From Siphonodentalium dalli (taxonomy: Eukaryota > Mollusca > Scaphopoda > Gadilida > Siphonodentaliidae): a stretch of DNA of 64,000 bases. The notes beneath the pieces are model-generated. The model made no database searches, had not been told where the DNA came from, and worked only from the letters and a program-made list of their open reading frames with translations. The first letter of the stretch is position 1, and every line of letters starts with the position of its first letter. Of the stretch, positions 1-64,000 are shown piece after piece. Location: contig CP136061.1 of assembly GCA_032622095.1 (NCBI GenBank), positions 255,265,582-255,329,581 of the forward strand, in the 5' to 3' direction. The position numbers and the translations under genes were made by a program.

Positions 1-1976
1 TATTTCAAGGCTTGGTTATCATAATGAGAAAGTTCTTTTGTCTAGGCTTCCACTAAAATCTAATACGGACCTCCTCTGAGGAATGATAGAACGTCGAAAG
101 TCCGACATGTACTGTAGGATCATCGATATTCTCAGGTACAGAAGGATGGCTTTCATTCTGTGTTATGACTGAACCAAGGTCTGTTAGCCTGAAATACAGA
201 TGTAGATACTATGATATTAACGCATGTACATGTATAGAAGAATGGCTTTCATTCTGTGTTATGACTGAACCAAGGTCTGTTAGCCTGAAATACAGATGTA
301 GATACTATGAGCTATTAACACATGTACATGTATAGAAGGATGGCTTTCATTCTGTGTTATGACTGAACCAAGGTCTGTTAGCCTGAAATACAGATGTAGA
401 TACTATGAGCTATTAACACATGTACATGTATAGAAGAATGGCTTTCATTCTGTGTTATGACTGAACCAAGGTCTGTTAGCCTGAAATACAGATGTAGATA
501 CTATGAGCTATTAACACATGTACATGTATAGAAGGATGGCTTTCATTCTGTGTTATGACTGAACCAAGGTCTGTTAGCCTGAAATACAGATGTAGATACT
601 ATGAGCTATTAACACATGTACATGTATAGAAGAATGGCTTTCATTCTGTGTTATGACTGAACCAAGGTCTGTTAGCCTGAAATACAGATGTAGATACTAT
701 GAGATATTAACACATGTACATGTATAGAAGGATGGCTTTCATTCTGCGTTACGACTGAACCAAGGTCTGTTAGCCTGAAATACAGATGTAGATACTATGA
801 TATTAACACATGTACATGTATAGAAGGATGGCTTTCATTCTGCGTTACGACTGAACCAAGGTCTGTTAGCCTGAAATACAGATGTAGATACTATGATATT
901 AACGCATGTACATGTATAGAAGAATGGCTTTCATTCTGCGTTACGACTGAACCAAGGTCTGTTAGCCTGAAATACAGATGTAGATACTATGAGATATTAA
1001 CACATGTACATGTATAGAAGGATGGCTTTCATTCTGCGTTACGACTGAACCAAGGTCTGTTAGCCTGAAATACAGATGTAGATACTATGAGATATTAACA
1101 CATGTACATGTATAGAAGGATGGCTTTCATTCTGCGTTACGACTGAACCAAGGTCTGTTAGCCTGAAATACAGATGTAGATACTATGAGATATTAACACA
1201 TGTACATGTATAGAAGGATGGCTTTCATTCTGCGTTACGACTGAACCAAGGTCTGTTAGCCTGAAATACAGATGTAGATACTATGAGATATTAACACATG
1301 TACATGTATAGAAGGATGGCTTTCATTCTGCGTTACGACTGAACCAAGGTCTGTTAGCCTGAAATACAGATGTAGATACTATGAGCTATTAACACATGTA
1401 CATGTATAGAAGGATGGCTTTCATTCTGTGTTATGACTGAACCAAGGTCTGTTAGCCTGAAATACAGATGTAGATACTATGAGATATTAACACATGTACA
1501 TGTATAGAAGGATGGCTTTCATTCTGCGTTACGACTGAACCAAGGTCTGTTAGCCTGAAATACAGATGTAGATACTATGAGCTATTAACACATGTACATG
1601 TATAGAAGGATGGCTTTCATTCTGCGTTACGACTGAACCAAGGTCTGTTAGCCTGAAATACAGATGTAGATACTATGAGATATTAACACATGTACATGTA
1701 TAGAAGGATGGCTTTCATTCTGTGTTACGACTGAACCAAGGTCTGTTAGCCTGAAATACAGATGTAGATACTATGAGATATTAACACATGTACATGTATA
1801 GAAGGATGGCTTTCATTCTGCGTTACGACTGAACCAAGGTCTGTTAGCCTGAAATACAGATGTAGATACTATGAGATATTAACACATGTACATGTATAGA
1901 AGGATGGCTTTCATTCTGTGTTACGACTGAACCAAGGTCTGTTAGCCTGAAATACAGATGTAGATACTATGAGATA
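1..1976. repeat. 96-98 bp minisatellite array
   Basis: About 19 head-to-tail units run from about base 130, each reading GGATGGCTTTCATTCTG, then CCAAGGTCTGTTAGCC, then CACATGTACATGTATAG. Variants are GTTATG/GTTACG and GAGCTATT/GAGATATT/GATATT. The last unit is interrupted by the family A element at 1977 and resumes at 2377-2411. Bases 1-14 (TATTTCAAGGCTTG) match the right end of family E; bases 15-130 are unassigned. The array lies in the PLD intron downstream of the exon at 3489-3628. Confidence 0.95.
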
Positions 1977-2376
1977 TTAACCCTTTACCCAACAAACCGG
2001 CCAAAACCGGCCAAATAAAGCTTCAACAGCCTAAAATATCTTCGGTCTGTCTCAATAAAACCATACACATATGGATATCATTGGAACCGGCTCCTTGACC
2101 ACATTGTGATAGTTACAGTTATGCCCTGTGCCAATGCATTCTCTTATATATGCGAGTCGACCATAGGTCGCCTCGCATATATAAGAGAATGCATTGGCCT
2201 AAAAAAAACTTTTTTTTAACACTTTTTACCATTTTTTCTTACATTCTTTAACAATTTTATAATTTTTAATGTATTAAGCCAATGCATTCTCTTATATATG
2301 CGAGGCGACCTATGGTCGACTCGCATATATAAGAGAATGCATTGGCACAGGGCCGTTCTGTTGGGTAAAGGGTTAA
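1977..2376 (+). mobile_element. Family A TTAA MITE, copy A1
   Basis: Bounded by TTAA on both sides with inverted ends CCCTTTACCCAACA / TGTTGGGTAAAGGG. Inside, a unique left part (CCGGCCAAAACCGGCC, then GACCACATTGTGATAG) leads to two hairpins of about 70 nt that face each other across an A/T-rich spacer. Each hairpin has stem CCAATGCATTCTCTTATATA and tip CGACC-ATA-GGTCG. The TTAA target and CCC start are the piggyBac-type signature; no transposase is present. The insertion splits a minisatellite unit that elsewhere reads GATATTAACACATG. Confidence 0.9.
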
Positions 2377-2501
2377 CACATGTACATGTATAGAAGGATG
2401 GCTTTCATTATTTCATTCGTGATAATAAGGGAGACAGATATTTTTTATCTATTATTTATTTCAAATTATTTTTGTCAGGAAATTTCATTTATGATCTACA
2501 T

Positions 2502-2645
2502 TTAACCCTTTCATGATGGGAGCTTTGTTGGTGCAGCATTAAAGATCATGTGACAGTGCATTCTCTTATATATGTGAGTCTCCCAAGAGAATACATTGGC
2601 ACAGGGTTTTCACAAAATGTCAGGAAGCTTTGATCATGCATGGGA
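2502..2645 (+). mobile_element. Family C MITE, truncated copy C1
   Basis: Starts TTAACCCTTTCATGATGG, continues with GCAGCATTAAAGATCATG and one degenerate hairpin arm, and ends near CAGGAAGCTTTGATCATG without a right TTAA. 2377-2501 holds the minisatellite tail and unassigned AT-rich DNA. Confidence 0.75.
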
Positions 2646-3236
2646 GTGTTTTAAGGACCACAGTGCGCTCCTTGATGGCAATCGATGGCATGACTTGTCA
2701 GACGAGTGTATTCATATGTATATTTCTCTTCTACTACTCTATTTTCCTCTCTATCTTTCTATGTACGATGACAGTACTTGGCCAGCTGCATATATTGTCA
2801 CTGCTGCCTGTATTTAGGGATTCCATCTTTCGGTCATGGACATGCCAGTCTAAAGCCGGCCATACATGGCAGCAGTGTGTATATGCAGGTGGCGAAGAGC
2901 TGTTGGTTCTCTTACTAGTATCTCTTAAGCAACATGACAGTCCTGTTGAGGGAGGACAGTGGGATAGCACGGGTTGATTTTTCATGTTGTATATATATAT
3001 AAAGGTACGAGTATCTATTTAGTAGTCATTACTAAGCTAGGTTTATTCACTATCTTGTCCCTCTACAGAAATGTCAAGCTGCATTCTTGTTATATTTATA
3101 TATCTATACTTTTAATATTTATACTATATGAATGTCACACTCTGTGTTACTCTTTTGTATATATGCTTTTGCTCATATGTCTGCAAATTTTGCATCTTTT
3201 AGCCATTAAAAAATTATCTATCAATCTATCTATCTA
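2646..3236. other. Unassigned intronic DNA
   Basis: No gene or known repeat recognised. It contains a short TA run near 2986-3000 and an ATCT microsatellite at about 3215-3238. Open frames here are short and without recognisable motifs. Confidence 0.5.
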
Positions 3237-3477
3237 TCATGATGGCAGCTGCAGCAGAAAGATCCTGTGCCAATGCATTATCTTAAATATGCAAGACTCC
3301 CATAGGGAGCCTCACATATATAAAAGAATGTGCTGGCTTACAAAGTAGAAGTAAATATTGTTATGCAATCATTCTCTTATATATGCAAGGCTCCTATGGA
3401 AAACTCGCATATATAAGAGAATGCATTGCCACAGGGTTTTCACAAAAATTCAGGAAGCTCCAGCCATGGAACGGTTA
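3237..3477 (+). mobile_element. Family C MITE, copy C2, beside a PLD splice donor
   Basis: Begins within CATGATGGCAGCTGCAG, carries two hairpins (first loop CTCCCATAGGGAG) and ends GGAAGCTCCAGCCATGGAACGGTTAA. The terminal TTAA (3474-3477) is only 11 nt from the donor of the PLD exon at 3489-3628. Confidence 0.8.
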
Positions 3478-3488
3478 ATGTGACTTAC

Positions 3489-3628
3489 TTGTGTAATTCA
3501 TCATCCCATCTTCCATAGCAAAGGTCAAGGCCACCCGTAAAGGCTACTTTCTGATCGATAACGATCATCTTCTCATGGTGCGCCCACAGATATGTGCCTC
3601 CAGGTACATGGTCAGGATGTCGTAGAAC
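3489..3628 (-). CDS. PLD: PLD exon: HKD motif 1
   Basis: After acceptor TCTGTGATAG this 140-nt exon encodes 46 codons plus two bases and ends CACAA|GTAAGT. It reads [17 protein letters not shown], then [16 protein letters not shown], then [13 protein letters not shown]. HxKxxxxD (H, K and D of HHEKMIVID) is the first of two catalytic HKD motifs; its histidine belongs to the pair that forms the covalent phosphatidyl intermediate in the family. The GG and YGRWDD that follow are also family-conserved. The acceptor has a modest pyrimidine tract. A family C transposon ends 11 nt past the donor. Confidence 0.95.
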
Positions 3629-3705
3629 CTATCACAGAAACCAACCCGGCACAGTTAATTTAATTATCAGACCTACGTTAACCTTTCCTATACTAAATAA
3701 TAATT

Positions 3706-3800
3706 GACAAGTAGTTCCCTCTGACAGGGAATGTTCAGATAATAAGTTCAACAAACAACCAATTTTGTTGAACTTATTATCTGAACATTTCCCACCAATG
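3706..3800. repeat. Small foldback repeat
   Basis: GTTCAGATAATAAGTTCAAC and GTTGAACTTATTATCTGAAC form inverted arms around a short AT-rich spacer, flanked by CCCACCAATG. A diverged relative lies at 31906-31985. Confidence 0.75.
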
Positions 3801-3815
3801 AATCAGCTGAATGAA

Positions 3816-4069
3816 CAAGCCTTGAAATAGGGTGTCTGTCATTTGCAGAATGAGGTCCCCAGAGGGTGAATTTAGTGATGATACCCCGCATAGCGGGCTA
3901 GCATCACCAAATTCACCCTCTGGGGACCTCATTCTGCTTACACCTCTGCAGAATGAGGTTCCCAGAGGGTGAATTTGGTGATGCTAGCCCGCTATATGGG
4001 GTAGCATCACTAAATTCACCCTCTGGGGACCTCATTCTGCAAATGACAGACACCCTATTTCAAGACTTG
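3816..4069. mobile_element. Family E hAT-like foldback MITE, copy E1
   Basis: Ends CAAGCCTTGAAATAG / CTATTTCAAGACTTG enclose two successive palindromes built on AGAATGAGGTCCCCAGAGGG and GCATCACTAAATTCACC. The flanks carry the 8-bp direct repeat TGAATGAA, and 8-bp duplications are typical of hAT transposons. No coding sequence. Confidence 0.88.
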
Positions 4070-4988
4070 TGAATGAACAAGAATTTTCTGCACTTTATTA
4101 TCTTTTCGTATGTCTGTCATCTGCTCATCTTTCATAAACTTTGAAAAGAATGATCGACTATTCCAATTATACTTTCATAGAGGATGAGTATATTGGGGCT
4201 ATATTAAGTAAGGGTAGCCATATGACATGTTTGTTTTTTTTCGAAAAAAAATATACAAGGATTAGGACAGACCTCATAATCCGCAGGTGCACAGGTTACC
4301 ATGGTACTAACTATCTGTACCAAGTTTAAAAGAATTTGACTGAAAAATGTAGGAATATAAGCTCGGACAAAGCTGTGTTCTATAGACATACAGAAAGATG
4401 GACAAGCTGATTCCAACCAGCCTCATTATACGCCATGATAATAGGGAGAAGTTCTCCCTTTGAAGATTTTAGGGAGACTTCATGCCCAACTATGGCGACT
4501 TAATTCATGTCAAAATGATAATTGTAAACAATGGACTATCTCTGGGAAAATCCCCCTACCCTTGAAATGTGACAAAAGAACTTTAGTTTCTGATTTTACT
4601 GTGGCTTTTGGTGTTTACAAAACCAAATGTTGGTCATGGGTAGTTTAATGTAAAATGTATGTTTGACATTGTTGCATGCAATACATAAATATAGAGTTGT
4701 CCTTCTTCCATTGGTTTGCAAATACTTAATACATAAATATAGAGTTGTCCTTCTTCCATTGATGTGCATACACACAAAGTACCCAGATGACAAACTAAAT
4801 GTGAATGAAATGCAAATTTAAAGACATAGTACCATGTACCAAAACCTGCATGTGACATATTTGAGGAATTCTAAAGACTCATAAATTATCAAACTCATTT
4901 TGTTGTCCTACTTCTGGTGATTTAATAGCTATTGACTCAATGTGTTGATGTTCAACACCCATGGTACGTCACTGTGACGTTACATAAG
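4070..4988. other. Unassigned intron with a short tandem duplication
   Basis: Mostly unique AT-rich DNA. At 4679-4763 the stretch ATACATAAATATAGAGTTGT plus CCTTCTTCCATTG occurs twice about 50 bp apart. No exon-like motif on either strand. Confidence 0.5.
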
Positions 4989-5388
4989 ATAACCCTTTAC
5001 CCAACAAACCGGCCAAAACCGGCCAAATAAAGCTTCAACAGCCTAAAATATCTTCGGTCTGTCTCAATAGAACCATACAAATATGGATATCATTGGAACC
5101 GGCTCCTTGACCACATTGTGATAGTTACAGTTATGCCCTGTGCCAATGCATTCTCTTATATATGCGAGTCGACCATAGGTCGCCTCGCATATATAAGAGA
5201 ATGCATTGGCCTAAAAAAAATCTTTTTTTAACACATTTTACCATTTTTTCTTCCATTCTTTAACAATTTTATAATTTTTAATGTGTTAAGCCAATGCATT
5301 CTCTTATATATGCGAGGCGACCTATGGTCGACTCGCATATATAAGAGAATGCATTGGCACAGGGCCGTTCTGTTGGGTAAAGGGTTAA
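4989..5388 (+). mobile_element. Family A MITE, copy A2
   Basis: Full-length, same layout as the copy at 1977. The left target copy has decayed to ATAA; the right is TTAA. The spacer between the two hairpins reads CTTTTTTTAACACATTTTACC. Confidence 0.88.
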
Positions 5389-5561
5389 TGGCCATAGACG
5401 ACACATTTAACTTACTAGATTACTGAATTTCATACAAGTAATTAAAATTCTCACCTGGAAAGCATGATAAAATTGTTACAGGATTCCTTGTTGCCGGCTA
5501 CGGTGACATATGAAGCTCAGCGAGATTAACATCAGCTCGGCTAGCCCGATATTAATCTTAC

Positions 5562-5855
5562 TTCACCTCATATGACACCATATCTGGCAACAACTCGCCC
5601 TATAACTTATAATAGCTTCGTTAGGGGGGGATAAGATAAACCAACAAACCTTAATGTTACTTCGCCTCATATGAAACCATATCTGGCAACAACTCGCCCT
5701 GTAACTTATAATAGCTTCGTTAGGGGGGGATATGATAAACCAACAAACCTTAATGTTACTTCGCCTCATATGAAACCATATCTGGCAACAACTCGCCCTG
5801 TAACTTATAATAGCTTCGTTAGGGGGGGATATAATAAACCAACAAACCTTAATGT
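5562..5855. repeat. 99-bp tandem repeat spanning a PLD splice donor
   Basis: Three copies start near 5562, 5661 and 5760, each with CCATATCTGGCAACAACTCG and ATAGCTTCGTTAGGGGGG. Each contains ACCTTAATGTT, which on the minus strand is AACATTAAG|GTTTGT, the 3' end and donor of the PLD exon at 5848-5961. Candidate exon ends are therefore 5848, 5749 and 5650. The array stays open in the PLD frame. Confidence 0.9.
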
Positions 5856-5961
5856 TCTTCCTATTACAGTTGACAAGCTTCACTTTACTGTATGCGCTTT
5901 TAATTCCGAGTGCGAATTCTACTTCCTTGTAAAGCAGGATAAATACTTTCACACCCTCATC
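5848..5961 (-). CDS. PLD: PLD exon: LLYKEVEFALGI region
   Basis: 38 codons in phase 0 from acceptor CAATTACAG. The peptide reads DEGVKVFILLYKEVEFALGI, then KSAYSKVKLVNCNRKNIK. The YKEVE-ALGI block is a PLD1/2 hallmark between the DWWLSPE segment and HKD1, and NIK joins to VLRHPDHV in the next exon as in the family. The donor AAG|GTTTGT is weaker than the other donors here and is repeated in the adjacent 99-bp array. Using a distal donor would add 33 or 66 residues in frame. Confidence 0.94.
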
Positions 5962-6329
5962 CTGTAATTGTTAATAGAGTGGTTATATAAGTTTTTATTT
6001 AATCGATATATGTTAGAAAACAACCTTTTCCTTACCTCATATTATGAAATATTAATGGACAATGTGGTTACATGTTCGTATTCTGCACTTGATGTAAATC
6101 TTTATATATTGTATAATCTATATATACACTGTGCATGCACAAAACGATTCCGCATTTTAGTATCAGCTGACTACAGCATAATAAAATCTGGGCCTGAATC
6201 GGTGTTTTTAATCTGCTGACCACTACTACATCATCAGTAGTTTAGTCACAGAAATCTATAAATACTGGTGGTGATATTATTTATAAATTTTTCGGCTAAT
6301 TTACTACGTGATCGGCATTGGACTTGCAG

Positions 6330-6755
6330 CCCTGGGAATTAGCCTAGGCAATAGGCAATGCCTAGGTAAAAGCAGAGGCAAAATCGGTTTGCCTAGGCAA
6401 TTATATTTCCTAGGTAAAACAAGTTCATTGGGTTACTAAAATTGATTTGTGTATATCAGAAATAGAACCTCTTTAGTCAAAATGATTTCTTTAAATAACT
6501 CATTACATATATTGTCCTACAATTGTTTCCATGGCACTGGGCCATTAACTAGCTACCCGTTATAAGGACACTTATTTTGGAGATGATTTGTGGAATTGTA
6601 CATATATGTTGAGTAATGGCCTGGAAATAATGTTCCGCAAAATAACTAGGCAATTCTGGGCAATTCATGTTATTATTGAATCATATTGATTTGAGATGGC
6701 AATATTGTTGCAAAATTGCCTAGGTAAAATCTGTTTTTGCCTAGGCCGACTTTTT
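6330..6755. mobile_element. TGCCTAGG inverted-repeat element
   Basis: Both ends are rich in the palindrome CCTAGG, as in TTGCCTAGGCAATTATA and AATTGCCTAGGTAAAATC, in opposite orientations around about 250 bp of unique DNA. It looks like a degenerate MITE within a PLD intron; its exact ends were not resolved. The rest of the intron, 5962-6329 and 6756-6996, is unassigned. Confidence 0.5.
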
Positions 6756-6996
6756 TCAAGTCTTGGGTCATTTTAATCACAATAGTGTGGGCTTTCCGAT
6801 TGTGTTTGATAGTTTCTAGACCAGATAAATCCTTTAATATCACCAAAACTAATGTGTGCGAAGTCAGTTTATGAGAGTAAATATACACATTCATGACTCT
6901 CGAAATATGAAGTCACCATAAAAACATTCGAACTTAGCACCCAGATGAGTGTTGTGGCTGTAGATCTAATTGATAGATTAAAGCGATGTTACTCAC

Positions 6997-7078
6997 AGCT
7001 TTCTTCTCGAGCAGTACATCTAATCTCCATATAGATCCCTCTGTATTTGGCCTCTTGAGGTAAATTTCTGGGCTCAAC
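6997..7078 (-). CDS. PLD: PLD exon: LSPEIYLKRP region
   Basis: 82 nt from acceptor TAATTTCAG to donor AAAGCT|GTGAGT. The first base completes the second W of DWW; it then reads LSPEIYLKRPNTEGSIWRLD and VLLEKKA. This continues the conserved DWWLSPE-LKRP block of PX-PH PLDs. It is the only exon here with a plain neighbourhood: no transposon or tandem array within 200 nt. Confidence 0.95.
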
Positions 7079-7589
7079 CTGAAATTATTATAACAAAAAA
7101 ACAAGAATAATAATAACAAAAAATTTAAAATAATTTCAACTTTCATAAGATTTCCATAAGTTTCCAACATCAAAAATTTAACATTTGAAGATGATATAAA
7201 AACTATATCTCATAGAAAAAGAGATAAAGTTACATTATAAAAACTAAATTGATTCATTGTAGAATGTAGAGTAACTCATATAGTGAATGCATTGGTTTAT
7301 TTTCTAAGAAATGAACGCTGCTTGAGCAATTTTCTATCAAATCAAACGTCTGGGTTATCCAGCTGGTTTATCAAGAAGAAAAATTTTCTTTATAAAAAAA
7401 GTATGAAATAATTCAACTATAAGTGTGCTAATGAGCAATTTTCAACTTATAAATTATCTTTTTTCGAAAGCCAATAGCAATTAGAATTCAATGTTATCCT
7501 GTCGCATTCATATTAGGGGAGAATCAGGCCCCATCCTTCATGAATAAACCTTCCACCAATCTGTGATGAAAATCTCAAAATAAACCTAC
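7079..7589. other. Short PLD intron, no element recognised
   Basis: AT-rich intron of 511 nt with no inverted-repeat or tandem element seen. Confidence 0.6.
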
Positions 7590-7673
7590 CACCAATCTGT
7601 GATGAAAATTTCCTGTTTTGCATTTTCTATTGCATCAGCGGCTGCTTCAAAATATGTAGCGCCGTCCACAAAC
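7590..7673 (-). CDS. PLD: PLD exon: FITDWW region
   Basis: 84 nt ending GATTGGTG|GTAGGT. It reads FVDGATYFEAAADAIENAKQ, then EIFITDW, and its last two bases start the second W. Family members have Y-F/A-A-I-AK-EIFITDWW at this point. The exon's first 23 or so bases and the acceptor TATTCACAG are the terminal unit of a 41-bp tandem array, so the true 3' splice site could be any of about 13 copies. I chose the copy nearest the conserved coding sequence (start at 7673), which gives correct phase with the upstream exon (TG|G = W). Confidence 0.93.
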
Positions 7674-8182
7674 CTGTGAATACAAGACGTAAATATGTAG
7701 CGCCGTCCACAAACCTGTGAATACAAGACGTAAATATGTAGCGCCGTCCACAAACCTGTGAATACAAGACGTAAATATGTAGCGCCGTCCACAAACCTGT
7801 GAATACAAGACGTAAATATGTAGCGCCGTCCACAAACCTGTGAATACAAGACGTAAATATGTAGCGCCGTCCACAAACCTGTGAATACAAGACGTAAATA
7901 TGTAGCGCCGTCCACAAACCTGTGAATACAAGACGTAAATATGTAGCGCCGTCCACAAACCTGTGAATACAAGACGTAAATATGTAGCGCCGTCCACAAA
8001 CCTGTGAATACAAGACGTAAATATGTAGCGCCGTCCACAAACCTGTGAATACAAGACGTAAATATGTAGCGCCGTCCACAAACCTGTGAATACAAGACGT
8101 AAATATGTAGCGCCGTCCACAAACCTGTGAATACAAGACGTAAATATGTAGCGCCGTCCACAAACCTGTGAATACAAGAAGT
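7651..8182. repeat. 41-bp tandem array of a PLD 3' splice site
   Basis: Thirteen nearly identical units start at 7656 and recur every 41 bp to 8148. On the minus strand each reads TCTTGTATTCACAG|GTTTG, then TGGACGGCGCTACATATTTA. Each unit thus carries a pyrimidine-rich acceptor plus the first bases of the PLD exon. Because 41 is not divisible by 3, all three minus frames cycle through the array, and none has a stop. Confidence 0.96.
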
Positions 8183-8250
8183 TTTAACCCTTTCATGAAG
8201 GAAGCTGTGCAGAATTAAAATCTTGTGCTAGTCCATTCTCTTAAAGGTGT

Positions 8251-8578
8251 ACTGTACACTAAATCTGGCCATTTATGGGACCATCTCTTTTAATACTCAA
8301 CAGAATATATGCAACAAATGAATAAATTTGACCCATAAATTAGTGGAAAATATGCTCATGCGCTCTATGAACGATGCAAACAACATGGTAATTATAAGGA
8401 TAATGAATTTATGACTCCTGCCATAAATTGAATTTGATTATAATTACCATGTTGTTTTACATCATTCATAAATTAATGGTGGTATGTTGCACTCATTCAT
8501 GGTTCAAATTCATTTCTGTTGGGTATAAAAGGAGATGGTCCCATAAATGGCCGGATTTAGAGTACAGTACCCCTTTAA
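8251..8578. mobile_element. Family F TTAA foldback, copy F1
   Basis: Arms TTAAAGGTGTACTGTACAC and GTACAGTACCCCTTTAA, then GGCCATTTATGGGACCATCT inverted as AGATGGTCCCATAAATGGCC. A long foldback runs through ACCATGTTGTTT-type inner arms. Its right terminal TTAA is also the left target of the A copy at 8575. Confidence 0.85.
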
Positions 8579-8974
8579 CCCTTTACCCAACAAACCGGCC
8601 AAAACCGGCCAAATAAAGCTTCAACAGCCTAAAATATCTTCGGTCTGTCTCAATAGAACGATACAAATATGGATATCATTGGAACCGGCTCCTTGACCAC
8701 ATTGTGATAGTTACAGTTATGCCCTGTGCCAATGCATTCTCTTATATATGCGAGTCGACCATAGGTCGCCTCGCATATATAAGAGAATGCATTGGCCTAA
8801 ACAAAATCTGTTTTTAACACTTTTTACCATTTTTTCTTACATTCTTTAACAATTTTATAATTTTTAATGTGTTAAGCCAATGCTTTCTCTTATATATGCG
8901 AGGCGACCTATGGTCGACTCGCATATATAAGAGAATGCATTGGCACAGGGCCGTTCTGTTGGGTAAAGGGTTAA
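8575..8974 (+). mobile_element. Family A MITE, copy A3
   Basis: Complete copy with TTAA on both sides, inserted at the TTAA end of the F element. One hairpin stem carries TGCTTTCTC instead of TGCATTCTC. Confidence 0.9.
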
Positions 8975-9113
8975 GTATGGAGCCTCACATAATTAAGATA
9001 ATTCACTGGCTTACAAGGTCAAGGTAAATATTGTTAGGACACTGTATTATCTTATATGCATTGGCACAGGGTTATTGAAAAATTTCAGGAAGTTCCAGTC
9101 AAAGAAGGGTTAA

Positions 9114-9831
9114 TTTTGTCCTATTTTATTCTGGTAAATTGTTTTGCGAATGAAGTCATTTGTTAGAGTTGAGAGATGTATGTACCAAGGGAGGTAATTC
9201 ACCCACACGCCGATACATGGATACAATTCCATGACTTTTTCGAGATTGTCAGAACTTTTCCAAGACCTCAATTGACATTCCTTATCCCTTTCATCAGGGA
9301 CCAGCCTAGATGTTAGGGACCAGCCTAGAGGTTAGAGACCAGCCTAGAGGTTCAAATTGGGAGAAGGAAGTCATTTCTCCCCGTTTGGTTATTAGGGAGC
9401 AGTGGGTTGTTGTTGGCAGGGAGGACAAGACAAGACTTGGGAGAAGTGACAGATTTTTGGGAGAAGATGTCTCCCAATTCGTCCTCTAGGATATTCCCTG
9501 CCTATCTGTATCATGATGGGAGCCGCGCGTGGGCAGCATTATAAATCATGTGCCAGATAAATAAAAACTGTTTGATATATTTAATGGCATAAATTTATCA
9601 AAATAACTTTTCAATGTCAGATGCCATAGTATTTTGAGATGCATCATAAGGAATGTAAACAGATGACAAACCAGAAGTCAAAGGTTACGTTTGCACAACA
9701 ATAATACATTTTGGTACACCTGCACTAGTTCATGTTATTCAAAGAATGTTGCATATTACAAATTACAATACATAAAATGGGTTTACTGAATGGAATCAGG
9801 GTAGGGTCATGTAATAAATGGAGTCACAGGC
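9114..9831. other. Unassigned intronic DNA
   Basis: Contains three copies of an 18-bp motif, GACCAGCCTAGAGGTTAG, at about 9299-9352; otherwise no gene or repeat recognised. Confidence 0.5.
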
Positions 9832-10444
9832 TACAATAATGCTCTAAATAATCGACTCTTTAACTACAGCAGAATTATGGGTAATTTTTCAGGTTTTAGT
9901 CGGAAATATGGCTTGTTGCCATTCATCAGAAAGCTCTCACCGAGAGCTTTCCGATGAATGGCAACAAGCCATATTTCCGACTAAATCCTGAAAAGTTAGC
10001 CATAATTCTGCTGTGGTTAACCCTCTACCCAACAGAAGGGCCCTGTGCCAATGCATTCTCTTATATATGCGAGTCGACCATAGGTCGCCTCGCATATATA
10101 AGAGAATGCATTGGCTTAACACATTAAAAATTATAAAATTGTTAAAGAATGTAAGAAAAAATGGTAAAAAGTGTTAAAAAAAGATTTGTTTTAGGCCAAT
10201 GCATTCTCTTATATATGCGAGGCGACCTATGGTCGACTCGCATATATAAGAGAATGCATTGGCACATGGCATAACTGTAACTATCACAATGTGGTCAAGG
10301 AGCCGGTTCCAATGATACCCATATTTGTATGGTTCTATTGAGACAGACCGAAGATATTTTAGGCTGTTGAAGCTTTATTTGGCCGGTTTTGGCCGGTTTG
10401 TTGGGTAAAGGGTTAAGGAGTTGATTATTTAGAGCATTACTGTA
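9832..10444. mobile_element. Family D foldback MITE, copy D1, split by A4
   Basis: TA-flanked ends AATAATGCTCTAAATAATCG and ATTTAGAGCATTACTG enclose arms containing TAGTCGGAAATATGGCTTGT and its complement, meeting at CTCTCACCGAGAG. A family A copy sits in the right arm at a TTAA (10017-10416). The right end is 9 nt from the donor of the PLD exon at 10454. Confidence 0.9.
10017..10416 (-). mobile_element. Family A MITE, copy A4 (reverse)
   Basis: Full copy in reverse orientation: hairpins first, then GGCCGGTTTTGGCCGG before the right end. Flanked by TTAA/TTAA. It forms an inverted pair with the copy at 10632, with the PLD exon between them. Confidence 0.92.
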
Positions 10445-10453
10445 TATTCATAC

Positions 10454-10603
10454 CATCTAGCATAGGATTCCTCTCTCACTGGTGCGAATGATTCAAATCT
10501 GTTTATCTGTGTGAAGTCCTTAGCTCCTGTTCTAGCAGCATGCTCTATGCTGTCAGCCCACTCCCTCACCTTCCGATGGGTCCAACATTTCAGCAGCAAT
10601 TGT
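10454..10603 (-). CDS. PLD: PLD exon: end of PH domain
   Basis: 150 nt between acceptor GAAAAATTTCAG and donor AGATG|GTATGA. It reads RQLLLKCWTHRKVREWADSI, then EHAARTGAKDFTQINRF, then ESFAPVREESYARW. This matches the last PH strand and helix (LLLKC...W..SI) and the linker RFESFAPVRE before the catalytic half. Both splice sites are tightly hemmed by transposons: 9 nt to D1 on the donor side, 28 nt to A5 on the acceptor side. TTAATCAAC beside the A5 end is a possible branch site. Confidence 0.95.
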
Positions 10604-10631
10604 CTGAAATTTTTCACAGATAAATTGTTGA

Positions 10632-11021
10632 TTAACCCTTTACCCAACAAACCGGCCAAAACCGGCCAAATAAAGCTTCAACAGCCTAAAATATCTTCGG
10701 TCTGTCTCAATAGAACCATACAAATATGGATATCATTGGAACCGGCTCCTTGACCACATTGTGATAGTTACAGTTATGCCCTGTGCCAATGCATTCTCTT
10801 ATATATGCGAGTCGACCATAGGTCGCCTCGCATATATAAGAGAATGCATTGGCCTAAAAAAAATCTTTTTTTACCATTTTTTCTTACATTCTTTAACAAT
10901 TTTATAATTTTGAATGTGTTAAGCCAATGCATTCTCTTATATATGCGAGGCGACCTATGGTCGACTCGCATATATAAGAGAATGCATTGGCACAGGGCCC
11001 TTCTGTTGGGTAAAGGGTTAA
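10632..11021 (+). mobile_element. Family A MITE, copy A5
   Basis: Forward copy with TTAA on both sides; the spacer between hairpins is about 10 bp shorter than in other copies. It lies just upstream, in gene sense, of the acceptor of the PLD exon at 10454-10603. Confidence 0.92.
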
Positions 11022-11480
11022 AAGGAAGAAGTGTTCATTACATATTGCCAAGGAACAAGCATGTGATAAAATACTTACATATCTATCAACGTAATTCGCA
11101 TGATCGCACGAGTTTCCAGGCATGTGATAATTCTCAGAATCGCACTCGTGCAATCTGTCGACGGAACTATTTCATTCAGCGTTGTTAGACTGGTTCTCGC
11201 CGTGACTATTTTTACTTTTTCAATCACGACAATAAAGAAACAATAAGCGATCAATCGATGAGATGATTCATTCAAGTAGTTTCATTTCAAGAATATGTTT
11301 GTCGAGGCACAGAATTTAATTTCAAATGCATCATTAAAGATGGGTCAAGGTCACTCGCGGATAGGCGGGCTCCCTGCCGGTTTGTGCGTTAACACTAAAA
11401 TGCCGTTAAAACTCAATTAAATTAACATTTTCTGTACCGGAGATGTACGATTGTGAGTCAACTTACTATGATATGGAGAT
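11022..11480. other. Unassigned intronic DNA
   Basis: No gene recognised. GATCGCACGAG and CAATCACGAC recall short stem motifs of the two foldbacks that follow, but no complete element could be delimited. Confidence 0.4.
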
Positions 11481-11484
11481 ATGT

Positions 11485-11670
11485 AATAAAAATAGAACCG
11501 CATGAGTGTCTGGATTTTGACGAATTATTGCACTCGATTTGTTGGTGGAACGCGATACCTCTCATGTCCCGTCCCGCACTCGAGGTATCGCTCCGCCAAC
11601 AAATCTTGTGGGATAATTTCGTCAAAATCCAGACACTCATGCGGTTCTATCTATTTATTGCACACCCAAT
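11485..11670. repeat. Foldback repeat, first of a pair
   Basis: Outer arms ATAGAACCGCATGAGTGTC / GACACTCATGCGGTTCTAT, inner arms GGATTTTGACGAATTATT and GATTTGTTGG...GCGATACCTC with its complement. The outermost bases pair ATAAAAATAGAAC with GTTCTATCTATTTAT. Confidence 0.85.
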
Positions 11671-11904
11671 GGCTTTTTTGTGCAAAATACAGCAAAATAC
11701 AGAATAATTGAAATGTTCAATAAAAAAATGTGTATTGTTCTTGAACAATACAAACCTATTACGTCAATAACGTCACTGGCGACGTCAACTTTAACAGAAA
11801 ATGACTTCGCTAAATTAAGGGGTATAATCTACATTAAGCACATGTTTGTTCAATTAAATACAACAATATCGATAAATGTTAGTATGTTACAAGCTGCAAT
11901 CTTC

Positions 11905-12080
11905 AGAGTGTGCAATAAACATAGAACAACACAGTTGTGTGAACATGTTAACATTATTGCACTCGTTTGTTGTGCTGTTAGGTAAAACTCGAACCTCCGG
12001 TTCTCGTTTTACCATCGCGTCACAACAAACTCGTGCAATAATGTTAACCAGTTCACACACTTGTGTCGTTCTATCTATTT
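11905..12080. repeat. Foldback repeat, second of a pair
   Basis: GTGCAATAAACATAGAAC... pairs with ...GTTCTATCTATTTACTGC. The inner arms AACATTATTGCACTCGTTTG and CAAACTCGTGCAATAATGTT match each other, and the tip is GAACCTCCGGTTC. Its plan resembles the 11485 element, but most stem bases differ. Confidence 0.8.
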
Positions 12081-12493
12081 ACTGCTCTGTGGTTTCAAAA
12101 TAAGACAATGTAGGCAAATCAGTACTCAATTATGTTGATATACGTTGCCGGTTCGACCTATTTCAGTTTTTAAGGTTTCTTGCCTTGCACATTTCCATTA
12201 TCACTAATGACACTTGTCCAAATAAAAATTTATAAGTTATTTGTGTTCATGTTTCTTTCTATTTTTGTTCGTGTTTCTTTCTATTTTTGTTTTAGTTTCG
12301 GTTTTCTCAATGATCTTAAATTTATATTTTTTAATTTGGCCAAAGATTCTGAAAAATAGCAAAAAAAATTCAGAAATGGTAAAACAATTTCTGGTTAGTG
12401 TGAACTCTGTCTGAACTCTGATTTGAACTCTGATCTGAACTCTGATCTGAACCCTGTCTGAACTCTGATCTAAACTCTGATCTGCTTAATTCC
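12081..12493. other. Unassigned AT-rich intron with short repeats
   Basis: Holds GTTTCTTTCTATTTTTGTT-type duplications near 12250 and a run of about seven GAACTCTGATCT-like 11-12 bp repeats at 12400-12485. Confidence 0.5.
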
Positions 12494-12829
12494 AGGCCTC
12501 AGTATATGGTGCTGGTCATTTGCAGAATGAGGTCCCCAGAGGGTGAATTTAGTGATGTAGCATCTCCAAGTTCATCCTCTGGGGACCCATTGGGCACCTC
12601 GATTATGCATTGTGTCATCTGCCTATTTGGGGGTATAGTGAAACTGAACTAAAAAACTTGTTGATTTGATAATAAAGGATACTTTCCAGAGAAGATGAGG
12701 TCTAAGCAAAATGAGGTCCCCAGAGAGTGAATTTAGTGATGCTAGCCCACTATGCAGGATAGCGTCACTAAATTCACCCTCTGGGAACCTCATTCTGCAA
12801 ATGACCAGCACAATATTTTGAGGCCTGCT
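12494..12829. mobile_element. Family E element, copy E3
   Basis: Degenerate ends (CAGGCCTCAGTATATGG / ATATTTTGAGGCCTG) with the core AGAATGAGGTCCCCAGAGGG and its inverted partner. The middle holds GGCACCTCGATTATGCATTG and a GATAATAAAG...ACTTTCCAGAGAAGATGAGG segment that recurs in the longer E copies. Confidence 0.75.
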
Positions 12830-12881
12830 TGGAGGCCTGCTTGAATGCCTTTACAAATATATTGTACATGTATAACCTCAC

Positions 12882-13034
12882 CTGGATGAGTTAGATATGA
12901 GTAAACCGTGCTTAGCTCCCGTCTCCTCAAACCCACGCTCCACCTTGAAATTGGAGTCCATAAGCATAACATCTCTGATGACGCCATCATGAGGCCGCAT
13001 ATAAGCAATGAATGTGTCCTTTATAATCATCCAT
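12882..13034 (-). CDS. PLD: PLD exon: PH domain core
   Basis: 153 nt from acceptor GTTTTGTTTACAG to donor ATCCAG|GTGAGG. With the split R it reads RWMIIKDTFIAYMRPHDGVI, then RDVMLMDSNFKVERGFEET, then GAKHGLLISNSSR. The pattern KRW-I-KD-F-Y and 'LMDSNFKV' is the central PH strand set of PX-PH PLDs. The acceptor has a strong T-rich tract. The donor lies about 52 nt from the end of an E element. Confidence 0.95.
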
Positions 13035-13339
13035 CTGTAAACAAAACAACATACTCAGTGTTATACAGTGCCCACATCAGAATGAGAAATGGGGGATGCC
13101 ACAGTGTCATGGGCCCGCAAACAAGGCACCCTGTCTTGCTCCCCGGAAGCTTGTATTTTGCTAATGATAAACAGACAGTCTGCTGTCAGAGCAGTTAGAG
13201 CCAGTCCAAAATTAAAATAGTATAAATACAATTGTGGAGAACTCTGAATATAATAAAGTTTTTATGCTGTTCTTTTTGTTGTAAATTGAGTTGGAACCCT
13301 GAATGTAGCTATAAAAAAGGTCCAACTTAGTGAGAGAGT
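13035..13339. other. Unassigned intronic DNA
   Basis: No element or gene recognised. Confidence 0.4.
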
Positions 13340-14681
13340 TTAACACGTTCACTGCCGAAAACCAATGGGCAATTCCATCCCATATGCCAACATGGGTTTG
13401 CATGTTTAGCCGATAGTAGGTGATGTATTACGTATGTAGGAGTGATGGTTCGACCAATATCGGGTTTTATGATGCTGAAACATGTCATAAGGCTACTACG
13501 AGATAACTCTTAGTCGGCAACTGGGATGGAATTAATCAGTGTTTCATCGCTGGTGCCACTACGAGTTATCTCGTAGGTAAATACAATTACGTTTTCAATG
13601 ACTTAGATAGCGAGAGTGCTACACATGTACAAGCATATCGTGTATAAGACATGGTAAATTAATTTATATACCATCACCGGTACACTCTACGCCGCCTAAG
13701 ACATCGAAAGCGTAATATTTATTTACCTACGAGATAACTCGTAGCTGGCACCAGCGATGACAACTGGTAAATTCCGTCCCAGGTGCCAACTACGAGTTAT
13801 CTTGTAGTAGCTTTATATCACATATCAACGTCATAAAAACAGATTTTGGTCGACTAAAATACTATAAAACATGATGAATGAATTTATATATACAACTGGT
13901 ACACACATAGCCAGGGAAACAAACTTGTATGCATGATTAAACAAGCCACATGTATCCGCTTGTGCATGCACTTGATGTAGGGCTAGCTCGAGTTTCCAGC
14001 AGCCTCTGACACTATATCTGAATTCTCCTACTGTCAAAATGTATCCAGTTATAAGTATGAGATGTGTAATAAACATAGAACTACAGCTGATAATAAGATT
14101 TGTTAGAATTTAGACATTAGACCACTCAAGCAGGGCGCTCATTTCTAACTAATCTCAACATACATGTAAGTGTTGTTCTATTACATGTTACACAACCAAG
14201 CTTAGATATTTCGTGGACCTTTCAGTCGCTTGGATGCCCCATCCCTCTAACAATGGGGTGTATTATCACTTTATGGCCAAAAGCTTCAAATGAAACCTGA
14301 ACAATCTAGAGTTAACTGATTATTGATTTATGCAACGAAAGCCCTTTATGTTGTCCAGGAAATGTCTATTTGCACCTGTCTACCATGGGTCAGGGATGTA
14401 CAGAAGAGGTCCTGGTGAGTTGGAGTGTCCTAGCAATATTTCAAACTTCACCCCCACCCCTTGATCGGGATGTGGGAATCGTTGTATCTCAAGCCATTGT
14501 AATTATACATTTGCAATCGATCAATGGGGTCGTTGGGCATGGATTGACGCATAGACTTACATTGCTCTCGGTTTCTGTTGTTATTTATGTGGTATGAACA
14601 CCACTACGAGTTAACTCGTAGTAGCAGTCCCCATGCAACCGTGTACTATGAGTTAACTCGTAGTGGCAGTCAACGTGTTAA
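13340..14681. mobile_element. 1.34-kb TTAA element with internal palindromes
   Basis: Ends TTAACACGTTCACTGCC and GGCAGTCAACGTGTTAA are near inverted copies bounded by TTAA. Inside, CTACGAGATAACTC/GAGTTATCTCGTAG palindromes recur at about 13495-13580, 13725-13810 and 14605-14660, interleaved with AATTCCATCCCA / GGGATGGAATT pieces. The terminal repeat and target suggest another piggyBac-type non-autonomous element. No transposase frame seen. Confidence 0.7.
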
Positions 14682-15526
14682 TAAATAACTACATAATCAC
14701 AACCAAAGAGGAAGTAAAGACACCTTCAAGAACATTTATAGGGGTTGTTCCTCTATAACATAAAACTATCACATAAATTCAGATAATTAAATGTCAAAAA
14801 TATTAATGTATTTCTTGTAGCATTTCTTGTTCCATCGAGAAGTAAATATTTACAATTGAGCATAGTGCAGACAAAGATTTTTTTTGGAGTGATATGGTCG
14901 ATTTCTTAGAAATTTTCGGCCAGGTTGACATAAAGCCTGAAAACTAGCTTATCAATTTCACGCACCAGAACAAGTCCATAATATGTCTTTAACTGTCTTT
15001 TGTATTATAATGTATTTTTATAATAAATTATAATTTATTTGTATAATTATATATTTGTATATAATAATGTATTTGTATAATAATGTATTTGTATCATGGT
15101 TGGGAATCACATGTTGATGAGGTGATCGCAAACGCAACCAGAAACATGGATATGACGTATTACATAGTATTTTGGCAGCTGTGAGCATATTGTATACTAT
15201 TTTTCAAACAATCTGAAACCTCATGTGTGTCCAAACTCAGTTATTTGCTATGACATTCTGACAGAAGTTGCCAGTCGAAGGATTCTGACTTTAGAATGTT
15301 ATAGAAAATACTGGGTATTGCGACAAATAAGGTATCATCGTCTTTTTAAAATAAACTAGCATATGCTCATAACAGTCAAAATGCTATGTTTTGTGTCAGT
15401 TCCTCACATACTTGTATTATGTATTTGTGTGTTCACGGTCGCCTCGACCATTTTTAATGCATGGTACTCACCAACCTCGAAAACATGTGATTCCACACCA
15501 TGTGTATAATAATGCTTCTATGTTAC
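14682..15526. other. Unassigned intronic DNA
   Basis: Largely unique AT-rich sequence. 15045-15095 repeats TTTGTATAATAATGTA-like units three times. Confidence 0.45.
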
Positions 15527-15684
15527 CTCTTTTCCCAAACTCCAGCAAAGTGGAATTTCTTGAGGCAGCCACAAAGTTCAATACTGATTCGTCTCCCTCC
15601 AGAACATTTGTGAATGATGCCCTCCTTGTATTTATCACCGAGAGTTTGGATGAAGGAGAAATGGCTAACCTCCACAAATTTTAG
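15527..15684 (-). CDS. PLD: PLD exon: PX-PH junction
   Basis: 158 nt, phase 0 start after acceptor ATTCGCAG, donor AAGAG|GTAACA. It reads LKFVEVSHFSFIQTLGDKYK, then EGIIHKCSGGRRISIELCGC, then LKKFHFAGVWEKR. 'SFI--LG-K--EG-I-K-SGG-R' is the conserved block linking the end of PX to the PH domain, including cysteines where the vertebrate enzymes also carry them. EKR|W continues into the next exon. A family A copy begins 43 nt beyond the acceptor. Confidence 0.93.
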
Positions 15685-15727
15685 CTGCGAATAAAATGGG
15701 TTTTTTTAGGCCAAAAATATAAATGAT

Positions 15728-16127
15728 TTAACCCTTTACCCAACAGAACGGCCCTGTGCCAATGCATTCTCTTATATATGCGAGTCGACCATAGGTCGCC
15801 TCGCATATATAAGAGAATGCATTGGCTTAACACATTAAAAATGATAAAATTGTTAAAGAATGTAAGAAAAAATGGTAAAAAGTGTTAAAAAAAGAAATTT
15901 TTTAGGCCAATGCATTCTCTTATATATGCGAGACGACCTATGGTCGACTCGCATATATAAGAGAATGCGTTGGCACAGGGCATAACTGTAACTATCACAA
16001 TGTGGTCAAGGAGCCGGTTCCAATGATATCCATATTTGTATGGTTCTATTGAGACAGACCGAAGATATTTTAGGCTGTTGAAGCTTTATTTGGCCGGTTT
16101 TGGCCGTTTTGTTGGGTAAAGGGTTAA
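15728..16127 (-). mobile_element. Family A MITE, copy A6 (reverse)
   Basis: Complete, TTAA on both sides. One stem differs (GAGACGACC for GAGGCGACC, GCGTTGGC for GCATTGGC). Confidence 0.9.
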
Positions 16128-16410
16128 GACTCAGACAATTTTGTTTCTGAATCAATGAGTGCAAGCTAGTCCATGTCTGCTCATACTAAGATATTAGGAT
16201 AGCGAGATGCTAGTTTTAGTACGAGGACGCCCCGTTACCATGAAAATGATTTTATTATAACTACCATGATGTTTTCATCATTCTTAAAGCGCACAAGTGT
16301 ATTTTACTCTAATCCATGGCTCAAATTCATTCATTTTTGCATATATTCTGTTGAGTATAAAAGGAGATGGTCCCATAAATGTCCGGATTTAGTGTACAGT
16401 ACCCCTTTAA
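16128..16410. mobile_element. Family F partial copy F2
   Basis: The right half is clear: TTCTGTTGAGTATAAAAGG, GAGATGGTCCCATAAATG and ACAGTACCCCTTTAA at the end. The left half is degenerate or missing. Confidence 0.7.
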
Positions 16411-16744
16411 ACATAAGAAGAAAATACATATTGTAAAATTGGGGCATATATCAGTGACCCTGTCGAGTGCAGGCAGTTAAAAATTGTAATCCATTCATTG
16501 ACACAAGCGTTGTATCTATTCATGCATATGACAGAAATGAATGCACAATCGGTCAATATGCAGCAGTACTATTAAATCACGTAAATCAGGACTATTAAAT
16601 AGGTGGAGTATATGGGACATTTAAGCATGCCATGTCCACCACGATTTCTATTATGCTTTATAAGAATTACTAATTGGACTCTATGAAAATAGCATAACCC
16701 TTTCCTCTCAATCTTTTAGCTATTATTGAAGACATATTGTGTGC
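16411..16744. other. Unassigned intronic DNA
   Basis: Nothing recognised. Confidence 0.4.
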
Positions 16745-16961
16745 TACAGTAATGCACTAAGTAATCGACCCCTTAACCACAGCAGAATTATGGGTAACTT
16801 TTCAGGATTTAGTCGGATATATGGCTTGTTGCCATTCATCGGAAAGCTCTCGGGGAGAGCTTTCCGATGAATGGCAACAAGCCATATTTCCGACTAAATC
16901 CTGAAAAATTACCCATAATTCTGCTGTGGTTAAAGGGTCGATTACTTAGGGCATTACTGTA
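16745..16961. mobile_element. Family D foldback, copy D2
   Basis: Near-perfect palindrome of about 215 bp: CAGTAATGCACTAAGTAATC to GGGCATTACTG, tip CTCTCGGGGAGAG, TA on each side. Arms carry CAGCAGAATTATGGGTAAC and GGCTTGTTGCCATTCATCGG. Confidence 0.92.
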
Positions 16962-16967
16962 TTTCCC

Positions 16968-17130
16968 AGTCTTGATATAGTGTGGCATTTGCAGAATGAG
17001 GTCCCCAGAAGGTGAATTTAGTGATGCCAACAGCGGGATATAGCATCACCAAATTCACCCTCTGGAGACCTCATCCTACTTAGACCTCATATTCTGAAAA
17101 GTAAAACCGCATTTTCGTTAAGACAGAGGA
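16968..17130. mobile_element. Family E fragment, E4
   Basis: TTTGCAGAATGAGGTCCCC to CTCTGGAGACCTCATCC, then a decayed CTTAGACCTCATATTCTG segment. The outer ends are not clear. Confidence 0.65.
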
Positions 17131-17326
17131 TAGTGTGGCTGAAACACATATAATCATCAACTGAACAGTATGAAATGGTAACTCATAGTACAATTGGAAC
17201 TCCAGAAATTATATATATATTTCATGGAAATGAAAATCGCTGACAGTCAGCAAATAGCTACAATTTACTATTTGCGCTCAAGGAATATAACACATTAATT
17301 GCGGTGCCACAGCAGTCACGGAATCG

Positions 17327-17504
17327 TTAACCCTTTCATGATGGAAGCTGTGCTGGTGCAGCATTAAAGATCCTGTGCCAGTGCATTATGTTATATATGC
17401 ACTGGCTTACAAGGTCAATGTAAAAATTGTCAGGCCAATGTATTCTCTTATATATGCGAGGTTTTTTGCAATATTTCAGGAAGTTCCAGTCATGGAAGAA
17501 TTAA
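17327..17504 (+). mobile_element. Family C MITE, short copy C4
   Basis: TTAACCCTTTCATGATGG to GGAAGTTCCAGTCATGGAAG with right TTAA; the hairpins are mostly deleted. 17131-17326 upstream is unassigned. Confidence 0.8.
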
Positions 17505-17566
17505 ATGTGATGCAGTTATGGTTTGACTGCAGTTATAAACGCATAATAACCCCAGTTACTGCAGCC

Positions 17567-17650
17567 GAGAGCTTTCCGATGAATGGCAACAAGCCATATT
17601 TCCGACTAAATCCTGAAAAGTTACCCATAATTCTGCTGCTGGTTACTGGG
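17567..17650. mobile_element. Family D right-arm fragment, D3
   Basis: GAGAGCTTTCCGATGAATGG through CATAATTCTGCTG, without a matching left arm. Confidence 0.8.
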
Positions 17651-18069
17651 TCAATTTTAGACAACGGATATGTCTATTTATGCATGACTGGACATGTGCA
17701 AATGTACCCAAATCTTTATTAATAGTTTTAAAATATATAAAAATCCCAGAGTGGTTACTAGGTACTCAGGTAAAATGCAGGAATCAAGAGCTCGCATTAA
17801 ATTTACTGAAAAACTACCCCTGCATGTGTTTCCAAAATAATGGAACTTACTAGATAAAAAGATAGAGTATTCGACCGAAGTCAGCTTTTAAGAGCCATTT
17901 ACAAAATCCATTATTGATCATTATTCTATGCTAATATTAAGTGCAAAAATAAGTTATTTAGGGCGGTAGTACATCCACTACGCAGCGCAGGCAATTAATG
18001 GACAATTATTGATGAGGTATCATGAGGCTCTCTTGATTGACAAGGTAGGTGCAAGTAAACACACAATAT
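17651..18069. other. Unassigned intronic DNA
   Basis: Nothing recognised. Confidence 0.4.
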
Positions 18070-18193
18070 TTAACCCTTCCATGGCTGGAGCTGCTGCTGC
18101 AGCATTAAATATCGCTTATATAACAGAATACACTGGCTTACAAGAGGTCAAGGTAAATATTGTTAAGGCCAATGTATTCTCGCATATATAAGC
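18070..18193 (+). mobile_element. Family C truncated copy C5
   Basis: TTAACCCTTCCATGGCTGG, GCTGCAGCATTAAATATC, then one damaged hairpin ending CTCGCATATATAAG. It stops about 35 nt from the PLD donor at 18229. Confidence 0.75.
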
Positions 18194-18228
18194 TAATAAA
18201 ATTTACTATGGCAGACAACAGAACTTAC

Positions 18229-18294
18229 CGTTTCGATGTGTTTCCTGTAGAATTCGCAATTGAGAAGTTGCTGTAGATAATTCTCAAGTTCCCT
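18229..18294 (-). CDS. PLD: PLD micro-exon: end of PX domain
   Basis: 66 nt, 22 codons, phase 0 on both sides, between TTTTATTCACAG and ACG|GTAAGT. It reads RELENYLQQLLNCEFYRKH then IET. 'R-LE-YL--LL----YR' is the closing helix of the PX domain. Supported by a consensus donor, a good acceptor and exact phase with both neighbours. Confidence 0.92.
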
Positions 18295-18940
18295 CTGTGA
18301 ATAAAATAGAGAGTGATCCATCAGTTCCAAGAATTACGCTAAATATTCATTGCTAAATAACGTTATGGCATCATGTGCGGGGCTGTTGACGCTATTGCCA
18401 TTTTCCAGTGGGAAAATATAACTGGAATATCACAAGAACCATAAAACTGACTCAGTTGAAAGGCTATTATCGTTCACAATCATGGAACATCATACACAAT
18501 TCAAAACTTTGAGATACAGTTATTCCGAGGCACTAATATCTGAGTTCCAGTTATATATAATAGTCTACTGCTAGTGTGCTGAAGTAGGTCCATAGTACCT
18601 ACGGACCATATAGCACCCGGAATGCACTTTTACATCCATTGTAGCATCGAAGAGGTTAATGATGCTACCCCACACAGTGGGCTAGCATCACCAAATTCAT
18701 CCTCTGGAGACCTCATTCTGCTTAGGACTCATATTCTGGGAAGTATATAGTCTCAAATTATCATTGTTATTAGTGACTTCTGTTCAGACAACAAAATGCA
18801 TAATCGAGGTTGACTAATTTGTGGACTCACCAACTGAGGAACTTCAATCTGATCCTAGGTCTCCCATAGCAGTTGAGGCCTAAGTAGAAAGAGATTCCCA
18901 GAGGGTGAATTTGGTGTCACACTAATCAAGGTTTGCCTAC
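18295..18940. other. PLD intron with family E fragments
   Basis: 18655-18740 holds ATGATGCTACCCCACACAG to GAGACCTCATTCTGC, and 18800-18916 holds GGTCTCCCATAGCAGTTGAG and CCCAGAGGGTGAATTTGG: broken pieces of a long E copy. The final fragment ends about 24 nt from the donor at 18941. Confidence 0.65.
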
Positions 18941-19043
18941 CTTACGCTGGGGCATTGCCTCTTCAGTAACCAAGGCTTCCGGTCTGAGTGGGAACTTCAA
19001 ACTCTTTCTTCTTTGTATGAAGCTGTTCCTCTTCACTCGACGA
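18941..19043 (-). CDS. PLD: PLD exon: basic PX loop
   Basis: 103 nt from acceptor TTTCTTTTTGCAG to donor CGTAAG|GTAGGC. The first T completes S; it then reads RRVKRNSFIQRRKSLKFPLR, then PEALVTEEAMPQRK. It is rich in Arg/Lys (RR-KR, RRK), as expected for the variable loop of the PLD PX domain between the proline-rich PVPIKS turn and the last helix. Sequence similarity to other PLDs is weaker here, so the exon rests mainly on phase, splice sites and position. Confidence 0.88.
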
Positions 19044-19125
19044 CTGCAAAAAGAAACCAAGATTGAGTTTTACCATATTATGAACAAGAATGAGTTGACA
19101 TCAGAACGTGCAATAAATTCTCGGA

Positions 19126-19151
19126 GGGGGGGGGGGGGGGGGGGGGGGGGG
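19126..19151. repeat. 26-nt poly-G tract
   Basis: Uninterrupted G run. In PLD sense it is a C run 82 nt upstream of the acceptor at 19043, preceded in gene sense by a family C element. Confidence 0.95.
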
Positions 19152-19166
19152 CATCTACACTCCTGG

Positions 19167-19779
19167 TTAACCCGTTCATGATGGGAACTGTGCTGGTGCA
19201 GCATTAAAGATCCTGTGGCAGTGCATTCATTCTCTTAGGCCAAAACAAAATAATACCTGTGTTTAGGGTTACAATGTTTAAAATAATTAGGGTAGGTATG
19301 TAGGGAATTTATTTTATTTTTTTCAAAAATGTTTATTCTGAATTCCATTGGGTCAATGACAATTCTATCTGAAAAGCTTCACAATTTAGATTAGTTGAAA
19401 GGTTCAATACTAAATATTGTTATCTTGAATTAGTCAGATCACTAAAATAATAAAACAATCCAAACGTTTTTATAGGAGAGTTTTGAAAATGGGTATTATA
19501 TACCTTTCGATGCCATTCCCACTGAACAAATTTTTTTTTATCTGTGTCTATAGTCCAATAAAAAGTTTTGGGTAGGCACCTTTTTATAGGGTAGGTAGGG
19601 AAACCCTAAACACTGGTATTTTTTTGTTTTCCCCTTATATGTGCGATTCGCCCATAGGGAGCATATATAACAGAATGCCGGGCTAACAAGGTCAAGGTAA
19701 ATATTGTTAGGCCAAGGTATTCTCTTACATATGTGAGACTCGATCCCTCCCGCTTATGCTCCCATCATGAAAGGGTTAA
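19167..19779 (+). mobile_element. Family C copy C6 with nested element
   Basis: TTAACCCGTTCATGATGG on the left and CCCATCATGAAAGGGTTAA on the right. A foreign block at about 19237-19640 has inverted ends AATACCTGTGTTTAGGGTT / AACCCTAAACACTGGTATT and related GGGTAGGTA motifs. It is kin to the larger element at 25449. Confidence 0.75.
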
Positions 19780-19984
19780 GCCACCCCCACCCCACAGCAC
19801 TTTTCAAGGCCCTGAATGGTCAATCTGTCAAATTCAATGCTATTCCAGATTTTAAAGGTCATGAAGGAACCTTGCATTATTCAGGAACACAGGCTCAATA
19901 ATATGGACTACTTATTTTCTATAGATAAATTTTAGACTCCAATTCATACTAAAATTACCTACCGGTAATTAGTTCTCATTCAGG

Positions 19985-20420
19985 TCTGATACTATGGTGC
20001 TGGACATTTATAGAATGAGATCCAAAGAGTTAGAGGGTGAATTTAGTGACACTACCATGCACATGGGCTACAGTAATGCTCTAAGTAATCGACTTCTTAA
20101 CCACAGCAGAATTATGGGTAACTTTTTAGGATTTTGTCGGAAATATGGCTTGTTGCCATTCATCGGGGAGAGCTTTCCGATGAATGGCAACAAGCCATAT
20201 TTCCGACTAAATCCTGAAAAGTTACCCATAATTCTGCTGTGGTTAAGAAGTCGATTACTTAGAGCATTACTGTACATGTAGCATCACCAACTTCATCCCC
20301 TGGGGACCTCATTCTGCATGGCCTCATCTGCTATGGGAGACCGCGACACAAATTTAAGTTCCCAGAGAGTGAAGATAGTGATTGATGCACACCCAACTCG
20401 ATTATGCATTGTCATCTGCC
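19985..20420. mobile_element. Family E copy E6 interrupted by family D copy D4
   Basis: E pieces AGAATGAGATCCAAAGAG and TCCCCTGGGGACCTCATTC flank a complete D foldback at 20069-20274 (TA/TA, tip ATCGGGGAGAGCTTTCC). The E tail continues with CCAACTCGATTATGCATTG. 19780-19984 is unassigned. Confidence 0.8.
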
Positions 20421-20499
20421 AATTTGTGGCTATAGAGAAACAAAACTATAAAAGAAGAAAAAAAGTATCTAAAGAAACTTTCTAAATTCTAAACCAATT

Positions 20500-21940
20500 T
20501 CCAGGGACCAGGGTCCAGCCATTTTGGGTACATGATTAATTATTTAATTAAAATTGTTTATTAGTGCCCCTTTAAGTCTTCAACGGCACCAATCCTAGGA
20601 CACTCCTCAGATCAATTTACCACTGTGCATCAATTTTCAACGACCAAATTCCAACAATTTTGGGTATATAATTACGGTAACTATTTAGTTAAATTAATTA
20701 TTAGTGCCCTTTTAAAACCCTTTGAGTGCCAGGTCGATTTTTGTATCGACGCATATACCCTGTGCCAATGCATTCTCTTATATATGCGAGTCGACCATAG
20801 GTCGCCGCGCATATATAAGAGAATGCATTGGCCTAACATTTTTTATTTTATTTTTTATTTTTTTTTACAATTTTAATAATTTATTCTTATATTATTTAAC
20901 AGACTTATTTTGTATGTTTAGGGCCGATGAGATCGGCCCCTGGCACTCAAAGGGTTAAGACATCTGATGTAAATGGCATCTATTCCCATTGACTCCCGTG
21001 TACAAATCATCAGATCCGTGAGTCCAGACAAACAAATAAAATTGATTTTTACTATTATAGACCAGCTAGGGTACCCGGCGTTGCTCGGGTGAAGAATGCG
21101 TAATTTATTAGTGGCCCTTCAAGTCATTTAAAATAATTATTAGTCATCTGGGGTAAACAGCACCTATTGCATGACTCTCCGGATAAAGTTACATCTATCT
21201 TTTAAGTTGGTAATAAACACTCTTTAATATATTTTAGTGCCATTTTAAATCATTTGAGGTCAACATAACCTATCCCGTGACATTCCCCGCGTCATTTTAC
21301 TTTTGTGCACCAATTTTCCCATATATCTTCTGGACTGATAATAAACGCTCTTTATTTAATGCATATAATTTATCAGCCCCACCCTTTTAAGTCATCTGAG
21401 GTCAAAGGCGCCTATCCCATGACATTCCCGTCAGGTGACCCAACTGTACCAATTGTCCTACATATCTTCTAAGCTGACATGGAACGCTCTTTATTGCACA
21501 TATTTGGCCCTTTAAGTTGTCTGATGTAAACAACATCTATCTCATGACACTCTACTAGTACAGGTCAATTTATCCCAGTGTATCATTTTTCAGATTGCAA
21601 CCATTTTGTATAAATTGTTTATTTAGTTAACTTAATTATTAGTGCCCATTTAAGTCATCTTAGGTCAACTGGACCTACCTAGATAGATTCCCCAGGTCAA
21701 ATTACCCATGTGTACAAATTTTCAGCTCTGAGGGTCCAACCGTTTGGTCGCCTCTAGCCAAAAAATATACATAATAATTATTAGTGCCCCTTTAAGACAT
21801 CTGGGGTGAACAGAATCTATCTAATAACGTTTCCCGGGTCAAATTACCCCATATACAAATGTATACAGCTCCAATGGTTCAGCTGTTTGGTCGCACATAG
21901 CCCATCAAATTTTTTTTTTATTAGTATAGATTTGTATCCC
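20500..21940. repeat. Degenerate 150-bp modular repeat, split by B1
   Basis: Recurrent modules read ATTAGTGCCCCTTTAAGTC, CTATCCCATGACATTCCC and TGTACCAATTTTCAGC. One module is joined to GGGTACCCGGCGTTGCTCGG (about 21070) and the block ends ...TTGGTCGCACATAGCCCATC...TTATTAGTATAGAT. It resembles widespread invertebrate interspersed repeats whose class I cannot fix. B1 (20714-20958) interrupts it. No intact frame. Confidence 0.6.
20714..20958 (+). mobile_element. Family B MITE, copy B1
   Basis: CCCTTTGAGTGCCAGGTCG... to GGCACTCAAAGGGTTAA; one 70-nt hairpin, an A/T-rich spacer and GCCGATGAGATCGGCCCC near the right end. The left target reads AAAA rather than TTAA. Confidence 0.85.
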
Positions 21941-22350
21941 AGCACTCAACAACATTTGCCCGCTAACTAACTTTAGAATATTAAAAAAAATCCATACCTA
22001 TACACTAATTTTTCAAAGCATGTTACCCCAATCACAAGCCACACAAGGGTTATTATTTTAGGCCTCACTATAACCATATCAATGTTATATCAAAATAAAA
22101 TGATAACTATTATGTGCCAATAAATTTAAACAACGAAATACCCATCTTCAAGCTGTACATAATTTAAATTTGAAAACAAAAACAATTATAAATATAAGCA
22201 ATTTTCCAGTTCAATTTTTGCACACAAAAAATGAGACAAACGCTCTTTTTATTTTTACCATGTCAAGAATAGACTTACAAGAACAGTTTGAACACGGGAC
22301 ACATTTAAAACCAAGTTTTTCTGTGCATTATGAGGCCCCCACCCTCTCTT
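21941..22350. other. Unassigned AT-rich DNA
   Basis: Nothing recognised. Confidence 0.4.
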
Positions 22351-22565
22351 TTCGTACGCCGTATTCCATGCCCTGTTATGCGGTACGCCGTATTCCGGCC
22401 CTCTGTTAGGAGGTATTCGGTATTCCAAAAATACAGGTATTCGTACGCCGACCTTCCAAAAAATGGAATTTTCATATATTTTTATGTATTCCATATGGCT
22501 GTTAACTGGTATTCCGTATTCCACCATCTGTGTTAAGTGGTATTCCGTATTCCACGGGGGGTGGG
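22351..22565. repeat. Degenerate GTATTCC repeat
   Basis: Irregular tandem motif (TACGCCGTATTCC, GGTATTCGGTATTCC, GGTATTCCGTATTCC) ending in GGGGGTGGGGGTGGGGG. Frames through it are low complexity. Confidence 0.75.
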
Positions 22566-22859
22566 GGTGGGGGTGGGGGCCTCCATTATGGCATATAATT
22601 ATATAAATATAAAGTATGTATGCAACTAGTCATGTGATCGACATAGTAGAGTAAAGTAGACCCTGGAACACGTCGTGAACCACCACGTAGCTTATAGTTA
22701 TAAGGTTGTAACGCATTTATCGATGTTGTACAATGTTATCAAAATCGCATGTCTATACCGCAATGTACCGCAGAGATTCCAATATCAATACACCGCTCTG
22801 CTATAATCGCCCATCGATTACATTCATGGAAATCACGTGCCATAGAGACGATTATCGTC

Positions 22860-23109
22860 TGATCGCGTAAGATAACCGACCAGCGATAAATGCAGCGATG
22901 TTGGTGCGCTCTTTATTGCCACGTGGTGACATGCGCAGTGAGTGACCTAATTTTTAAGCGATATCCACAGTAGATTATCGTCGAGTGACGAGTTATTCAC
23001 ATGTGAATTTCGTGGACCGTCACGATCAACTAAGCATAGAAAGCTGCGAATGAACACACAGCATTTATCAAATCGGGAGTTCAGCCATTATATAAACTAG
23101 TGACACAGG
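22860..23109 (+). promoter_or_regulatory. Possible promoter / first exon (+ strand)
   Basis: A CpG-containing, repeat-poor island within the big PLD intron. It carries GCCACGTGGTG (E-box), CATGCGCAGTG (NRF1-like), ATTATATAAACTAG (TATA-like) and, just after, ACACAG|GTAAGA, a strong 5' splice consensus at 23108. It could start a transcript that splices into the BED/hAT gene downstream (acceptor at 34060), but nothing in the sequence proves the link. 22571-22859 and 23110-23394 are unassigned. Confidence 0.3.
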
Positions 23110-23394
23110 TAAGATGCAAAGTTTTGTTTTTATTTAGTTGCTGTATGACGAATAACACCACGCACAGTTCTAACATTATTCAGGTATTCAGGCTTTTTAT
23201 CGATAACGCTGCGAGGCGAAGTATTTATCAAACACGGAATCAAATTATCGCGGCGGGTACAGCGCGTTACAGAATAAGTACAGTGTGGATCGAAACATAT
23301 TGGTGAGACATTCTATTCTGAATACGGGATTATATAATTGCGTTGGTTATTTTGGGAGGGGCGGGTTACACAGCTGTTTAACTTGACCACAGTT

Positions 23395-23930
23395 ACTGGA
23401 CATAAAGTCCCAAATATAAGGTTTTAATCGAGTTTAGTAATCGGTATCCTTATAAAGTAGCCTTCTTTATAAGGATACCGATTTCTAAACTTGATTAACC
23501 CTTTACCCAACAGTTATGCCCTGTGCCAATGCATTCTCTTATATATGCGAGTCGACCATAGGTCGCCTCGCATATATAAGAGAATGCATTGGCTTAACAC
23601 ATTAATAATTATAAAATTGTTAAAGAATGTAAGAAAAAATGGTAAAAAGTGTTAAAAAAATATTTTTTTTAGGCCAATGCATTCTCTTATATATGCGAGG
23701 CGACCTATGGTCGACTCGCATATATAAGAGAATGCATTGGCACAGGGCATAACTGTAACTATCACAATGTGGTCAAGGAGCCGGTTCCAATGATATCCAT
23801 ATGTGTATGGTTCTATTCAGACAGACCGAAGATATTTTAGGCTGTTGAAGCTTTATTTGGCCGGTTTGTTGGGTAAAGGGTTAAAACCTTATTTTTGGGA
23901 CTTTATGTGCAGTAACTGTGACGTGACTCA
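23395..23930. mobile_element. Foldback element split by family A copy A7
   Basis: Arms ATAAAGTCCCAAATATAAGG...TAATCGGTATCCTTATAAAG and CTTTATAAGGATACCGATTT...CCTTATTTTTGGGACTTTAT. The right arm is cut at CTTGATTAA by A7 and resumes after TTAAAACC. Confidence 0.85.
23495..23884 (-). mobile_element. Family A MITE, copy A7 (reverse)
   Basis: Full hairpin pair; the terminal region lacks one of the two GGCCGGTTTT units. TTAA on both sides. Confidence 0.92.
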
Positions 23931-23999
23931 GACTTTATATGTGTCCAGACAGGAAATGTTCAGTGAGGGTATCTGTTCCACGGGATTTAAAGATAGAGG

Positions 24000-24430
24000 G
24001 CTACAGGGATTGTGTGTGTGATGGGGGAGCTACAGTAGTAGTACAGGGATGTCACAAATACGTTGTCTTAGACAATGTGGGAGGGGGCTACAGTACATTT
24101 ACATGGGAGGGGTTATCACAGAACAGATGTCACAAACAAAAAGTCTCAAGACAATGTGGGAGGGGGGGGGGGGGGGGGGGGCTACAGAACAGAGATGTCA
24201 TAAACAAATTGGGAGGGGGTACTACAGAACAGATGTCATAAACAAATTGTCAGACAATATGTGTGTGTGGTGGCTAGAGTTCATGTGTGTCACAATCAAA
24301 TTGGACCATACAATATAGGAGGGGGGACTACAGTACAGTTATGTCCCAAACAAATTGGCCCAGAAAATATTGGAGGCTATCTGTCTGGGGTTGGTTTCAG
24401 GGACGTAGCTAGGTGGTCTTCATGTGGGGG
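24000..24430. repeat. G-rich 40-50 bp minisatellite
   Basis: Degenerate units ACAGTACAG...CACAAACAAATTGGGAGGGGG. Includes a 20-nt G run at 24162-24181. Open frames here are low-complexity by-products. Confidence 0.8.
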
Positions 24431-24617
24431 GGGGGTATTCAAATTAGAACATATTCAACTGCAGTTACTGCACCCTCTAGGACCTAACCAAAATTTATGG
24501 GAATTTATATATATTTTTAAATTTTTATTGATGAGATTCTGATACATTTGTATATGCACATGTTATTTTCCATTACTTATAACATTTATTGTATAATAAA
24601 AAAAGTTATTGCAATAT

Positions 24618-24835
24618 GCCTTGTCACGTAGTCGTGGCCATATTGGATCCATCCAGCTCTGTTCCGTTTTTTTAGTGCTACAGATCAAAGTTCTGAAGAA
24701 ACATTCCATACATGGAATTCATGAATATTCAAAAGCTCCATATATGGAATGCTACTCCAGAACTTTGACCTGTACATAGCACTAAAAAAACGGAATGGGG
24801 CTGGATGGATCCAATATGGCCACGACTCAGTGACA
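24618..24835. mobile_element. Foldback MITE (TTGTCACGTAGTCGTGG)
   Basis: Inverted arms CGTGGCCATATTGGATCCAT...TTTTTTTAGTGCTA and TAGCACTAAAAAAACGG...ATGGATCCAATATGGCCACG, with inner arms AACATTCCATACATGGAATT and TCCATATATGGAATGC. The outermost TTGTCAC / GTGACAA also pair. Confidence 0.85.
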
Positions 24836-25196
24836 ACTGACAATTAAGGTGTATCCAACAGTTGTTCAATGGGCATATGAATGATTTCTGAAATCTAGTG
24901 AGATTACATCAAGACTCAAGTACATGTAATTTACTTCTGTGTCCATGCTTTTAATAAGCCTTTTATAACTGTTGATGTACAACAATTTGCCCTTGAAGAG
25001 AAGCTGTTCACAAAACACATACCCGTAATTGAAGTTCTTGGAAAAAATGTAAAATTCAGCCTTAAATTTTAGAGTAGCGGAACTTGAAAAACCTTGAAAA
25101 TTGTAGAAGAGTGTACATGTATATGTAAATGTAATTTGCTTTGACATTCTATAATAAACTCACATACAGCTCTTGTTGATTTTACTGTCTGTGGGT
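24836..25196. other. Unassigned intronic DNA
   Basis: Nothing recognised. Confidence 0.4.
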
Positions 25197-26897
25197 TTAA
25201 AGGGGTACTGTAACTGTACACTAAATCCGGCCATTTATGGGACCATCTTATTTTATACTCAACAGGAAAAGGGCAACACATGAATGAATTTGAGCCATGG
25301 ATTAGTGCAAAATACACTCATGTTCTCAATGAACGATGTAAACAACATGGTAATTTTAATGAAAATGAATAAATGGCTGGAGTAATAAATTCATTTCCAT
25401 TATAATTACCATGTTGTTCGCATCGTTCATAGAGCACATGAGTGTACTTAGGCCTAAAAAAAAATACCTTTGTTTCCGCTAACGAGCTAAAACAAATTAG
25501 GGTAGGTAGGTAGGCTTAACTTTCTTTTTTTTTGTTAACTTTTTTTATTCAGTATCTTTAAAAATAACTGTACAATACTTGTCAATAACCCAAACTATGC
25601 ACTTCTTAGCCCCAATCAGGTTAACCCAGATGACAGAGGAACTAGAAACTCCAATTCAATCTTAAATATGTTTTAATATTTACATATATACTAGTCTATA
25701 TACTAATATAGTCTTTGATAATCCTAATATTTCCCATATGGTCTGGCGACAACTGGAGTCAGTCCAGCACCACTGCACTGTTCACATATTGGAGTGACAG
25801 TCTTGTACCGATCTCTTAAGGATGGCTTCACAACACCACCTTCTCCTCCGCATTCAGTAAAGGATCTAGGTATTGTTTGGGGACACCTGTTTTTGGGCAA
25901 TGATATGCCGAAGGCATAACCTGAAGGCCTGAGCGGAGGAATGTTTGGGAAGGGTGACCCCTGATGATGGTGGGGGTTCTCCCCCTGGAAATTTTTTGAA
26001 AATCCATTGCAGTTAGAGCTAATCTAAGGCTCTTTGAGTAGGTATTTTGAATTTATTGAGAGGTCAATTTGATCAAGTTTCTCAAGCATAACTTTGGAAC
26101 TTTTTATATATATATATGGATTGGAAATGCTTATAAGTTATTGTCAGATATCTTTTGGTTCAATGGATTATGCTTATCCTGCTTGAAATGAGACTTGCCA
26201 TTATCACTCTAATTCATAAACAGGCTATTTTATAAAATTCAAGTGAGACACATACCATATATAATATATTACGTGTACATATAGTACAGAAATACTACAT
26301 GTACATGTAGTACAGAAACAATGTACATGTATTAAGGTAGTAATGACTATATATGGTACTAATCTCTATGTTAATTTTTCATTTGGTATTATGAGATCCC
26401 ACTTGATAACCAGGTTGATTTGATCAAATTGTTAATGTTCCTGTGCTGTAATTGATTGAAATACTGAAGTCTGAACGCTGAATGATAACATACCTGAACT
26501 CAAATTATTTGAAGTTTTCACAGATGAAAGCTTGATAAAGCCAAACATACTTTACAGTATGATTCCAATTCAAATCTTTTTGTAAACTTACATTTCTTAT
26601 GTCAATATATATAAATGTTTTGCATCTTGTTATGATATGAATTGGGACCTAAAAAAAAAAAAAAATTTAAATAAAAAAAGATTTTTTTTGTTTTTTTTGC
26701 AATGGCAACAAAAAGTTTAGGGTCGGGGGTTTAAAATAGGGTCGGTCTGGTTAGCGGAAACAAACGTATTTTTTTTTTAGGCCTTAGCACTAATCCATGG
26801 CTCAAATTCATTCATATATTTTATTGCATATATTCTGTTGAGTATAATAGGAGATGGTCCCATAAATGGCTGGATTTAGTGTACAGTACCCCTTTAA
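25197..26897. mobile_element. Family F copy F3 split by a 1.34-kb element
   Basis: Left half TTAAAGGGGTACTGTAACTG to 25448, right half from AGCACTAATCCATGGCTC (26786) to AGTACCCCTTTAA. The break coincides with the nested element and a duplicated TTA. Confidence 0.85.
25449..26785. mobile_element. Nested element with GGCCTAAAAAAAAATAC ends
   Basis: Ends TTAGGCCTAAAAAAAAATAC...TTTGTTTCCGCTAAC and GGTTAGCGGAAACAAACG...TTTTTTTTAGGCCTTA are inverted. Motifs GGGTAGGTAGGTAGG and GGGTCGGGGG lie inside each end. The interior has a segment around 25735-25990 without stops for short stretches, but no frame long enough to call. It may be a decayed non-autonomous transposon. Confidence 0.7.
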
Positions 26898-27126
26898 GAA
26901 GAATTTTTAGGAGGAGGCCATGAGTTCATTGACGTTAATAATGTCAAGTTGTTCAAAGAGGGCATTTTTTTATATTATATTTATCACAATGTAGAGTAAA
27001 GTGTTCTTCTGACTTCTTCATCTTCTTTAGTGTTACAGTGTGAACACTTTCTATCATCTCTGTCAGACCTGGGTTTGTTGTATCTTTCAATAGCTACTGT
27101 TAACTTATGAGCACTACCACAATATT
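26898..27126. other. Unassigned intronic DNA
   Basis: Nothing recognised. Confidence 0.4.
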
Positions 27127-27727
27127 GCAGACCAAATTCACATTTAATAGCTAATTACACTTAAGTGTAATGCCATTATATTTATGTGTAATGCTATTAC
27201 TCTTAAGCGTAATTCTATTACGCTTAAGTGTAATGCCATTATGCTTAAGCGTAATTGTCTCTCTCACAACTCAATTTTGCTTAAGCGGCATTATGCTTAA
27301 GTGTAACACCAATGCCATTACACTTATAAGCTTTCATAGCCGTACTAGCTTACATATAATGGTATCAACTAAGGTAGATATATGTCAAAAGTTACTAGCA
27401 TCAGTAATTGGCTGCATCCATTTCAGCTCCAGGGTAGTTTCAGCCCTTTTAATTCAGATTGTTTGGCTTCGGCAATCTGCTACGGCAACCCTTTATCGTG
27501 GCCCAGTTTGCTTCAGCAAATGGCTTCGGCATTGCTGATTGCCGTAGCCAATTATGAGGGCTGTTAAGTTTTGAGATATGGAATTTGAATTACACTTAAG
27601 CATAATGCCATTACGCTTAAGCTTAAGCATAATGGAAATCTGAATTATGCTCTAGCATAATAGCATTACTTTAAGCATAGTGGCATTACACTTATGCATA
27701 ATTGGCTATTAAATGTGAATTTGGCCT
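27127..27727. mobile_element. Palindromic element rich in CTTAAG
   Basis: Outer inverted ends CCAAATTCACATTTAATAGC / GCTATTAAATGTGAATTTGG. Both arms carry repeated TTACACTTAAGTGTAATGCC / TTACGCTTAAGCGTAA units. The centre (about 27330-27580) is unrelated: TGGCTTCGGCAATCTGCTAC and TTGCCGTAGCCAATTATGAG. Confidence 0.85.
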
Positions 27728-28138
27728 CCCAAACCATAAGGCCAATATAAAATAATTGCTAGATTTACATCCACTCCCAACCCTACATGTATTTTTAGTC
27801 CCCTTCCTTAATTATTTTTTTATTGGATAATTTTGATGTAAAAGTTTTTCTCATGCCTCAACTGACAAATTACTTTTTGATGACACATGATTTAATCAAG
27901 TTTATAATTGTGATCAAATTGGACAATCTAAATTACCTTGTATTATAAGATACAATACTGCTTCAATATCTAGAACTGACCATCCGTGATCATTTATGGT
28001 AGGAAGAATAAAATATAAAAAATACAATTTGCCCTCCTGCCCTATTTTACTTAAAAATTTGGATGTAAATCTAGCAATTTATTTATATTAGCCTAACTCT
28101 CATTGCTGTCAAATACCGGTGGTTGGTACTTTGGGGCA
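27728..28138. other. Unassigned intronic DNA
   Basis: AT-rich; ATTTACATCCACTCCCAACC near 27768 and TTGGATGTAAATCTAGCAAT near 28060 are imperfect inverted echoes, so a further weak foldback is possible. Confidence 0.4.
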
Positions 28139-28408
28139 TTAACCCTTCCTGTAAATTCCATGACTGGAGCTTCCTGAAATTTTGCGAAAACCCTGTGCCA
28201 ATGCATTCTCTTATTATATATGGGAGTTTCCCATAGGTAGCCTTGCATATATGAGAGAATACATTGTCCTAACAATATTGACCTTGACATTGTAAGGCAG
28301 TGCATTCTTTTTTATATGGCAGACTCGCATATATAAGAGAATGCACTGCCACACATGATCTTTAATGCTGCACCAGCGCAACTCCATCATCAAAGGGTTT
28401 AGGGTTAA
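28139..28408 (-). mobile_element. Family C MITE, copy C7 (reverse)
   Basis: TTAACCCTTCC...CCATGACTGGAGCTTCC at left, ATCATCAAAGGGTTTAGGGTTAA at right; two hairpins, first loop TTTCCCATAGGTAG. 28409-28620 beyond it is unassigned. Confidence 0.8.
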
Positions 28409-28620
28409 TTACATGTATTTCTGACATACCAATTTTGGATATATTAGTATGCTGCCAAAACATAAACTCATCTATGCTGATATTGATATATGATGTCACA
28501 CTCGGCTCTCATGTCTCTCACATACATGTAGGACCATCTCAAAATTTATAAATCAGTTATTTAAAAGGTACTCAATCCAATTTGATGGTCCCCATATCAT
28601 CAGATTCTAACAACAACATT

Positions 28621-30612
28621 TTTAGCTCAACTTACTTTGTAAGTTTGAGCTATTGCCATGGGTTGGCGTCCGTCGTCCGTGTGTGTGCGCGTGTGTCCGT
28701 CAACAATTTCCTTTGGCGCGGGCTACAGGTTGTACCTTTGGTCTGATCTTTATGAAATTTGTCATAAATGTTGACATTGACATGTAGATGGGAACGAGTC
28801 ATTTTGGGGTCATTCGGCCAAAATACATGGCCGCTGGCAGCCATCTTGGATTTCAAAATTAAATCCATTGGCGCAGTCTACAGGTCGTACTGTTCGTCTG
28901 ATCATCATGAAATTTGTCATGGATGTTAATATTGACATGTAGATGGGAACGAGTCATTTTGGGGTCATTCGGCCAAAAAACATGGCCGCCAGCAGCCATC
29001 TTGAATTTTATTCTTTGCATGACTAAAATCCTTTGGCGCGGGCTACAGGTTGTGATGGGAACGAGTCGTTTTGGTGTCATTCGGCCAAAAAACATGGCCA
29101 CCAGGCGCCAGCAGCCATCTTGGATTTTACTCTTAGCATGACTAAATCCTTTGGCACGGGCTACAGGTCGTAGCTTTGGTCAGATCTTCATGAAATTTGT
29201 CATGGATGTTAACAATGACATGTAGATGGGAACAAGTCCTTTTGGTGTCATTCAGCCAAAAAACATGGCCGCCAGCAGCCATCTTGGATTTTACTCTTTG
29301 CATGACTAAATCCTTTGGCACACGTTACAGGTCGTACCTTTGGTTAGCTCATTATGAGATTTGTCATGGCTGTTGACATTGACATGTAGATGGGAACGAG
29401 TCATTTTTGGGGTCATTCGGCCAAAAACAAAAAACATGGCTACTGGCGGGCATCTTGGATTTCAAAATTAAATCCTTTGGCGCAGGCTACAGGTCGTAGT
29501 GTTCGTCTGATCATCATGAAATTTGTCATGGATGTTAACAATGACATGTAGATGGGAACAAGTCATTTTGGGGTCATTCGGCCAAAAAACATTGCCGCCA
29601 GCAGCCATCTTGAATTTTATTCTTTGCATGACTAAAATCCTTTGGCGCGGGCTACAGGTCGTGATGGGAACGAGTCCTTTTGGTGTCATTCAGCCAAAAA
29701 ACATGGCCGCCAGCAGCCATCTTGGATTTTACTCTTTGCATGACTAAATCCTTTGGCACAGGTTACAGGTCGTACCTTTGGTCAGATCATTATGAGATTT
29801 GTCATGGCTGTTGTCATTGACATGTAGATGGTAACGAGTCATTTTGGGGTCATTCGGCCAAAAACAAAAAACATGGCCACTGTCGGGCATCTTGGATTTC
29901 AAAATTAAATCCATTGGCGTGGTCTACAGGTCGTACTGTTCGTCTGATCATCAGGAAATTTGTCATGGATGTTAATATTGACATGTAGATGGGAACGAGT
30001 TATTTTGGGGTCGTTCGGCCAAAAAACATGGCCGCCAGCAGCCATCTTGCATTTTACTCTTTGCATGACTAAATCCTTTGGCGTGGGCTACAGGTCGTAC
30101 TGTTCGTCTGATCATCATGAAATTTGTCATGGATGTTAACAATGACATGTAGATGGGAACGAGTTATTTTGGGGTCATTCGGCCAAAAAACATGGCCGCC
30201 AGCAGCCATCTTGGATTTTACTCTTTGCATGACTAAATCCTTTGGCACGGACTTACAAGTCGTATCTTTGGTCTGATCATAATGAGATTTGTCATGGATG
30301 TTAACAATGATATGTAGATGGGAAACGGGTCATTTTGAGGTCATTCGCCCAAAAAACATGGCCGGCAGCAGTATTTTACTCTTTACATGACTAAATCCTT
30401 TCACATAGGGTACAGGTCGTATCTTTTGTCGGATCATCATGAAATTTGTCCTGGATGTTAACAATGACATGTAGATGGGAACGAGTCCTTTTGGGGTCAT
30501 TCGGCCAAAAAACATGGCCACCAGCAGCCATCTTGTATTTTATTCTTTGCATAAATAGGCCTTTCAACTTTCCACATTCCTAATCACTCCATTGACTAAC
30601 ACATGAAATTAT
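28621..30612. repeat. Molluscan-type repeat with about 160-bp satellite units
   Basis: Begins TAGCTCAACTTACTTTG...GTCCGTCGTCCGTGTG and ends GAAGTTGAGCTACAG. About eleven units of 110-166 bp repeat CCTTTGGCGCGGGCTACAGG, ATGAAATTTGTCATGGATG, GACATGTAGATGGGAACGAG, TTCGGCCAAAAAACATGGCC and GCAGCCATCTTGGATTTTA. Some units lack the middle. Short frames on both strands merely read the satellite. Confidence 0.88.
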
Positions 30613-30890
30613 TCCCTTTCGAAGTTGAGCTACAGTGTCATTGACACTTTCATTTTAAATGCCGCTTCAGTTATCAGAATCGAGTAATTGCCCAAAAATA
30701 ATGCTAACCACAGTCAACTATAGTACCGGTATAAAATTGCCCAAAACCATCTTGTTCAAAAAAATTTGGCCAGTTTGTCAAATATCTGACACAATAAAGC
30801 CATTTGATATTAGAGTTATCCATCTTCATCCGCAATTTGGTCAGAGAGTCTTCTCGTCGACTGTTTACTGGGCCGCTTAAAATTATTGGT
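30613..30890. mobile_element. Fragment related to family H
   Basis: GCCGCTTCAGTTATCAGAATCG...TGCCCAAAAATAATGC and GTTATCCATCTTCATCCGCA are the reverse complement of sequence at about 49445-49635. Confidence 0.7.
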
Positions 30891-30899
30891 CTTGAAAAA

Positions 30900-31172
30900 T
30901 ATTAGTGGGTGGGTACTACCAGTCTACCTATATACGAGCGCCACAACAGGCACATAAGATACTATGGGTGGGGTGGTGGGTGGGTACTACCTATATACCT
31001 ATATGGGTGGCGGGATGAGATGGTGGGTGGGTACTACCAGTCTACCTATATACGAGCGCCACAACAGGCGCATAAGATACTATGGGTGGCGGGATGGGGT
31101 GGTGGGTGGGTACTACCTATATACCTATATGGGTGGCGGGATGGGGTGGTGGGTGGGTACTACCTATATACT
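30900..31172. repeat. GGGTGGTGGGTGGGTACTAC minisatellite
   Basis: Five or so units mixing GGGTGGGTACTACC, TATATACCTATATGGG, TATATACGAGCGCCACAACA and TGGCGGGATG. Confidence 0.85.
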
Positions 31173-31284
31173 CACTTTCTATATCAACAAAAGAACTATA
31201 TAATTACTAACTGAGTTCTTATGAAAATGACAAGAGAAAAGAAGATATTATACGACCGATACACAAAATTTTTAAGTAGGGCTT

Positions 31285-31676
31285 TTAACTCTTTCAGTGT
31301 CAGGTCCAATTGTTGTATCAACCCATATACCCTGTGGCAATGCATTCTCTTATATATGCGATGGTCGCCTCGCATATATAAGAGAATGCATTGGCCTAAC
31401 AATTTTTCATAATTTGTTATTATTTTTTACAAATTTAATAATTTTTTCTTATATTCTTTAAGACTTATTTTGTAGGTTTAGTGCCAGGGAATCTTACGTT
31501 TTTCATGGGCATCAAAATTATTACTATGAATACTCGGTGATAGTTGTGAGTTATAACATGCCCCTAAGGTTTTAACCAGTTTGTTTTAAATTCGCTATAG
31601 CATGCTTAAGCATACCCAAAAAATTCAACCCCAAAAAAAAAAAAAAGAGATCGGCCCCTGGCGCTGAAAGGGTTAA
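31285..31676 (+). mobile_element. Family B MITE, copy B2
   Basis: TTAACTCTTTCAGTGTCAGG to GGCGCTGAAAGGGTTAA. One hairpin with loop trimmed to GATGGTCGC; the body GTGCCAGGGAATCTTACG...CATGCTTAAGCATACCC is intact. Confidence 0.88.
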
Positions 31677-31789
31677 ATCATAGAATTGCCCAATGCCAAA
31701 ATAGATCTACTGACAATCTGATTTGTAAAATGCTCAACTATTATAGAAATTTCTGATTTGTCAGAGAACAGGCTTGAGTAATTTCTTTT

Positions 31790-31990
31790 CACCGAGAGCT
31801 TTCCGATGAATGGCAACAAGCCATATTTCCGAATAAATCCAGAAAAGTTAACCATAATTCTGCTGTGGTTAAGGAGTCGATTATTTAGGGCATTACTGTT
31901 GTTCCCTTAGAAAATATTCAGATAATAAGTTCAACATATGGTAGGTAGTTTGTGGAACTTATCATCTGAACATTTCCCACCAATGGTTAT
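31790..31990. mobile_element. Family D right arm (D5) and small foldback
   Basis: 31793-31900 is a D right arm (GAGAGCTTTCCGATGAATGG to GGGCATTACTG). 31906-31985 is a decayed copy of the GATAATAAGTTCAAC foldback seen at 3706. 31677-31789 is unassigned. Confidence 0.75.
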
Positions 31991-32040
31991 GAATCATTCT
32001 GCTCTTGTATAAGTTGTATTATCTGTTTTTTTGGCTGTCG

Positions 32041-32314
32041 TACCCTGCTGGACAAAACAAGTGTCCACTTAACTGCGGTGCGGTTAGCGTTGCCACCGCG
32101 GCTCCACCGGCTAACTACAGTTGGTCCGGGGTGTAATTGCCATTACCGCGAGGGTAGTTGCCTTTCGGCTGCAGTGAACTTGCCGTTTGGCCGCAGTGTA
32201 CATGTACTTGCCATTCGGCCGCGATGCTCAACTGCATTTACAAACTCTGACACCGCAGCCGAACGGCAAATACACCGCGGTGACAATGGACACTTGTTTT
32301 GTCCAGCGGGGTAT
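32041..32314. mobile_element. GC-rich TA-flanked MITE
   Basis: Inverted ends TACCCTGCTGGACAAAACAA / TTGTTTTGTCCAGCGGGGTA followed by GTGTCCA. The GC-rich interior repeats TTGCCNTTCGGCCGCNNTG about four times and has CACCGCGG on both sides. Confidence 0.85.
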
Positions 32315-32329
32315 GCTTTTATAACCTGA

Positions 32330-33510
32330 ACACCACTACAAATGAATAATAGACCATTTCAATATATACTTTTATAACTGAATGGGAGAATCCATTCAGT
32401 ATAGAAAGAGATAAATGAGATTTTGTATGTTGTCGTAGTAGTTGTTGTTGTAACCGATATGTTATCTGAACATTTCATAAGGAAACTTCTCATCAACGAG
32501 TATTTATTCAAGAAATTAAAGGTGGATTATCTCTTTGTAAACATGTATTATATAGTTACCGGGGTATAAAATATTAGATCTGAATCGGAGACTCCTGTCC
32601 GGAAATGTTTCTATCGATTAATATTGATTTTATTTCGAATATTTTCTGGTCTAAAAAGGTGTGGTTGTTCAGCTAACGAACAATAGTGGTTACTGTTAAC
32701 AGAGACCAGAAATTTTATTGTGTAATTTTGTCACAAATAAACATTAATTATACTCATTATCACTTATAACTATGGAATAAAACAATACAACCAATCAATC
32801 TGGGACATTTGACGTTTGGTACGTAGCCATAGGAACAGCCTAATGCTCTCTATCGCTATATGGTATCACCCGAATGGTCTGTTCTAAAAATAGACAAATA
32901 AAATATTCGAAATAAAATCAATATTAATTGATAGAAGCCTTTCCGGACAGGGGTCTTTGGTTCATATTTATTATTTTATACCCACGCAACTATTTCAAAT
33001 TTGTTATTTAACCCTTTCAGTGCCAAGTCCGATTTTTGTATCAACCCATATACCCTGATATGGTCGACTCGCATATATAAGAGAATGCATTGGCCTAACA
33101 ATTTTTCATCATTTGTTATTATTTTTTACAATTTTGATAATTTTTTCTTATATTCTTTAACAGACTTATTTTGTAGGTTTAGTGCCAGGGAATCTTACGT
33201 TTTTCATGGGCATCAAAAGTATTACTATGAATACTTGGTGATAGTTTTGAGTTTTAACATGCCCCTAAGGTTTTATCCAGTTTGTTTTTAAATTCGCTAT
33301 AGCATGCTTAAGCATACCCAAACAAAATTCAACCCAAACAAATCTAAAAAACGAAAAACAAAATTATTTTTTATTTTTTTAGGGCCGATTTTACAGACCG
33401 TAAATTAGGGCCGATCTCCTGGCACTGAAAGGGTTAACACTTAATTTCTTGACTAAATACTCGTTGATGAGAAGATTCCTTATGAAATGTTCAGATAACA
33501 TATTGGTATT
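32330..33510. mobile_element. Nested foldback cluster containing family B copy B3
   Basis: Outer arms TGTTATCTGAACATTTCATA / TATGAAATGTTCAGATAACA (about 32458 and 33481) enclose inner arms GGAAATGTTTCTATCGATTA / TTAATTGATAGAAGCCTTTC (32600 and 32925) with ATTGATTTTATTTCGAATAT and its complement. B3 (33008-33437) sits between the inner palindrome and the right outer arm. Confidence 0.8.
33008..33437 (+). mobile_element. Family B MITE, copy B3
   Basis: TTAACCCTTTCAGTGCCAAG to GGCACTGAAAGGGTTAA. The left hairpin arm is deleted (goes from ATACCCTGATATGG straight to GTCGACTCGCATATATAAG). Confidence 0.9.
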
Positions 33511-33662
33511 TAAAGTTAAAATTAAGAAATAACCCATGTTTTGATTAAGGTTCAGATTAATTCTATAATTGTGCGTAGTGCATTATAGTAAAATTAACTT
33601 CAAACTTGACGGTTATACCTTTATAACCTTAATCGAAACACGGGTTATTTCTTATAATTTAA
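33511..33662. repeat. Foldback repeat
   Basis: AAATTAAGAAATAACCCATG...TTGATTAAGGTT pairs with AACCTTAATCGAAACACGGGTTATTTCTTATAATTT-type sequence at 33620-33660. Confidence 0.75.
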
Positions 33663-34060
33663 TCATCATTTCACAGGAGAACCAAACATCTAATTCTTGT
33701 GGCGTCATAAATTCGTCGCTTTTGATTGGTTAGTGAACAGTTTTCAAACACTCGTCAACTGGTCACCTCCACTGTGGCAACAGGTACATGTTTCGGAAAT
33801 GTCTCGCCTGACTATGGTGACATTAGTTGTTAGTTTCTGAGCAAATGTTAGTACGATCGAGTCTTGTTGATTTCTCAAAGTACATGTACATCTTTCTGTA
33901 CTTGTATTATTTATCGTCTGCTGATATTTCCTGAAAGTGTCACTTCAGATGAATAATAAACTATTCCAATGTGTAATATTATAACTGAATGGAAGCATCC
34001 ATTTAGTAGTTAAGGGGTTAATGGCTTGTTCAACTGAATAAACTCTCCCATCTTTTGCAG
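33663..34060 (+). promoter_or_regulatory. Upstream region of the BED/hAT gene
   Basis: No transposon ends. It contains TTGATTGGTTAG (inverted CCAAT) near 33724, GGCAACAG|GTACATG (possible donor, 33785), GAATAATAAACTATTCC and ends in CTCTCCCATCTTTTGCAG, a strong 3' splice acceptor at 34060. The role of each is inferred only. Confidence 0.35.
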
Positions 34061-34095
34061 ATACGTTAGATCTGAGACAGAAGGCGATCCAGACG

Positions 34096-36051
34096 ATGGA
34101 CGAACAACCGAAGTCAGGATCTCCGCACACCGATAATCTAGTGACCTTTAGCAAGGCTAAGAGCAAAGTATGGGACTACTTTGGCTTCAAGTCGACAGAT
34201 GACGGTGTTGATCGATCACATGCGATATGTATGACATGTGGAATGGGCATAAAGCACTGTGGGAACACAACAAACATGGACTCCCATTTACGGAAATGGC
34301 ATCCGGAACTTCATCATGTATTGCATCCAGAGTTACCCCTGGCAACCAGGTCAACAAGAGGACGCCCCGTCAGTTTAGCACACGGAAACTCTATCGCGCC
34401 AATTGTTTATAAGGACATAGACAGCATGGATGTGAAGCCCAGTCAACATGGAACCAGTTCGAAGACGGCACCGAAATTTGATCCATTCACACCTGCGTTA
34501 ATGAACTTCCTTCTCAAAGACTTACATTCAGTGATGCTGTTGGAAAGCGAAAACTTTGTCAAGTTTGTGAAAATACTTCAGCCTAACTACGATCTTCCGT
34601 CAGGTGAGACCTTCTCAAATAATATCCTCCTTGAGAAATATAGAGAAATGAGCGACCACGTCAAGCGAGAGTTGTCTTCTCCTATTGGAAGCATCGCAAT
34701 ATCGATCGATGAATGGAAGTCGATGAGCAATAAAAAGTACATAACCCTCGCCTGCCATTTGGTTGATGAAGAATGGAAGTTTAGAAGCTATAATCTGAAT
34801 ACATTTCCGATCTGTGACGACGATGATATGGTGAAGCACCTCACAAAGTGCCTTGTATATTGGGGTCTTAATTCGAAGAATGTTACGATAGTGAGGAGAA
34901 GTGGTGAAAAATCTGGCGATAATAATAAAAAAGAAATAAGCTTGTTTGGATCAACTGTATCAGAATTGCCATGTTTGGGTCAAATTCTTAACTCGGCTAT
35001 CAAAAACGTGCTGGAAGTCAACGACGTATCCTTGGTGATTGATAAAGTACGAACGCTTGTGAGGTTTTTCCCCGACAAAGTGAAGCTAGCGAATGACTTC
35101 AGATCTTCTATGTCTGGGATGTCCGTTGATGGTTGTGACCAAGAGTGGTTCAAGATATATGAAATGTTAGAAAAGTTTGTCACTCACGAGGAAATAATAA
35201 CCACAGCAATTCATGAAAATGACGACGTTGATAACGATTATCTACTTTCGATGAAAGAGAATGCGACAATAAATAAGCTGATGGAGTTGTTGAAGCCCGT
35301 ACGACTGGCAACTGTCGCTTTGTCAGAGAAAAAAGTGCCGACGATTTCAATGACGTTGCCCATGATTTATCAAATTACAAAAAGCTTTTATAGCCTGACA
35401 GAGGACCCATTAACGAAACAAATCATGAAAGTTTTCTTAACTGCCTTGAAAAACTCGGCTGCGTATTGGGTCAAGGACGTTCATGATGCTCTCTGTTTTG
35501 GGTCTCTCCTAGATCCGAGGTTCAAAAGTATGTTTTTCCTAAACGAGCAAGAAAAGAAAAATATAAATATGTCTATGACGAATGAACTCAAAATTATCGC
35601 AACTCAGAGACGAGTGAAAACGGAACCCCAAGACAACAGCTATGAAGGTGGAGATAACTCTCCCAATTCGAATGACGGAAGTTCTCCGAAGAGGCGTAGA
35701 ATTGATGATTCACCATCGAAACCGAAAGAAGCGTTCGCGATGTTTTTTGAAGATCTCTGCAACCCACGAAAAGAGACGAAATCACCGACTGAGAGCGCTT
35801 CCCATGAAATGTATAAATACCTTGCCGAGGAGAATATCGGTATAAATGACAATCCACTGATGTGGTGGCAGGCTCGATCATCTACATACCCTTTGTTATC
35901 GGAGTTAGCTCAGAAGTATCTTGGCATTCCGTCCATGTGCATTGAAGCTGATAAACTTTTCAGCGAGACAGGTTTGGCGTGGACCCAGAAACGAAGTATG
36001 CTTCCCGAGTACCTGCTCGATCAGACATTATTTCTAAGTGCAAATTTATAA
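34096..36051 (+). CDS. BED-finger hAT-transposase-like protein (ZBED type)
   Basis: 651-residue intact frame nested antisense in a PLD intron. Residues 15-75 form a BED zinc finger: FSKAKSKVWDYFGF, then C45-x2-C48, H64-x4-H69 (SHLRKWHP). Residues 190-230 hold SIAISIDEWKSMSNKKYITL, the first acidic site of the hAT RNase-H fold. Residues 585-651 are the hAT C-terminal dimerisation region (MWWQARSSTYPLLSELAQKY, then LGIPSMCIEADKLFSETG). The usual second acidic DN(A/S)xNM motif is not visible (VTIVRRSGEKSGDNN instead), and the usual C-x2-H-x-LN motif reads CLGQILN with Gln for His, so catalysis is doubtful. The frame is open upstream to an acceptor at 34060 (DTLDLRQKAIQT before the Met), so this may be the last exon of a spliced host gene. 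Alternative: a recent but inactive transposon copy. Confidence 0.85.
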   Translation: MDEQPKSGSPHTDNLVTFSKAKSKVWDYFGFKSTDDGVDRSHAICMTCGMGIKHCGNTTNMDSHLRKWHPELHHVLHPELPLATRSTRGRPVSLAHGNSIAPIVYKDIDSMDVKPSQHGTSSKTAPKFDPFTPALMNFLLKDLHSVMLLESENFVKFVKILQPNYDLPSGETFSNNILLEKYREMSDHVKRELSSPIGSIAISIDEWKSMSNKKYITLACHLVDEEWKFRSYNLNTFPICDDDDMVKHLTKCLVYWGLNSKNVTIVRRSGEKSGDNNKKEISLFGSTVSELPCLGQILNSAIKNVLEVNDVSLVIDKVRTLVRFFPDKVKLANDFRSSMSGMSVDGCDQEWFKIYEMLEKFVTHEEIITTAIHENDDVDNDYLLSMKENATINKLMELLKPVRLATVALSEKKVPTISMTLPMIYQITKSFYSLTEDPLTKQIMKVFLTALKNSAAYWVKDVHDALCFGSLLDPRFKSMFFLNEQEKKNINMSMTNELKIIATQRRVKTEPQDNSYEGGDNSPNSNDGSSPKRRRIDDSPSKPKEAFAMFFEDLCNPRKETKSPTESASHEMYKYLAEENIGINDNPLMWWQARSSTYPLLSELAQKYLGIPSMCIEADKLFSETGLAWTQKRSMLPEYLLDQTLFLSANL

Positions 36052-38030
36052 ACTGACTATCATTACATGGGCCAGACCTTATTTCTAAGTGCAAATTTAT
36101 AAACTGACATCAATACATGGGCAAAATCTTATTTCTAAGTGCAAATTTATACCTTACCAACATTACATGGACCTGACCTTATTGCAAAGTGCAAATTAAT
36201 AACTGACCAACCTTAGTACATTACATGGACCAGGCGTTATTTTGAAGTGCAAATTTATAAACTGACTATCATTACATGGGCCTGACCTTATTTCTAAGTG
36301 CAAATTAATAACTGACCAACATTTCATGGACCAGACCATATGAAATATATATATGAAATGTTAGAAAAGTTTGTCACTCACGAGGAAATAATAACCACAG
36401 CAATTCATGAAAATGACGACGTTGATAACGATTATCTACTTTCGATGAAAGAGAATGCGACAATAAATAAGCTGATGGAGTTGTTGAAGCCCGTACGACT
36501 GGCAACTGTCGCTTTGTCAGAGAAAAAAGTGCCGACGATTTCAATGACTTTGCCCATGATTTATCAAATTACAAAAAGCTTTTATAGCCTGACAGAGGAC
36601 CCATTAACGAAACAAATCATGAAAGTTTTCTTAACTGCCTTGAAAAACTCGGCTGCGTATTGGGTCAAGGACGTTCATGATGCTCTCTGTTTTGGGTCTC
36701 TCCTAGATCCGAGGTTCAAAAGTATGTTTTTCCTAAACGAGCAAGAAAAGAAAAATATAAATATGTCTATGACGAATGAACTCAAAATTATCGCAACTCA
36801 GAGACGAGTGAAAACGGAACCCCAAGACAACAGCTATGAAGGTGGAGATAACTCTCCCAATTCGAATGACGGAAGTTCTCCGAAGAGGCGTAGAATTGAT
36901 GATTCACCATCGAAACCGAAAGAAGCGTTCGCGATGTTTTTTGAAGATCTCTGCAACCCACGAAAAGAGACGAAATCACCGACTGAGAGCGCTTCCCATG
37001 AAATGTATAAATACCTTGCCGAGGAGAATATCGGTATAAATGACAATCCACTGATGTGGTGGCAGGCTCGATCATCTACATACCCTTTGTTATCGGAGTT
37101 AGCTCAGAAGTATCTTGGCATTCCGTCCATGTGCATTGAAGCTGATAAACTTTTCAGCGAGACAGGTTTGGCGTGGACCCAGAAACGAAGTATGCTTCCC
37201 GAGTACCTGCTCGATCAGACATTATTTCTAAGTGCAAATTTATAAACTGACTATCATTACATGGGCCAGACCTTATTTCTAAGTGCAAATTTATAAACTG
37301 ACATCAATACATGGGCAAAATCTTATTTCTAAGTGCAAATTTATACCTTACCAACATTACATGGACCTGACCTTATTGCAAAGTGCAAATTAATAACTGA
37401 CCAACCTTAGTACATTACATGGACCAGGCGTTATTTTGAAGTGCAAATTTATAAACTGACTATCATTACATATGGGCCTGACCTTATTTCTAAGTGCAAA
37501 TTAATAACTGACCAACATTTCATGGACCAGACCTTATTTCTAAGTGCAAATTAATAACTGACTAACATTTCATGGACCAGACTTTATTTCTAAGTGCAAA
37601 TTTATGACTGACATCACTACATGGACCTGATCTTATTTCTAAATACAAATTTATAACTGACCAACATTACATGGGCCAGACCTTATTTCTAAGTGCAAAT
37701 TAATAACTGTGTTGGGGCCAGATCTATTTTCTAAGTGCAAATTCATAAACTGACATCATTACATGGGCCATATCTTATTTCTAAGTACAAATTTATAAAT
37801 GACCAATAAAACATGGACCCGACCATATTTCAAAGTGCAAATTAATAACTGACCAACATTAGTACATTACATGGACCAGATGTTATTTCCAAGTGCAAAT
37901 TTATAAACTGACAACATTACATGGACCAGATCGTATTTCTAAGTGCAAATTTACAAACTGACATCACTACATGGAACTGACCTTATTTCTAAGTGCAATA
38001 GAAATGTATTGAAATTTATAACTGAACAAT
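36028..38030. repeat. About 50-bp minisatellite derived from the gene's 3' end
   Basis: Roughly 20 degenerate units CAGACCTTATTTCTAAGTGC then AAATTTATAAACTGAC and ATTACATGG. The unit equals the last codons of the BED/hAT frame (CAGACATTATTTCTAAGTGC plus AAATTTATAA). It is interrupted by the second copy of the gene's 3' half. Confidence 0.92.
36340..37245 (+). pseudogene. Tandem-duplicated C-terminal half of the BED/hAT gene
   Basis: From 36349 the sequence repeats 35155 onward at a constant 1194-bp offset through the stop codon and into the minisatellite. Within the coding part I found one base change (ATGACGTTG / ATGACTTTG), silent. The junction supplies ATGAAATAT in frame, giving 301 codons: MKY, then residues 354-651 of the full protein. 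It lacks the BED finger and the first acidic motif but keeps the dimerisation region. Without a promoter it is probably a by-product; a truncated interfering protein is possible. Confidence 0.88.
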
Positions 38031-38307
38031 ATTATCCATGCTTAAGTTTCAAAAATTCAAATAAAATTATATCACTTTACATGGCTTCTCTCTCAAAGGG
38101 TCCCATTTATAATCATTGAGACTTATATTAAAGATGTCCCATCGGATTTGACACTATAAAGTTGTACCCATGAGCCCATTCAAGGGACACAAGGCATTCG
38201 AAGTGGGTTAATGTGATATCAGATCACTTCTATAAAAGTCTGTCAAACAACTGTCATCAACAAGTACATGTTAAAATAGATCGACTTTGGTTTTATTTCA
38301 ATTATTA

Positions 38308-38517
38308 CAAAATAAGTCTGTTAAAGAATATAAGAAAAAAATATTAAAATTCTAAAAAATTCTAAAAAAATTATAACAAATGATGAAAAATTGTTAGGCC
38401 AATGCATTCTCTTATATATGCGAGGTGACCTATGGTCGACTCGCATATATAAGAGAATGCATTGGCACAGGGTATATGGGTTGATACAAAAATCAGACTT
38501 GGCACTGAAAGGGTTAA
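38308..38517 (-). mobile_element. Family B truncated copy B4
   Basis: Right part of a reversed B element: A/T-rich spacer, hairpin, TACAAAAATCAGACTTGGC and GGCACTGAAAGGGTTAA. The left half is absent. It sits at the same place as B6 in the paralogous copy. Confidence 0.85.
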
Positions 38518-38756
38518 AGATGCGTAATCCGATTAAGTGCCCCTCAATTACTATTTATTTGGAATCAGGGGTAAACAAATATTTGATTCAAGTCGAGGAA
38601 CTAGTGCTGAGCGGTATTTCGGTATACACGATTATAATCAGTAAGATTTTCAATACTGTTACCGTCATTTTTTTCGATAATCGGTAAACCGTGAAGACGG
38701 TATTATCGTGGTTACAGGTCATACCGGCCCGTTACCGGGTACATTGTGGTTTACCT

Positions 38757-38975
38757 TTAACCCTTTGAGTGCCAGGTCCGATTTTAGTATCGACCCATAT
38801 ACTCTGTGCCAATGCATTCTCTTATATATGCGAGTCAGGTCGCCTCGCATATATAAGAGAATGCATTGGCCTAATCCAAAAAAAATAATTTAAATTAAAA
38901 AAAAGCAAAAAAAGGGCACTCTACAGACCATAAATTAGGGCCGATGAGATCGGCCCCTGGCACTAAAAGGGTTAA
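38757..38975 (+). mobile_element. Family B short copy B5
   Basis: TTAACCCTTTGAGTGCCAGG to GGCACTAAAAGGGTTAA with TTAA on both sides; loop trimmed to GAGTCAGGTCGC. The paralogous copy lacks it (GTTTACCTTTATTGGAATAC). Confidence 0.9.
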
Positions 38976-39170
38976 TGGAATACAAAGAAACTACTTTGTT
39001 TCTTTACTACACAGTTATCTTTTAGTTGAAAGAAACTGTTCATACTTCCCTTCTGTCACTTCTTTCCTGATGACATTTGCCAAAAATGCATTCCATTGCT
39101 ACTGGGGACAAAATCCAGCCCAATATTATATTGCAAGTTATGATTGCATAATTCTGTGCTATTTTTAAAG

Positions 39171-39648
39171 GTACTCAATCCAATAAAACTCCTCTCAATT
39201 ACTATTTCAATGGCTTCGGGGGTCAAAATATTTGATTCGAGTCGAGGAAGCCACCCGTCAAAGCTCAGATTTTTTAGATATCGATTTTAGAAATCTATTA
39301 TTTTTCATTATCGGGAATACTTTCTGGCCCAGAACACAGTCAAAATTGCGTTATTATTACCACTTGATTTACAGTTATCCATCCTTGTCTGTTTGAATAG
39401 TGTTTTGGTGTACACATCTCGAGCAGATTATGATGTTAAGGGCAATTATTAGTACTCATCTCGAGAAAATAACAAATTTCTAAAATCAATATCTAATAAC
39501 TCTGAGCTTTGTTTGATGGGTTCCTCGACTCGAATCAAATATTTTTTACCCCCAAAGCCAAAGAAATAGTAATATAGGAACCTCTGATCGGATTGTTGTT
39601 GTTGGAATCTGTTGAGATGGGGACCCTCTGATCGGATTGAGTACCTTT
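39171..39648. mobile_element. Family H foldback element
   Basis: Ends GGTACTCAATCC / GGATTGAGTACC flanked by TTTAAA; the arms carry ATTTGATTCGAGTCGAGGAA and its complement TTCCTCGACTCGAATCAAAT. The paralogue at 40845 reads CTATTTTTAAACTACTG with no insert, so this is a clean empty-site pair. Diverged relatives lie at 28560, 38518, 41450-41640 and 49231. Confidence 0.88.
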
Positions 39649-40088
39649 AAACTACTGAATGCGTGGGATAGCTCATTATTTTCCGGGGTGTTATCGAGTG
39701 GGAATGATTGATCACGTTCATAAATGTGGATTTATAATAATTCAACATGGACCAGATCGTATTTCTAAGTGCAAATTTATAAACTGACGTCACTACATGG
39801 AACTGACCTTATTTCTAAGTGCAATAGAAATGTATTGAAATTTATAACTGAACAATATTATCCATGCTTAAGTTTCAAAAATTCAAATAAAATGATATCA
39901 CTTTACATGGCTTCTCTATCACACCATTCAATGGGAATATCCCTCAAAGGGTCTTATTTATAATCATTGAGACTTACATTAAAGATGTCCCATCGGATTT
40001 GACACTATAAAACTGCCCTTTTTAAGTTGTACCCATGAGCCCATTCAAGGGACACAATAGATCGACTTTGGTTTTATTTCCATTATTA

Positions 40089-40482
40089 TTAACCCTTTCA
40101 GTGCCAGGGGCTGCATGATCTCATCGGCCCTAATTTATGGTCTGTAAAATTGGCCCTAAACAAAATTCAACCCAAAAAATTTTAATTTTTTTTTTTAATT
40201 TGTTTGGGTATGCTTAAGCATGCTATGGCGAATTTAAAAACAAACTGGATAAAACCTTAGGGGCATGTTATAACTCAAAACTATCACCATGTATTCATAG
40301 TAATAAGTTTTATGCCCATGAAAAACGTAAGATTCCCTGGCACTAAACCTACAAAATAAGTTAGGCCAATGCATTCTCTTATATATGCGAGGCGACCTAT
40401 GGTCGACTCGCATATATAAGAGAATGCATTGGCACAGGGTATATGGGTTGATACAAAAATCGGACTTGGCACTGAAATGGTT
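40089..40482 (-). mobile_element. Family B MITE, copy B6 (reverse)
   Basis: TTAACCCTTTCAGTGCCAGG to GGCACTGAAATGG; the right TTAA is lost. It contains the body sequence TATGGCGAATTTAAAAACAA and one hairpin. Confidence 0.88.
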
Positions 40483-40943
40483 TGATTCGAGTCGAGGAAC
40501 TAGTGCTGAGCGGTATTTCGGTATACCGATTATAATCAGTAAGATTTTCAATACCGTTGCCGTCATTTTTTTTCCATAATCGGTAAACCGTGAAGACGAT
40601 CGTGGTTACAGGTCATACCGGCCCGTTACCGGGTACATTGTGGTTTACCTTTATTGGAATACAAAGAAACTAATTGGTTTCTTTACACCATAGTTATCTT
40701 TTAGTTGAAAGAAACTGTTCATTCTTCACTTCTGTCACTTCTTTCCTGATGACATTTGCCAAAAAATGCATTCCATTGCTACCGGGGACAAAATCCAGCC
40801 CAACATCATATTGCAAGTTATGATTGCATAATTCTGTGCTATTTTTAAACTACTGAATGCGTGGGGATAGCTCATTATTTCCTGGGGTGTTATCGAGTGG
40901 GAATGATTGATCACGTTCATAAACGTGGATTTATAATAATTCA

Positions 40944-41769
40944 ACTGAGAAGTGAATGATAGTTCTACAAGTTAAATACGTTGAAAGTAATTACACCTTA
41001 TTTCCCAGCACTAAATAAAAGCATTATACTTATTCACACCTGGCGGAACATTCCAATATCCAACTTAACATCATGTGCTCTGTGCGAACCAGCGGGGGTT
41101 ATCTCAAAGCTCTTGGATGTATCCGCTGAATGATGCTTCCATAACTCGCAATTATTACCTGTGTTTGAGATCAGCATACCTTGTCATGAATCAATGCATG
41201 ATGCATGCAGACAAATGCCATAGTTTGTTAATCCATAATTTTATAAAACCGAGCATTGGTGTGTGTGTTTCCTTATTTATTGTAAGCTGTGCAGCTGCTC
41301 GATTTCCTCCAAAATACAGTTGACTTGTGAACCAAACGATCACTACTTAATGGGGGTTTTAAGGGATTAGTTGAAATAATCTGTAATACCGTATACCCGG
41401 GTATGGTATTTTTATGCTTAAATACCGCCCATCGCTATGAGGGACCCACCTATCAAAGCTCAGAGTTATTAGATATAAATTTTCCAAATCTATTATTTTT
41501 CACCACACTTCGATACTTTTTCGAGACTTATTAGTGGCCTAGTAAAAAGTCGATGAACCGACAGTCTCAGACCAAATTGGGGATGAAGATGGATAACTCT
41601 AAAATCAAGAGGCTTTGTGTTGATAATAAGGCCAAATTTCGTCAAATGCATATCAAAACCATTGTTATGTAAACATTACTGTTACAATGCAAGTCCAATT
41701 AGTTCAATAAGATACCACTAAACAATTGACAGTAAACATTCGAAAAGGTCAAAGCATTGACAAATACTC
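40944..41769. other. Mostly unassigned, with an H-related stretch
   Basis: 40944-41440 has nothing recognisable. 41450-41640 matches family H relatives (ATCAAAGCTCAGAGTTATTA, GATGAAGATGGATAACTCTA). Confidence 0.55.
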
Positions 41770-42203
41770 TTAACCCTTTACCCAACAGAACGGCCCTGTG
41801 CCAATGCATTCTCTTATATATGTGAGTCGACCATAGGTCGCCTCGCATATATAAGAGAATGCATTGGCTTAACACATATTAAAAATGATAAAATTTTCAA
41901 AGAATGTAGAAAAAAATTATAAAAATGTTAAAGAATGTAAGAAAAAATGGTAAAAAGTGTTAAAAAAAAGATTTTTTTTAGGCCAATGCATTCTCTTATA
42001 TATGCGAGGCGACCTATGGTCGACTCGCATATATAAGAGAATGCATTGGCACAGGGCATAACTGTAACCATCACAATGTGGTCAATGAACCGGTTCCAAT
42101 GATATCCATATTTGTATGGTGTTATTGAGACAGACCGAAGATATTTTAGTTTGTTGAAACTTTATTTGGGCATTTTTGGCCGGTTTGTTGGGTAAAGGGT
42201 TAA
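41770..42203 (-). mobile_element. Family A MITE, copy A8 (reverse, long spacer)
   Basis: TTAA on both sides. The inter-hairpin spacer has an extra TTAAAGAATGTAAGAAAAAA-like duplication, making the copy about 34 bp longer. Several substitutions (GGGCATTTTTGGCCGG). Confidence 0.9.
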
Positions 42204-42292
42204 AATCATATTCAGACTAAAATATTTGAACTTACTAGTACTACACGATTAGTGATGTTTGTTGACAAATCACTGTAACAGTTTTGTTTACA

Positions 42293-42472
42293 TACAGTAA
42301 TGCTCTAATTAATCGACTCCTTAAACACAGCAGAATTATGGGTAACTTTTCAGGATTTAGTCGGAAATATTGCTTGTTGCCATTCATCGGAAAGCTCTCC
42401 CCGACTAAATCCTGAAAAGTTACCCATAATTCTGCTGTGTTTAAGGAGTCAATTAATTAGAGCATTAATGTA
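42293..42472. mobile_element. Family D copy D6 (arm-deleted)
   Basis: CAGTAATGCTCTAATTAATC to AGAGCATTAATG. The right arm has lost the segment next to the tip (goes from CTCTCC straight to CCGACTAAATCC). Confidence 0.85.
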
Positions 42473-43110
42473 GCAATGGTTTAACATGCAAAATTTTGTT
42501 ATTGGAGAACTATCAATAATGAATATAAGAACAAATTTTATCTATTTCTACATGTTATTAGTGGTTCTGTTTTCTTGCACATTTACCACTGCAAGTCCCT
42601 TGGGTACCTTTAATAGGAGGTTTTAACTTTAGGAGCGCATTAAAGATCATGTGCCAGTGCATACTCTTACCGGTATATATTCGTGTCTCCCATAGGGAGC
42701 CGCGAGTCTCCCATAGGGAGCCGTGAGTCTCCCATAAGGAGAATCGCATATATACATGTAAGAGAATGCACTGGCTGTCAAGGTATGTATTGTTAGGCCA
42801 ATATATTCTCTTATATATGCGAGGCTCCCTTTGGGAGACTTGCATATATAAGAGAATGCATTGGCACAGGGTTTTCACAAAATTCCAGGAAGCTCCAGTC
42901 ATCTAAGGGCTAAAAGTTTCAGTACATTTTGAATTTTTTGACAGGTGAGCAAGATTCCAATGATCTCCAATAAAGACCATTCATCTTTTCATTTCCCAAG
43001 AAACAGTAGATACTTCTCAATTATAGAAATGATCCTTTTGTAATTGATTTCAATGTAAAACTGATGGATATACTGTTCTGGATTTTCACAATGCCTATGC
43101 TATACAAATT
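42473..43110. mobile_element. Family C copy C8 in unassigned DNA
   Basis: 42626-42912 is C-like: GCATTAAAGATCATGTGCC, tandem TCTCCCATAGGGAGCCGCGAG loops, then CAGGAAGCTCCAGTCATC. Its ends are decayed. The flanks are unassigned. Confidence 0.7.
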
Positions 43111-43320
43111 TTAACCCTTACATGACAGGAACTTGAAATTTTGCAAAAAACCCTGTGCCAATGCATTCTCTTATATATGCGAGTCTCCCAAAGGGAGCCT
43201 CGCATATATAAGATAATACATTGGCCTAACAATATTGACCTTGTAAGCCAATGAATTCTCTTATGCATACAAATGTATGTGAGGTTCCCGATGCGAGACT
43301 CACATATATACAAGTAATTG
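43111..43320 (-). mobile_element. Family C truncated copy C9
   Basis: TTAACCCTTACATGACAGG, hairpin with loop CTCCCAAAGGGAG, then a broken second hairpin ending GAGACTCACATATATAC. Confidence 0.75.
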
Positions 43321-43400
43321 TCAAAATCTCATATTTATAACTGAAATTTACAAGGAAATTAGGTATGGATTGTCACATGATTTTGAACATCAAACACACT

Positions 43401-43654
43401 CAAGCCTTGAAATAGGGTGTCTGTCATTTGCAGAATGAGGTCCCCAGAGGGTGAATTTAGTGATGCTACCCCGCATAGCGGGCTAGCATCACCAAAGTCA
43501 CCCTCTGGGAACCTCATTCTGCTGAGGTGTAAGCAGAGTGAGGTCCCCAGAGGGTGAATTTGGTGATGCTAGCCCGCTATGCGGGGTAGCATCACCAAAT
43601 TCACCCTCTGGGGACCTCATTTTGCAAATGACAGACACCCTATTTCAAGGCTTG
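43401..43654. mobile_element. Family E copy E2
   Basis: Complete double palindrome, CAAGCCTTGAAATAGGG to CCCTATTTCAAGGCTTG; flanks AACACACT / AACACACA match 7 of 8. Its left flank is copied inside E9 at 48.4 kb. Confidence 0.9.
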
Positions 43655-43769
43655 AACACACATCAACCATTTAATAGATATTTGTAAAATGCACATAACC
43701 ATTTTCATTCGTAAGTAAAATAACTTCTGCAACAAATATCTAGCTCATCCACTGCATGAGTTCCAGATA

Positions 43770-44784
43770 GCAGCTATCTGAACGTCTGAAGTGACGGGTT
43801 AGAGATTATATTAGTGACATAGGTTCCTGAACGTCTGAAGTGACGGGTTAGAGATTATATTAGTGACATAGGTTCCTGAACGTCTGAAGCGACGGTTTAG
43901 AGATTACATTACTGACTTGGGTTTCTGAAGTGACGGTTCAGAGATTACATTAGTGACTTAGGTTCCCGAATGTCTGAAGCGATGGTTTAGAGATTACATT
44001 ACTGACGTAGGTTCCTGGACGTCTGAAGCGACAGTTTAGAGATTACATTAGTGACGTAGGTTCCCGAATGTCTGAAGCGATGGTTCAAAGTTTAGAGATT
44101 ACATTACTGACTTAGGTTCCTGAATGTCTGAAGTGACGGTTCAGAGATTACATTAGTGGCATAGGTTCCTGAAAGTCTGAAGGGAGGGTTTAGAGATTAC
44201 ATTAGTGATATAGGTTCCTGAATGTCTGAAGGGGAGGGTTTAGAGATTACTTTACTGACTTAGGTTCCTGAACGTCTGAAGTGACGGTTTAGAGATTACA
44301 TTACTGACTTAGGTTCCTGAACGTCTGAAGTGAGAGTTTAGAGATTACATTAATCACATAGCTTCCTGAATGTCTGAAGGGAGGGTTTAGAGATTACATT
44401 AGTGATATAGGTTCCTGAATGTCTGAAGGGGAGGGTTTAGAGATTACATTACTGACTTAGGTTCCTGAACGTCTGAAGTGACGGTTTAGAGATTACATTA
44501 CTGACTTAGGTTCCTGAACGTCTGAAGTGAGAGTTTAGAGATTACATTAATCACATAGCTTCCTGAATGTCTGAAGGGAGGGTTTAGAGATTACATTAGT
44601 GATGTAGGTTCCAGAAAGTCTGAAGGGACGGTTTAGAGATTACATTAATCACATAGCTTCCTGAATGTCTGAAGTGACGGTTTAGAGATTACATTAGTGA
44701 CGTAGGTTCCTGAAAGTCTGAAGCGACGGTTTGGAGATTACATTAGTGACATAGTTTCCTGAGCATCTGAAGTGACGGTTTAGA
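43770..44784. repeat. 49-bp minisatellite next to a PLD exon
   Basis: About 20 units GGTTCCTGAACGTCTGAAGT then GACGGTTTAGAGATTACATT and ACTGACTTA. Local higher-order duplication (about 44160-44340 resembles 44340-44570). It ends in the G tract beside the PLD donor. Confidence 0.93.
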
Positions 44785-44809
44785 GGGGGGGGGGGGGGGG
44801 GGGGGGGGG
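44785..44809. repeat. 25-nt poly-G tract beside a PLD donor
   Basis: Uninterrupted G run terminating the minisatellite, 15 nt from the exon at 44825. In the transcript it is C25 shortly after the 5' splice site. Confidence 0.95.
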
Positions 44810-44824
44810 CTAATAATGACATAC

Positions 44825-44953
44825 CTTTTAATTGGCACGGGTAAGCTGAGTTGGGCTCTGTAAAGCATCATATGGCTGTGAAGTGCCTTGAAGTGTTTGT
44901 ATCGTCGTTTGATGGACCAAGTGAAGCGCCCATGCTCAACTGTTATAGCATAC
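44825..44953 (-). CDS. PLD: PLD exon: PX domain core
   Basis: 129 nt from acceptor TTTCCAG to donor AAAAG|GTATGT. It reads YAITVEHGRFTWSIKRRYKH, then FKALHSHMMLYRAQLSLPV, then PIK(S). The pattern H-G-F-W-KRRYKHF--LH is the phosphoinositide-binding PX signature (RRYKHF), followed by a proline-containing turn. The acceptor pyrimidine tract is short (ATCCTATTTCTGTTTCCAG). A D element begins 26 nt upstream and poly-C follows 15 nt after the donor. Confidence 0.95.
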
Positions 44954-44979
44954 CTGGAAACAGAAATAGGATAAATGTA

Positions 44980-45108
44980 TACAGTAATGCCCTAATTAAT
45001 CGACTTCTTAACCACAGCAGAATTATGGGTAACTTTTCAGGATTTAGTCGGAAATATGGCTTGTTGCCATTCATCGGAAAGCTCTCGATTAATTAGGGCA
45101 TTACTGTA
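44980..45108. mobile_element. Family D copy D7 (right arm deleted)
   Basis: Full left arm CAGTAATGCCCTAATTAATC...ATCGGAAAGCTCTC, then only the terminal GATTAATTAGGGCATTACTG; TA on both sides. Confidence 0.88.
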
Positions 45109-45925
45109 ATTTGTTTTTTCCTGTTACTTCTTTTGGTTACAGGGTTCATGCTGGCCAGAAAATTCTATTCGCTATTTGTTTGGCTTTGTATGGCCCGTTT
45201 TATACGTCGCGCCAAAGACGCCATCTTCCCCTGACTAGACAATGGCGTGTCTCTGGCACGTGTCACGTGTTTGATTTATGCATCGCCAGCTGGCACATGC
45301 CGTAATTCGTATATATTTCGAACTATTTTAGCATTTCTGATACAAAATGGCTTCTTTTATAATAATCTCCCTTGGGAGGTCAGAGGTTCACGAAAATAGG
45401 TTGTGATAGTGTCCTCTGACAATGCTCTATAAACTGGCCCTCGTTCTGTCTTTATTTGTACTTCTGTAAAGTGCATGAATCTCATAATTTACGCTTTCGT
45501 TGGTTTCAAAATCAGGATCTTCTCATTGACCCTTTCGCGCAAGTAAGATATATGTACTTACAATGTATGCATGATATATAAAGAACTAACAGCTATTGGG
45601 TTCAAATATAATTTCTCTTTATACTGAGTTCATTAGTTATGTGTTTCTATTATCTTAATAAGATATTTCTTATGTCTAAGCTTCCACACACTATCACAAA
45701 AAGGTCTGATTGTTTGTGCGATTTCAGAGGTGTCGTTGTTAAAGCGATACTGGTGTGTTTGCCATTCCTGCATTTCTTTGGTCATTTTTCAGAAACTTTG
45801 GACAAATTGAAAAAACAAAATATTGGATAATCGAGTAAACTAAAACAAATAAATAAAATGCCCAAAAACAATTTAAAACAATTAGTTGGACAAAAGTGAT
45901 AATGGAAATGCATGGGATGCTGAAA
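45109..45925. promoter_or_regulatory. Repeat-poor intronic block with E-box pair
   Basis: No transposon recognised. 45257-45269 is CACGTGTCACGTG, two E-boxes one base apart, 30 bases after CGCCATCTTCC (YY1-like) and CGTCGCGCC. This may be an enhancer or internal promoter; the evidence is motif-only. Confidence 0.3.
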
Positions 45926-46074
45926 TACAGTAATGCGCTAAATAATCGACTCCACATCGAGAATTATGGCTAACTTTTCAGGATTTAGTCGGAAATATTT
46001 TTCCGACTAAATCCTGAAAAGTTACCCATAATTCTGCTGTGGTTAAGGAGTCGATTATTTAGGGCGTTACTGTA
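45926..46074. mobile_element. Family D copy D8 (tip deleted)
   Basis: CAGTAATGCGCTAAATAATC to AGGGCGTTACTG; the arms meet at GGAAATATTTTTCC, so the GGCTTGTTGCCATTC part is gone from both arms. Confidence 0.88.
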
Positions 46075-46139
46075 GGTCTAACCAGCAATGTACATGTACA
46101 TGTATATCATCATAAATTCTGATATATTTACACCCATTG

Positions 46140-46402
46140 GTAACCTCGATTATGCAATGTGTCGTCTGCCAATTTGGGGATATAGAGAAACTAAACTTAA
46201 AAAGAAATAGAATCTATGTGAAGAAGTATCTATAGAAATTTGATAATAAAGAAACTTTCCAGAGAAGATGAGGCCTAAGCAGAATGAGGTCCCCAGAGGG
46301 TGAATTTGGTGACGCTAACCCATCTTGCAGGATAGTATCACTAATTCACCCACTGGGGACCTCATTCTTCAAATGTCAGACACAATATTTCAAGGCTTTA
46401 TT
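46140..46402. mobile_element. Family E long-form fragment E7
   Basis: GGTAACCTCGATTATGCAAT, GATAATAAAGAAACTTTCC, GATGAGGCCTAAGCAGAATG, then a palindrome ending AATATTTCAAGGCTTTATTG. The left half is missing. Confidence 0.75.
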
Positions 46403-46436
46403 GATTCAGTCATGATACAATCCGTCAATTTTATTT

Positions 46437-46532
46437 GGCATGGCATTCTCAACGACTGGGCATTCTCAACGACTGGGCATTCTCAACAACTGGGCATTCT
46501 CAACGACTGGGCATTCTCAACAACTGGGCATT
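46437..46532. repeat. 17-19 bp CATTCTCAACGACTGGG repeat
   Basis: Five to six head-to-tail units alternating CAACGACTGGG and CAACAACTGGG. 46533-46932 after it is unassigned. Confidence 0.9.
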
Positions 46533-46932
46533 TCCACACTGAGGAAATAACCTCTTCCATAAATAGAAACCATATCTGCTGGACTATTTCAATCTTGTGA
46601 TTGACCATGTGAGAACTACTGGTCAATACGTTTGTTGGCTGGGAGAGACTCGTCTGTTGAACCTGAACTATTTATTGCATGATCAAGTCTGGTACTGGCA
46701 TGCAGTGAATATATTCTGCTCCATTCACATCCATGCATCAACGAGCCAAGGTCACCACCTTATTACCGGGGCTGTATATTGTAGCATTCAGCAAATATGG
46801 TTTCTATAAACATGGAAGAGGTTATTTCCTCAGCGAAGCTGAACAAAGCGGAAATGGCCCAGTCAAAGGGGAAATGCCTGACTCGTTGAGAATGTTTGCA
46901 TGGGAGTGTAAACAAATATGTGGACATAAGAC

Positions 46933-48360
46933 AAGCCTGCAAATAGTGTGTCTGTCATTTGCAGAATGAGGTCCCCAGAGGGTGAATTTATTGATGCTAT
47001 CCTGCATGGCAGACTACATGTACATGTACATGTAGCTTCACCAAATTCACCCTCTGGGAACCTCATTCTGCTTAGGCCTCAACTGTTATGGGAGACCTAG
47101 GCAGGATCAGATTGAAGTTCCCCAGTTGAAGTTGGTGATGTTCTCCAATTAGTCACCTTGATTATGCATTTTATCTTCTGCAGATTAAGGGGATATAGAA
47201 ACTTCCCAGAAGGGAACAAGAGCTACGCTGGGCGTGCAATATACGCCCTCTCTTGGGTCGGCGGAAACTGTTAAAAAAGGGGCATAACTCTGGTAAAAAT
47301 TGGCGGACGGAACTCAAATTTGAACTTGACCTGTGTCTTGGTGGGAGAAAGTAATATACCAAATTATCATTGAATCCAATAAGCTCTAGTAAAGTTATCA
47401 TCCGGACAACAAATTTCAGGGATTTTCTAAGTCAAATTACGTCAAATAAGGGGCATAACTCCGGTGAAAATTGGCGGACGGAACCCAAATTCGAACTTGA
47501 GCTGTCTTTTCTCCTAATAAACCCACATACCAAACTTGATTGAAATCGGTTCACTCTAACTAAAGTTATCATCCGGACAACAAATTTCATGGATTTTCTA
47601 AGTCAAATTACGTCAAAAAAGGGGCCATAACTCTCGCAAAAATTATCGGATTAAAACGAAATTCGGACTTGAGCTGTATTTTGATATATGTAATCCACAA
47701 AAAAACGGGTATTGCGTATAAACATTCCAAAATCGAGTCATCATCCGGAAACCAAAAAACATAAGAAAAACTGAATTTTCTGAGTCGAAAAAGGGGCATA
47801 ACTCTGCCAAAAATGGTCGGACAGAACCCAAGTTCGAACTTGACCTGTGTTTTGGTGGGAGAAAGTAATATACCACATTTGGATTCATTCCGATAAACTA
47901 TACTAAAGTTATCATCCGGACAACAAATTTCAAGGATTTTCCAAGTCAAAAAACGTTAAATAAGGGGCATAACTCCGGTGAAAAATGGCGGGCGGAACCC
48001 AAATTTGAACTTGAACTTACTTTTCGGCTAATAAACCCACATACCAAATTTTACTAATTTTAACTAAAGTTATCATCCGGACAACAGGTTAACGGACGGA
48101 CGGACGGGCGGACGGACGGACAGACCAATACTATAATACGGCCTTTTTTTCAAAAGGGCGTATAAAAAGTAACTAAAAACAATGTTAATTTGAGACTATC
48201 GATACTTCACAGAAGATGAAGCCTAAGCAGAACGAGGTCCCCAGAGGGTGAATTTAGTGATGCTAGCCTGCTGTGCAGCATAGTGTCACTATGACTCACT
48301 AAATCCACCCTCTGGGGACCTCATTCTGCAAATGACAGATACACTATTTGCAGACTTGAT
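46933..48360. mobile_element. Family E long copy E8 split by a molluscan-type repeat
   Basis: Left: AAATAGTGTGTCTGTCATTTGCAG to GGGATATAGAAACTTCCCAG. Right: AACAATGTTAATTTGAGAC to CTATTTGCAGACTTG. The same E segment at 55440-55510 is continuous, defining the insertion of 47213-48168. The frames here come from the insert. Confidence 0.8.
47213..48168. repeat. GGGGCATAACTC-type repeat with GGACGGACGG tail
   Basis: Starts AAGAGCTACGCTGGGCGTGC, has four degenerate modules of about 160 bp (AAAAGGGGCATAACTC, TGGCGGACGGAAC, AAAGTTATCATCCGGACAAC), and ends GACGGACGGACGGGCGGACG...CAAAAGGGCGTATAA. The ends GGGCGTGCAATATACGCCC and CAAAAGGGCGTATAAA suggest loose inverted termini. Confidence 0.8.
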
Positions 48361-48388
48361 ATACGAGGGAAGTTTCCCTCGCACACAA

Positions 48389-48666
48389 TCAAGCCTTGAA
48401 ATAGTGTGTCTGTCATTTGCATTTGCAGAGGTTCCCGATGCGAGACTCACATATATACAAGTAATTGTCAAAATCTCATATTTATAACTGAAATTTACAA
48501 GGAAATAAGGTATGGATTGTCACATGATTTTGAACATCAAACACACCCAAGCCCTAGATGGTGAATTTAGTGATGCTAGCCTGCTATGCAGGGTAGCATC
48601 ACTAAATTCACCCTCTGGGGACCTCATTCTGCAAATGACAGACACACTATTTCAAGGCTTGCACAC
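48389..48666. mobile_element. Family E chimeric copy E9
   Basis: CAAGCCTTGAAATAG to CTATTTCAAGGCTTG with perfect 8-bp flanks CACACAAT. The inside left (about 48427-48553) is a copy of 43289-43405, host flank plus a C fragment from the E2 locus. Confidence 0.9.
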
Positions 48667-48784
48667 AATACAAACAACCTTTATCTCCTACATCAAAGGA
48701 TGTTGAATATCTGCACTTTATTCAAATGATACAGTTTATTTCTGTTGTAGAAAAATTTACTTTAAATGCATGATGAAACAATTG

Positions 48785-48960
48785 AAGATTATTAATCTAT
48801 AAGTGTATGTGATGTCAGATAATTAATCAACATTTAATTTATTTGTACAGTTATTAAACTATAAGTATATGTGATGTCAGATAATTAATCAACATTTAAT
48901 TTATTTGTACAGTTATTAAACTATAAGTATATGTGATGTCAGATAATTAAGAAACATTCA
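48785..48960. repeat. 60-bp AT-rich triplication
   Basis: Three units of ATAATTAATCAACATTTAAT then TTATTTGTACAGTTATTAAA and CTATAAGTATATGTGATGTC. 48961-49230 following is unassigned. Confidence 0.92.
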
Positions 48961-49230
48961 ATTGATTTCTACCATTATGTGATGTGATTATCGTTATAAA
49001 TGGGTGATTTTATCACAATAAATAGCGATTGCCAATTGATACACAATAAAATATTGTCAACAATATTGACGAAGAATGTAGGAGCTGGACAGAGTAACAT
49101 AATAGACAGGCAAGACTGGTTATACGTTAATTGTTCAGTCAAGGTCATAGTCCTAAACAAATTTTTAAATGACCTACTTGATTGAGATTGTGTATGACAT
49201 TATGACCTACAGTGTGTTTCCACATAATCT

Positions 49231-49677
49231 AAGTAGATGTTAAAGATGCATAATCCGGATTAACGCTCCCAAATTACTATTTCTTTGGCTTTGGGGGTAA
49301 ATAGTATTTGATTCGAGTCGATGAACCCACCAATCAAAGCTCAGAGTTACCGGTATTGCATATTGATTTTTTAAATCTATTATTTTTCACCATCGAGACT
49401 TATTAGTGGCTCAGTAAAAAGTTGACGAGCCGACAGAATCGGACCAAATTGCAGATGAAGATGGATAACTCTAAAATCAAGTGGCTTTTTTGTGTCAGAT
49501 ATTTGACAAACTGGCAAAATTTTGTTGAGCAAAATGTTGATAAATAACAGGTTTTGGGCAATTTTATACAATAGTTGACAGTGGTTAGCATTATTTTTGG
49601 GCAATTACTCAATTCTGATAACTGAAGCGGCATTTAAAAAAATGTTGTTGTTTTTTTGTATCGGATTGAGTACCTTT
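49231..49677. mobile_element. Family H relative
   Basis: TTAAAGATGCATAATCCGGA at left, TTTGATTCGAGTCGATGAAC, AGATGAAGATGGATAACTC, TTTTTGGGCAATTACTCAAT and CGGATTGAGTACCTTTAA at right, where B7 is inserted. Confidence 0.75.
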
Positions 49678-50131
49678 AACCCTTTCAGTGCCAGGTCCGA
49701 TTTTTGTATCAACCCATATACCCTGTGCCAATGCATTCTCTTATATATGCGAGTCGACCATAGGTCGCCTCGCATATATAAGAGAATGCATTGGCCTAAC
49801 AATTTTTCATCATTTGTTATTATTTTTTACAATTCTTTACAATTTTAATAATTTTTTCTTATATTCTTTAACAAACTTATTTTGTAGGTTTAGTGCCAGG
49901 GAATCTTACGTTTTTCATGGGCATAAAAATTATTACTATGAATACTTGGTGATAGTTTTGAGTAATAACATGCCCCTAAGGTTTTATCAAGTTTGTTTTT
50001 AAATTCGCTATGGCATGCTTAAGCATACCCAAAAAAAATCAACCCAAAAAATATAATATAAATTTTACAGACGATTTTACAGACCGTAAATTAGGGCCGA
50101 TGAGATCGGCCCCTGGCACTGAAAGGGTTAA
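49676..50131 (+). mobile_element. Family B MITE, copy B7 (longest)
   Basis: TTAACCCTTTCAGTGCCAGG to GGCACTGAAAGGGTTAA with both TTAA. It has one complete hairpin, the full body (GTGCCAGGGAATCTTACG) and GCCGATGAGATCGGCCCC, and is the best reference copy for the family. Confidence 0.92.
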
Positions 50132-50212
50132 TGTCAACATCAAGGACATTGTCTGAAAAACAACAAAATTTGAAATGACCTACTGATTGAGATTGTGTAT
50201 GACAACATGACC

Positions 50213-50384
50213 TACAGTAATGCTCTAAATAATCAACTCCTTAACCACAGCAGAATTATGGGTAACTTTTCAGGAGCGAGACCTTTCCGATGAATGGCAA
50301 CAACCCATATTTCTGACTAAATCCTGAAAAGTTACCCATAATTCTGCTGTGGTTAAGGAGTCGATTATTTAGAGCATTACTGTA
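50213..50384. mobile_element. Family D copy D9 (left arm shortened)
   Basis: CAGTAATGCTCTAAATAATC to AGAGCATTACTG; the left arm stops at TTTTCAGGAGCGAGACC, the right arm is full; TA flanks. Confidence 0.87.
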
Positions 50385-50454
50385 GTTAGGGTCAAACTAC
50401 AGGTAATCTAGTTAGATGATGTAGAGATCACAGTGATATTGATAATTTGGCTTT

Positions 50455-50854
50455 TTAACCCTTTAACCAACAGAACGGCCCTGTGCCAATGCATTATCTT
50501 ATATATGCGAGTCGACCATAGGTCGCCTCGCATATATAAGAGAATGCATTGGCTTAACACATTAAAAATTATAAAATTGTTAAAGAATGTAAGAAAAAAT
50601 GGTAAAAAGTGTTAAAAAAAGATTTTTTTTAGGCCAATGCATTCTCTTATATATGCGAGGCGACCTATGGTCGACTCGCATATATAAGAGAATGCATTGG
50701 CACAGGGCATAACTGTAACTATCACAATGTGGTCAAGGAGCCGGTTCCAATGATATCCATATTTGTATGGTTCTATTGAGACAGACCGAAGATATTTTAG
50801 GCTGTTGAATCTTTATTTGGCCGGTTTTGGCCGGTTTGTTGGGTAAAGGGTTAA
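50455..50854 (-). mobile_element. Family A MITE, copy A9 (reverse)
   Basis: TTAACCCTTTAACCAACAG to TTGTTGGGTAAAGGGTTAA. Both hairpins complete, with one ATTATC substitution in the first stem. Confidence 0.92.
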
Positions 50855-51011
50855 AGGGTTTCCACGCCTGAGCTATGTCAGGAGGTGGACAGTTATTACA
50901 GACCTACACAGAAAACTACCTAATTGTTAAGCGAGTGCACCACCTGAAGGAATCTATGCTATCTGAAGACTACATCAAGCAAATTATATAACAATAAAAA
51001 TGTCAAAAAGG

Positions 51012-51254
51012 TAAAGTGATGCCCTAAGTAATCGACTCCTTAACCACAGCAGAATTATGGGTAACTTTTCAGGATATAATCGGAAATATGGCTTGTTGCC
51101 ATTCATCGGAAATATGGCTTGTTGTCATTCATTGGAAAGCTCTCACTGAGAGCTTTCCGATGAATGGCAACAAGCCATATTTTCGACGAAATCCTGAAAA
51201 TTTACCCATAATTCTGCTGTGGTTAAGGAGTCGATTACTTAGGACATTACTGTA
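51012..51254. mobile_element. Family D copy D10, beside a PLD donor
   Basis: AAGTGATGCCCTAAGTAATC to AGGACATTACTG. The left arm holds a local duplication of CGGAAATATGGCTTGTTG. It ends 13 nt from the PLD donor at 51268. Confidence 0.9.
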
Positions 51255-51267
51255 AAGTGATACTCAC

Positions 51268-51418
51268 AGATAAGGAGAGAGTCTGTGGGTGATGGTGTTC
51301 TTCTCGTGTCCTGTTATCTTCACTTTGATTGGCTCTCCAGGAATCCAGCATCGCTGACGTACAGTTGTAAACTCTTCATAATTCTCGTGGAAATTTTTGA
51401 ATTTATGCTTCCCCGAGG
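51268..51418 (-). CDS. PLD: PLD exon: start of PX domain
   Basis: 151 nt from acceptor TATTTTTAACTTCAG to donor CTTATCT|GTGAGT. After two bases completing a codon it reads SGKHKFKNFHENYEEFTTVR, then QRCWIPGEPIKVKITGHEKN, then TITHRLSPYL. 'G-PIKVKI---E' and 'YL|YAI-VEHG' match the first PX strands. Upstream N-terminal residues and the initiator Met are not found. A D element ends 13 nt past the donor and a C element starts 19 nt before the acceptor. Confidence 0.9.
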
Positions 51419-51437
51419 CTGAAGTTAAAAATAGAGT

Positions 51438-51900
51438 TTAACCCTTCATCTTACACTGTGCTAAACCCTTCCATGACTGGAGCTAGCTTCCTGAATTTTT
51501 GCAAAAACCTTGTGTCAATGCATTCTCTTATATGAGGTGACCTATATATAAGAGAATGCATTAGCCTAACAAATTTTATATAATTTTTTTATAATTGTTA
51601 AAAAATGTGAGAAAAAAAGTGAAAACAAAATGAGAAAAAATTATTAAAGAATCAGAAAGAATGTAAAAAATAATGAGAAAAAATAATAAAAATTGTTAAA
51701 GAATGTAAGAAAAATTGATAAAAAATATAAGAAAAAATTATAAAAATTGTTATAGAATGTAAGAAAAGATTATAATAAATGATAAAAATGGTTAACGTAA
51801 ATTTTTTTTTATAAAAATTGTTAAAGAACGTATAAAAATTTATAAAAAATGATAACAAATTGTTAGGCCAATGCATTCACTTTATGCTAGGCGAACTACA
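51438..51900. mobile_element. Family C-like copy C10 with A/T-rich core
   Basis: TTAACCCTTCATCTTACAC, CCATGACTGGAGCTAGCTTC, shortened hairpin CTCTTATATGAGGTGACCTA, then about 290 bp of repeated AAAAATTGTTAAAGAATGTA units, closing with a damaged hairpin arm at 51865. No right TTAA. Confidence 0.65.
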
Positions 51901-51904
51901 TGTA

Positions 51905-52275
51905 TGGTCTATATCATCATCATCATCATCTTAATTACCATCATCACCATCATTATCATCATCATAATCATCATCATCTAATTATCATCACCCTCATCAT
52001 CATCATCTTAATTTTCATCATCACCATCATACCCATCATCATCGTCATATCATCAACATACTCGTCATCATTTTAATTATCATTATCATAATCATCACCT
52101 TCATCATCTTCTTAATTATCATCATCATAATCATCATTATCTTAATTATCATCATCAAAGTCATCATCATCATCCTCATCTTAATTATCAGAATCATCAT
52201 CATAATCATCATTATCTTAATTATCATCATCATAATCATCATTATCTTAATTATCATCGTCATAATCCACCCCAT
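51905..52275. repeat. ATC/TTAATTATCATC microsatellite
   Basis: Runs of TCATCATCATC with periodic TTAATTATCATCATCATAA. Minus-strand frames give Met/Ile-rich artefacts. Confidence 0.95.
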
Positions 52276-52429
52276 GCATCCGGATATGCTCGTAGCGGAA
52301 GACATGCTCGTAGCGGAATAACCACTTGGCCCGCGATTTGCACACCGTTCACGGTTAGACACATGTTGCACCGAAACCAACACATATACCAGTGGTTGAC
52401 GGTGGTGGTATTATTTGTGGCTATAATTT

Positions 52430-54075
52430 ACCCAACTGTACATCACACTTCTTTAAACATGGACGCAGTTTAATCCTATTTTACCGGAAGTTAGGCCAAA
52501 AATTGTGGCAAAATTTTCATTTCTTGAATAAAATTACGATTTCTGTGGTAACAGCCCAGACAATCTAATCTTTGCATACATTGCTATTTCCACGGATATT
52601 CCCCAAATATAATAGACAACATTTCCAGTCATGTATCTACATTTTCCATAGTAAAAAATAACCATATATGCAGATCATAGCAAGAAAATATGGCATGTCT
52701 ATAGCAGTGGTATTAAATGTCTATAGCACCAGCGATTTTATAATGATGTGCTCGTAGCAGATTTGCTTTTAGGACAATTTCAACAACTAGACCTTTTTTA
52801 AAGCTAAAACGCAATGCTAATCATGTGGATACTAGTAATCAAGCCCGAGTCGAAAGAATCATTTGGTTAAATGCATGAAAAATAAGTAGTGGCATTCAAA
52901 ATGACATGCATGCCTGTCTTCATGTATGGACACTATATTATTGTGTATATCGCAAATTAGTAATATAATATTGGGATTTGACAACAAAGTTTATTGAAAA
53001 GATGCAAAATTAGTGATGTTCCACACGCGTCTATTTCGAATATGCTGACGTGCATGATCGGTAATGAAAAAAGGACTGACTCGATGGCTGAGTGGTCTAT
53101 AATATCTGGTAATAATCTCGCGAAAATACTTTTGAACATTTGATTAACAGCTGTGGATCGGTATCATTCAGACACTTTTTGCAATTACATATTTTATTTA
53201 TTTGAACATATAACATAAATGTGAAATACTATTAAAATCACAGATGTCACTAATCGTTTAAATGTTTATTCTGAGCAATCTGTAGACGAACTTTTTCGGA
53301 AGGATTTTCTAAAGGATGATTGATAACTTTACACCCTCTTGTGCGATGTTCATAACAAACGTTTTCAATTACTGCAGGCGATTTACTATTGAACTACTAT
53401 TGAACAGTATATATATTAATACGATTAGTGGCAACCTTGTCTAAAAGAACGGAAAACTACTTTTCACCCGAGAAACATAATATATATGAGGTATTTGCCT
53501 TTAAAATATATAAATTAATGAATGTATATAAAGACTCTGTCTAAATTTAAAATGAATAATATACAGTTATCGCATTGTTTCGAGGTTGACACGAGGAATT
53601 TTGTCAACCCGAGGAAGTCAATATTCACCAAGGCCGTAGTCTTTGTATCAGACTGCAAAGACTGATAAGACTGGGACTCTGGAGACCACAACAGTCAGAA
53701 CTTTTCATAATCACTTTAAAAGAAGTAGATTTAAACAGGATATGTGGCTAGAGAGAATTCAAGTATGTAGATTGGTGAAAATCCACCTTGAAATTACCAA
53801 CTGTACACTACTGATCACCCCCACTCCTCCAGCTCAACAAGTCCCCTCCCGACCGGGCTCCAGACTCCCAAGTCTTAGGTTGGAATTTCACAACCGACAC
53901 CTCAAACTTTCTCAATTGTTGGAAATTTCCAATCTCACAAGCGCCTTTTTCTAAAACCATTTAGACATGTTTGAAGCCCAATTATACATGGACCCAAAAC
54001 ACAATACATGTATGTCAGATTAAGCAGTCAGGTGGTTCCAAGGTAGATGTTTTAATGAATTTGGTATTTCAATGA
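52430..54075. other. Unassigned interior DNA
   Basis: 53574-53640 has TGTTTCGAGGTTGACACGAG and AACCCGAGGAAGTC, motifs of a common repeat. A 103-codon plus-strand frame at 53643-53954 has no recognisable domain. Otherwise nothing. Confidence 0.4.
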
Positions 54076-56698
54076 TTTTATTAGACACAAAAGTGTTAAC
54101 TCCCCATAACCCGCCATTTCTTGACAGCTTGACCTCATTTTAACAAACCTGAATCTCAGTCACTAAAGGATCCTCCTGATTCCTCCATACTATATGTAAG
54201 CTAAATAGTCCAACCTCTCTTGAGAAAACATTTTAAGAATTACTATAGAGACATATAGTTATGTCCCTGGTCCCACCCTATTTAACCTGGTGACCCCATC
54301 TGAATAAATTTGAATCCCAGACACCAAAGAACCCTTCATACATATCATAAATATCAGTAAATTAGACCTGATAGTCCTTGTGAAGGAAGCATATTAAGAG
54401 GGAAACTGTCCTTCGCTTGGCCCCTATTTGACCAGGTGACCCCATTTTAAAAAATCTGAATTGCAGTCAAGGAAGAACATTCCATGCTAAATAAGCCAAC
54501 TATAGTTCTTGCAAACATATTTTAAGAATTACTATGTAGTGAATTAGTTAAGTCTGGCTCTGCCCTTATTTGACTTTGTGATCCCAGTTTTCACAAATCT
54601 GTCACCCAAGGTAATTTCATACCAAATATAAGCAAAATAGGGCATTTGATTCTTGCATAGAAGACATATCATGAATTACTATGGCGAGAAAGAGTAATGT
54701 AGCTGGCCTTGCACTTACTTGACCTGGTGACCCTGATTGAACAAATCTGAATCACAATCACCAAAGGAGTAAGCCTACATTGTACATGTACATGTATGTG
54801 CCTGGCCTCAAGCAACACAATGTATTATACAATCAAGTGTGTCTGTCAATTGCAGAATAAGGTCCCCGGAGGGTGAATTTAGTGACGCTATCCCGCACAA
54901 GGCTAATGCCCTCAACTGCTATGGCAGACCTAGGATAAGATTGAAGTTCCCCAGTTGAAGTTGGTGATGTTTTATCTTCTGCAAATTAGGGGATATGGAA
55001 ACTTCCTAGAAGGTAAATGTAACTAACAACAATGTTAATTTGATACTATAAATACTTCCCAGAAGATGAAGCCAAAGCAGAATGAGGTCTCCAGAGGGTG
55101 AATTTGGTGATGCTAGCCCACTGTGCGGGATAGCATTACTAAAAGCGTGTCTGTTCCTACATTGTGCATGCCAGGCCTCAAGCAACACAATGTATTATAC
55201 AATCAAGCCTTGAAATAGTGTGATAGTGTGTCTGTGATTTGCAGAATGAGGTTCCCAGAGGGTGAATTTAGTGACGCTATCCCGCACAGTGGGCTAGCAT
55301 CACCAAATTCACCCCCTGGGGACCTCATTCTGCTAAGGCCCTCAACTGCTATGGCAGACCTAGGATAAGATTGAAGTTCCCCAGTTGAAGTTGGTGATGT
55401 TCACCCATTGGGCACCTCAATTATGAATTTTATCTTCTGCAAATTAGGGGATATAGAAACTTCCTAGAAGGGAATGTAACTAACAACAATGTTAATTTGA
55501 TACAAAAGATACTTCCCAGAAGATGAGGCCTAAGCAGAATGAGGTCTCCAGAGGGTGAAATTGGTGATGCTAGCCCACTGTGCGGGATAGCATCACTAAA
55601 AGTGTGTCTGTTCCTACATTGTACATGCCTGGCCTCAAGCAACACAATGTATTATACAATCAATCCTTGAAATAGTGTGATAGTGTGTCTGTCATTTGCA
55701 GAATGAGGTCTCCAGAGGGTGAATTTGGTGATGCTAGCCCGCTGTGCGGGATAGCATCACTAAATTCAGCCTCTGGGACCTCATTCTGCAAATGACAGGC
55801 ATGCTATTTGCCCTTCTAAAAGATTTGAATAATACATGATAGATTGGGAATTAATGACTTCTAGCAGATCTCCAGGGAATGTTTATAAAAATGTCAGATT
55901 TCACTTGACATGATTGTGTAGGCATACCCAGCATACAGTTACAGCCAAAGTAAATGCTTCTTATTAATGATTCTCTGTCAAGCAGTGAACTAGAGTGAAG
56001 GCCAGGGGGCACAACCATCAGAAATGTAATGGCATTAGTTTTTCAATTTTCAAAAAAATGTTAAACAATATATATATCTAATTGACCATGAAGTTAAATA
56101 CAATTTTTTATTTTTTTTAAATATTTTATTTTCTTTTCTTTTCTTTTTGGTTAAAGAGTTGAATCAAAAAAAACATTTTGGAGTTATGTCCCTGGCCCCA
56201 CCCACATTTGAACAAATCTGAACCCTAGTCACCCAAGGATCCTTCATACCAAATATGAACCCATTTGGCCTGATGATATTTGAGAAGATGTTTAAAAGAA
56301 TTACTATGGAGGGAAAGATTTATGGCCCTGGTTTCTCAACTAATCAACCTGGTGACCTAATTTGAACAAATCTGAATGTGAGTCACCTAGGGAACATCCA
56401 CACCAAATATGAACCAATTCGGCCTTATAGTTCTGGAAAAGAAGTCGTTCTAAGAATTACTATGAAGGAATAGAGTTGTGGCCCTGCTTTCTCAACTAAT
56501 TGACCTGATGACCTCATTTGAACAAATCTGAATAATGTGATTCACCTAGGGAACATCCACACCAAATATGAACCCATTCTGTCTTACAGTTTTGGCGGAG
56601 AAGATGATTCTTGATGGACGGACGGTACGACAGTCGGATGGACGGACGAGGAGTGATGACTATAGCTCCACCGGAGACTTCGTCTCAGGTGAGCTAAA
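54076..56698. repeat. Molluscan-type repeat, degenerate 150-bp modules
   Basis: Modules TGACCTCATTTGAACAAATC, AATCTGAATCCCAGTCACC, CCATACCAAATATGAACC and AAGAATTACTATGGAGGG recur. It ends GATGGACGGACGGTACGACA...ACTTCGTCTCAGGTGAGCTA. E10 is inserted at 54830-55805. Confidence 0.75.
54830..55805. mobile_element. Family E compound copy E10
   Basis: Three successive E cores (about 54840, 55230, 55690) separated by the long-form segment AGGATAAGATTGAAGTTCCC...TTATCTTCTGCAAATTAGGG...ATGTTAATTTGATAC. A tandem duplication of about 440 bp (54900-55200 versus 55340-55640) is evident. Confidence 0.8.
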
Positions 56699-58290
56699 AA
56701 GGCTCTTATCTGAGATTAATGTATTTGATAACTAAAATATGAGGCATTTTGCTTTTTAAAATAAACAATAAAGGTATAAAAAATTCTCTAATCTCAGATT
56801 AAAAATAAACGGAATTTACAACTAAAATATCAAACTCCAGACAGAGTTATCTCCCATCGCTCCGCTGAGATACCACTGCCATAATGACATTAATTGGTAA
56901 GGAATTCTTACGTGTTTTTAGTTCTTATGTTTTAGGATTAAAATTGTCTATGTCTGGCTCAGTTCATAATTTGTTCTCATCAATACCGAAAGAATTACCA
57001 TTATTGCAAAATTTGGTGGTAAAAACAAGATAATAGGTGACTAAATAGTAGTAAATACAGTTCCGCGACGATATGTAAAAATAGATTTATCGTCTGCAAA
57101 GTACACTCATTGTGGCAGTGATATATCGCAGCGATAGCGTAGAGGGCGCTGTATGGAGTTTGCTAAAATATGAGGCATTCGCATTAAAAGGGACACTAAG
57201 ACTACACGTTTGTTTACGAAGCATAAAGATATAAAGGCTATAATAGACAAGTCTGGCCGTACCCTTAGTAGAATGGGAGACATAACATCCAACGACGGAG
57301 ACCTGGGAGTGGTGGTAGGTTCTCTTAATCAATGCAGTCGTTGATCAGATACACTTCATATGGAAGACCCAAACTGCATGGGCTTGCAATCTATACCGCC
57401 AACATTCTAATCCATAATATTGTCTGAGTATAATCACACCCTTACGGTAGTAAACTATACATGTATATATATATTTAGATCGTTAATTCCACCATTTCAT
57501 TGACTATCAATCTAATTGTATGCCATTAAATTCTTTTGAGTCTTAACCATGTTTTTCATAGTACATGTGGGCTATTAGTAAAGTGTATACCATACTGACG
57601 ATTGTTCAAAGATATTTGGAACTAAAATTTGATATCGTATTTTGTTACACTTAGTCTAAATGCAGATATTTGGTGCCTCCAATAATTTCTATTTTACAAT
57701 ACCACAATGATCGCTTATTATGCGATACCAGGGCGTTCTGCAAAAGTCTTAGTGTCACTTCACCGTTACACAAATTATGATAATCGAGGTCAAGAGACAC
57801 AGGTGCCGTCTCAATTAACACGTACATGTATGTAATATATGTACATATTTCGTCTAAATTAATATTATAGCCATTCCCATATTGATAACATTTGTTTTAT
57901 ACAAATATTAATTATAGCCAAATTTACTAGCACATAGCATGCATGCACCCTTCCGCCGGATGGGAAAACTGGACCTCCCAGAATGTTAAATAAGTGTCAT
58001 ATCGTTTGCATTAAATACATGTTGGTACTATGTGAATTTTTTATCACCACCCCATATGTAGTTGTACTTTTAATTTTCCCTCTGCCGACTATCTAATTAC
58101 CTTTTTATATAAAGTTTGGCACATGTTTGTCCTTCAGAACGCGATACAATATACCATGTCATTCATGTGATATATGTATATGTTAGCACTATCTAGACGC
58201 TCTTTTTAGTTGACAAAAGTGTGATTCTCTCGCATATACACATATTTTATATAATGCTACGAGCATATCACCCGATGCAATGAGCACATC
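56699..58290. other. Unassigned DNA with a weak inverted pair
   Basis: AAAGGGACACTAAGACT at 57187 and AGTCTTAGTGTCACTT at 57746 are inverted, suggesting a small element. The rest is AT-rich and unassigned. Confidence 0.4.
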
Positions 58291-58705
58291 ATAGCAAGTT
58301 TTACGTTTGCTATAGACATACCCCAAAATCGAGTGAGTGCCTCCATGGAAACTAATTTTTCGGGCACTAATATGGTTGACATCGCAAACATGTCCAGTTC
58401 ATTTTGAAGCTAAGATATACTTTGAGAGACTGTATGTTATATAATGTGTCAATGCAAGATTCATTAAAATTTGATCAAACTTATATCGAGTAAGTATTTC
58501 AGGTCATAATTTTCGTATAAAACACGATTATCGAACAGTAATATGCAAATTGCGGAAATCACAACCGCTCATTTCTGTTGACCGATTATCTCTGTTAACA
58601 TTAAAAAAAATCAAGGTAAAATAAACTGTTTTTATGAAATAACTTAAGACAACTAAAGACAATGTGCAAATCGTGGGCCATGTGGTTATTCCACTACGAG
58701 CATGT

Positions 58706-58975
58706 CATCATCATCTTAATTATCATCATCATCATAATCGTCATCATCATAATAATCATCATCATCTTAATTATCATCATCATCATAATCTTAATTATCA
58801 TCTGACATCATAATCAGCTTAATTATAACAATCATCACCCTCATAATAATCATCATCATCATCATCTTAAATATCATCACCATCATAATAATCATCACCA
58901 TCATAATCATCATCACCATTGTCATGAAACATATCATCATCATATCATCAACATTGTAGTTATCCTCATCATCAT
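58706..58975. repeat. ATC/TTAATTATC microsatellite
   Basis: Same composition as 51905-52275; directly abuts the right end of the 6.4-kb element. Confidence 0.93.
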
Positions 58976-59500
58976 CTAGTGTTGAAACGATTAGTCGACT
59001 AATCGAAATCGACGCGATTATTAAATTAGTCGATTCCGAAATCGGCTAGTCGACTAGTCGGAACACACCCACCACCATTATGCCATCGCGAAAGCAGTGC
59101 CGTTGCTGTCGTTGCCGAATTACTGGACAATTTAAACAATCAGGCTATCAAAATACACACTCACAATTAGCTTGTTAAAGCCTTCTTTGATGCGATAACT
59201 GCTTTCAGTACTTGGTGGTCATGCACGAGCGCGAAACCCAATGACCTCAACTCAATGTATTTGTCGGCGCCGCGGCGGCTTATTCTTTGAAGTTGAGACG
59301 ACTGGCTTTGATAATCAACTTCAAAGAATCAGCGCCTATCGCAACCTTGTCTATTTCGGCGTGACGGAATTGATATGAGTGATAACTGGTCAACGTGTTT
59401 CCAGGTGTGCAGGACTCAACTTCAATCAAGTTAGTTGCGAGGTGACATTAATAAGTTTTAAGTTTAATAACAAGTCCAATATATTATAGTTTATTGAAGC
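58976..59500. mobile_element. Possible hAT element terminus
   Basis: AGTGTTGAAACGATTAGTCG then ACTAATCGAAATCGAC looks like the start of hAT/ZBED-type transposons. It is followed by inverted GGCTTATTCTTTGAAGTTGA / TCAACTTCAAAGAATCAGCG (59277 and 59312). No opposite end found in the window. Confidence 0.4.
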
Positions 59501-60482
59501 ACTATGTCAGTATACCTTTAAAGTTTATTTGTAAAATTGTGTGATATTTTTTACAACCACCACATGCATCAACTGACGCATGGGTGAGCGTATACGATCG
59601 CACGTTCTAGATATATTGTATTATAGATATAAATATAAAGCCAACCCGCGGTCGGCCATGCTATGCATCGAATAGCGTCGCGTATTTCGAACTAAACTGG
59701 CGAGTCACTTCGGAAATCCCACGTCGTTTATTATGGGCTGTCTTTGTGAAAAATTACAATGTATTTTAGCACCTCAAACTTAAATCCTTCGCGGAATTGG
59801 GCGGTGACAAAGCTGTTCCCAGAAACGTAATCTGGATGACGCAAATTCCTGGAATCGGGCTAAATATAGAACTTACGACATCGCATTGAAATGTACTATA
59901 ATTATATTAACATCGCCGGTCTGCGCAGTTTTATTTCTGAAACTGACACGATCGATTGTGTATTCGGGGACTCGCGAGTAAAATTGTATATATTGTATAT
60001 ATATTTACAATGTACCATGCACGAGAGACAATTATGTACGCGATCAAATCAAACAGTGAAAACACGTGCGTTTTGGCGGGAAAATGACTGTCCGTGATTA
60101 AGCTATGTCATATCGTGACCTTGCAATGAATACAAGGAACAACATTAAGTACGCAATGCATGGCCCATTTTTAATATATGCGGACTCTATATATACAGGG
60201 AACTTTACCACATTCCGTGTCCGATATATGTTCATGACATCTGCGAGCATAAAAGGCTTGTACGCACTACAGCTGTTATAACATTTATTAACTTTTGTTT
60301 GACTGTCGGAGATGAAGTTCGTTTCTCAAAATATCTTCCATTTCTTCATGTACGCCCGTTTGTGAAGTCAATCGGTGACACGCACACTGGGCAAGTTCGA
60401 AAACAACGATGTTCGATTGTATGTAAGAACCGGTACGGCCCGGTAGACCATACAAATGATACCATATCAATTTTAAAGGAAC
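59501..60482. other. Unassigned, CpG-containing DNA
   Basis: Repeat-poor. AACCCGCGGTCGGCCATGC and GCGTCGCGTATTTCG raise CpG locally, and GAGCATAAAAGGCTTGTACG (60245) is TATA-like. Could be regulatory; no exon recognised. Confidence 0.35.
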
Positions 60483-60715
60483 ATTTCTGGTGGTGGTGTT
60501 TAAACAGCCAATCCTCTTTGTTTCGATGTGCCTTTCTGATGAAGAAACCCTTCAGCAATTTCATTGTTATGCCATTGGTTTATTGTTGTCTGCCATTGTC
60601 TGGTGGAGGTGTTTACACAGCCAATCCTCTTTGTTTCGATGTGCCTTTCTGATGAAGAAACCCTTCAGCAATTTCATTGTTATGCCATTGGTTTATTGTT
60701 CTCTGATAAACCCAA
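60483..60715. repeat. 113-bp direct duplication
   Basis: CAGCCAATCCTCTTTGTTTC through CCATTGGTTTATTGTT occurs twice, starting at 60505 and 60618. Confidence 0.95.
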
Positions 60716-60919
60716 GTATAGAGGCGAGAATTAATAACGAACTGCTTCCCCATCGATATCAAAAGTAGCCCAAGCAGCGATTGTCGAAATAATCAAAATA
60801 AAAGACACAATGTTGTAGAGACTGATAGCTTTTGGCAACTTCTAACAGCACTTGGCAAAAATTATTTTCATTTGGCAAAATATTTGGCAAAAGTAAATAA
60901 TCTCTGGCCAGCGCGGACC

Positions 60920-61330
60920 CTGATATCATCATATTTAACATCATCGTACCCACCATCATGTTCATCATAATTGTAATTATCATCATCATCATCATATTCT
61001 TCATCAGTGTAATTATCAACATCATCATATTCTTCATCATTACAATCCTCATAATTATCATCATCATCATCACTATTGTCCATTTGTCATATGACATATC
61101 ATTATCATCATCATAATCATCATCATCATCATCATATTCATCACATCGTGCCCATCATCATCATGTTCATCATCATTGTAATTAATTATCTTCATCATCA
61201 TCATATTCATCATCATTACAATCCTCATAATCATCACCATCATCATAATCTTCACATCGTACCAATCATCATCACCATATTCATCATCATCGTACCCACC
61301 ATCACCATGTGGATCATTCTCATACACTAA
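60920..61330. repeat. ATC microsatellite
   Basis: Long TCATCATCAT run with phased TTATCATCATCA and CATATTCATCATC variants. All frames across it are artefacts. Confidence 0.95.
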
Positions 61331-61575
61331 GTTTCATAATCACTGGGGTTCAGCGGGCTCACCACTTTGGTATCTTTAAAAAATGGCGAGAAATCGAAAC
61401 TTGTTTTCGAACTCATCCGAGATATTGTGACAACCAACTCATAAACAAAAAATAATTGAAATCGGTTAATATTTGTTTGAATTACTGCACTTACAGATGG
61501 AAAGACAGCTAGATGGATGGACAGACAGTGCTGATTTCTATAGTCCCCCGAATAATTTTCGGGGGACAAAAACTA
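61331..61575. repeat. Repeat terminus with GGATGGACAGACAG tail
   Basis: GGTATCTTTAAAAAATGGCG...TAGATGGATGGACAGACAGT...CCCCGAATAATTTTCGGGGG; the ending foldback CCCCGAA/TTCGGGG and GGACAGACAG tail are typical of an interspersed repeat. Confidence 0.6.
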
Positions 61576-61589
61576 GAAAAAATTTAACT

Positions 61590-62445
61590 CAGATGTAGAT
61601 GGAATTTTTTTTTTACTAGGAAATATTTGTCTGGTCTGGATGGGTGTAGTTGGAAATTACCCCACTCCCCCCCCCCCACCAACGGAAACTATCTAGCTAC
61701 CTGTACATCCCTGTATAATACATCAACAGGATGTGGGTGCTATTATGGAAACATGCTGTCAATAATACCATCCGCCTATTAAACTATGACAGCTGCATGT
61801 CAATGCATAATACTCCAACCTCTGGCTATCGTCCTGTCAACCCAGTCAAGCCTTGAAATAGGGTGTCTGTCATTTGCAGAATGAGGTCCCCAGAGGGTGA
61901 ATTTAGTGATGCTACCCCGCATAGCAGGCTAGCATCACCAAATTCACCCTCTGGGAACCTCATTCTGCTGAGGTGTAAGCAGAATGAGGTCCTCAGAGGG
62001 CGAATTTGGTGATGCTAGCCCACTATGCGGGGGTAGCATCACTAAATTCACCCTCTGGGGACCTCATTCTGCAAATGACAGACACCCTATTTCAAGGCTT
62101 GAACCCAGTACTTCAAAGTATACTTTAGGCACCTGAGAGTAGGGGGATTCAAGTTGAAACTTGCAAAATTTTAACCCAGATGGAATTTTTTAAGACTTGG
62201 AAATTTTTGTCTGGTCTGGAAGGGTGTAGCTGAAAATTACAAGGTGGACCCCACCCCCACCACATCGGAAACTCACTAGCTACATCCCTGTATAATACAT
62301 CAACATAATGCGGGTAATGCAGGCCCTACTATGGAAACCTGCTGTCATTAATACCATCCGCCTATTAAACTGTGACAGCTGTGTGTTGTCAGTGTTGATG
62401 CATAATGCTCCAACCTCGGGCCATCTTCCTGTCAAATGAGTACTT
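61590..62445. repeat. Tandem duplication, E11 in one copy
   Basis: 61600-61852 and 62165-62445 share GTCTGGTCTGGA, CATCCCTGTATAATACATCA, ACCATCCGCCTATTAAACT and ATGCTCCAACCTC-like stretches. Only the first has the E element, giving an empty-site comparison. Confidence 0.88.
61850..62102. mobile_element. Family E copy E11
   Basis: CAAGCCTTGAAATAGGG to CCCTATTTCAAGGCTTG, double palindrome, with perfect 8-bp flanks AACCCAGT. Near-identical to E2. Confidence 0.93.
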
Positions 62446-62467
62446 TTAAAGTATTGTACAATGTAGG

Positions 62468-62684
62468 TACAGTAATGCTCTAAGTAATCGACTTCTTAAC
62501 CACAGAAGAATTATGGGTAACTTTTCTGGATTTAGTCGGAAATATGGCTTATTGCCATTCATCGGAAAGCTCTCGGGGAGAGCTTTCCGATGAATGGCAA
62601 CAAGCCATATTTCCGACTAAATCCTGAAAAGTTAACCATAATTCTGCTGTGTTTAAGGAGTCGATTACTTAGAGCATTACTGTA
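62468..62684. mobile_element. Family D copy D11
   Basis: Near-perfect 215-bp palindrome, CAGTAATGCTCTAAGTAATC to AGAGCATTACTG, tip CTCTCGGGGAGAG, TA flanks. Confidence 0.93.
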
Positions 62685-63745
62685 CCACAATAGTTCAGGC
62701 AAGATATCAATAATTGGTTCAATACTTAACACCTAAGGTGATATATCACTTTGCACACACTAGTATGTACTTTACCTTAATATTTTACCTACACAATTTG
62801 GTTCATCTCCTGTCAACAGTCTGAGCCTGAAGCATACATACTAGTATGTATTATAGAAATACTACCCTATTGGTTAGGCCGATATAAAAAAAATGCCAGA
62901 TTGTCATTCCCTCTATGCCTAAATCATGCCATGAATGTCTACTCTGTCTAACGCCCGTAGAGATCATATTCCACCAGTACAAAACCTGGGAACTATTTGA
63001 AGTTTTGAAAGGGAACATTTTAAAGTCGTAACAATAATTCGGAAAAGGTCCCAACTCGAAATTGTCCAATTTAAGTGACTTTGTCAGCGATTTTGCTTTG
63101 CGTTACTTACAATTATGGAATTTCTCCTGGGTAAATAATTAAATGTTTATTGCGATATATGCTCACAAAAAAGCAAGCAATTTCGAGCTGGGACTGCCCC
63201 CTAATGTGAAGTAGATTATAATATTACTCTTGACAACAACCTGCACTTGAGCCCTAGCACAGCGAGGCGCTAAAAAAAAAAAAAACATCAGCCCATTGGC
63301 ATTCGACGCTAAAAATGGGTTAGTGATACAGCACTTAACTACAGTTATTTACGTTAAAAGCCTCGCCACGGCTAAACCGTCTGCTTGAGAGCGATTAAAA
63401 GAGACGCCAAAAAGATGCGCTTGGATGCCATTCATAGGATGCACCAGTGGACAATGTTCTATATCGATGTTTCATTCGCACTCAATTATTCCCCCTTTGT
63501 GTTTCTGTGGAATTTTCCAAAAAGTCTGAACCCACCCCCATGCTCTCTCTCAGTTGGCCGGGTTTCTTTGAGAGTAGAGTAGTCAAAGTTTGTGTGTTTT
63601 CACTACGTAGCCCGAGCGAAGCGAGGCCTGAAAAAAAATTTGTCGTTGTCCCCTTTGGAATCGGTGTGAAATTTAGGTGAATTTTACTTTTCGCGATAAA
63701 TCCCACGGGCCCTGGATAGAAAAACTCGAGCATCTTTCTGGAACA
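62685..63745. other. Unassigned DNA
   Basis: Contains AGCGAGGCGCTAAAAAAAAA (63262) and CCCGAGCGAAGCGAGGCC (63611), motifs typical of interspersed repeats. No exon recognised on either strand. Confidence 0.4.
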
Positions 63746-63913
63746 TACAGTAATGCCCAAAGTAATCACCTCCTTAACCACAGCAGAATTATGGGTAACT
63801 TTTTAGGATTTAGTCGGAAATATGGCTTGTTGCCATTCATCGGAAGGCTCTCCCCCAAGAGCTTTCCGATGAATGGCAACAAGCCAAATTTCCGACTAAA
63901 TCCTCAAAAGTTC
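63746..63913. mobile_element. Family D copy D12 (right end lost)
   Basis: CAGTAATGCCCAAAGTAATC through both arms, tip CTCTCCCCCAAGAGC, breaking off after AAATCCTCAAAAGTTC. 63914-64000 is unassigned. Confidence 0.85.
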
Positions 63914-64000
63914 AGGGGGGAGTCGAAAAAAATTTGCAGGCATGTATGCTGATTTTTTACTTTCGAACCTTGTTGGGACCCACCCACCCCCGCGTCCAAA

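Follow-up and report, generated by a model that had tools for sequence, protein, structure and literature searches.

A 13-unit tandem array across the acceptor of a PLD exon, probably a neutral minisatellite of the mirage kind

Minisatellite-like duplications of intron-exon boundaries, known as mirages, have been described in amphioxus, where they are unstable in length (PMC3087553). According to the cited parts of two papers, they occur in Adh3, the globins BflGb6 and BflGb9, PGBD5 and TnC, with units of 10-72, 150-160, 157, 60 and 108 bp (PMC3087553, PMC3902484). RT-PCR suggested that splicing is undisturbed by them (PMC3087553), regular splicing was likewise inferred for the further mirages of the PGBD5 paper (PMC3902484), and the Adh data pointed the same way (PMC3087553, PMC3902484). 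The array reported here, with a unit of 41 bp, is similar to the mirages as these passages present them, i.e. tandem duplications over 5' and 3' splice sites that often carry AG/GT in their copies. The amphioxus cases quoted with numbers have only 2-7 units, those of BflGb6 being 81-100% alike, whereas the present array has 13, of which 12 are identical. Outside cephalochordates, no report using the name mirage appeared among the literature matches listed, which is a limited test.

The array straddles the acceptor of an exon of a PLD1/2-type gene, and each of its units consists of this acceptor and the first 24 bases of the FVDG..FITDWW exon. All positions refer to the window, i.e. the whole stretch of 64,000 nucleotides that was analysed, and the features are collected in Table 1, where a slash marks a splice boundary. 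TRF calls the array at 7650-8179 with period 41, 12.9 copies and a match of 100%, and the acceptor TATTCACAG/GTTTGTGG occurs 13 times with its first exon bases at exactly 7673 + 41n (n = 0-12). A preliminary description of this DNA had reported 13 units of 41 bp and had interpreted them as the amplification of a 3' splice site in a PLD gene; both statements agree with our data. It had also counted about 13 equivalent acceptors; their positions are as described, but they are not equivalent, since the outermost one (8165) has a mismatch at intron position -15, the only one among the otherwise identical units, and is alone among the 13 in having non-array sequence upstream, which is a repeated, transposon-like end. 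This end, TTAACCCTTTCATGA, occurs 10 times in the window if up to 2 mismatches are allowed (0.29 expected), and 4 of these occurrences are exact. A genome-wide pattern search with a 33-base core of the unit at up to 3 mismatches gave 13 matches, all in the array, and the reversed core gave none in the same search; a dispersed satellite or transposon as the origin of the unit was rejected because the core was found in the array only. As in a mirage, the copies stand head to tail and extend from the intron across the splice site into the exon (17 + 24 bases, 13 units), and the array is an unusually clean splice-boundary minisatellite.

Table 1. Positions in the window of the 41-bp array and of related features of the PLD gene.
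Feature	Position	Strand	Remarks
41-bp array, 13 units	7650..8182	minus	unit of 17 intron bases (..TATTCACAG) and 24 exon bases (GTTTGTGGACGGCGCTACATATTT)
First exon base of outermost acceptor (n = 12)	8165	minus	its choice would add 164 residues in frame
TTAACCCTTTCATGA, repeated transposon-like end	8184..8198	plus	adjoins outer edge of 41-bp array
FVDG..FITDWW exon via innermost acceptor (7673)	7590..7673	minus	84 nt; donor TTGGTG/GTAGGT; homology to PLD2 and PLD1 chains
Upstream exon QLLLKC..EESYAR	10454..10603	minus	150 nt; donor AGATG/GTATGA
Downstream exon LSPEIYLKRPNTEGS..EKKA	6997..7078	minus	82 nt
Exon with first HKD catalytic motif	3489..3628	minus	140 nt, open
36-bp donor duplication, FVDG..FITDWW exon	7543..7609	minus	copies 7579-7609 and 7543-7573, 30/31 bases alike
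99-bp x 3 array, donor of EEGV..NIK exon	5552..5860	minus	inferred donor AAG/GTTTGT
98-bp x 19 array, acceptor of LTDLG exon	133..1981	minus	first exon bases 188 to 1946
94-bp x 2, donor of EYVIVCGL exon			PLD gene

The PLD gene, as far as it was rebuilt, looks functional. The product of the three exons around the array, when joined, matches the solved chains of PLD2 (E = 3.7e-29) and PLD1 (E = 5.9e-26). The same 95-residue joined query has three matches in the 2.2-Gb genome, which are the three exons of this locus, and hence no retrocopy recording the PLD mRNA was found with it; further matches to the PLDc domain lie on C5, C7 and, weakly, C4. By tblastn with human PLD2 against the window and 48 kb of fetched sequence, 17 exons were placed from the PX domain to the second HKD motif. 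The two HKD motifs are in separate exons, one in the window (3489-3628) and one about 46 kb to its left. The located exons read open where PLD homology exists. Residues ~1-82, 132-162 and 570-602 of human PLD2 have no located exon in the window and the 48 kb, and the C-terminus after residue 820 was not located and would fall beyond the fetched DNA. The introns harbor recurrent palindromic elements with GCCAATGCATTCTCTTATATATGCGAG arms (window 2.0-2.4, 8.6-9.0, 10.0-10.4 and 10.6-11.0 kb), and long degenerate trinucleotide tracts (ATC/TCA/CAT) are found at 51913-52267, 58705-58976 and 60954-61291.

Five tandem duplications cross the edges of 4 of the 17 located PLD exons, two at acceptors and three at donors, a count that leaves out arrays adjacent to but short of the PX a and FNEIGDAL exons. 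By hand count this makes 5 of 34 exon edges, and TRF arrays take up 16,458 of the 112,000 bases of the PLD region. The outer copy of the 36-bp duplication has no donor GT. The LTDLG array is bigger than the 41-bp array and contains an element bordered by two TTAA sites (1981-2372); CTGTATTTCAG is kept in all of its 19 units; selection for the retained AG was considered and dropped, the variable sites being judged too few to be meaningful.

Boundary-crossing arrays were found in 10 of 80 exons sampled from other genes. The control sample contained exons together with the 600 bp that flank them to the left and to the right, of which 40 came from chaperonin, 25 from myosin and 15 from kinase genes. 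The chaperonin (CCT) exons came from 49 matches after removal of 2 intronless ones and 7 near-duplicates, one near-duplicate pair (L019/L020) being kept, while the myosin and kinase exons were hand-picked for spread from 80 and 135 matches, respectively; so few kinase matches were taken because they come mostly from one intronless tandem cluster. A BLAST self-comparison detected a direct copy of exon sequence nearby in 13 of the 80 exons and an inverted copy in one, and no direct copies in their shuffled versions. Nine of the 13 flagged loci cross a splice site (L024, L025, L027, L030, L034, L037, L055, L072 and L085), among which L037 is marginal with 4 intron bases and L025 is diverged (73%). 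The other four were dropped as boundary arrays, i.e. L067 and L086, judged intronic only, and L077 and L081, with short, remote copies judged from the BLAST table alone. The tenth array, 55 bp x 2 across the acceptor of L012, was missed by BLAST and found by a gap-free scan. Seven of the ten are at donors and three at acceptors; together with those of the PLD gene (three and two) they affect both 5' and 3' boundaries in several genes, as mirages do. The BLAST self-comparison seems to miss copies offset by less than ~55 bases, including the 36-bp PLD donor duplication, and since such short offsets seem to be lost, its flag counts and background counts are lower bounds. Amplification specific to PLD was rejected in view of the four further boundary duplications in the gene and the 10 control exons.

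Several observations were made on the sampled families themselves. The donor of the myosin exon L072 carries a 28-bp unit repeated ~19 times (746-1267), many copies having ACAG/GT; the units of the chaperonin array L012 (540-640) begin with AG/GTGG, and GTTTGT seems to be the point where the preceding exon, L028, ends. Of the 135 kinase matches, about 95 form a cluster of intronless ORFs of ~281 aa at G000:C2:149826753-150603706; their scores are nearly equal, spacings of 2.36 or 2.89 kb are frequent, and almost all lie on the minus strand. Exons of muscle-type myosin heavy chains gave many matches on one contig (G000:C4:158-292 Mb), densely at 274.2-275.5 Mb, and one myosin exon resembles scallop chains to about the same degree as cardiac Myosin-7. 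Close pairs are found among the chaperonin exons (C7:133.43/133.49 Mb, C1:54.10/54.27, C1:68.37/68.53 and C8:26.61/26.65); either they arose by recent local duplication or both haplotypes were assembled side by side. Genome searches with GFP, a cephalochordate marker, and with molluscan haemocyanin and hemerythrin gave no match, by which the absence of these genes is not shown.

In this genome, which is rich in local tandem duplications, exon edges are duplicated about as often as nearby DNA, and there is no clear targeting of splice sites. In the BLAST comparison 8 of 160 exon-match edges, 35 of 480 control points in the flanks and none of 80 exon midpoints were crossed by a duplication; in the gap-free scan, where short offsets are visible, the numbers were 8 of 160 (5.0%), 16 of 480 (3.3%) and 0 of 80, with no crossings in shuffled sequence. 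Both tests use the edges of homology matches rather than exact splice sites, and the eight edges in each include L067 and L086, though these were judged intronic only. The two tests disagree in sign, and so strong targeting, which we had considered, was not seen. Duplications in the BLAST comparison cover 10.1% of the flanks and 2.8% of the exon cores, and the interiors of exons are nearly free of duplication. These data point to neutral tandem duplication that reaches splice sites by chance, since the outer acceptors of the LTDLG array lead to stops and the 10 control exons with arrays correspond to about the local duplication rate.

Most of the boundary arrays tested could not be spliced at their outer copies without loss of the reading frame. 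For the 41-bp array, joined to the neighbouring exons, the acceptors n = 0, 3, 6, 9 and 12 are open and in frame with 0, 41, 82, 123 and 164 added residues, and the remaining 8 of the 12 outer choices lead to a premature stop. The frame test covered 14 arrays, i.e. four of the five PLD arrays and the 10 control arrays; the 36-bp donor duplication was left outside because its outer copy lacks GT. At least one frame-keeping outer copy exists in four of them (the 41-bp array, EEGV, L024 and L027), and no matched outer copy keeps the frame in the other ten: LTDLG, EYVIVCGL, L012, L025, L030, L034, L037, L055, L072 and L085. The cause is a frameshift in L055, a stop after a frameshift in L037 and a stop within the added stretch in the other eight. 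All 18 outer acceptors of the LTDLG array run into a stop after 25-34 residues, and its innermost frame meets one after 45 residues, which is taken to lie past a donor. Since ten of the 14 arrays would otherwise keep no frame, working genes require a usable exon-adjacent copy, and this would hold for acceptors and donors alike provided that the sampled genes are functional.

The inner acceptors of the 41-bp array seem to be good splice sites. By a rough scoring matrix, built on inferred sites of this genome (85 donors and 78 acceptors), they score 12.69 (81st percentile), while the outermost acceptor scores 11.39 (65th) and an LTDLG unit 7.85 (13th); these percentiles are approximate, as the sites outside PLD were picked by best score. 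The exon would measure 84 nt if spliced at the innermost acceptor and 576 nt at the outermost, and under exon definition the shorter exon is favoured. We expect from the sequence that splicing takes place mainly at the 7673 acceptor. If scanning proceeds from the upstream branch point and the first AG downstream is chosen, as the cited part of PMC1431707 has it, the outermost acceptor, in frame and open in this array, would be favoured.

We consider it probable that the 41-bp array is a mirage, i.e. a young, neutral, length-unstable minisatellite straddling an acceptor, with splicing mostly at 7673. The array may go back to one duplication by which intron base -17 came to follow exon base 24, and this single junction would then have been multiplied by slippage or unequal exchange. 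Most transcripts would take the innermost acceptor, because it gives the 84-nt rather than the 576-nt exon and because most of the other arrays tested need their exon-adjacent copy. Splicing would largely ignore the array, some longer or aberrant products may leak, and the length of the array should vary between individuals. The anatomy and uniqueness of the array, the open PLD exons, the boundary arrays elsewhere, the frames lost at outer copies in 10 of 14 arrays, the good scores of the inner acceptors and the amphioxus precedents speak for this reading; the first-AG rule, the slightly higher share of crossed edges than control points in the gap-free scan (5.0% against 3.3%) and the stop met in the innermost LTDLG frame speak against it. 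The array is not a special device of PLD.

An alternative hypothesis could be that the array erases itself by recursive splicing. Each unit would then act as both acceptor and donor, and a wrong first choice would be removed by re-splicing, as the junction regenerates ATG/GTTTGT and the leftover 41n bases could leave as a second intron ending at 7673. The PLD exon at the array does start with GTTTGT, and in each unit a strong acceptor is directly followed by a plausible donor, CAG/GTTTGT, which lies at the 45th percentile of the inferred donors and, of the 6132 GTs that the gene region contains, outscores 98.6%. With the 19th percentile, the regenerated ATG/GTTTGT is close to the donor of the upstream exon itself (29th). 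The EEGV exon likewise has GTTTGT as its inferred donor (AAG/GTTTGT), and four control exons (L015, L028, L046 and L070) apparently end there too. In the cited parts of the literature, Drosophila ratchet points are juxtaposed acceptors and donors (PMC8605326), and a duplicated acceptor-donor site that turns the interval into an intron has been proposed for Drosophila (PMC2891723). However, GT is not an unusual exon start (one screen found it in 8 of 79 control exons), which makes the juxtaposition ordinary, and the LTDLG array with its 19 copies is not accounted for, as its units begin with GC; for these two reasons recursion is not the general answer. Besides, a length of 41 nt is probably below that of a workable intron, and the residue at n = 1 would probably be too short to be removed. 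We regard recursive erasure as possible for the 41-bp array and, on the whole, unlikely. We are equally doubtful of a wider version, in which the array would form 13 zero-length recursive exons, any first choice with at least two units left would be corrected by a second splice, and exon definition would take care of arrays whose units begin without GT, so that the genome tolerates boundary minisatellites in about one tenth of its exons.

A built-in splicing switch is probably not what the 41-bp array provides. The preliminary description had suggested a length-variable switch on the grounds that n = 3, 6, 9 and 12 keep the frame and all other choices shift it, and this statement on frames proved correct, the other eight ending in a stop. 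According to this hypothesis, the outer acceptors, above all the outermost, would place a repeat of 41-residue units, 41 to 164 residues in all, immediately ahead of the catalytic core, as coding length polymorphism or as a switch, and the four open frames as well as the first-AG rule (PMC1431707, in the part cited) would favour it. But the period of 41 bp is not a multiple of 3, as it would be in a coding VNTR, 8 of the 12 outer choices lead to a stop, and one unit more or less already destroys the outermost frame. With a GRAVY of 0.57 the inserted peptide is mildly hydrophobic; it would split a segment whose alignment to the PLD2 chain has no insertion, and an open run over 41 codons arises by chance in about 1 of 7 cases (own arithmetic, equal codons). 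The use of outer copies cannot be reconciled with the 98-bp array of the PLD gene. A dedicated switch was not upheld by the 18 of 18 outer LTDLG acceptors that lead to stops and by the arrays in 10 of 80 control exons at about the local duplication rate, and we give the hypothesis a low probability. An assembly artefact, with one or few units in the true allele, is very improbable: in one case a draft genome gave an aberrant assembly of an amphioxus mirage (PMC3087553, in the part cited), but 533 bp are short for long reads, the outermost unit has its own mismatch, non-array sequence lies on both flanks, and similar arrays exist at other places in the genome.

The array is a natural, 13-copy and near-identical version of the duplicated-splice-site experiments of the 1980s, and it may serve as a test bed for the choice of acceptors by scanning, by exon definition or by recursion. 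Boundary arrays may be abundant in this genome, perhaps as a mirage example outside amphioxus. If about one tenth of the exons are really touched, as in the sample of 80, the genome would be a rich place to study the tolerance of splicing for duplicated sites and the origin of introns.

Other known systems share single features with the array. As in recursive splice sites or ratchet points, an acceptor is directly followed by donor-like sequence; unlike these, it is repeated 13 times at a spacing of 41 bp and lies at the edge of a coding exon. NAGNAG tandem acceptors also offer several acceptors that compete for one exon (PMC2875228, in the part cited), but they are about 3 bases apart, while the spacing here is 41 bases and 17 upstream bases are copied along. 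Intron gain via tandem duplication of proto-splice sites has been reported in Drosophila (PMC2891723, in the part cited), and in the potato RdRp case (PMC4974935) and the Rogers model (via PMC3087553), as far as the cited parts describe them, a possible new intron receives its two splice sites from a duplicated AG/GT, as it could here, whereas the duplicated AG/GT of the PLD gene already borders an existing intron. Compared with the amphioxus mirages, the setting is also different, i.e. a host genome of 2.2 Gb in 9 contigs with boundary arrays in 10 of 80 sampled exons. The 41-bp array is a known kind of repeat and a striking example of it.
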